27,792 nucleotides of DNA, taken from the IMG/VR virus record IMGVR_UViG_3300024430_000008, positions 1 to 27,792 of that record; one strand, written 5' to 3'. Made by a program: the position numbers and the translations under genes. The DNA is from a virus. Below, in pieces: positions 1 to 27,792 of this stretch (the first letter of the stretch is position 1; each line of letters starts with the position of its first letter). A model generated the notes under the pieces. That model was not told the origin of the DNA. It saw only the letters and a program-made list of their open reading frames with translations, and did no database searches.

Positions 1-84
1 GGCCCGGGCGGCGGCCCGGGCGGCGGCCCAGGCGTCGGCCCAGGCGGCGTCCCAGGCGGCGGCCCAGGCGGCGGCCCCGGCGGC
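1..84. repeat. 12-bp tandem repeat, seven units
   Basis: Seven contiguous degenerate 12-bp units resembling GGCCCAGGCGGC run from the left edge and probably continue beyond it. They lie within the Ala/Trp-repeat gene, keep its frame, and encode its four-residue repeat. Units differ at one or two positions, mainly the base that switches Trp (TGG) to Arg (CGG) or Gly (GGG). Confidence 0.85.
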
Positions 85-516
85 GGCCGCCTTCGACTGC
101 GCAGCCCGGACCACAGGGCCGGCCGCAGCGCAGGCGGCCAGGTCGGCGATCCGCCGCAGCCCCCGAAGCTCCGCCGCCACCTCGGCCAGCTCCGGCCGCA
201 GATCCAGCCACGCCGGCGTCCAGGTACGGACCAGCCAGTCCAACGCCAGGTAGCCGCGCGCCTCGTCCCGGCCGTCTCTGGCGGTGCCGGGCAGCAGCGG
301 GATAAACCGCTTCAGCTCCTGCCGCCGGTCGTCCCCGAACCGGTCGTTGAGGAATATCCCGAAGTCCGCGAGGACGCGGGAAACACACTCGGGATGGTCG
401 GTGAACGGCTCTCCCGCGAACAGGGCCGTGGCTTCCAGCAGGCAGGCGCCTTCCGCTGGATTGCCATGAGCGCCCTTGTCCAGGTGGAGGGTGGTCAGGT
501 CGAGAGGTGTGGTCAC
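1..516 (-). CDS. Ala/Trp-repeat protein, 3' end beyond left edge
   Basis: A leftward frame is open from a GTG at 516 to the first base, so at least 172 residues are present and the C-terminus is missing. The N-terminal ~115 residues look globular (starting MTTPLDLTTLHLDKGAHG, with LDWLVRTWTPAWLDL further on). The part nearest the edge is a tandem array with a four-residue period: four Ala-Ala-Trp-Ala/Asp units, then Ala-Ala-Arg-Ala units. This would place Trp or Arg on one helix face at i, i+4. GGAG lies about 9 bases before the GTG, and the start overlaps the previous stop by 4 bases (GTGA). I recall similar Ala/Trp-repeat hypothetical proteins in actinobacteria and their phages, without assigned function. 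No enzyme motif is visible. Confidence 0.8.
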   Translation of the reverse strand, partial: MTTPLDLTTLHLDKGAHGNPAEGACLLEATALFAGEPFTDHPECVSRVLADFGIFLNDRFGDDRRQELKRFIPLLPGTARDGRDEARGYLALDWLVRTWTPAWLDLRPELAEVAAELRGLRRIADLAACAAAGPVVRAAQSKAAAAGAAAWAAAWDAAWADAWAAARAAARA

Positions 517-656
517 GTCTGGTCTCCGGGGTCGTCGGTGAAGACGTCGAATGGGTTGGGTGTGCGGGTGAGGGCGCGGCGCACCCCGTACGCGTAGGCG
601 GCGAGGACGGTGAGGGTGGCGACGACGACGGCGTAACCCCACCCAGCCGCGCTCAC
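513..656 (-). CDS. Small single-pass membrane protein
   Basis: This 47-residue frame starts at GTG 656 and overlaps its upstream neighbour's stop and its downstream neighbour's start by 4 bases each. Residues ~5-23 are a hydrophobic segment (AGWGYAVVVATLTVLAAYAYG) followed by basic residues (VRRALTRT) and an acidic tail. That suggests one transmembrane helix with a short cytoplasmic tail. I do not recognise a family. Support for its reality is the exact fit into the chain of 4-base overlaps; function is unknown. Confidence 0.7.
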   Translation of the reverse strand: MSAAGWGYAVVVATLTVLAAYAYGVRRALTRTPNPFDVFTDDPGDQT

Positions 657-856
657 GAGGCGTCCTCGGCGCGGTCTGCGGCGACGAGGAGTTGGGTGGC
701 TAGCCGCCTCGCTTCGGCCGGGGACATGACTGCGTGAACTAAGGGCTCGCGTTTGAGCCAGGTGGCTATGCCGTAGAGGTCGACGCCGCCGGTGCGTTTG
801 CCACGCTCGTCGAGCTCGGTCTGTGCCCGGACCCCGCGGAGGGTCATGGCGGTCAC
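653..856 (-). CDS. Small phage protein, unknown function
   Basis: A 67-residue frame beginning at GTG 856 (alternative ATG 847). It contains GVDLYGIATWLKREPLVHAVMSPAEARRLATQLLVAADRAEDA, which looks like two amphipathic helices. GTG 856 is preferred because it overlaps the upstream stop by 4 bases, as at every other junction of this operon. No domain is recognised; it resembles the short helical proteins of actinophage early operons. Confidence 0.65.
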   Translation of the reverse strand: MTAMTLRGVRAQTELDERGKRTGGVDLYGIATWLKREPLVHAVMSPAEARRLATQLLVAADRAEDAS

Positions 857-1158
857 GTCGGGTCCTCGTCTCGGTTGGCGCGGGCCGCGTCGTAGCCCGC
901 TTGGAACGCCTGCTCCCGCACGTCCCTGGCGGCGCGGGCCCGGAGGAACCGAACGACCGGTCCCGATCCTTCGGTGAGGTACGCCCACTCCGTGGCGGCG
1001 TCGGCCAGAGCCTCGGCGCGCACCTCGCGGATCAACGCGACGATGCGGTCGACTTCGGCGCGGCCGGAGTCGGTGAGCTGGTCGTAGGCGGGCGGCGTAG
1101 CCTGCCGGGGGCGCAACGCGGCCAGGGCGAGGGCACGATCCGCGGCCAGGCCGGTCAC
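853..1158 (-). CDS. Hypothetical early-operon protein
   Basis: A 101-residue, alanine- and arginine-rich, mostly helical protein. A TTG at 1173 is an in-frame alternative, but GTG 1158 overlaps the upstream stop by 4 bases and is preferred. The sequence includes DQLTDSGRAEVDRIVALIREVRAEALADAATEWAYL and FQAGYDAARANRDEDPT. No catalytic motif or membrane segment is seen. The family is not recognised. Confidence 0.65.
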   Translation of the reverse strand: MTGLAADRALALAALRPRQATPPAYDQLTDSGRAEVDRIVALIREVRAEALADAATEWAYLTEGSGPVVRFLRARAARDVREQAFQAGYDAARANRDEDPT

Positions 1159-1325
1159 CGGTCGGCCCGCCAAACGGCGTGGACGATCGGCCCGTCATAG
1201 ACGTCGATGACCTTGCCGTCCTCCACGTCACCCTCATCGAACAAGCGGCGGGCATCGTCCTCGTCCTCGGCATCGATCTCGTAGTCGAAGACGTACTCGA
1301 CTCGGACCCGGAAGCGGGCGGTCAT
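1155..1325 (-). CDS. Small acidic protein
   Basis: A 56-residue frame from ATG 1325 to TGA 1155, with 4-base overlaps at both ends. It starts with an alternating strand-like segment (ARFRVRVEYVFDYEIDA), then a very acidic stretch (EDEDDARRLFDEGDVEDG), then strand-like KVIDVYDGPIVHAVW. The pattern suggests a small beta-rich fold. Function is unknown. It is too compact to confirm except by its place in the overlap chain. Confidence 0.7.
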   Translation of the reverse strand: MTARFRVRVEYVFDYEIDAEDEDDARRLFDEGDVEDGKVIDVYDGPIVHAVWRADR

Positions 1326-1534
1326 GCCGGTCCCCAGATGAGGGCGCGGACGCGGCGACGCAGACGACGCGGCAACCGCACCGGCGGGGCCTCGTCCGGG
1401 CGCGGCGGCCGGTCAGCGAAGGTGACCGCCAACGGGATGAACGTCGTCTCCGCGGCGGCGAACCGGGCCGCCGACATGTTGAGATCGGTGGTGTCGGTGG
1501 CGGTCGACGACCAGCCGAGGAGGTCGGCGGTCAC
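1322..1534 (-). CDS. Small hypothetical protein
   Basis: A 70-residue frame starting at GTG 1534, which overlaps the upstream TGA by 4 bases. The frame is open further upstream, but the earlier candidate start at 1594 would lie deep inside the upstream gene. The N-terminal half is neutral and the C-terminal half is proline- and arginine-rich (RPPRPDEAPPVRLPRRLRRR), so the protein is basic and may bind nucleic acid or membrane surface. No family recognised. Confidence 0.6.
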   Translation of the reverse strand: MTADLLGWSSTATDTTDLNMSAARFAAAETTFIPLAVTFADRPPRPDEAPPVRLPRRLRRRVRALIWGPA

Positions 1535-1764
1535 GCGTTCACCGCCCGACCGGCCGTCGCCGCGCACCACCACGCGAGGGGTCCCAAGCTGCACGGGCCG
1601 TGCGTCGCCTCGTCGGCCGGCATGTGGTCCGTGCCGGACAGCGCCTCCGCCTCACACACCTCCGGGTGTGGATGACAGCCGGCGGCGTGCGCGGCGGCCG
1701 GGGCGGCGGTGAGGGCCGCGGTGAGGACCGCGGTGGCGGCGAACCTTCGGAAGGTGGCGCGCAT
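1531..1764 (-). CDS. Small secreted protein with four cysteines
   Basis: A 77-residue protein starting at ATG 1764, with AAAGGA well placed upstream. Residues 1-~27 form a classic Sec signal peptide: a basic start (MRATFRRF), a hydrophobic Ala/Leu core, and a likely cleavage after AHA or HAA. The mature part of about 50 residues has four cysteines (GCHPHPEVC and PCSLGPLAWWC), compatible with two disulfides. It is the first gene of the left operon after a double-hairpin region. A secreted protein in an early operon could be a conversion factor or act at the cell surface; that role is inference. No family recognised. Confidence 0.7.
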   Translation of the reverse strand: MRATFRRFAATAVLTAALTAAPAAAHAAGCHPHPEVCEAEALSGTDHMPADEATHGPCSLGPLAWWCAATAGRAVNA

Positions 1765-1785
1765 GGCTAGGGTTCCTTTCGTCTG

Positions 1786-1821
1786 CGGCGGCCCGTTCTC
1801 TTGCTGGGGGAGGGGCCGCCG
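1786..1821 (-). terminator. Hairpin upstream of the left operon
   Basis: Inverted repeat with 9-bp perfect arms (CGGCGGCCC at 1786-1794, GGGCCGCCG at 1813-1821) and an 18-base loop. It lies between the HTH gene and the secreted-protein gene, directly 3' of the hairpin at 1843-1886 on the minus strand. There is no T-run. It could be a second terminator or an attenuator element. Confidence 0.45.
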
Positions 1822-1842
1822 TGGGCGTTGTTGCGGGGGGAA

Positions 1843-1886
1843 GCCCGGCCGGGGTTCGCACGGGGACACGGAGGCCCCGGCCGGGC
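1843..1886 (-). terminator. Strong hairpin 2 bases after the HTH gene stop
   Basis: Perfect 12-bp inverted repeat (GCCCGGCCGGGG at 1843-1854, CCCCGGCCGGGC at 1875-1886) with a 20-base loop. It begins two bases after the TAG of the leftward HTH gene, and minus-strand TTCCCC follows. It is a likely terminator or attenuator separating that gene from the left operon. Confidence 0.65.
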
Positions 1887-1888
1887 AT

Positions 1889-2089
1889 CTAGGCGGCCGA
1901 CATGCGGCGGGCCAGTTCCGCTTCGATCAGGTCGCGGCGAAACAGGTAGGTGCCGGTGGGACCGTCCATCCGTCCGTCGACGGGAAGTCGCCCGTCGCGT
2001 GCCAGTTGGTTGATCCATGCGGGCGTGACGCCGAACAGGCGGGCGACCTGGGCGGTGGTGAGGACTTCGTCCCCGTCGTCGTTGCGCAC
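1889..2089 (-). CDS. Excisionase/MerR-like HTH DNA-binding protein
   Basis: A 66-residue protein from GTG 2089. Its core, LTTAQVARLFGVTPAWINQLARDGRLPV followed by TYLFRRDLIEAELARR, is the helix-turn-helix plus wing pattern of the HTH_17/excisionase (MerR-like) superfamily. Such proteins act as recombination directionality factors or as early transcription regulators. It is transcribed divergently from the XRE repressor across a palindrome-rich control region, and integrase lies just beyond, which fits either Xis or a Cro-like/early activator role. TAACTT sits exactly 6 bases before the GTG, the leaderless promoter layout common in actinobacteria. The C-terminus ends in Ser-Ala-Ala. Confidence 0.8.
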   Translation of the reverse strand: MRNDDGDEVLTTAQVARLFGVTPAWINQLARDGRLPVDGRMDGPTGTYLFRRDLIEAELARRMSAA

Positions 2090-2204
2090 ACCTGCAAGTT
2101 AGCAAGTACTTGCAGTCACTCGCCAGAGTGAACCCGCGTGTCGCGCAGAAGTTCCTCAGCTTGCAGGCTTGCAAGTGCCGGGCCGCACGGGTGACACTCG
2201 CCCA
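2090..2204. promoter_or_regulatory. Divergent control region with operators and two promoters
   Basis: This 115-base region lies between the HTH gene and the XRE gene. It contains a perfect 12-bp palindrome GCAAGTACTTGC at 2102-2113, flanked by TGCAAGT at 2093-2099, and CTTGCAAG at 2168-2175. TCACTC/GAGTGA forms a second inverted repeat at 2116-2131. Leftward, TAACTT (2096-2101) sits 6 bases before GTG 2089. Rightward, TTGCAA (2169-2174), an 18-base spacer and GACACT (2193-2198) end 6 bases before ATG 2205. Half-sites overlap the leftward -10 and the rightward -35, so one DNA-binding protein could control both promoters. Promoter calls are inference from spacing and similarity. Confidence 0.65.
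2102..2113. promoter_or_regulatory. Perfect 12-bp palindrome, probable operator
   Basis: GCAAGTACTTGC is a perfect palindrome immediately upstream of the leftward -10 candidate. The half-site GCAAGT also occurs at 2094-2099 and 2171-2176. It is the best candidate binding site for the neighbouring XRE protein. Confidence 0.6.
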
Positions 2205-2540
2205 ATGAGTTCACTGACAGTGATCGAGCCCGGAGGCCGACGCCCCACCTTCGACACCCTTGAGGAGCGGTTGTGGTGGGCGCGAGCGTCCGTCGGTATC
2301 ACGCAACAGGAGCTGGCCGACGCCCTCGGCATCAGCAAGCGGACGGTGTCCAACTACGAGGCCGGCGACCAGCGTCCGAAGCTGAACCGCCTGCTCCTGT
2401 GGGCGAAGGCGACCGATGTGGACGCCGTCTGGCTGGCCGGAGACGACTACGGCGACCCCGGTGTTACCACCCAGGACAGCGCTCCCGTTTCCCGACGATC
2501 ACTGAGTTGTTTACCTGTTACCGGCCTACGGGCTGCGTGA
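2205..2540 (+). CDS. XRE-family repressor-like regulator
   Basis: A 111-residue protein with one Cro/CI-type HTH at residues ~20-60: LEERLWWARASVGITQQELADALGISKRTVSNYEAGDQRPKLNRLLLWAKA. The ATG at 2205 is preferred over an in-frame TTG at 2169, because it sits 6 bases after a -10-like GACACT and the TTG region is part of the operator/-35. There is no peptidase or dimerisation domain as in lambda CI; the last ~35 residues look unstructured and end GLRAA. It is coupled to integrase by a 4-base overlap, so repressor and integrase are likely co-expressed. By position this is the immunity repressor, which is inference; it could instead be a small control protein of the integrase operon. Confidence 0.8.
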   Translation: MSSLTVIEPGGRRPTFDTLEERLWWARASVGITQQELADALGISKRTVSNYEAGDQRPKLNRLLLWAKATDVDAVWLAGDDYGDPGVTTQDSAPVSRRSLSCLPVTGLRAA

Positions 2541-3487
2541 ACGTGACCATTGCCACGGTTACCGAGAGCGACCAACCCACCTCGGACCCTGGTTCCGGAA
2601 CCCTGGGTTGTCGTACCACTACCACCGTGGGGACACAGCTCGACACCGACGTGGTGAACTTCCTCTTTTGGTGTCGGGACATCCGGGGTCTGAGCCCAGC
2701 CACGATCCGCCTGCGTCGCACTGTGCTCGAGCGGCTGTCGGACACCGTCCATGTGCCGCTGCGGTTCGCCGAACCCATCCACCTCCAGCACTGGCAGCAG
2801 ATGGTGTTGCCGGGGAAGGCTGCGGAGACGCGCCGTTCGTACGTCAACGCCGTGGCCGCGTTCTACACGTGGCTGGTGCGGCAGCGGATCATCACGGAGA
2901 ACCCGGCGACGGCGTTGGACCGGCCACGGACGAAGAAGGGCCTGCCGCGGCCGATCGGTGAGGATGATCTGGCGCGGGCCATCAGCGAGGCGGGGCCGAA
3001 GCTGCGGGCGATGATCGTCCTCACCGCGTACGCGGGGTGCAGAGCGATGGAGGTAGCCGGCCTGCGCTGGTCGGATGTGCGGCAGGAGGCGGCCGGCGGC
3101 TGGTCCCTGTTCATCCAGGGCAAGGGCCGCAAGGAACGCCTGGTGCCCGTCGGGGACTACGTCATCGAGACGATCCGCGCCTACTCGTGGGGACGCCGGG
3201 GGCCGGTGTTCATCGGCCGCGACGGCCGGCAGATCACCCCGAACGCGGTGTCGCAGGCGATCAATTACCACTATCAGCGGCTGCGGATCGACGCGACGGC
3301 CCACTCGGGGCGGCACCGGTACATCTCGGTGGGGGTGGAGGAGTTGGGGGATGTGGTGTTGATGCAGCACATGGCGGGGCATGAGTCGTTGCAGACAACG
3401 CAGGTGTATGCGGCGTTTTCGCGGTCGAAGGCGGCGAAGCTGGTGCAGGCGTTGGATGACCGGGCGCACCGGGGCGGTCAGGGTTGA
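2537..3487 (+). CDS. int: Tyrosine recombinase, phage integrase
   Basis: A 316-residue site-specific recombinase that would integrate and excise the phage genome. The N-terminal SAM-like core-binding domain begins near LDTDVVNFLFWCRDIRGLSPATIR. The catalytic residues are all present: Arg169 (GCRAMEVAGLRW), Lys in GKGRKERLVPV, His256 and Arg259 (HSGRH), His282 (GHESLQTTQVY) and the nucleophile Tyr291. GTG 2537 overlaps the repressor stop by 4 bases. However, the first ~30 residues are Thr/Ser-rich and not integrase-like, and that DNA is full of inverted repeats. GTG 2627 (286 residues) is a serious alternative start, leaving 2541-2626 as a possible regulatory or attachment segment. A strong hairpin follows the stop. 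Confidence 0.93.
   Translation: MNVTIATVTESDQPTSDPGSGTLGCRTTTTVGTQLDTDVVNFLFWCRDIRGLSPATIRLRRTVLERLSDTVHVPLRFAEPIHLQHWQQMVLPGKAAETRRSYVNAVAAFYTWLVRQRIITENPATALDRPRTKKGLPRPIGEDDLARAISEAGPKLRAMIVLTAYAGCRAMEVAGLRWSDVRQEAAGGWSLFIQGKGRKERLVPVGDYVIETIRAYSWGRRGPVFIGRDGRQITPNAVSQAINYHYQRLRIDATAHSGRHRYISVGVEELGDVVLMQHMAGHESLQTTQVYAAFSRSKAAKLVQALDDRAHRGGQG
2573..2610. repeat. Nested inverted repeats before or within the int 5' end
   Basis: CAACCCA (2573-2579) pairs with TGGGTTG (2604-2610), enclosing the perfect palindrome GGTTCCGGAACC (2591-2602). The hexamer GTTACC occurs at 2463-2468, 2517-2522 and 2558-2563, with GTTTACC at 2509-2515. Such dense repeats next to an integrase suggest recombinase or regulator binding sites; which of these is unknown. 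Confidence 0.5.
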
Positions 3488-3516
3488 CCGCTAGTTTGGC
3501 GGGCACAACGGGATCA

Positions 3517-3566
3517 GCCCCGTCCTCCGGGGGAAGGCGCTCACGCGTCCGGAGGGCGGGGCTTTC
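3517..3566. terminator. Integrase terminator
   Basis: 14-bp arms at 3517-3530 and 3549-3562 (one G:T pair), an 18-base loop, then TTT on the plus strand. It lies between the converging ends of integrase and the 3580-3780 gene, so it may stop transcription from both sides. Confidence 0.75.
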
Positions 3567-3579
3567 CACTGCGCCGGGG

Positions 3580-3780
3580 TCACGGGCGCCACTGCTCGTC
3601 GAGGATGACGCGTTCGATATCGGCGGCGCGGATCATCGCAGCGAACTGATTGGGAATGCCGGCGGCGGCCCAGGCGTGGCGGATGCGGTCGCGCTCAGTG
3701 TCGGACGTGGCCGGGTCACGGAAGACGCGGACCGACTCCCGCAGACCGGCGGGAGTGGTGAGGTCCATGACCGCGCTCAC
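3580..3780 (-). CDS. Hypothetical protein, last gene of the middle operon
   Basis: A 66-residue helical protein (TTPAGLRESVRVFRDPATSDTERDRIRHAWAAAGIPNQFAAMIRAADIERVIL). GTG 3780 overlaps the upstream TGA by 4 bases; ATG 3768 is an alternative. No motif is recognised. It ends just before the shared terminator at 3517-3566. Confidence 0.65.
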   Translation of the reverse strand: MSAVMDLTTPAGLRESVRVFRDPATSDTERDRIRHAWAAAGIPNQFAAMIRAADIERVILDEQWRP

Positions 3781-4100
3781 GAGACAGCCCACTCGTCGCG
3801 GAAGTCGGGGTGGTCGGCGTACGGGAGGGCTAGGAGTTGCATGACGGTCACCCATCCGCACTCGGTCACGATGCGCCGCTTGGCGTCGCATTCCGCCAAG
3901 ACACGGGCGGGGTCCCACCGGGCGAAGTGCTCGCCCCAGGTCCCGCCGAGATAGCCGCGCACCTCGTCAGGGATCCGCTCCACGGAAACGGGCGACAGGG
4001 CCCGGTCGCCCCACGGGTGCCGCTCGTCCTCTCGCATGACAACCCGCGCCGCCGCCTCATCGTCGGCGATGCGGGCCAGCAGGAACTCGGCGAGCGTCAC
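3777..4100 (-). CDS. DUF6221 family protein
   Basis: A 107-residue protein that I recognise as DUF6221, common in Streptomyces and its phages. Family features seen are an N-terminal LAEFLLARIADDEAAAR, a central HFARWDPARVLAECDAKRRIV, and the C-terminal LALPYADHPDFRDEW. Family function is unknown. It starts at GTG 4100, overlapping the upstream stop by 4 bases. As an actinophage marker it supports the host assignment. Confidence 0.88.
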   Translation of the reverse strand: MTLAEFLLARIADDEAAARVVMREDERHPWGDRALSPVSVERIPDEVRGYLGGTWGEHFARWDPARVLAECDAKRRIVTECGWVTVMQLLALPYADHPDFRDEWAVS

Positions 4101-4279
4101 TCGGGGTGCGCCCAGTTCTCGTGTGCTAGTACGTCACCGACGGCCGCGCCGCAGCGGTCGCACACCCACAGTGGACCATCACCGGGCTGCCAGCGGCGAT
4201 AGGGGCCGAAGTTCTCCAACCGGTGACGCCGCTCATCGTCGAGCACGATCCGTGCTTCCACCTGCTCGCGGTCGCTCAC
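4097..4279 (-). CDS. Small zinc-finger-like protein
   Basis: A 60-residue protein from GTG 4279. Its C-terminal half holds WVCDRCGAAVGDVLAHENWAHPE, a Cys-x2-Cys pair followed by two histidines, compatible with a single zinc-binding knuckle. The N-terminus is charged (DREQVEARIVLDDERRHRLENF). Nucleic-acid or protein binding is plausible but not shown. Both ends overlap neighbours by 4 bases. Confidence 0.72.
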   Translation of the reverse strand: MSDREQVEARIVLDDERRHRLENFGPYRRWQPGDGPLWVCDRCGAAVGDVLAHENWAHPE

Positions 4280-4524
4280 CGGGTCACCGTAGCGAGCGCG
4301 GCGTACTCGCCGAGAGTGACGCCCAGGCAGCCGCAGTCGTCGGCCTCGTCGTGGTGGTAGCCGATGCACCGGTCGTCGGGGCAGCCACACGCGTCGCCGC
4401 GCCACACGCCGTCGGGGAACCAGTGGCGGACGTAGCCGGCGACGGTCACCGGCGCACCGTGGGACGTGATGGTGTCGCGGGCGTGGCGGGACAGGTTGCC
4501 GTAGCGGACGCGGGCGGCGGTCAT
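4276..4524 (-). CDS. Cys/His-rich small protein
   Basis: An 82-residue protein from ATG 4524. The centre is dense in potential metal ligands: ACGCPDDRCIGYHHDEADDCGCLG contains five cysteines and two histidines, plus upstream histidines (RHWF, SRHARD). A structural zinc site is likely. No family is recognised. It overlaps both neighbours by 4 bases. Confidence 0.72.
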   Translation of the reverse strand: MTAARVRYGNLSRHARDTITSHGAPVTVAGYVRHWFPDGVWRGDACGCPDDRCIGYHHDEADDCGCLGVTLGEYAALATVTR

Positions 4525-5201
4525 CGGGCGGTCTCCTCGGTCATGGTCCCCAGCATCTCGCGGCCGAGGTCGGTGACGACGTGCGCGCCGTAGCCCATGC
4601 GCTGCCGGCCATCGACCGCGACGAGGCCCTGCCGCTTGGCCCGCGACAGCGCGCCGCTGGCCTGACCGTGGTGCCAACCGGTCTCGTGCTCCAGCTCGCG
4701 ACAGGTCAACCCCCGGTCCTCCTGGGCGGCAGTGCGGGCGACGACCTCGAGAACGCGGGACATGCCCTGGTAGGGGTCGGCCTCGGGCTGGCCGGTTTCC
4801 ATTTGGAAAGCCGCGTCGCCCTTGGTGGCCCGCGTGTGGCCGCCCTCCAGGGCCACGAGATCGCGGTGAACGGAGCCGAGGCTGCTGTTGGTGGCGGCCA
4901 CCATCTCGGGGATGTTCGCGCCCTCGGCCTTGAGTGCCGCGACCCGCTGGCGGCGGGCTGCGGTCTTGAGCTTGAGCATGCGGAACTCGGGGATCTCGGC
5001 GGCGCACAGCGCCTCCCACGACTCGTAGCCCAGCGCCTCCCATGCGCGGCCGGTGTAGGCGCGGACGAGGAGGTCGTCGGACAGGGCGAGGCAGTCGCGG
5101 AGTTCCCCGATGAGCTTCCGCGCGCCGGCTTCGGTGAGCAGCGACGGGGCGCACTCCTCGGACACGACCAGCGCGGCCGACTTGGCCTCGGTGAGCCTCA
5201 T
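4521..5201 (-). CDS. DNA-binding protein with HTH and winged helix
   Basis: A 226-residue protein, the largest of this operon. Residues ~47-75 (VRAYTGRAWEALGYESWEALCAAE) match a motif found in actinobacterial phage and plasmid DNA-binding proteins. Residues ~96-116 (NIPEMVAATNSSLGSVHRDLVAL) look like a ParB-type HTH. Residues ~150-215 look like a winged-helix domain (LTCRELEHETGWHHGQASGALSRAKRQGLVAVDG...YGAHVVTDLGREM). It may act in replication initiation, partition or transcription control; sequence alone does not decide. ATG 5201 overlaps the upstream stop by 4 bases. Confidence 0.78.
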   Translation of the reverse strand: MRLTEAKSAALVVSEECAPSLLTEAGARKLIGELRDCLALSDDLLVRAYTGRAWEALGYESWEALCAAEIPEFRMLKLKTAARRQRVAALKAEGANIPEMVAATNSSLGSVHRDLVALEGGHTRATKGDAAFQMETGQPEADPYQGMSRVLEVVARTAAQEDRGLTCRELEHETGWHHGQASGALSRAKRQGLVAVDGRQRMGYGAHVVTDLGREMLGTMTEETAR

Positions 5202-5407
5202 CGGGTCGCCTTCCAGGTGCGGGCGTTGCGGGTCATCGACACGCCTGCCATGTCGGTCAGGCCGAACGCTTGCAGTGCCCGCAGAATGTCGCGGACACGG
5301 GCCGTCGAAATGCCGGTGTCCTCGGCGACCTCGGCCACGGTGAGCGGCATGCCGGCAGCCTTGAGGGCTGCGTACACCCGCTGCTGTCGGTCGGTCAGCG
5401 CGGTCAT
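5198..5407 (-). CDS. Small winged-helix protein
   Basis: A 69-residue protein from ATG 5407: RQQRVYAALKAAGMPLTVAEVAEDTGISTARVRDILRALQAFGLTDMAG...RTWKATR. This is a MarR/ArsR-like winged HTH with the recognition helix around STARVRDILRAL. It is probably a DNA-binding accessory of the neighbouring larger HTH protein or a regulator; the target is unknown. Confidence 0.8.
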   Translation of the reverse strand: MTALTDRQQRVYAALKAAGMPLTVAEVAEDTGISTARVRDILRALQAFGLTDMAGVSMTRNARTWKATR

Positions 5408-5664
5408 CGGGTGGCCTCTTTCCGAAGGCGGCGGGCGACGGCGTCGAGCGCGCCGGCCGCGGTCTGGTCGAGTTCGGATGTGTGTCGGCCGCGGGCGTCG
5501 GCCTCGTCCTGGACGATGCGGGCGGCGTGGGCGACGCCTTCGGCGCGGGCATCGGCGATGGCCTGCGCAATGCGCGCAACATGCGACTTGCCCCGATAAC
5601 CGGGCGGGAAGCCGAGGATCTTGAGCACCGTTTCACGGTCAGCGTCGGTCGGCTGCGCGGTCAC
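5404..5664 (-). CDS. Hypothetical helical protein
   Basis: An 86-residue protein from GTG 5664, which overlaps the upstream stop by 4 bases. It is alanine-, arginine- and glutamate-rich and predicted largely helical (HVARIAQAIADARAEGVAHAARIVQDEADARGRH). Low-complexity helices of this kind may form a coiled coil. No family recognised. Confidence 0.7.
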   Translation of the reverse strand: MTAQPTDADRETVLKILGFPPGYRGKSHVARIAQAIADARAEGVAHAARIVQDEADARGRHTSELDQTAAGALDAVARRLRKEATR

Positions 5665-5819
5665 AGAAGCACCCCCACGAGAGCGGCGAAGTTGCCGCCA
5701 GCCAACACCGCCAGCGCCCAGTGGAACCAGGGGCCGCGCTTCTCAAGCCAGGCGGCGTCGCGGTCGGAGATCAGCGGGGTGTCGTCGTAGTTGGTCTTCG
5801 CAGCTTCCATGACGGTCAC
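5661..5819 (-). CDS. Small tail-anchored membrane protein
   Basis: A 52-residue frame from GTG 5819 to TGA 5661. A hydrophilic N-terminus (MEAAKTNYDDTPLISDRDAAWLEKRG) precedes one hydrophobic segment at the very C-terminus (FHWALAVLAGGNFAALVGVLL). It overlaps both neighbours by exactly 4 bases, which supports its reality despite the size. Function unknown. Confidence 0.7.
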   Translation of the reverse strand: MTVMEAAKTNYDDTPLISDRDAAWLEKRGPWFHWALAVLAGGNFAALVGVLL

Positions 5820-6100
5820 GCCTGGACCTCCGCCCGCAGCTCGCGGTTGACGGCAGCAGCGGCCTTACCCGCGGACCCGTGCTCGGCGATCAGCTCGGCG
5901 GCCTGACCGGGCAGGACAAGGCACACGATCGTGCCATCGTCGGCACCCAGATCGTCGCCTTCGATGGTCGCCCACGCTTCCATGCGCGCCTTGTAGACGG
6001 CCGGGCCGACAGTCCCATCTTCGACGAACTGGACGACAGCACCGGCGAGGCGCTGGGCGGCGGCCTTGAGGTCAGCCGCGGTGACCTTGGGGATGTTCAC
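5816..6100 (-). CDS. First gene of the middle leftward operon, unknown function
   Basis: A 94-residue protein from GTG 6100 (MNIPKVTAADLKAAAQRLAGAVVQFVEDGTVGPAVYKARMEAWATIEGDD). The frame is open to a TTG at 6136, but that codon lies in the -35-like element of the promoter described below. GATACT sits 6 bases before GTG 6100, suggesting a leaderless transcript. The fold appears mixed alpha/beta with no recognised motif. It heads a nine-gene operon in which all eight junctions are 4-base overlaps. Confidence 0.72.
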   Translation of the reverse strand: MNIPKVTAADLKAAAQRLAGAVVQFVEDGTVGPAVYKARMEAWATIEGDDLGADDGTIVCLVLPGQAAELIAEHGSAGKAAAAVNRELRAEVQA

Positions 6101-6136
6101 GCAGCCAGTATCGGCTACGCTCCCTGTGTGAAGCAA
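6101..6136 (-). promoter_or_regulatory. Promoter of the middle leftward operon
   Basis: On the minus strand TTGCTT (6131-6136), an 18-base spacer and GATACT (6107-6112) end 6 bases before GTG 6100. The layout matches the TTGCAA-18-GACACT-6-ATG arrangement before the repressor gene at 2205. It is read as a sigma-70-type promoter giving a leaderless mRNA; inferred, not measured. Confidence 0.55.
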
Positions 6137-6154
6137 CCAGAAACGGTCGGCGTG

Positions 6155-6400
6155 TCACTCCGACGGGTGACGAGTCCGCTCAGCCCAGGCGATCAGCTCG
6201 GAAGCGGTGAGGTCGAAGACAGGGGCGATGGCGGCGACGTCATCCAGGTCGAACCGGCCGGGCTCGTTGGTCTTGAACTTCCGGATGATCGAGGTGGCCG
6301 GCAGCCCGGACGCGGCGGCGAGGTCGCTGCGCTTCATGTCCCGAGCCTTCATCAGCTTCTCGATCAGAAGGCGGACGGCGTCGGAGAGCTGGTCGGTCAC
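6155..6400 (-). CDS. Second XRE-family regulator
   Basis: An 81-residue protein from GTG 6400: LSDAVRLLIEKLMKARDMKRSDLAAASGLPATSIIRKFKTNEPGRFDLDDVAAIAPVFDLTASELIAWAER. This is a single-domain Cro/CI-type HTH, with LAAASGLPATSIIRKF as the helix-turn-helix. TATGGT sits 6 bases before the GTG. It stands alone upstream of the nine-gene operon and next to the rightward GIY-YIG cassette, so it may regulate either; whether it or the 2205 protein is the true immunity repressor is open. Confidence 0.82.
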   Translation of the reverse strand: MTDQLSDAVRLLIEKLMKARDMKRSDLAAASGLPATSIIRKFKTNEPGRFDLDDVAAIAPVFDLTASELIAWAERTRHPSE

Positions 6401-6406
6401 GGCGAC

Positions 6407-6412
6407 ACCATA
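6407..6412 (-). promoter_or_regulatory. -10 element of the second XRE gene
   Basis: TATGGT on the minus strand fits TANNNT and ends 6 bases before GTG 6400, so transcription probably starts at or next to the start codon. No convincing -35 is visible. Confidence 0.45.
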
Positions 6413-6844
6413 GGGCAGGCGACCGGTTGTGGTCGCGAGACCCGAAGGCTTCACGTCGTCTACCGACTGTTCAACGCCGACGGGGATCTGCTCTACGTCG
6501 GCATGACCGGCAATCTCAGCCAGCGGCTCAGGTCCCATTCGTGGAACAAGCCGTGGTGGTCCGAGGTCGCTGCGGTCACGGAGCAGCCAGTCCCCGGCCA
6601 CTACACGGACGTGCTCAAGGTCGAGCGGCTTGCCATCGCCAAGGAGCACCCGCGCTACAACGTCCGCGACAGAGCGCCGGCTGAGCCTGTGCCGACACCG
6701 GACGGGCTGCCGCTGTTCATCGCTCTCGACAAGAGTCCCAGGGGACACGCGCAGTGGTTCTGCACCATCTGCAAGAAGGTGCTCCGCTGCTTCGATCTGG
6801 ATAGATGCCGCATCCGCCACGGCCACGTCGACGAGCTGTCGTGA
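6410..6844 (+). CDS. GIY-YIG nuclease-like protein, start unclear
   Basis: The frame encodes a GIY-YIG domain: VVYRLFNADGDLLYVGMTGNLSQRLRSH carries the two paired strands and the Arg, and LKVERLAIAKEHPRYNV carries the Glu and Asn of the family. The C-terminal WFCTICKKVLRCFDLDRC resembles a zinc knuckle. Members cut DNA in homing, repair or restriction. No ATG, GTG or TTG lies in frame between the XRE gene's start and the first conserved residue; 6410 is an in-frame ATA used here only as a provisional limit. Further canonical starts lie only antisense through the XRE gene. A lost start codon, a small indel or non-canonical initiation are all possible. The stop overlaps the next start by 4 bases. 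Confidence 0.7.
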   Translation: MGQATGCGRETRRLHVVYRLFNADGDLLYVGMTGNLSQRLRSHSWNKPWWSEVAAVTEQPVPGHYTDVLKVERLAIAKEHPRYNVRDRAPAEPVPTPDGLPLFIALDKSPRGHAQWFCTICKKVLRCFDLDRCRIRHGHVDELS

Positions 6845-7455
6845 GCATCTTCAAGCGCACCCTGTCGCAGCCCGCCGCGCCACCGTGGCAACCGCGGTGG
6901 GTCCGCCGGTTGCGGTTCACCGGCCGGGTGCTGGCGTGGTTCTGTCGCCGGTTCGGCCGGTTGTGTCGGTGGCTGGTGCGACACTCGACGGTCACGGCGA
7001 CCATCGTGGGCGGGGTTGGGCTGTGGATGACCATGTTGGCCCTGCGCACCGCACCCCGCGTCGCTCCGCTCGGACTCCTCCTCGTTGCGTGCTTGTGGTG
7101 GGTGACGTGGATGCAGTCGTTGGACGGCGGCAACCGGCCTCTCCTCGCGGCGTGGAGGCGGCTGACCTTGTACCGCAAGTGGTGGGACCCCATCTGCAAG
7201 AACGCCGGACTCAACTACGGGAACCTCGTCCCCGAGTTGCGGTCGGTGCGGGTGGATGGGGTGTTCGACGTGGTGGAGGCGCGGATGCTCGACGGGCAGC
7301 CGGCGACCCGCTGGTATGAGAAGCGGGAGTATCTGGCGGAGGCGTTCGAGGCCCGGTCCTGCACGGTGTACTCGGTCGGCGGGACCGATCGGACGGTGCT
7401 GTTGGAGTTCGCGGTCCGCCCCGGCCCGGCCGCGCCGGCCGACGGTCAGTGGTAA
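6841..7455 (+). CDS. Membrane protein resembling the N-terminus of FtsK/TraB-type translocases
   Basis: A 204-residue protein from GTG 6841, coupled to the GIY-YIG frame. A basic N-terminus is followed by two transmembrane helices (about 51-69 and 74-91). The soluble part, about 108-195, reads LYRKWWDPICKNAGL...LVPELRSVRVDGVFDVVEARMLDGQPATRWYEKREYLAEAFEARSCTVYSV...TVLLEFAV. This resembles the region between the membrane helices and the ATPase in actinobacterial conjugative FtsK/TraB proteins, but no Walker motif follows. The resemblance is from pattern recognition only. It may be a stand-alone membrane partner, an interference protein, or a decayed translocase. Confidence 0.7.
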   Translation: MSIFKRTLSQPAAPPWQPRWVRRLRFTGRVLAWFCRRFGRLCRWLVRHSTVTATIVGGVGLWMTMLALRTAPRVAPLGLLLVACLWWVTWMQSLDGGNRPLLAAWRRLTLYRKWWDPICKNAGLNYGNLVPELRSVRVDGVFDVVEARMLDGQPATRWYEKREYLAEAFEARSCTVYSVGGTDRTVLLEFAVRPGPAAPADGQW

Positions 7456-7577
7456 GCCGGCGGATGCGCCGTCGGGATTGGGTGTGGCTGCTGTTGTGGC
7501 TGGTGGTGATCCTCGCGGCCCGCTACTACCTGACGGGTGAGCCGCCGTGGCCGGCGTCGTGGCGGTGGCAGGCATGA
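7449..7577 (+). CDS. Trp-rich small membrane protein
   Basis: A 42-residue frame from GTG 7449 (overlapping the upstream TAA by 7 bases; ATG 7464 is an alternative) to TGA 7577. It has a basic start (RRMRRRD), one hydrophobic Trp-rich helix (WVWLLLWLVVILAARYYL) and a short PPWPASWRWQA tail. It is the last gene of the rightward cassette, 6 bases before the terminator stem. Function unknown. Confidence 0.6.
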   Translation: MVSRRMRRRDWVWLLLWLVVILAARYYLTGEPPWPASWRWQA

Positions 7578-7583
7578 CGAAAG

Positions 7584-7618
7584 GCCCCACCGTCTGCCGG
7601 GGACGCAGACGGTGGGGC
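7584..7618. terminator. Bidirectional terminator of converging operons
   Basis: GCCCCACCGTCTGC (7584-7597) pairs perfectly with GCAGACGGTGGGGC (7605-7618) across a 7-base loop. It lies between the rightward cassette and the converging leftward gene ending at 7635. ATTT follows on the plus strand and CTTTCG on the minus strand. Confidence 0.85.
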
Positions 7619-7634
7619 AGATTTAGGTTACGGA

Positions 7635-7898
7635 CTAAAAGGGACTTACTTTCCCGGTGCGGTGGGCGTCGGCGATGGCCCGCACCTTCGACCCTGCTTC
7701 CTTGTAGCCGGCGAGGGCGACGTGGCGGGCGACGCGCTCGAGGAGGTCGGCGTTGTGTTCGGCGAGCCAGCGGGTGTTGACGGGGTCGGCGGCGAGGAAG
7801 CGGACGAGGCGGCGGCGTTGCTCGACGGGGCCGATTTTGGGGTCGCGGTCGGTGGCGCGCCGGTTGAACTGCTGCGGTGGCGGTTCGGCGGTGGTCAC
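7635..7898 (-). CDS. Hypothetical protein, end of the late operon
   Basis: An 87-residue basic protein from GTG 7898, with AGGAG 7 bases upstream. The N-terminus is polar and proline-rich (TTAEPPPQQFNRRATDRDPKIGP); the rest is helical (EQRRRLVRFLAADPVNTRWLAEHNADLLERVARHVALAGY). No family recognised. It is the last leftward gene before the bidirectional terminator. Confidence 0.7.
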   Translation of the reverse strand: MTTAEPPPQQFNRRATDRDPKIGPVEQRRRLVRFLAADPVNTRWLAEHNADLLERVARHVALAGYKEAGSKVRAIADAHRTGKVSPF

Positions 7899-7906
7899 GA
7901 GCGCTC

Positions 7907-8380
7907 CTAGAAGATCGTGTGTGCAAGCCAGTCCAAGCCGTAGACGGCGGCACCCACGGCGGCGAGCAGGACGAGGGTGATGGCAAGAACCTTCGGTGAG
8001 TCCCTTAGCCAGCCCGGCCGGCGTGCGGGATTATTGAGGGCCGCCCAACGCACCGCCGTCCACATCAGCCAGCGGCGGACGAAACCGACGCCCTCCTCGT
8101 CCATGACGCGGCGGAAGATCCCGTCGGCATCAGAGCTGCTGACGGCGCAGTTGCCGGCCGCGAGTTGGATGCAGAAGTCGTCGTGCAGTACGGCTGCGCC
8201 GGTCCAGGTGCCGGTGGCTTGGACGAACGATTGCAGCCAGCGGGGCACTGAGGCGAAGTCTGTGACGAGGCCGTCGTGGACGGTGAAGTGATCCACGGCT
8301 CCTTGGTAGGAGAGGGGTGCGATCAGTTCCCAGTGCGTCGGGCTAACCCGCCTCACTACGAGGGGCGTCGTGAACGGCAT
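7907..8380 (-). CDS. DUF1353 protein with C-terminal membrane segment
   Basis: A 157-residue protein from ATG 8380 with a GGAGGGGG ribosome-binding site. The DUF1353 signature is clear: LVTDFASVPRWL, then AVLHDDFC, then DGIFRRVMDEEGVGFVRRWLMWTAVR. One hydrophobic helix follows near residues 128-152 (VLAITLVLLAAVGAAVYGLDWL). DUF1353 proteins are frequent in phages near lysis genes; the HD-like residues hint at a hydrolase but the activity is not established to my knowledge. Its start lies inside the end of the HNH gene (38-base overlap). Confidence 0.85.
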   Translation of the reverse strand: MPFTTPLVVRRVSPTHWELIAPLSYQGAVDHFTVHDGLVTDFASVPRWLQSFVQATGTWTGAAVLHDDFCIQLAAGNCAVSSSDADGIFRRVMDEEGVGFVRRWLMWTAVRWAALNNPARRPGWLRDSPKVLAITLVLLAAVGAAVYGLDWLAHTIF

Positions 8381-8978
8381 GCCGAGCCCCCTCCATGATC
8401 GCGGCGTACTTGATATCGGACGTGACTTGAAGATCGAAGGGCAGGCCCCTGCGCTTGGCGTTCTGCTCAGAGCCGGCAGCGCGGTGGCAGGCTAGGCACT
8501 GCCGACGACCATTCCGCAGCGCACCACTGCTCAGGTTAGGCAAGGCAAGAAGATGCCCGCGGGGGCACGTTCCCTTCCTTGTTTGCGCGTGCGTTCGGTG
8601 GGCGACCGCGTCGCGCTGATTCCCCGCCCTGGTGTCCCATCGGAGATTCGTCGAGTGGTTGTTCTCGGGGTTCCCGTCGTTATGACAGCATTCCTGGTCC
8701 GAGGGGCGTGGGCCGACGAAGGCTCTAAGGACCAGTGCGTGCACCGCCACAGGTCGCCTGTCGTCGCCTTGGCACAACGTCACGAACAGATGGCGGCGTT
8801 TCGTCATCCTGCTGGGCTTGAGAATCCGGCCTCGCATGCGGACCGGGCGCCGGCCGGTCGGTCCATCCCGACGAGTAATCATACGGTCGAGGCTGCGCAC
8901 CCGACCGTGGTCGCTCACCTCGTATAACCCTTCCCATCCGGGAACGGGTAGCCATCGTTCGGCGGTAGCATCGGACAC
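8343..8978 (-). CDS. NUMOD4/HNH homing-type endonuclease
   Basis: A 211-residue protein from GTG 8978 with AGGAG upstream. The N-terminal NUMOD4 domain (ERWLPVPGWEGLYEVSDHGRVRSL, ~8-31) is followed by an HNH domain (VHALVLRAFVGPRPSDQECCHNDGNPENNHSTNLRWDTRAGNQRDAV, ~79-125). The C-terminal CPRGHLL...CLACHR supplies two Cys pairs for a zinc site. These free-standing endonucleases nick or cut phage DNA and spread their own gene. Its last 38 bases overlap the DUF1353 start, and a hairpin precedes it, which fits insertion between lysis genes. Confidence 0.92.
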   Translation of the reverse strand: MSDATAERWLPVPGWEGLYEVSDHGRVRSLDRMITRRDGPTGRRPVRMRGRILKPSRMTKRRHLFVTLCQGDDRRPVAVHALVLRAFVGPRPSDQECCHNDGNPENNHSTNLRWDTRAGNQRDAVAHRTHAQTRKGTCPRGHLLALPNLSSGALRNGRRQCLACHRAAGSEQNAKRRGLPFDLQVTSDIKYAAIMEGARHAVHDAPRSEAG

Positions 8979-9005
8979 GTTCGGCTCCTGACCAGTCGGA
9001 CCGTG

Positions 9006-9044
9006 CCCCGGGGCCTGTGACAGCAGGTCGCCGGGGTGTTTTTG
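9006..9044 (+). terminator. Rightward-oriented hairpin with T-run upstream of the HNH gene
   Basis: CCCCGG (9006-9011) pairs with CCGGGG (9031-9036), with an inner CCTG/CAGG pairing, followed by TGTTTTTG on the plus strand. It sits in the 95-base gap between the HNH gene and the coiled-coil membrane gene, where all genes run leftward. It may terminate antisense transcription or act without a U-tail on the minus strand. The rest of the gap (8979-9005, 9045-9073) shows nothing else. Confidence 0.55.
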
Positions 9045-9073
9045 TCTAAGTGATCTTACCGGTTTACGCAGCT

Positions 9074-9592
9074 TTACCGGTCTGGATAGATGCGTTGGGT
9101 GGGGTCGGTGTCAGGTGCGGCGTGCCGGCGGGTGGTCCCGGTAATGGGTGGTGGCGGCGGAAGGATCGCCAGCCGCTCGCCGGTGTCGATGGTGCGTTTG
9201 ATGCCCCGCACCACTTCACGGGTTTCGGTGACGTCGCGAGACTGGGAATCGAGGAGTTTGCGGACGGCGTGGAGTTCGTCGCGAAGGCCGGCGTTCTCGC
9301 CGCGCAGCTTCTCGACGACGTCGAGGAAGTAGGCAAGTTGCCGCTGCATGTCTTCGAGCTGGTAGGTCGCGCGGTCTTCGCCGGTTTTGGCGCGGGCGGC
9401 GAGGAGTGCCTGTAGTTCGCGTTCTTGGCGTTCTTCGCGTCCGTGCCACCAGCGGCCGACGGCGCCGAGGATGGGGCCGAGGGCTTTGGCGACGCGTTCG
9501 GAGAACAGTTGGATGAGGACGAAGGCGGTGAAGATGCCGACGACGACGGGACCGCCGCCGGACAGGAAGCCCCAGGCTTCGGTGAAGGTCAC
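9074..9592 (-). CDS. Membrane-anchored coiled-coil protein near the lysin
   Basis: A 172-residue protein from GTG 9592 (4-base overlap with the previous stop). One N-terminal transmembrane helix (PVVVGIFTAFVLIQLFSERV, ~13-32) is followed by a long charged helix (EERQERELQALLAARAKTGEDRATYQLEDMQRQLAYFLDVVEKLRGENAGLRDELHAVRKLL), probably a coiled coil, and a proline-rich tail (PPPPPITG). The position in the lysis cluster suggests a role in holin or spanin-like function, but neither is proven. Confidence 0.78.
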   Translation of the reverse strand: MTFTEAWGFLSGGGPVVVGIFTAFVLIQLFSERVAKALGPILGAVGRWWHGREERQERELQALLAARAKTGEDRATYQLEDMQRQLAYFLDVVEKLRGENAGLRDELHAVRKLLDSQSRDVTETREVVRGIKRTIDTGERLAILPPPPPITGTTRRHAAPDTDPTQRIYPDR

Positions 9593-10188
9593 GGCGGGTC
9601 CGTGAGGCGGGCCCGGATCTTCTGCCGTTGGACGGTGCGGAGGATGGCGACACCTAGCGTGCCGTGGATGGCGGCTCCGGCGAGTTGGCCGGTGGCGGTG
9701 CGGAAGTCGTGGCCGAGGCCGTCGACGATGCCGAGGACGCCGGCGATCAGCAGGACGACGCAGAGGGTTCGGGCGGTGGCGAAGCGGGCGCGGTCGGGTG
9801 GTCGGACGCGGATGAGTGCGGCGCCGAATCCGAAGAGGAGGAGGCCGAGGATGACACGCCACCATTCGGTGACGTGGGCGGCGTCCAATAGGGCGATGCC
9901 AACGCAGAGGTAGGCGATGGCGACGCCGCAGTGTCCGACGGCGACGACGTAGCCCCAGTGGCCGGCGATGCCGATGAGGCCGGCGACGGCGGCTGCTCCG
10001 AAGAGGAGTCCCCATGCCCACATGGGTGGGGGGACGAGAGCGGTGAGTTCGCGGGGGACTGCGCCGGGTGGGGTGCGGACGTAGTCGGCGCCGCGGAGGA
10101 GGGCTTGCCCGAGGAAGACGATCTGTACGGCGAGGAGGGTGGGGACCCAGGTGCCGCGGGTGGGGTGCCAGGTGCCGCGGCGGAGCAT
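9589..10188 (-). CDS. Multi-pass membrane protein, holin candidate
   Basis: A 199-residue protein from ATG 10188, five bases after the lysin stop. Five hydrophobic segments are visible: PTLLAVQIVFLGQALL, MWAWGLLFGAAAVAGLIGIA, YVVAVGHCGVAIAYLCVGIALL, WRVILGLLLFGFGAALI and LCVVLLIAGVLGIVDGLG. It lies directly after the amidase, the usual place for actinophage holins, but five helices is more than a typical holin and no family was recognised. Holin function is an inference from position. Confidence 0.75.
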   Translation of the reverse strand: MLRRGTWHPTRGTWVPTLLAVQIVFLGQALLRGADYVRTPPGAVPRELTALVPPPMWAWGLLFGAAAVAGLIGIAGHWGYVVAVGHCGVAIAYLCVGIALLDAAHVTEWWRVILGLLLFGFGAALIRVRPPDRARFATARTLCVVLLIAGVLGIVDGLGHDFRTATGQLAGAAIHGTLGVAILRTVQRQKIRARLTDPP

Positions 10189-10193
10189 GGTTG

Positions 10194-11042
10194 TCAGGCG
10201 GCGGGTTCGCCGAGCATCAGCCGGCTCTTGCGGTCGATCTCGGTCCAGTCACCGCGGTTCACCCACAACACGAACAGGCGCCCTGCTTTGGCGGCGTCGG
10301 TGATGCCGCCGTCGGTGCCGAGGCCGGTCAACACACCGCCTGAGAGGACGCCGTAGGTGGTCTGTCCGGGGGTGAGTTCGCAGGCGAGTATCACGTCGTC
10401 GTCTCCGGTGAGGTAGGGGGTGGGGGGTGCGGGATTCGCCGCTGCGACTGTGGTGGGGGGGGCGACGAGTTGGCGGGCGCGGGCGATGATCTGCGGGATC
10501 TGCGCGATGCGCTTGGGGCCGGGACAGGACTTGCCGCGGGCCGAGGACCACAGTTCGCCGCCTGCGGTGGCGTAGCCGGGGACGCCGAGGCGGTGGTAGC
10601 CGATGCCGCGGCGGCCGGGTCTGGAGTCGGGGACCAGCTCGAGCGGGATGCCGTGCTGCTGGTGTGCCCACGCGGCGATGCGGGCGTTGGCTTCGATCTG
10701 CTGCGGGGTGAAGGGGGGGACGGCGTTGCCGTCGCCGGTGTTCCAGGGGGCGAACTGCGGGCCCATGTCGGCGTTCTCGACGGAGATGGCGCGGCTGTTG
10801 GCGGCGCCGTTGGCTTCGGCTTGGTGGGCGGTGTCCTGGTACTGGTCGATGTCCCCTGCGCCGGAGGTCATGAAGTGGGATTCGGCGCCGGTGTAGCCGC
10901 TGCTGCTGCGGAAGTAGTTGTAGGTGCCGTCGAACGACCCGACGGCGGTGTGCAGGAGCAGGAGGTCGTAGCGGGTGAGGCGGGGTTGGGTGGCCCAGTT
11001 GTCGGCGAGGGGTCGCCAGCGGGCGCCGGGCATGCGGGCCAT
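10194..11042 (-). CDS. Endolysin, N-acetylmuramoyl-L-alanine amidase (PGRP/Amidase_2 type)
   Basis: A 282-residue protein from ATG 11042, sharing one base with the preceding TGA. Residues ~20-190 show the Amidase_2/PGRP fold that cleaves the bond between MurNAc and L-Ala. Probable zinc ligands are His31 (LLLLHTAVG), His150 (IGYHRLG) and Cys173 (SCPG); other landmarks are ESHFM (~54-58) and AISVENAD (~85-92). A proline/alanine linker (~193-210) leads to a C-terminal module (DDDVILACELTPGQTTYGVLSGGVLTGLGT...) seen in actinophage lysins, possibly wall-binding. There is no signal peptide, so release depends on a holin. Confidence 0.92.
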   Translation of the reverse strand: MARMPGARWRPLADNWATQPRLTRYDLLLLHTAVGSFDGTYNYFRSSSGYTGAESHFMTSGAGDIDQYQDTAHQAEANGAANSRAISVENADMGPQFAPWNTGDGNAVPPFTPQQIEANARIAAWAHQQHGIPLELVPDSRPGRRGIGYHRLGVPGYATAGGELWSSARGKSCPGPKRIAQIPQIIARARQLVAPPTTVAAANPAPPTPYLTGDDDVILACELTPGQTTYGVLSGGVLTGLGTDGGITDAAKAGRLFVLWVNRGDWTEIDRKSRLMLGEPAA

Positions 11043-11188
11043 CAGTCGTCGTCTCGGGGTTCTTGGTCGGGGTCGGTGGGGGAGAGTTCGGCGATGGCTG
11101 CCCATTCGTCGGGGGTGAGTTTGGGGGTGTCGTTGCAGTCGTCGGGGTCGATGGGGAGCGAGTCGGGGTCGGGGGGCGGCTGCGTCAT
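11042..11188 (-). CDS. Small acidic protein between tail and lysis genes
   Basis: A 48-residue protein from ATG 11188 with GAGG upstream. It is proline- and aspartate-rich (TQPPPDPDSLPIDPDDCNDTPKLTPDEWAAIAELSPTDPDQEPRDDD), probably disordered around one short helix. Similar short acidic proteins are common in this position in actinophages. Function unknown. Confidence 0.7.
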   Translation of the reverse strand: MTQPPPDPDSLPIDPDDCNDTPKLTPDEWAAIAELSPTDPDQEPRDDD

Positions 11189-11202
11189 GGCTGGCCTCGC
11201 TG

Positions 11203-12678
11203 TCAGGCGGCGGGTACGGACGTCATGGCCTGCGGGATGCCGGTGGTGGTGGGGGTGACGGCGGTGAACATGCGCAGGTGGGGGGACCAGCACACCGACG
11301 TCCAGGCCAGGCCGGCTCCGACGTTTGAGTTCGGGCGACGGGTCCAGGTGATGCCGTCGGTGGACACGGCGACACCGTGTCCGGTGGCCGACGGTGAGCC
11401 GACGGCGGCGAACAGCCCGAACTCGGGGGACCAGGCCACCGAGTTGTAGGCGATCGCCTCGGGCATGGTGCGGACGGTCCAGGTGAAGCCCTGCGGGGAG
11501 GTCATGCACGCGCCGGAGTTGCCGACGGCGACGAACAGCCCCAGCTCTGGCGACCAGCACACCGACTGCCAGCCGAGGGCGTTGTTCGCGTTGCGCTGCG
11601 CCCAGGTGATGCCGTCGGACGAGGTAGCGACGGTCAAGTTTCCGTTGGCGGTGTCGGATGCGACGGCGACGAACAGGCCCAACTCCGCCGACCAGCACAC
11701 CGACTGCCAGTTTGCGACGGTGCCGGTGATGGTGCGGGCGGTCCAGGTGATGCCGTTGGGTGAGGTCATCACCCGCTGGGTGGTGGTGGCCGTGTTGGCG
11801 ACGGCGACGAACAGGCCGAGTTCCGGGGACCAGCACACCGACTGCCAGTTGCCGGTGGTGGTGGTGCGCTGCGTCCAGGTGATGCCGTCGGGGGAAGTCA
11901 TGGCGGCCGTGGTACTGGCGGCTGACCCCCCGACGGCGACGAACAGGCCGAGTTCTGCGGACCAGGCGACACCGGAGGAGGCGTTTGCGGCGGTGCGTAG
12001 CGTCCAGGTGATGCCATCGGGGGAGATGGCGACAGCACCGAATCCGCTGTTGACTGCGACGAACAGTTCACGTTCCTCCGACCAGCACACTTCCTGCCAC
12101 GCGTAGGCGGCGGGCATGGCGCGGGAGGTCCACACGGACGTTGCCAGGATGCCCTCGTGGACGGAGCCGCCCCCACTGCCGCCGCTGGTGAAGCCGTAGC
12201 CGGTTTCGGTGTCCACCCACACCCGGGCGTCGGTGAGGTTGGTGAGGGCGGCGGCACCCGCGTCGACCCGCCATGTGTACAGCGGCAGGTCCCACTGCCC
12301 GGTCTCGTCGTCCGCGCGGGTGGGTGCGGCGGGTGTGGCGGCGGGGGTGCCGGTGAGCAGGGTGGGGGTGACGGTGCGGGCGGTGAGGTCGCGGCGCAGG
12401 ACGAGGGCGTCGATGCGGGGCTGGGCGGTCAGGTTCGCCGCGACGGTCGCGGTCCACGGGGTGTCGGTGCGCTCGTAGCCGGCGCCATGCACCCACGCCC
12501 GCCCGGTCGCCATGCTGATGTCCAGGCCGGTGACGGTGAGACCGAGAGCCCCGGTGGCGGGGGTGGCGGCGTCGGCCTCCACACCCAGCACCCCGGAGGG
12601 GGCCCAGGTGTGGGCGAAGCGGTACCACTGGTCCATCGACCACGGTGCGTCGTCGAACGGGCCGTAAAGGTCCGGCAT
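11203..12678 (-). CDS. Tail-tip protein with predicted seven-bladed propeller
   Basis: A 491-residue minor tail protein from ATG 12678. The N-terminal ~160 residues (MDQWYRFAHTWAPSGVLG...VHGAGYERTDTPWTATV...PRIDALVLRRDL...WDLPLYTWRVDAGAA) look like the actinophage baseplate-attachment domain. A GGSGGGS linker (~166-172) leads to seven repeats of 40-47 residues (183-491) with the pattern W-x-S-V-C/A-W-S-x-E-L-G-L-F-V-A-V and S-P-D-G-I-T-W-T-x-R, an Asp-box-like turn. Repeat seven lacks the closing DGITWT strand, while VWTSR at 182-186 precedes repeat one and could complete that blade. It is probably the receptor-binding or host-surface protein; this is inference. Confidence 0.85.
   Translation of the reverse strand: MPDLYGPFDDAPWSMDQWYRFAHTWAPSGVLGVEADAATPATGALGLTVTGLDISMATGRAWVHGAGYERTDTPWTATVAANLTAQPRIDALVLRRDLTARTVTPTLLTGTPAATPAAPTRADDETGQWDLPLYTWRVDAGAAALTNLTDARVWVDTETGYGFTSGGSGGGSVHEGILATSVWTSRAMPAAYAWQEVCWSEERELFVAVNSGFGAVAISPDGITWTLRTAANASSGVAWSAELGLFVAVGGSAASTTAAMTSPDGITWTQRTTTTGNWQSVCWSPELGLFVAVANTATTTQRVMTSPNGITWTARTITGTVANWQSVCWSAELGLFVAVASDTANGNLTVATSSDGITWAQRNANNALGWQSVCWSPELGLFVAVGNSGACMTSPQGFTWTVRTMPEAIAYNSVAWSPEFGLFAAVGSPSATGHGVAVSTDGITWTRRPNSNVGAGLAWTSVCWSPHLRMFTAVTPTTTGIPQAMTSVPAA
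11206..12132 (-). repeat. Seven tandem repeats coding for propeller blades
   Basis: DNA of the seven 120-141-base repeats within the tail-tip gene. Recurrent blocks include GACGAACAG (FVAV region) and CAGGTGATGCC (GITW region). The repeats differ enough at synonymous sites to suggest old duplication, with shared stretches that could still recombine. Confidence 0.75.
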
Positions 12679-13832
12679 CAGGTCCGCCTTTCGAGCCCGG
12701 CCAGCCGGGCAGCGATCTTGTTGAGGGTCTGCTGGGTGACCCGGGAGGGCAGCGCGGTGGCGTCGGGGGTGCCGATCGCGGGGGTGATGGATTCACCGGA
12801 CCGCCCGTAGGTGAATGCGATCTCCCGCACCACGTCCACCACTTCGGCTTTGGGTTGGCCGGGGCGGCCGACGTAGACGGTGACCTTGTCGCCGAGGTTC
12901 CAGTCGCGGCCGAACGCGACCGCCCCGGTGTCCCGCAGGGTGCAGGTGAGGGCGACGGTCGCGGCACCTTCGGCGACGGCTTCGGTGGCGGACTGGTCGA
13001 GTTCGGCGGTGGTGTCGGCGTCGGTCTGGTCGACGTACGTCCAGATGGTGCGACCCCAGGCGGTGGTGATCGGGTCCGCCGAGAAGGCGACGCGCTGCGC
13101 CCGGGCGGTCAGGTCGCCCTGCCCGCCGGCGATGGCGGCGGTGACGGTCGGCGCTTTGCGGGTGAACGTGTAGGCGGCGAGGTTCCGCAGGTCGGTCGAG
13201 AAGCGGACGGTGTCGGCGACGTCCCGCGACGGCACCACCGACGCTTGGAGGCCGGTGTCGGTGCGGGTGACGCGGACGCCGATGTCCGCGCCGGACGCGA
13301 TCGACAGGGTGCGCAACTCGGTGAGCAGGTCGGGGTCGCCGTACCGGATTTTCGCGGTGACGGTTCCCCCGGCGACCGGGTCCGGGGCGACGGTCAGCCC
13401 GGGCACCCGGTACGAAGCGTGGGCGGTCGGGCCGGCCTGTTCGGCGATCAGCGCCAGCATCACCGTCGAGGCGGTCCCGGTGCGGGTCCAGTGGGACTGG
13501 GTGGTCTGTGCGTCGGCGGCGCGGGTCGGGTCGGGGATGACCAGCCGATCTTTCAGGACCACCTCGTCGCCCAGCCATGAGACTTTGAGACGGTCTTCGG
13601 CCCAGGATTCGGTGATCTCCACCAGCGGACCGGCGGAGATGGTGAGCTCGCCGCGGCGGGCTTCCACCGTCGCCCCCTCCACCAGCCGCCCGTACAGGTC
13701 GTCGGTGTAGGGGACGGTGGCGGTGCCGGCGCCGATCCCGAAGTGGCGGGTGACGGCGGACAGGTCGACGACGGGGGCGACACCGGTCAGCTCACCGGCC
13801 GGATCGCGGGTCAGCAGCAGCCACTCAGCCAC
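12678..13832 (-). CDS. Minor tail protein, ReqiPepy6 Gp37-like
   Basis: A 384-residue protein from GTG 13832, three bases after the distal tail stop. It matches in layout the siphovirus ReqiPepy6 Gp37-like family: an N-terminal LLLTRDPAGELTGVAPVVDLSAV, a mid region SWLGDEVVLKDRLVIPDPTRAADAQTTQSHW, a long beta-rich domain, and a helical end (VTQQTLNKIAARLAGLERR). Members sit at the tail tip, probably as the Tal/hub component contacting the distal tail protein. The family assignment is from memory of its pattern. Confidence 0.82.
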   Translation of the reverse strand: MAEWLLLTRDPAGELTGVAPVVDLSAVTRHFGIGAGTATVPYTDDLYGRLVEGATVEARRGELTISAGPLVEITESWAEDRLKVSWLGDEVVLKDRLVIPDPTRAADAQTTQSHWTRTGTASTVMLALIAEQAGPTAHASYRVPGLTVAPDPVAGGTVTAKIRYGDPDLLTELRTLSIASGADIGVRVTRTDTGLQASVVPSRDVADTVRFSTDLRNLAAYTFTRKAPTVTAAIAGGQGDLTARAQRVAFSADPITTAWGRTIWTYVDQTDADTTAELDQSATEAVAEGAATVALTCTLRDTGAVAFGRDWNLGDKVTVYVGRPGQPKAEVVDVVREIAFTYGRSGESITPAIGTPDATALPSRVTQQTLNKIAARLAGLERRT

Positions 13833-13835
13833 GGC

Positions 13836-14705
13836 CTAGATCCCGGCGAACCTGGGCGAGTAGTAGGCGGTCACCGACGACGCCGCCCCCACATCGTCCA
13901 TCAACACCGCCACACTGTTCGCGCCGGGCTCGAGCACCCACAGCGCCGGGTCCGTGGTCAACGCACCGAACAGGTTGGTGCCGTCGCCGTCGCGCACCGA
14001 CTGGTAACCCGGGCGGGTGTCGATGTGGACGGCGTCGCCTTCGGCCAGCGTGAGGTCGAGGGCGATGCTGCGGCCGGTGGTGGTGTTCACCAACTCCGGT
14101 GCCACACCCGGCCCGGTGATCGTCCACACCGGGAACGCGTCCTCGTCGCCGAGGTTGGTGATCGTCTTCTGCCCGGTGATCGTGGACGCCGCCAACTGCA
14201 TCGGGGGCAGCGGGAAGAACGCGGGCAGGTCCACCAGCGACCACGTCACCGACGTCTCAGCGCCGTACCAGTAGGGGTCGGCGGCGTACAGCTTCAGGGC
14301 GGCTTTCCACCAGGCACCGGCGAGGGTGGTGTCGGGCGACTCGTCGCCCTCGAGGCCGCCCACCGCGTAGCAGGTGAGGGTGCGGCTGTCGCCGTCGTCG
14401 CTGGTGACGGTCAACCGGCCGGCCCCGGCTTTGGGGCGCATGGCGCGGACGAGACCGCGGACCTTGCCGCGTAGCTCGGTTTCGCTGTCGGCTTGGACCA
14501 TGAGGCCGAGGGTGGGTTCGTTGGGGTTGGCGGTAACCGCCTGGACGGTGGTCCCGTCGGTTCCGGCGTGCCGCTCCGTCGCCATTTCGTACGTGACGTT
14601 ATTGAGACCGCGGGTGCCTGCGGCGAGGACCCGATAGCCGGCGGCGTCGTCGGACAGGTCGATGGCCGCCCCGGCGGGCGGGGTCCACACGAACCGCTCA
14701 GCCAT
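13836..14705 (-). CDS. Distal tail protein (Dit-like)
   Basis: A 289-residue protein from ATG 14705, with GGAG 7 bases upstream; GTG 14723 is an alternative. The start overlaps the tape-measure stop by 8 bases. FVWTPPAGAAIDLSDDAAGYRVL...GTRGLNNVTYEMATERHAG, then the adaptor region (LAGAWWKAALKLYAADPYWYG) and a galectin-like C-terminal beta domain (NLGDEDAFPVWTITGPG...INTTTG-type motif, here VNTTTGRSIALDL) follow the siphophage Dit pattern. It would cap the tail tube and anchor the tip proteins. Confidence 0.87.
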   Translation of the reverse strand: MAERFVWTPPAGAAIDLSDDAAGYRVLAAGTRGLNNVTYEMATERHAGTDGTTVQAVTANPNEPTLGLMVQADSETELRGKVRGLVRAMRPKAGAGRLTVTSDDGDSRTLTCYAVGGLEGDESPDTTLAGAWWKAALKLYAADPYWYGAETSVTWSLVDLPAFFPLPPMQLAASTITGQKTITNLGDEDAFPVWTITGPGVAPELVNTTTGRSIALDLTLAEGDAVHIDTRPGYQSVRDGDGTNLFGALTTDPALWVLEPGANSVAVLMDDVGAASSVTAYYSPRFAGI

Positions 14706-17700
14706 GCAGGAACTCCAGGTCACGCTGACTGTCGCGGATGGCGGCGACGATCGCGGCGGTGTCCGGGCCGGCGGTGACCGTGACCGGGTAGGAGCGGGCG
14801 TCGGTCGTGGACACCGAACCGGCTCCAGCGCCGTGGCCGCCGGAGAACTCGCGGGACATCCACGCCTCGAACGCCGTCGTCTCGCGCGGAGACAGGATCC
14901 GCTCGTTGGAGCCGGACAGGTTGAGAGCTGCGGCCCCGGAGGCGAGGATCCCGCCGCCGTCGTAGACGGCTGCGTGGACGTGGTTGCGGTGCTGCAACTG
15001 GGTGATCTTGTTGTAGGTGTGGTCGCGGCCGTTCTTCACGTCCGGGGTGTCGTCCCCCACCCCGTCGTAGATCAGCTCGTACAGGGATCGGCCGAACCCG
15101 CGGTACAGGAAGCGGGCGATCGACGCCAACCCGGCGGAGCCGGCGCCGCCCAGGCCGGTGCCGAAACCGAAGTCGACGGCCTTGCCGCGGCCGTGCGCGT
15201 CGGGGGTGTTCCGCAGACCGGAGTTGAGGCGGGCCTGCGGGATGGCGCGCTGCACGGTGGCGAAGAGCTGCTGCCAGTTGGAGCCGGCGTCGCCGGCTCC
15301 GGCCGCGGCGTTCGCGGCCAGCCAGGCTGCGGTCTCGTCGTAGCCGCGCTGCATGGTGGCATCGGCGGCGCTGGAGATCGGCGGCCGGAACGGTGCAGTC
15401 GAGCGGGGGCGGGGCAAGTCTGCGGCGGTGACGAACCCGCCGTCGGCGTAGCCGCGGTTGGCGAACTCCTCGATGGCGCCGACACCGAGCCGATCCACCT
15501 CGTCTTGGGTGAGCACGTATTCCCCGGCGTGGACGATCCCGGCCGGCTGGAACTTGCCGCCCGGACCTGTGTAACCGCCCTGAGCGAACTCGGGAACGAC
15601 ACCGCGGTAGACGTAGCCGGGCTTCTGCTCGATCTCGATGGAACGGCGGCCCATCGCGGACAGCACCGGATTGATCGTGCCCGCCAGCTCGATACCGTAC
15701 TGGCGGGCGATCTCCGACACCTCGGCGAGCCCCAAACCCAACTCCTGCGCTATGCCGTAGGCGGTTGCCTTGCCGCCTGCCGCGCCGATAGCGGCCATGA
15801 CCCGCATGTGGGTATCGAGTTCCGCCGCCGCCCCCGCGCCGCCGAGGCGGGCGTCTTCGATCATCGCGTCGCGCATGCGGTTGAACTCGGCGTCGGTGGC
15901 GTTCGCCATCTGCGCGGTCAGCAGGGCACCCTCTTCGCCCATGCCTGCGAGGATCTGCCCGACCTCCAGGCCACCGCGCTGGGTGGCGGTGACGAGGTTG
16001 GTGCGCCAGTTCTCGTGCGCCAGGTTCTGCTCCTCGAGGGCCTTGGCGGCGTCGTCGAGGGAGATGCCGACGTCTTCGGCGTAGTCCCGCCACGACGTCT
16101 TCCCGGCCTCGGTCATCGCCTCCGTGGACGTCATCGACGCCGCCTCGGCGCCGTACTTCTCCTCAAGCTGCGCCTTGTACACCGACAGCGGCTCAACGAA
16201 CGATGTGCTGATTGACGCCAGCTCGCCGCGCCAGTCCTCCAGCGCCTTGACGGCTGCGTCGACCTGCTCCTCGGTCATGGTGGCGGCGTCACCGATGAAC
16301 GCGATGCCCTGCGCAGCCGCCCCGGTCGCGCCCGTCGCGCCCTCGATGGCGGTCTGCAACTGACCTTCCTTCGAGGCGTGGACCTCGGTCCAGTAGGCCA
16401 GCCGCTCCTGCGCGGTCCGCGCCTCCTCCGATGAGGCGCCGTGCTCCTCAAGGGCGTAGGCGAGGTTGTTGGTCCACTCGGTGACCTTCTGTTGTGCCTT
16501 CTCCACCGGGTTCAGCGAATCCCAGTACTCCCGATTGGCCTGAGTCGCTTCCTCCGTCTTGGCGGTGGCGACGTCCTGCGTGTTGCCCCAGTTGGTCAGG
16601 TTGTAGAGGAACTTGTCCATGAAGGACTGGTCCTCGATCTCCTTACGCGCCCCAGCGGCGGCCTTACCGCCTTCCCGCAGGGCGCCCGCCCATCGCTGGG
16701 TGTCCTCATCCGCCGAGGCCATGACGCTGCTCACACCAGCGACGGCAGCGGTGAGACCGATCAGGGCCAGCCCGAGTGGGCCGCCGAGCAGGGCCATCGT
16801 TCCAGCGGCGGCGGCGCGGAGCCCGACCATCGCCCCCGACAGGATGCCGGCACCGCCCGCGGCGGCCATGACCCGCCCATACCAGCCGGCCAGCGCCATC
16901 GCCGACATCGCGATGGCGCCGGCGAGGGGCCCGTTGGCGAGGGCGAGGACACCTGCCGCCGTGGCGGCGGCGAGAACCGGCCCCGGGAGGTCGGTGAACC
17001 AGCCCACGAGGCTGCCGATCCCCGACAACACCGGCCCGATCGTGTCAATGACACCGGTCAGCCCCTGAACGACCATCCGCAGTGGGCCCTGCGATCCTTC
17101 ACCGAGGCCAATCATCAGGGTGTCCCACGCCCCGCCCAGCCGCTCGAGGTCGCCCTTCAGGTTGTCGGTCAGCGCGGCGGCCTGCTCCTCGGCGAACCCG
17201 GCGTCGTTGACCTTCGCGGTCCACTCACCGATACCTTCGGCGCCCTCCTTGTAGAGGACGTTGGCGGCGCGGACACCGTCAGACCCAAACATGATCGCCA
17301 TGGCCGCGTCGCGGGCGGCGGGGGTCATCGTGGACATGGCGCCCTGCAACTGCCCGGCCAGGGACGTCATCCCGGCGAAGTTGCCGTTGGCGTCGTAGAG
17401 GTTGATGCCGAGGTCGGACATCACCCCGGCAGCCTTCTCCGAGGGGTTCTGCAACTGCTGGAGCATCGACTTGAACGATGTGCCGGCGTCCGACCCGATG
17501 AGGCCGGCGGACGCGAACGCGGACAGGGTGCCGACCGTCTCCTCCAGGCCGAGGCCGGTGGAGGACGCGACGAGGCCGACCTGGTTGAGTGCCTGCCCAA
17601 GGTCGGACACCTCACCCATCGCCTTGCCCGCACCCGCGGCCAGCAGGTCAGCGACGTGTGGCAGGTCCTCACCGGTCAGGTTGAACTGCGTCATCGCCAC

Positions 17701-18126
17701 CGACGCGTAGCCGGCGGCTTCGGCGACGTCCATCTGGCCGGCCGCCGCCAGCGACAACGCACCGGACAGGCCGCCGCCTATGATGTCCGCCGACGACACG
17801 CCGGCCTTCGACATCTCCGTGATGGCCGCCGCCGCCTCGGTCGCCGAGTACTGCGTGTCGGCCCCAGCCTCCATCGCGACTTGGCGCAGTTTCTCTAGCT
17901 CCGCACCGGACGCTTGAGTGGCGGCCTGTACGCCAGACATGGCCTGCTCGAACTCCGCCGACTTGCCGATCGCCGCACCGAACCCGGCGGCGATGCCACC
18001 GATGGCTCCGGTGAGAGCGAGAGCCTTCGTGGACAGTCCGCCGGTGGCGCCCTGAGCGCGCGCCATCCCCGACAGATATCCGCTCACATTGGCGACGAGG
18101 TTTACGACCACGCTGCGTGTCGTCAC
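14698..18126 (-). CDS. Tape measure protein with C-terminal M15-like peptidase domain
   Basis: An 1142-residue tail-length ruler from GTG 18126, with AAGGAGG 12 bases upstream. The N-terminal ~350 residues follow the TP901 tape-measure pattern (FEQAMSGVQAATQASGAELEKLRQVAMEAGADTQYSATEAAAAITEMSKAG). Hydrophobic helices lie around 380-490, then helical charged regions. Near residue 975 SGLRNTPDAHGRGKAVDFGFG and near 1047 HRNHVHAAV form the His-x6-Asp...His-x-His layout of M15-type D-Ala-D-Ala peptidases. This domain probably trims peptidoglycan during DNA entry. GTG is preferred despite the long spacing because the frame's conserved start (VVVNLVANVSGYL) follows directly. Confidence 0.95.
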   Translation of the reverse strand: MTTRSVVVNLVANVSGYLSGMARAQGATGGLSTKALALTGAIGGIAAGFGAAIGKSAEFEQAMSGVQAATQASGAELEKLRQVAMEAGADTQYSATEAAAAITEMSKAGVSSADIIGGGLSGALSLAAAGQMDVAEAAGYASVAMTQFNLTGEDLPHVADLLAAGAGKAMGEVSDLGQALNQVGLVASSTGLGLEETVGTLSAFASAGLIGSDAGTSFKSMLQQLQNPSEKAAGVMSDLGINLYDANGNFAGMTSLAGQLQGAMSTMTPAARDAAMAIMFGSDGVRAANVLYKEGAEGIGEWTAKVNDAGFAEEQAAALTDNLKGDLERLGGAWDTLMIGLGEGSQGPLRMVVQGLTGVIDTIGPVLSGIGSLVGWFTDLPGPVLAAATAAGVLALANGPLAGAIAMSAMALAGWYGRVMAAAGGAGILSGAMVGLRAAAAGTMALLGGPLGLALIGLTAAVAGVSSVMASADEDTQRWAGALREGGKAAAGARKEIEDQSFMDKFLYNLTNWGNTQDVATAKTEEATQANREYWDSLNPVEKAQQKVTEWTNNLAYALEEHGASSEEARTAQERLAYWTEVHASKEGQLQTAIEGATGATGAAAQGIAFIGDAATMTEEQVDAAVKALEDWRGELASISTSFVEPLSVYKAQLEEKYGAEAASMTSTEAMTEAGKTSWRDYAEDVGISLDDAAKALEEQNLAHENWRTNLVTATQRGGLEVGQILAGMGEEGALLTAQMANATDAEFNRMRDAMIEDARLGGAGAAAELDTHMRVMAAIGAAGGKATAYGIAQELGLGLAEVSEIARQYGIELAGTINPVLSAMGRRSIEIEQKPGYVYRGVVPEFAQGGYTGPGGKFQPAGIVHAGEYVLTQDEVDRLGVGAIEEFANRGYADGGFVTAADLPRPRSTAPFRPPISSAADATMQRGYDETAAWLAANAAAGAGDAGSNWQQLFATVQRAIPQARLNSGLRNTPDAHGRGKAVDFGFGTGLGGAGSAGLASIARFLYRGFGRSLYELIYDGVGDDTPDVKNGRDHTYNKITQLQHRNHVHAAVYDGGGILASGAAALNLSGSNERILSPRETTAFEAWMSREFSGGHGAGAGSVSTTDARSYPVTVTAGPDTAAIVAAIRDSQRDLEFLHG

Positions 18127-18148
18127 TGTGCGTGGACACCTCCTTAGT

Positions 18149-18161
18149 TACTGTTCCGCCC
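18149..18161 (+). promoter_or_regulatory. Leaderless-type promoter of the nested rightward gene
   Basis: TACTGT (18149-18154, fits TANNNT) lies 7 bases before ATG 18162 on the plus strand, in the gap upstream of the leftward tape-measure gene. No clear -35 is seen. Confidence 0.4.
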
Positions 18162-18320
18162 ATGCCTGAACGGGGAAACGACGACGTACTAACCGAGCTA
18201 CTTGCCGAGGCCCGGCGTCAGACCAAGGAACTGAAGACCATCGGCTTGGCCGTGACCCTCATGGCCGCCGTCGTGATCATCGGGCTACTCATCAGCCTGT
18301 TCGCCGCCTTCGGCAGCTAG
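18162..18320 (+). CDS. Nested rightward small membrane protein (moron candidate)
   Basis: A 52-residue frame on the opposite strand to the whole tail operon, from ATG 18162 to TAG 18320. A charged helix (ERGNDDVLTELLAEARRQTKELK) is followed by one transmembrane helix (TIGLAVTLMAAVVIIGLLISLFAAFG). It fills the 158-base gap between the chaperone and tape-measure genes and overlaps the chaperone's 3' end by 36 bases. A -10-like TACTGT 7 bases upstream would allow independent expression, including from the prophage. The sequence is much more like a real protein than a shadow frame. A role in superinfection exclusion is speculation. Confidence 0.6.
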   Translation: MPERGNDDVLTELLAEARRQTKELKTIGLAVTLMAAVVIIGLLISLFAAFGS

Positions 18321-18716
18321 CCCCAGCCCGTAGTCGGTGCGCGGGGCTTTGCCGTCACGGAAACGGACGGACGCCTGAACCGCGTGCTTGGTGGCTTCGT
18401 GGCGGGACTTCCACGCGTCGCTGTTGCGGTGGTGTGCCAGCCGCAGCGTGGGCTGGCACGTCTCCTCCCGCACCTCGTAGTCGGTGAACGGGATGTCCCC
18501 GGAGCGGCAGATGTCTTTCGGCATGCCGCAGGACGGGCATGCGTCCCGTTCCTCCTCCGCCAGAGCGACAGCCCAGGCGGTGTCCTCATCGAGAAACAGC
18601 GGCTCACCGGGGTTGGGCCACGGCCGGCCGAGGAAGATCGACCGCGGCACCCCGTAGGCCCGCGCCTGCTCGACTTCTAGTCGTTCTCGTCCAGAAGCGC
18701 GGAGGCGCGCGCGGAT
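18285..18716 (-). CDS. Tail assembly chaperone, -1 frameshift extension (gpT-like)
   Basis: This frame has no credible start of its own and is reached by -1 frameshifting from the upstream chaperone at CCCAAAA (18716-18722). It adds 143 residues (IRARLRASGRERLEVEQARAYGVPRSIFLGRPWPNPGEPLF...) to give a ~301-residue fusion. The extension includes ACPSCGMPKDICRSGDIPF, a Cys-x2-Cys plus Cys that may bind zinc, and a basic C-terminal half. In siphophages the fusion product binds the tape measure and recruits the tube protein. The overlap, reading frames and position between tube and tape-measure genes all fit. Confidence 0.82.
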   Translation of the reverse strand: MRARLRASGRERLEVEQARAYGVPRSIFLGRPWPNPGEPLFLDEDTAWAVALAEEERDACPSCGMPKDICRSGDIPFTDYEVREETCQPTLRLAHHRNSDAWKSRHEATKHAVQASVRFRDGKAPRTDYGLGLAAEGGEQADE

Positions 18717-19189
18717 TTTGGGACCGTGGTGTCGTCCGTGGTGGCGGCCCACGCGGCGGAGAACAACTTGTCGAGCTGCCCGTGGCCGATGCGTTCCTCG
18801 AGCTGTTCGACCTGGGCCTCGGTCATCTTCGGCTCATGCGAGCAGGACGCGATGAACGCCGCCGCCCCGGCTACCGGATCCCAGTCGATGCCCTGCCCCT
18901 TGGCTGGCGGAAACCGCTTCTTGATGGCGGCCAGCTTGCTCTTCGAGGCGCCGCGGAAGGTGAAGCGCACAGTGTGTTCACGCATCTCCTCCTCCAGGTC
19001 GCGGAGCCTCTGGGCGACGGCGACGGCGTCGGTGGACTGCCGCATGCGGGCGTTGCCCTGACCCTGCATGGCGTCGAGCTGTTCACGCAGCTCGTCGTAC
19101 TCTCGCCACAGGGAACCCTTCTTGCAGATCCCGACGGACCTGATCGGCGACTCGAACTCGCCGATCAGGTCCTCAAAGCTGTCGGCCAT
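18677..19189 (-). CDS. Tail assembly chaperone, zero-frame product (gpG-like)
   Basis: A 170-residue protein from ATG 19189, sharing one base with the tube protein's TGA. It starts MADSFEDLIGEFESPIRSVGIC and contains a charged helical middle (LREQLDAMQGQGNARMRQ, RLRDLEEEMREHTVRFTFRG) and KMTEAQVEQLEERIGHGQLDKLFSAAWAAT. Layout and position between tail tube and tape measure are those of lambda gpG analogues. The slippery site is 11 codons before its TAG. Confidence 0.85.
   Translation of the reverse strand: MADSFEDLIGEFESPIRSVGICKKGSLWREYDELREQLDAMQGQGNARMRQSTDAVAVAQRLRDLEEEMREHTVRFTFRGASKSKLAAIKKRFPPAKGQGIDWDPVAGAAAFIASCSHEPKMTEAQVEQLEERIGHGQLDKLFSAAWAATTDDTTVPKSARASALLDEND
18716..18722 (-). 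promoter_or_regulatory. -1 ribosomal frameshift site CCCAAAA
   Basis: In the zero frame the codons read GTC CCA AAA, so the heptamer C CCA AAA is a canonical X XXY YYZ slippery site. Slipping back one base gives CCC AAA then ATC, exactly the frame that stays open to 18285. No obvious pseudoknot was worked out downstream. Confidence 0.85.
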
Positions 19190-19689
19190 CAGGCGGCGAC
19201 GGCGGCGAAGTCGCCGAACGCCTTCGGCTCGGCCTGCAACGCGAACCCGACCTCAACAGCCTGGAGAGTGTCGGGGGCGGGGGAGTCCGGGTTGGGCTGG
19301 AGCACCTGCACCGGGTACACCTCCACCTTGTCCGCGGCGGCCCAGGCGGCGGTGGCGAGCTTGTCGCGGCGGATCACGAGGAACCCGACGGCCCGGTACA
19401 CCAGCGCCTCCTCCACCTCCGTGGCCTCGGTGTCGGACTCGGGTCCGCGGACGTAGCGGACGGTGATCCCGGAGAAGGACCGTCGGCCGGCGATCTCGGT
19501 GGTGAACGTCGACTTCATCTTGGAGTTGTCGACGCGGCCGGTGTCCGACGGGGTGTTCAGCCCGTCGGGCAGAAGGCGGCCTTCGAGGTCCACCCCGGCG
19601 GTGAGTTCGGCGATGGTGGGCGCGTCGATGTCGGCGATGGTGGGCGCGAAGCACACCCGCACCATGCCGTCGAAACCGAGGTCAGCCAT
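19189..19689 (-). CDS. Major tail (tube) protein
   Basis: A 166-residue protein from ATG 19689 with AGGAG upstream. It starts MADLGFDGMVRVCFAPTIADIDAPTIAELTAGVDLEGRLLPDGLN, with the beta-rich and helix-containing pattern of actinophage tube proteins (MKSTFTTEIAGRRSFSGITVRYVRGPESD...ALVYRAVGFLVIRRDKLATAAWAAADKVEVYPVQVLQPNPDSP). Its place between the tail terminator and the chaperones confirms the assignment. Many copies form the tail tube. Confidence 0.9.
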   Translation of the reverse strand: MADLGFDGMVRVCFAPTIADIDAPTIAELTAGVDLEGRLLPDGLNTPSDTGRVDNSKMKSTFTTEIAGRRSFSGITVRYVRGPESDTEATEVEEALVYRAVGFLVIRRDKLATAAWAAADKVEVYPVQVLQPNPDSPAPDTLQAVEVGFALQAEPKAFGDFAAVAA

Positions 19690-19691
19690 CG

Positions 19692-19853
19692 TCAGGACTC
19701 CTTCTTGGTGGTGGTGGCCGCAGTGGTGGCCTTGGCGTTGACCCGACCATCGGAGGTCAGGACGTCGTACTCGGGGAAGAAGCGGACGGCGGAGCGTGCC
19801 ACCGTCCGCTCCTGTCCGGTGTCGCGGTGCCTGATCGTCACCATGTCAGCCAC
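19692..19853 (-). CDS. Small hypothetical tail-region protein
   Basis: A 53-residue protein from GTG 19853 with GGAG 7 bases upstream; ATG 19844 is an alternative. A strand-rich start (MVTIRHRDTGQERTVARSAVRFFPEYDVL) precedes a Thr/Lys-rich tail (AKATTAATTTKKES). Short proteins of this type often sit just before the tube gene in actinophages, possibly joining the head-tail interface; function is unknown. Confidence 0.75.
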   Translation of the reverse strand: MADMVTIRHRDTGQERTVARSAVRFFPEYDVLTSDGRVNAKATTAATTTKKES

Positions 19854-19869
19854 GGGGGATCTCCTTCGG

Positions 19870-20283
19870 TTAGGCGGGGGTGAGACGAAGCCGCCACTCG
19901 ACGGCCTGCACGAAAAGGTCACGGTCACCGTCACGCTCGACGGTCATCGGCTGCGACGAGAGGTTCTGCGGCATCTGCACGATCCGCCCGGCGACGGTCT
20001 GCCCGTGCAGGGCATAGAGGGCGGCGGACAGTTTCGCGACCGCCACCCGCGACGCCTCCGGGGTGAGGCCGGCGCAGTGGGCGATGAGGACACACGACCA
20101 GTCGTCGGCGCCGATCAGGGAGCGGGCGGCGTAGGTGCCGGCGTCGAACCAGCCGACGACGAACGGCTTGGTGCCGGTGACGACCGGCTGCTTCCCGTCC
20201 CCGAACGGCACGCCGCGCTGTTCACTTTCGTACGCCAGCGCCTTCGCCAGCGGCTGGACGGAGACAGTCGCGGGCGCGGTCAC
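19870..20283 (-). CDS. Tail terminator protein
   Basis: A 137-residue protein from GTG 20283 (4-base overlap upstream). The order of elements, PLAKALAYESEQRGVPFGD...PFVVGWFDAGTYAARSLIGADDWSCVLIAHCAGLTPEASRVAVAKLSAALYAL...VAGRIVQM...RDLFVQAVEWRLRLTPA, is that of actinophage tail terminators, which cap the tube and join it to the head. The assignment rests on pattern and gene order. Confidence 0.8.
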   Translation of the reverse strand: MTAPATVSVQPLAKALAYESEQRGVPFGDGKQPVVTGTKPFVVGWFDAGTYAARSLIGADDWSCVLIAHCAGLTPEASRVAVAKLSAALYALHGQTVAGRIVQMPQNLSSQPMTVERDGDRDLFVQAVEWRLRLTPA

Positions 20284-20654
20284 TGGATCGTCCCGAGCTG
20301 GCCCATCGCCGCGACGAACCGGGGCTCCTCCGCGTCCAGCGCCCGGGACAGGTCGCGGTGCGGCGGGTTCTTGCTGGACCCGTACTCGAGCAGGTTGCCC
20401 AGCGCGCCCTGCGGCTTGTTCTTGTCGGGGCCGATCTCGGCGGAGATGCGGTGCCCGGCGTTGGTCACGTCGTAGGTGATGGAGTCGGGGTAACGGCGGG
20501 CGTGCCTGCCTGCGCTCCGCTGGGCGTTCTTCCGTGCCTCGTTCTTCACGTTCAGCGCGCCCTTGGTGACGACGCCGGTGACGGCGGCATTGATGCGGGC
20601 GGCTTCGGCGGCCAGCTCAGCCATCCACTGCTGCAACGGAATGGGAGCGCTCAT
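20280..20654 (-). CDS. HK97 gp10-like head-tail/tail completion protein
   Basis: A 124-residue protein from ATG 20654, sharing one base with the upstream TGA. A helical start (LQQWMAELAAEAARINAAVTGVVTKGALNVKNEARKNA) and GHRISAEIGPDKNKPQGALGNLLEYGSSKNPPHRDLSRALDAEEPRFVAAM are characteristic of the HK97 gp10 family, which acts at the neck or tail completion. The LLEYGSSKNPPH motif is the strongest marker. Confidence 0.88.
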   Translation of the reverse strand: MSAPIPLQQWMAELAAEAARINAAVTGVVTKGALNVKNEARKNAQRSAGRHARRYPDSITYDVTNAGHRISAEIGPDKNKPQGALGNLLEYGSSKNPPHRDLSRALDAEEPRFVAAMGQLGTIQ

Positions 20655-21043
20655 CAGACGACGTCGCGGCAGGCGAGCCGGCGGGCGGTGATGGTGTCGC
20701 CGCGGTCGATCTTCCGGATCTCCACGGTGATCCCGACCAGCGCCGGGTCGGGGGAGTCGGTGACGGTCAGCCGGTGCCCTTCGATGACGTCGGTGACTTC
20801 GAAGGGGATGGTGATGAGGTAGTCGTAGTCGTACACCTCGAGGCCCATGTTCTCTGCGACGCTGGCCTGTGTGCTGCCGGGTTTGATGCGGCACGGGCCG
20901 AACCAGATGGTTTCGTGGGAGTCGGTGACCTCGCCGGTGGTGGGGTCGGTGATCGGCTCCCCCGACTCGAACACGGTGCAGGTGGAGGTCATCAGGGAGC
21001 GGGCCATGGCCCGCCCGCGGAGGGCGACGCTGGCGGCGCTCAC
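20654..21043 (-). CDS. DUF6093 head-closure type protein
   Basis: A 129-residue protein. GTG 21043 overlaps the upstream stop by 4 bases and is preferred over GTG 21052. GRAMARSLMTSTCTVFES...DPTTGEVTDSHETIWFGPCRIKPG...YLITIPFEVTDVIEGHRLTVTDSPDPALVGITVEIRKIDRGDTITARRLACRDVV matches DUF6093 as I know it from Streptomyces phages. It lies between two connector genes, so a head-closure (stopper) role is likely. Confidence 0.83.
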   Translation of the reverse strand: MSAASVALRGRAMARSLMTSTCTVFESGEPITDPTTGEVTDSHETIWFGPCRIKPGSTQASVAENMGLEVYDYDYLITIPFEVTDVIEGHRLTVTDSPDPALVGITVEIRKIDRGDTITARRLACRDVV

Positions 21044-21414
21044 GTCGACCACGACCGCAGCCGCACCGACCGCACCCGGGCGACGGGAGTGCCGGCTTCG
21101 GCGGAGGCGATCGCACGCAGCTCGGAGCGCTCGTCCGGGGTGAGGTACACCCCGGCGGCCTGGGTGGCCGACGGGCGTTGGTAGCGGTAGTCGTCCACCG
21201 ATTCCGACGCGTAGCCCTGGGCGTTGCGGACAGCGCGGGCGGCGACCTCGAGGGCGATGGCGCGGGCCCGAATGTTGGTGTCCGCCAGATCGTCGGGGAG
21301 GACGTCGTACACGGCGCCGAGCGTCAGCTCGACGATGAGGGGTCCGCGGGCGGTGCCGATGTCCTCGGGTTCCATGTAGGCGGCGAGGTCGGGGAGGGTG
21401 ATCAGGTCAGGCAT
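21040..21414 (-). CDS. Head-tail connector (gp6-like)
   Basis: A 124-residue protein from ATG 21414. It is helical with a typical start (MPDLITLPDLAAYMEPEDIGTARGPLIVELTLGAVYDVL) and YRYQRPSATQAAGVYLTPDERSELRAI in the C-terminal half, as in actinophage gp6-type adaptors that bind the portal ring. Assignment by pattern and order after the capsid gene. Confidence 0.78.
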   Translation of the reverse strand: MPDLITLPDLAAYMEPEDIGTARGPLIVELTLGAVYDVLPDDLADTNIRARAIALEVAARAVRNAQGYASESVDDYRYQRPSATQAAGVYLTPDERSELRAIASAEAGTPVARVRSVRLRSWST

Positions 21415-21438
21415 GTCCGGTCACCCTCCCCGGGCCGC

Positions 21439-21666
21439 TTACTTCTGGTCCGCGTCGTCGCGGGTGACGGCGGTGGTCCGCTTCCGCGGCGCCGCCTCCT
21501 CCTGCTGTTCGCCGACAGCCGTGCCCTGCTGCTCCTGCTGTGACTCCTGGTCGCGGCCGGACTGGCGGCGCAGGGTGTCACGGATGGAGTCGTTCGCCGC
21601 CTTGACGGAGTTCTCGTCGGCGACGGACTGCGGAACGGAGGCGATGGTGTTCTCGGGCTGGGTCAT
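21439..21666 (-). CDS. Gln/Glu-rich small protein after the capsid gene
   Basis: A 75-residue protein from ATG 21666 with GAGGGAGA upstream. It is hydrophilic and likely disordered (QSGRDQESQQEQQGTAVGEQQEEAAPRKRTT). Position between capsid and connector suggests a head-associated role, but no family was recognised. Confidence 0.72.
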   Translation of the reverse strand: MTQPENTIASVPQSVADENSVKAANDSIRDTLRRQSGRDQESQQEQQGTAVGEQQEEAAPRKRTTAVTRDDADQK

Positions 21667-21684
21667 GGCTCAGTCTCCCTCGGG

Positions 21685-22560
21685 TCAGGCCGCGGCGGCG
21701 TCGGTGAGCCGGACGAAGGCGTCGTCCGAGCGGACCCGGAACCCGACCTCCATCTCGCAGCGGACCGCGAACATGTTCCGCTGCCACAGGTGCAGCGCCG
21801 TGCCGCCGTCGTCGAGGGTGGCCTGGTCCGACACGGAGATCTGGATGTTCTCCACGATGCCGTAGTTGGCGAACGACCAGTCCCCGGCGAAGCCGATCTG
21901 GTTGGGGGTGCCCGCCTCGTAGACGGCGGTCGTCTGCGAGGTGCGGGCCCCGAGTAGCGCCGGGACGGCTCCGTCGGTCTGGATGTTGTTGATGAACAGT
22001 GGCCGGTCGTTGCCGTCCACCGCACCCAGCAGTAGCCCGCGGGCCTGCGGTGCCAGCGCCCACCCGGTGATCATCCCGCCGCCGGCGGCGACGGCGGCGT
22101 CGGCGGCGATCAGCCCGGCGTAGGTGTTGCCTCCGATGCCGACCGCGGTCGCCGCGGAGAGGACGTCGAAGTCGGCGCCTGGCGCAGTGCCGGTGAACAC
22201 CGTCGCGTCGAACGCCCGCCCCAGCGCACCCGGCAGCCGACCGACGAGAGCGTTGTACAGCGCGGGCAGGTCCCGACGGAACTGGTTGGAGAACGGCACG
22301 ATCACGGCGAGGGTGTAGCCGCGCATCAGCTTCGTGCCCATGGTGGGCCGATCCACCGGCTTGGCCGCGGTCTCCGCGACCCACTCGGCGACCGGGTCAC
22401 CGGTGATCACGTTGACCTGAAGCCCCCCGCCCGGCAGCGGGATGGGGTTGGCGAGCTGCATGACCGCCGAAGCGTTCTGCGTCTCCTGCCAGATCTCGGC
22501 GGACACGGCCGGCGGCAGCGAGACCCCGGCGGTCGTACGGTTCACATCGATCCCCGCCAT
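21685..22560 (-). CDS. Major capsid protein, HK97 fold
   Basis: A 291-residue protein from ATG 22560 with an ideal AAGGAGG. It begins directly with VSLPPAVSAEIWQETQNASAVMQLANPIPLPGGGLQVNVITGDPVAEWVAETAAKPVDRPTMGTKLM, the N-arm/E-loop region of HK97-like capsids. KLMRGYTLAVIVPFSNQFRRDLP and the P-domain/A-domain pattern (NQIGFAGDWSFANYGIVENIQISVSD...LHLWQRNMFAVRCEMEVGFRV) follow. There is no long delta domain, matching the separate scaffold gene. Confidence 0.93.
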   Translation of the reverse strand: MAGIDVNRTTAGVSLPPAVSAEIWQETQNASAVMQLANPIPLPGGGLQVNVITGDPVAEWVAETAAKPVDRPTMGTKLMRGYTLAVIVPFSNQFRRDLPALYNALVGRLPGALGRAFDATVFTGTAPGADFDVLSAATAVGIGGNTYAGLIAADAAVAAGGGMITGWALAPQARGLLLGAVDGNDRPLFINNIQTDGAVPALLGARTSQTTAVYEAGTPNQIGFAGDWSFANYGIVENIQISVSDQATLDDGGTALHLWQRNMFAVRCEMEVGFRVRSDDAFVRLTDAAAA

Positions 22561-22575
22561 GGGGGCCTCCTTGTA

Positions 22576-23118
22576 TTAGGGCAACAGGGGCCCGAGCGCC
22601 TGCGCGAACTGCGAGGCGGTCGAGTTGCTGGGTGTGGTGGTGCGAGGTCCGCCGTCGAACGTCGGCGGCAGGGGTGCGCCGGGCATAGTCACCTCGGGGA
22701 TGAGGTCGGCCACGGCGGCAGTAATGGCCTTGGTGTCCGGTTCGCCGTCCTCACCGACGAAGCCGGCGAGGTTGACGTAGCGGAGCGCCTTGGCAGTGTC
22801 GTAGCCGGGGTTGCGGGTGGCGGCTGCGGCGCGGAACTCGGTTTCGGCGAGGCGCTGCCCGTACTCACTACGGACCGCGTTGCGCCCGCGTTCCTCGGCT
22901 TCGAGGAGCGCCCGCTCGTCGTCCTTCAGCGAGGCGCGGCGTTCATTCTCCCGCTCCCTGGCGGTCTTCTCGGCTGCCTTCCGCAGCTCCCGCTCCTTTT
23001 CCAGGGCGGTGGTGAGCTTGGCGACGTCCTCGGCCGTCACGGCCGGCGGCGTCTCCGGGGTGGGGGTGTCGGGGGTGGTGCCTTCGGGCGTCGCGCCGTC
23101 GGGAGTGGACTCGGTCAT
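22576..23118 (-). CDS. Capsid scaffold protein
   Basis: A 180-residue protein from ATG 23118 with GGGGAG upstream. A Pro/Thr-rich disordered start is followed by a charged coiled coil (VAKLTTALEKERELRKAAEKTARERENERRASLKDDERALLEAEERGRNAVRSEYGQRLAE) and a C-terminal region that may bind the capsid (TASQFAQALGPLLP). This layout and the place just before the capsid gene are those of siphophage scaffolds. Confidence 0.88.
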   Translation of the reverse strand: MTESTPDGATPEGTTPDTPTPETPPAVTAEDVAKLTTALEKERELRKAAEKTARERENERRASLKDDERALLEAEERGRNAVRSEYGQRLAETEFRAAAATRNPGYDTAKALRYVNLAGFVGEDGEPDTKAITAAVADLIPEVTMPGAPLPPTFDGGPRTTTPSNSTASQFAQALGPLLP

Positions 23119-23184
23119 GGGTGGTGCTCCCCTCGGGCGTCACGCCCTCGGTCGTCCCGTACGGCCTCACGCCGGGCGGGGGGT

Positions 23185-24147
23185 CTAGGTGGTGATGTAG
23201 CCGTAGCGCTGGAGGAGTCTCACGGCGTCGGCCTGGTCCTCAGCGATCCGGTAGATGCCCTCGGGGGTCAGCCGGACGACGGTGGACCGCCGGTAGCGTT
23301 CCCCGGGGCGCTTCGCCAGGCCACCCAACTCGCGGCCGACGCCGCGGGCGGTGGTGGCCTCCGTCGTGGCCCGCACCTGCCGCCCGAAGACGGTGGTGGT
23401 GTACATGCCGCGGTTGGCGTTGACGACCCGGCCGAGGTCGGCTCCGGCGTCGAGCGCCTTCCGTTGGGCGTCGGTGAGATCGGTGATCAGCCCGCGCCGC
23501 AGCAGCTCGTCGGGGTCGGTTCGGAAGTCGTCAGCGGTGTCCTCACGGGCCGGGATGTGCACGCAGTCGCAGCGAGGGTGCCGGGGGAATCCGGCAGAGT
23601 AGCGGTACCAGCGTCCGGCCAGCAGCGCACACCTCGAGCAGCACGGCGCGTTGACCATCCGCGTCCAGCCCATTCCGGAGCGCTGGGCGATCTCCGCGCC
23701 GGTGGCTTGCCTGCCGGCGTCGGAGACGACGGTCGGCAGTGTCATGTCCAGCCACCGGCCGCCCACGTCCAACGCCCGCTCCGGGGCCAGCCCGCGTCCG
23801 GACGCCAGCTTGGCGGCGACCACCGCCCCGTCCAGCAGGCCCAGCAGGCTGCGCCCGTCGGCTGCGGACCCGGCGAACGCGGCCGGCACAATCGCGCCCG
23901 CCGGGTCGTCTGGTTGTCCCGTCTCCTCGAGGACCGCTGGCACATACTCGGCGGCTGCGGTGGCGGCGGCGAGCTGGGTGGCGGCGGTGACGTCGATCAG
24001 CCCGCGCTGCACTTCCTCCCAGGACGGGTCGAAGTCCGGGCGAATCCTCGACCACGCCCTGCGCCCCGCCGCCACCAGCACCACCTGGAGGCGCTGCAAG
24101 GTGCGGTAGAAGTCCTCACTCGCCGCCGGTATCGCCACTGGCACCAC
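23185..24147 (-). CDS. MuF-like head morphogenesis protein
   Basis: A 320-residue protein; GTG 24147, 24144 and 24138 are possible starts, each overlapping the portal stop. The MuF-type core has NAPCCSRCALLAGRWYRYSAGFPRHPRCDCVHIP (~165-198), with the two Cys pairs and HPxCDC expected of the family. The end (GVGRELGGLAKRPGERYRRSTVVRLTPEGIYRIAEDQADAVRLLQRYGYI) is typical of actinophages. It is thought to be a minor head component ejected with or lining the capsid; some members carry toxin domains, none is seen here. Confidence 0.87.
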   Translation of the reverse strand: MVPVAIPAASEDFYRTLQRLQVVLVAAGRRAWSRIRPDFDPSWEEVQRGLIDVTAATQLAAATAAAEYVPAVLEETGQPDDPAGAIVPAAFAGSAADGRSLLGLLDGAVVAAKLASGRGLAPERALDVGGRWLDMTLPTVVSDAGRQATGAEIAQRSGMGWTRMVNAPCCSRCALLAGRWYRYSAGFPRHPRCDCVHIPAREDTADDFRTDPDELLRRGLITDLTDAQRKALDAGADLGRVVNANRGMYTTTVFGRQVRATTEATTARGVGRELGGLAKRPGERYRRSTVVRLTPEGIYRIAEDQADAVRLLQRYGYITT

Positions 24148-25615
24148 CGGTGATCAGGTCGCGGGCGATCCGTTCCAACGTCGGATCCGTGCCCGCCAAC
24201 GCGGCCCGCTCCTCCATCTGCGCGATCTCCGTCTGGGAGATACCGACGAATTCCCGCCCGGCCCGCAGATCCCGCAAACCGATCTGCACCTGCTTCACGG
24301 CGGCGTCGGTGATCTCCCCCTCGGTGCGGAACTCCGGGTTCCGCCACAGCGACTCCATCCGCGCATCCGGCACTTCGAGGCCGGCGGCTTTCCGCGCCAG
24401 CCGCATCGTCTCCACCGCACCCCCACCGAACGACCGGATCCGCTGACGGCACTTCGCCACCAGCCCGGACTCCGACGCGCGCAGCGTCTCCCCGTTGACG
24501 TTGGACATCTCCCCTAGCAGGTACTGGGCGGGGACACGGGTCCGTGACGAAATGTCCTTCGCGTCTTCCCGCTTCGCAGCGCTGTAGGGGTCCAGCGGCG
24601 CGGACTCCCACTGCCCGAACTTCGTCTCCGCGACGTCGGTGGTGACCACCCGGTCCCGGCCGATATCGATCGGCTCCACCGGATCCCCGTCCTCCGTGGT
24701 CTCCGGGTAGCCGGTGGCCCACTTCTGCGGGAACGCCCCGAAGTCCTGCGTGATCAGCCGATCCGCGATCGTCTTGTTCAACCGGTCCTGCACATCGATC
24801 ACATCGGCGATCTCGCTGACGCCGCCGGTCAGCAGCCGCGGATTGTTCGGCAGCTCCGTCAACGCCACCTCACCCAGCGGATTGACCACCGGCCAACCCT
24901 CACCCGCCACGATCCTGCGGTCCCAAGTGATCGACTCCGGACTCCACCCGCCCGCCGGCAGATCCGTCTGGAACTTATACAGCCACTCCCCGAGATCCAA
25001 GGTGGCGCACAACTTGCCGGTCCAGTCATCAACCCACAGCTTCAAACCGGCGGCCTTCCGGCGCCGGTTGCTACCGGGCCGGTAGGCGACGATCGCCTGC
25101 GACGCATGCTCGATGTAGATGTTCGGCACATCGGTGCCGTTCGGCTCGACCAGCGTGTAAGCGGTCCCGCCGATCAACGCCTCGAGCAGTCCCTGGTCGA
25201 AGTCCTCGTCCAGGTTGTTGGCCTTCCAAATGGACCACGTCTCGGCGTCGGCAGCCTCCTGCCCCGGCAGCCGGAACCCCTCCAACGCCAGCCGCTCCGC
25301 CGTCGCATCGACCACCAGACCCATCAGATTCGACCGGGTCATCTTCAGGATCCGGGCGAACTCGATCTGCGCCTGCGCCGGCAGCCACGGCAGCGGATGG
25401 TCACCGCGGTAGTACGCGTCGAACAGCGACAGGCTGGGTTGCCGCAGCACCAGCTCGTGGTGCAGGCGGCGCAGCCACCACTCCGGCGACTCCACGGCCG
25501 CATCCGTCCGCGCATTGAACAGCGGCCACGGCGGCACCACGCCCCAGGTGTCCGGCTGGTCGGCGGGCGCCCACACCTCCAGATCCGTCAGATACGGCTG
25601 GTACGGACCGGTCAC
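24116..25615 (-). CDS. Portal protein (SPP1 gp6-like)
   Basis: A 499-residue protein. GTG 25615 is preferred because AAGGGGG lies 5 bases before it; GTG 25621 would sit inside that site. Characteristic segments are SLSLFDAYYRGDHPLPWL, RILKMTRSNLMGLVVDATAERLALEGFR, YTLVEPNG, LNKTIADRLITQDFGAFPQKWATG and ISSRTRVPAQYLLGEMSNVNGETLRASESGLVAK, all of the SPP1-type portal family. Twelve copies would form the DNA channel. It ends overlapping the MuF-like gene. Confidence 0.94.
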   Translation of the reverse strand: MTGPYQPYLTDLEVWAPADQPDTWGVVPPWPLFNARTDAAVESPEWWLRRLHHELVLRQPSLSLFDAYYRGDHPLPWLPAQAQIEFARILKMTRSNLMGLVVDATAERLALEGFRLPGQEAADAETWSIWKANNLDEDFDQGLLEALIGGTAYTLVEPNGTDVPNIYIEHASQAIVAYRPGSNRRRKAAGLKLWVDDWTGKLCATLDLGEWLYKFQTDLPAGGWSPESITWDRRIVAGEGWPVVNPLGEVALTELPNNPRLLTGGVSEIADVIDVQDRLNKTIADRLITQDFGAFPQKWATGYPETTEDGDPVEPIDIGRDRVVTTDVAETKFGQWESAPLDPYSAAKREDAKDISSRTRVPAQYLLGEMSNVNGETLRASESGLVAKCRQRIRSFGGGAVETMRLARKAAGLEVPDARMESLWRNPEFRTEGEITDAAVKQVQIGLRDLRAGREFVGISQTEIAQMEERAALAGTDPTLERIARDLITGGASGDTGGE

Positions 25616-25628
25616 GAGCACCCCCTTC

Positions 25629-27242
25629 TCACGATGAACGGACGCGCCCAGTGACGCGGGTCAACCCGCGGGTCAACTTCGACTGCCGATACCAGCCCGC
25701 GGCGATCGCATCCGCCCGAGCCTCCACCGCCAACGCGGCACCCACCACCGAATCGATCTTCCGATTCGACTGCTCATGCTCCTTACGGACCAGCCGCAAC
25801 GACCCCCGCCGCCGCACATACGCGTTCGCGAAATGCTCCACCACCACCGGATCCCCGGAATGCCACAACTCCCCATTCCGCAACCCGGTGTGCAGGCGGT
25901 CCAACGCGGCACCCATCGCCACATCCCGGCGGGTCTCCCACGCCACCACCCGATCCCCGAACTCCTCCGCCAAGCTGTCCACATCCGACCGCCACTCGTG
26001 CGGGTCCGCGTACAGGCGTGCCACGTCATACCGGGCGAACGCCTCCCGCACCGTCGCCAGCACATCGGCGCGGGGAACCTCCCACCACGTCCCCTCCGGG
26101 CCCTCCGGCTTCGCCCAGATCCCCACCGGAAAGATGAACCCGTCCGACATGCGCGACCCGATCAGCACCGTCGAGTCATTGTTCAGCGACCCGTCGAAGC
26201 CCAATGCCACAGCCTCACCCGGGGCGATCGTCTCCGCCCGCGCCTGCCGCTCCACGACGTCCTTGGCGATCCACGCATCCCGCCCCGAGATCGACCGGTT
26301 CAGGAAGTAGCGGGCCGCTGTCGCGTCGTCCTCGCACTCCATCGGATCCCGCATCGTGCGATAGATCCGCTCGAGGTCCATCCATTCGGCCGCGTCGCCA
26401 TACACGTAGCGCAGTTGCGCCAACGTATGCGCCACGTCGGCCAAGTCGATCCGGCCCTTCGCCTCGCGGTGATCCATCACCCACCGCTCGACGTTCGGCA
26501 GGTCACCCTTCCGCCACGCCGTCAGCAGCGACTCCGCCACCGACTGCTCACCAGGCCGATACGCCGTCGTCGTCAACAACATCCACGGCTCGGCCTTCGC
26601 CCGCTTCCCCGTGTTCCGGGCCACCGTCGAGTACATGCCGCGCAGCTCCCGCAGCACGTACAGGTGAACCTCGTCAGCGACGACGAACGTTTCCTTACCG
26701 CCATCCTTCGATGCGGCACCAGCGGTCGCCGCCCGCACCTCACCGCCGTTGGGCAGGTACAGCGCCGACGCCGACTGGTACTGGCGGGCACCGGTGATCC
26801 CGCGGTACACGTCCGAGTGATGATCGGGGCCCCACTCCGCCATCACGTAGGCGATGTTCTGGAACGTGTGCCCCGTCTGACCTTCCTCCGTGGCGAGGCA
26901 CTTCAGCAGCGGCGACGTCACCGGCCGGCCCACCGGCTGGCCGTCGGCGTCCCACCCGTCGAACCGCACCGGGCCGATCGCCTCGGCGATGCCCACCAGT
27001 CCGGCCAGCTCCGACTTCGCCCTGCCCTTCGGCCGGGACAGCATCGCCCGGTCCACACACCGGCGGCCCGTTTCTGGGTCCAGCCGGTAGGCGTTCACCA
27101 GGAACCGCAGCCACTCGTTGTCCAAGACGATCGGCTCGCCCTGCACATCGCCCGGCCCGTGGCAGGTGTACGCCTCCAGCCACTCCGCGACCTGCCAGCC
27201 CAGCGACGGGAACTCGTCCCCCTCCTGCGGCTGCCACGGCAT
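25629..27242 (-). CDS. terL: Terminase large subunit
   Basis: A 537-residue packaging motor from ATG 27242, with GGAGG 5 bases upstream (GTG 27254 lacks a site). The ATPase domain has a Walker-A-like SRPKGRAKS (69-77), Walker B FVVADE (186-191) and the coupling motif LLTTTAYRP (222-230). The nuclease domain has acidic residues at GFDGSLNNDST (Asp350), YADPHEW (Asp413) and KIDSVVGAA (Asp497), the RNase H-like triad. It pumps and cuts DNA with the small subunit encoded upstream. Confidence 0.95.
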   Translation of the reverse strand: MPWQPQEGDEFPSLGWQVAEWLEAYTCHGPGDVQGEPIVLDNEWLRFLVNAYRLDPETGRRCVDRAMLSRPKGRAKSELAGLVGIAEAIGPVRFDGWDADGQPVGRPVTSPLLKCLATEEGQTGHTFQNIAYVMAEWGPDHHSDVYRGITGARQYQSASALYLPNGGEVRAATAGAASKDGGKETFVVADEVHLYVLRELRGMYSTVARNTGKRAKAEPWMLLTTTAYRPGEQSVAESLLTAWRKGDLPNVERWVMDHREAKGRIDLADVAHTLAQLRYVYGDAAEWMDLERIYRTMRDPMECEDDATAARYFLNRSISGRDAWIAKDVVERQARAETIAPGEAVALGFDGSLNNDSTVLIGSRMSDGFIFPVGIWAKPEGPEGTWWEVPRADVLATVREAFARYDVARLYADPHEWRSDVDSLAEEFGDRVVAWETRRDVAMGAALDRLHTGLRNGELWHSGDPVVVEHFANAYVRRRGSLRLVRKEHEQSNRKIDSVVGAALAVEARADAIAAGWYRQSKLTRGLTRVTGRVRSS

Positions 27243-27270
27243 CCCGACCTCCACTAGGATTCGCTTCCAC

Positions 27271-27291
27271 GGGGCCTGCTAGCGAGGCCCC
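27271..27291. terminator. Hairpin upstream of terL
   Basis: GGGGCCT (27271-27277) pairs with AGGCCCC (27285-27291) across a 7-base loop. It lies 29 bases before the terL start in the terS-terL gap. No T-run on either side; it may be an RNA processing site or a packaging-related structure. Confidence 0.4.
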
Positions 27292-27335
27292 GGGCCCGCC
27301 TGTGAAGGCAACCGGAATCGCGCAGGGCGCCGGGG

Positions 27336-27363
27336 AGAAGCCCGCCGGACGCGGCGGGCTTCT
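27336..27363. terminator. Perfect hairpin between terS and terL
   Basis: AGAAGCCCGCCG (27336-27347) pairs perfectly with CGGCGGGCTTCT (27352-27363) across a 4-base loop. It starts 7 bases after the terS stop on the minus strand. It resembles an intrinsic terminator in either direction, yet lies between two genes that should be co-expressed. The remaining 127-base gap shows no frame of interest. Confidence 0.6.
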
Positions 27364-27369
27364 TTGCGT

Positions 27370-27729
27370 TCAGGCCGAGCGCAGGCGGTCGCGCACATTC
27401 ACCGCGGTCGGCTGCTGCACACCACGCACCGACGGACGCTTTGGCCGCGCACCCGTCGCCTCGTCCGGCAGCCGCATCGCCACAATCAGCCGCGCCAGCA
27501 ACGCCGACTGCTGCCGCACCTCAGCCTGCAACGGATGGATCATCGGACCCTGCCGGCCCTCCACCACCGGCTCCGTCTCCGCCGCCATCTGCTCCAGCCA
27601 GTCCACCCGGTCCGCGGTGCGGCACGCCGTCAGCGCCAGCTCTCGCATCGGGTTCTGCTCATCCGTCAGACCCGCGTCCTGCGCCAGCAGACACCCCCAG
27701 AGCCGCTGACCACGAGTACCAAGATCCAT
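27370..27729 (-). CDS. terS: Terminase small subunit
   Basis: A 119-residue protein. ATG 27729 with GGAG 6 bases upstream is preferred over GTG 27732; the frame itself stays open to the right edge, so a longer form cannot be excluded. It is helical: QRLWGCLLAQDAGLTDEQNPMRELALTACRTADRVDWLEQMAAET...HPLQAEVRQQSALLARLIVAMRLPDE. The pattern LxAExRQQxxxLxxLL is common in actinophage small terminases, which recognise the packaging site. Position just before terL supports the call. Confidence 0.8.
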   Translation of the reverse strand: MDLGTRGQRLWGCLLAQDAGLTDEQNPMRELALTACRTADRVDWLEQMAAETEPVVEGRQGPMIHPLQAEVRQQSALLARLIVAMRLPDEATGARPKRPSVRGVQQPTAVNVRDRLRSA

Positions 27730-27739
27730 CACCGACTCC

Positions 27740-27792
27740 TCACTCTCCGTGTCCGTGCGGGTGCAACACAGCGCCTCGCACAGCGAGCCACC
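27740..27792 (-). CDS. Possible 3' end of a gene upstream of terS
   Basis: A frame open from the right edge ends at TGA 27740, just before the terS ribosome-binding site, and reads WLAVRGAVLHPHGHGE. A second frame ends in TGA overlapping the terS ATG. Only about 17 codons are visible. In many HK97-type phages an HNH endonuclease gene sits here, but nothing in this fragment proves it. Confidence 0.25.
   Translation of the reverse strand, partial: WLAVRGAVLHPHGHGE

What the first reader, a model, noticed from the sequence alone, without database searches (positions are those of the whole stretch)
6410..7577. Rightward accessory cassette: GIY-YIG nuclease, TraB-like membrane protein, Trp-rich peptide
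Three coupled genes stand against the surrounding transcription, next to an XRE regulator and closed by a strong terminator. A nuclease with a zinc-knuckle tail beside a two-helix membrane protein that resembles a DNA translocase without its ATPase suggests a membrane-linked DNA-cutting system. It might act in superinfection exclusion or defence against incoming phage or plasmid DNA. I know of no described system with this composition; the functional link is inference from gene order.
Basis: inference. Interest (0 to 1): 0.62.

Follow-up and report, generated by a model that had tools for sequence, protein, structure and literature searches.

The report
Phage cassette: nuclease plus pump's anchor
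A temperate actinobacterial phage carries a small operon pairing a DNA-cutting enzyme with a free-standing copy of the membrane-anchor end of the pump that soil actinobacteria use to pass DNA between cells, which might guard the host against incoming DNA, although the link between the two proteins is untested and seen only once.

Summary
Window 6449-7577 carries three + strand ORFs against leftward neighbours, beside an XRE regulator and closed by a 14-bp hairpin. ORF1 is a GIY-YIG nuclease: Pfam/PHROG hits, UvrC-like fold, all catalytic residues present. Its Cys/His tail is unlike those of its relatives. ORF2 is truly homologous to the N-terminal membrane and pre-ATPase domain of FtsK-type conjugation translocases (Tra/TraB) of actinomycete integrative elements: a profile built without the window scores it 66 bits against 8 for the best of 2000 shuffles. 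It ends where the ATPase would begin. Two Nocardia elements carry the same domain as a separate gene beside an FtsK ATPase gene, so free-standing forms exist. ORF3 is a plausible 37-42-residue membrane peptide but unproven.

The set was found nowhere else: 55 viral GIY-YIG loci and 50 records with related terminases lack ORF2, and the phage collection gave no match. A joint function is inference. ORF1 lacks an ATG, GTG or TTG start in frame, so it may carry an assembly indel, use a rare start, or be decaying. Best mechanism (0.33): prophage-expressed membrane-coupled cutting of incoming DNA, resembling SNIPE in action but not a member. Rivals: a poison for conjugation pumps, or two unrelated cargo genes.

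The parts
6155..6400 (-). XRE-type repressor/Cro-like regulator, 81 aa, divergent from the cassette
   Evidence: HTH_26 8.9e-9; phrog_4583 transcriptional repressor 1.4e-7
6401..6448 (.). 48-bp gap between the XRE start and the GIY-YIG fold; no in-frame ATG/GTG/TTG for the nuclease
6449..6844 (+). GIY-YIG nuclease ORF (131 aa from the first residue before the fold; true start unknown)
   Evidence: PF01541 2.3e-6; phrog_3312 4e-17; AF2 pLDDT about 97 over residues 1-70; Foldseek to UvrC GIY-YIG 1yd6 E 4.6e-4, prob 1.00; Y5, Y16, R26, H30, E59, N71 present
6755..6826 (+). Cys/His-rich tail of the nuclease (C-x2-C-x5-C-x5-C-x3-H-x-H), zinc-knuckle-like
   Evidence: relatives carry other tails such as GntR, sigma/HTH or other Cys-rich segments
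6841..7455 (+). 204-aa free-standing N-terminal domain of a Tra/TraB-FtsK-type conjugation translocase; no ATPase
   Evidence: tblastn to plasmid/AICE FtsK proteins; leave-window-out HMM 66 bits vs at most 8.3 for 2000 shuffles; no PF01580 in the record
6988..7104 (+). transmembrane hairpin (residues 50-68 and 70-88), basic flanks suggest both ends cytoplasmic
7147..7419 (+). conserved post-membrane, pre-ATPase domain (YR+.W..GL..VP.L..V..D..RMLDGQ..W..L...F...C.V..L.F)
7449..7577 (+). Trp-rich single-TM peptide ORF, 42 aa from GTG 7449 or 37 aa from ATG 7464; reality uncertain
   Evidence: no phage homologue
7584..7618 (.). perfect 14-bp hairpin between convergent operons, likely shared terminator

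Best explanation
Shown: the cassette is a translationally coupled pair (overlapping reading frames), a GIY-YIG nuclease followed by a free-standing membrane/oligomerisation domain homologous to the N-terminus of a Tra/TraB (FtsK-type) conjugation translocase, with a possible third membrane peptide, in the accessory zone between lysis genes and regulator of a temperate actinophage. Inferred mechanism: it is expressed from the prophage under control of the adjacent XRE region. The Tra-type domain forms an assembly in the cytoplasmic membrane through the domain that precedes the motor in FtsK-type hexamers. The nuclease, with its Cys/His tail, is held at or recruited to that assembly and cuts double-stranded DNA entering there (phage DNA at injection or conjugating plasmid/AICE DNA), so the lysogen excludes competitors while its own nucleoid is spared by location. 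This works like SNIPE but is split over two proteins.
For: Homology of ORF2 to translocase N-domains. Nuclease fold and catalytic residues intact. 4-bp stop/start overlap and codon usage that fits the phage. Position against the lytic transcription and next to the regulator. [quoted passage not shown]), and Charlie excludes DNA injection with one membrane protein. SNIPE shows that a membrane-held GIY-YIG nuclease can cut phage DNA at injection (PMC13190303). A relative of this GIY-YIG sits between MobC and the relaxase in a Curtobacterium plasmid, so the family can keep company with DNA-transfer genes.
Against: The pair was found only here. The nuclease lacks a canonical start codon. In other phages the next gene is usually a cytoplasmic replication or DNA-binding protein, not a membrane protein. 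No physical or expression evidence exists. The single-sequence structure of ORF2 failed (pLDDT 49), so oligomerisation is inferred only from homology.
Confidence: 0.33

Rival explanations
1. ORF2 alone is the active part: a decoy subunit that co-assembles through its pre-ATPase domain with the Tra/FtsK translocase of resident or incoming AICEs and plasmids and poisons their DNA transfer (fertility inhibition). The nuclease is a neighbour with its own role.
For: ORF2 is exactly the N-terminal piece of such translocases and stops before the motor. In two Nocardia elements a free-standing N-domain is encoded next to an FtsK-family ATPase, as expected if it co-assembles with the motor in trans.
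Against: The gain for a prophage in blocking conjugation is less direct than blocking phages. Identity to any known Tra is only about 20-30%, so co-assembly with a given motor is uncertain. The tight coupling with the nuclease is left unexplained.
Confidence: 0.2
2. Two unrelated cargo genes: a GIY-YIG nuclease of the modular phage family (homing-like or a helper in replication/recombination) next to a captured, possibly decaying, fragment of a translocase gene. No joint function.
For: The pair occurs nowhere else in the searched records. The nuclease has no ATG/GTG/TTG start. This GIY-YIG family is scattered across phages with swapped tails and varied neighbours. An HNH/NUMOD4 homing-type gene lies 0.8 kb beyond the cassette (8343-8978).
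Against: The reading frames overlap by 4 bp, the 204-aa ORF has full coding usage and ends at a domain border, catalytic residues are intact, and free-standing N-domains exist elsewhere.
Confidence: 0.32
3. The cassette is the stub of the phage's or a co-resident element's own DNA-transfer module, and an ATPase partner lies in the part of the genome missing from this 27.8-kb record.
For: The record is a fragment; its replication arm is absent. Split N-domain plus FtsK pairs exist in Nocardia.
Against: No PF01580 in the record. No FtsK-type transfer gene is annotated in the nearest named phage, Hum25. The two Nocardia pairs lie within 0.7 kb of each other, unlike here.
Confidence: 0.07

Closest known systems
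Tra/TraB-type FtsK-SpoIIIE conjugation translocases of AICEs and actinomycete plasmids (pMR2 clade; PMC3218068)
   Same: N-terminal membrane segment(s) and conserved pre-ATPase domain are homologous
   Different: No Walker ATPase and no C-terminal part; lies in a phage and follows a nuclease gene
Free-standing Tra N-domain proteins in Nocardia elements (L013 3743-4327; L014 3716-4507)
   Same: Same domain as a separate gene without a motor
   Different: An FtsK-family ATPase gene lies close upstream or directly downstream there; none here
SNIPE (TM-DUF4041-GIY-YIG membrane nuclease; PMC13190303)
   Same: GIY-YIG nuclease with a link to the membrane; proposed action on entering DNA
   Different: SNIPE is one protein with DUF4041; here two proteins, no DUF4041, and a translocase-derived membrane part
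CarolAnn gp43/gp44, Sbash gp30/gp31, Butters gp30/gp31 prophage defence pairs
   Same: Cytoplasmic plus membrane protein in the central accessory zone of an actinobacterial temperate phage
   Different: Those membrane parts have four TM helices and their cytoplasmic partners show weak DUF4747 matches; no nuclease is described
Modular GIY-YIG endonucleases of actinophages (phrog_3312)
   Same: Same nuclease domain; most relatives 26-49% identical
   Different: Other tails, and cytoplasmic replication or DNA-binding neighbours in most

Membership tests
GIY-YIG nuclease superfamily | GIY-YIG catalytic domain | tested here: met
   PF01541 28.2 bits over cut-off 22.6; UvrC-like fold
GIY-YIG nuclease superfamily | catalytic Tyr, Tyr, Arg, Glu, Asn | tested here: met
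   Y5, Y16, R26, E59 invariant and N71 at least 90% in the 31 sequences aligned; aligned to UvrC
Tra/TraB-FtsK conjugation translocase | N-terminal membrane and pre-ATPase domain | tested here: met
   66 bits with a leave-window-out HMM
Tra/TraB-FtsK conjugation translocase | FtsK_SpoIIIE ATPase motor | tested here: not met
   No Pfam hit in ORF2 and no PF01580 anywhere in the record
SNIPE | DUF4041 domain | tested here: not met
   Not found in any cassette protein by Pfam at E up to 1
SNIPE | GIY-YIG domain | tested here: met
SNIPE | transmembrane anchor in the same protein as the nuclease | tested here: not met
   No hydrophobic segment in the GIY-YIG ORF; note that 34% of SNIPE homologues also lack a predicted TM (PMC13190303)
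SNIPE | membrane localisation and cutting of DNA at injection | not testable with these tools
   needs experiment
CarolAnn/Sbash (RexAB-like) prophage defence | four-TM membrane partner and DUF4747-like cytoplasmic partner | tested here: not met
   Two hydrophobic segments; no DUF4747 by Pfam; features taken from PMC6426606
GIY-YIG homing endonuclease | location in or beside an intron/intein or interrupted gene, with NUMOD-type DNA-binding tail | tested here: inconclusive
   No NUMOD in the nuclease; no interrupted gene recognised; no empty site available for comparison

The most novel reading that the evidence does not exclude
A two-part membrane DNA-interception system in which a temperate phage has turned the membrane/assembly domain of a conjugation motor into a docking ring for a GIY-YIG nuclease, cutting double-stranded DNA as it crosses the membrane, possibly aimed at conjugating elements as well as phages.
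Probability: 0.2. Interest if true: 0.75.

Novelty: new variant of a known kind. Interest (0 to 1): 0.45.

Why it matters
Free-standing N-domains of the Tra/FtsK conjugation motor are not named in any family library searched here, yet they occur in at least two Nocardia elements and one phage. If the phage form binds the motor or carries a nuclease to the membrane, it would tie actinobacterial conjugation to phage exclusion and give a two-protein counterpart of SNIPE that can be tested by cloning two small genes.

Tried and rejected
AlphaFold2 of ORF2 from a single sequence: pLDDT 49, Foldseek meaningless. Profile of ORF2 family against PDB sequences: nothing. Pfam, PHROGs, NCBIfam and PADLOC: no family for ORF2. 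Viral-contig scans with ORF2 alone or in two alignments: no relative. Genome-contig scans with ORF2 and with terminase: none, and no host genome handle could be had, so whole host genomes were not surveyed. Comparing 14 terminase-related records at the equivalent locus: apart from the tape measure gene and a few scattered weak matches the accessory region does not match, so they say nothing about the site. PADLOC PDC-S14 hit (1e-6) rests on the GIY-YIG domain only and is not taken as membership. A 25-nt repeat shared by the nuclease tail and ORF2 coding (20/25) is weak: 2 of 200 codon shuffles reach it. L053/G010 as a conjugative element: membrane-protein cluster around its GIY-YIG, but its type stayed unclear.

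Full report
WHERE IT LIES. The window is a 27,792-base IMG/VR virus record, probably a fragment. It encodes a siphovirus-type temperate actinophage: large terminase, portal, protease, capsid, tape measure, minor tail, endolysin on the minus strand, and an integrase (2273-3487) on the plus strand. The terminase is 66% identical to Arthrobacter phage Hum25, but the accessory region has no near relative. The cassette stands between the lysis side (HNH/NUMOD4 8343-8978, DUF1353 7907-8380, ORF 7635-7898) and an XRE regulator (6155-6400), and points against both.

THE NUCLEASE. ORF1 holds a GIY-YIG domain (PF01541 2.3e-6; phrog_3312 4e-17). A model made with 30 relatives from viral contigs has pLDDT about 97 over the domain and matches the UvrC GIY-YIG nuclease. 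The catalytic set Y5, Y16, R26, E59 is invariant across the 31 sequences and N71 nearly so. The tail has C105, C108, C114, C120, H124, H126; the model gives no fold for it. Tails differ widely among relatives (GntR, sigma/HTH, other Cys-rich segments), so this is a modular nuclease family. The frame has no ATG, GTG or TTG between 6167 and 6503; the fold starts with a strand at residue 2, and relatives start 2-8 residues upstream of it. A sequence error, a rare start codon and decay are all possible.

THE TRANSLOCASE-LIKE PROTEIN. ORF2 (204 aa) matched three plasmid-collection records (E 8e-4 to 2e-3), all of which proved to encode proteins with an FtsK-type motor further on (the Streptosporangium one falls just below the Pfam cut-off). 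The M. rosaria plasmid pMR2 is the name-giver of a clade of AICE Tra proteins (PMC3218068). I extracted nine further N-terminal domains. A profile of those nine, without the window, scored ORF2 at 66 bits; the best of 2000 shuffled copies reached 8. The alignment runs from the membrane segments through the conserved stretch YR+.W..GL..VP.L..V..D..RMLDGQ..W..L..F..C.V..L.F. ORF2 ends where the others continue into the linker and Walker motor. The post-membrane part is also seen, without membrane segment, in front of the ATPase of the N. farcinica FtsK (21 bits against about 6 for the best shuffle). I infer that it corresponds to the pre-motor (alpha) domain of FtsK, but no solved structure could be matched to prove this.

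FREE-STANDING FORMS ELSEWHERE. Nocardia sp. NBC_01503 (L014) encodes the domain alone (263 aa) with its 3' end overlapping an FtsK gene. N. farcinica NCTC11134 (L013) encodes it alone (194 aa) between an FtsK gene and a RepSA gene in an AICE with DUF2637 and integrase genes. Thus the domain can be a separate protein, in both cases near a motor. No motor is in the window record.

CO-OCCURRENCE. 55 viral GIY-YIG loci contain no such domain within 4 kb; 36 whole records, 29 of them viral, and 50 records with related terminases contain none. The same profile does ring in the plasmid records that hold the domain, so the search works. In most phages the gene after the GIY-YIG gene is a cytoplasmic protein such as a replication initiator. 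One relative lies between MobC and a relaxase, with overlapping genes, in a Curtobacterium plasmid. Host genomes could not be surveyed, so rarity is only shown for phages, plasmids and virus records.

MECHANISM. Two features favour a joint role: the 4-bp overlap with coding usage that fits the phage, and the site. Studies of actinobacterial prophages report lysogenically expressed defence pairs of a cytoplasmic and a membrane protein in the central region by the immunity and integration genes (PMC6426606, PMC6426596, PMC7542560). SNIPE shows that a membrane-held GIY-YIG nuclease can cut phage DNA as it enters and that taking away its membrane part makes it toxic to the host (PMC13190303). I therefore favour membrane-coupled cutting of incoming DNA (0.33). 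The alternatives are a poison for conjugation motors (0.2), for which the Nocardia split forms speak, and unrelated cargo (0.32), for which the single occurrence and the missing start speak. Steps shown: gene identities, overlap, domain homology, active-site residues. Steps inferred: expression in lysogens, membrane assembly, binding of the nuclease, target.

ORF3 AND THE HAIRPIN. ORF3 could encode a Trp-rich single-TM peptide, but an open frame of this length is expected by chance in 44% of cases at this base composition and it has no phage homologue. The 14-bp hairpin 7584-7618 is well beyond chance and lies between convergent genes, so it probably ends both transcripts.

VERDICT. The system claim stays a hypothesis. 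It is a new arrangement of known parts.

Noticed in passing
window 6401-6503: The GIY-YIG frame has no ATG/GTG/TTG start although its fold begins at about 6452; GTG 6429 is in another frame. Possible indel in the assembly, rare start, or gene decay.
   Followed up: partly
L013 3743-4327 and L014 3716-4507: Free-standing Tra/FtsK N-domain proteins in two Nocardia elements, each near an FtsK-family ATPase gene: an unnamed family; the window member has no Pfam, PHROG or NCBIfam model.
   Followed up: partly
L008 4570-7027: Curtobacterium plasmid D26b: MobC, GIY-YIG nuclease and relaxase genes overlap in one operon.
   Followed up: partly
L053 2364-6347 (G010): IMG/VR record of 127.7 kb with a GIY-YIG gene inside a cluster of membrane-protein genes; the kind of element is unclear.
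   Followed up: partly
window 8343-8978: HNH endonuclease with NUMOD4, homing-type, 0.8 kb beyond the cassette's hairpin.
   Followed up: no
window 6753-6777 and 7178-7202: 25-nt stretch shared 20/25 between the nuclease tail and ORF2 coding sequence; reached by 2 of 200 codon shuffles.
   Followed up: yes
L004 and L013: PLSDB records labelled as plasmids are chromosome-sized (11.85 Mb Nonomuraea; 2.66 Mb N. farcinica).
   Followed up: no
L002 1-9428: The 16.3-kb Streptosporangium plasmid record carries two copies of the same FtsK, ParA and hypothetical gene block.
   Followed up: no
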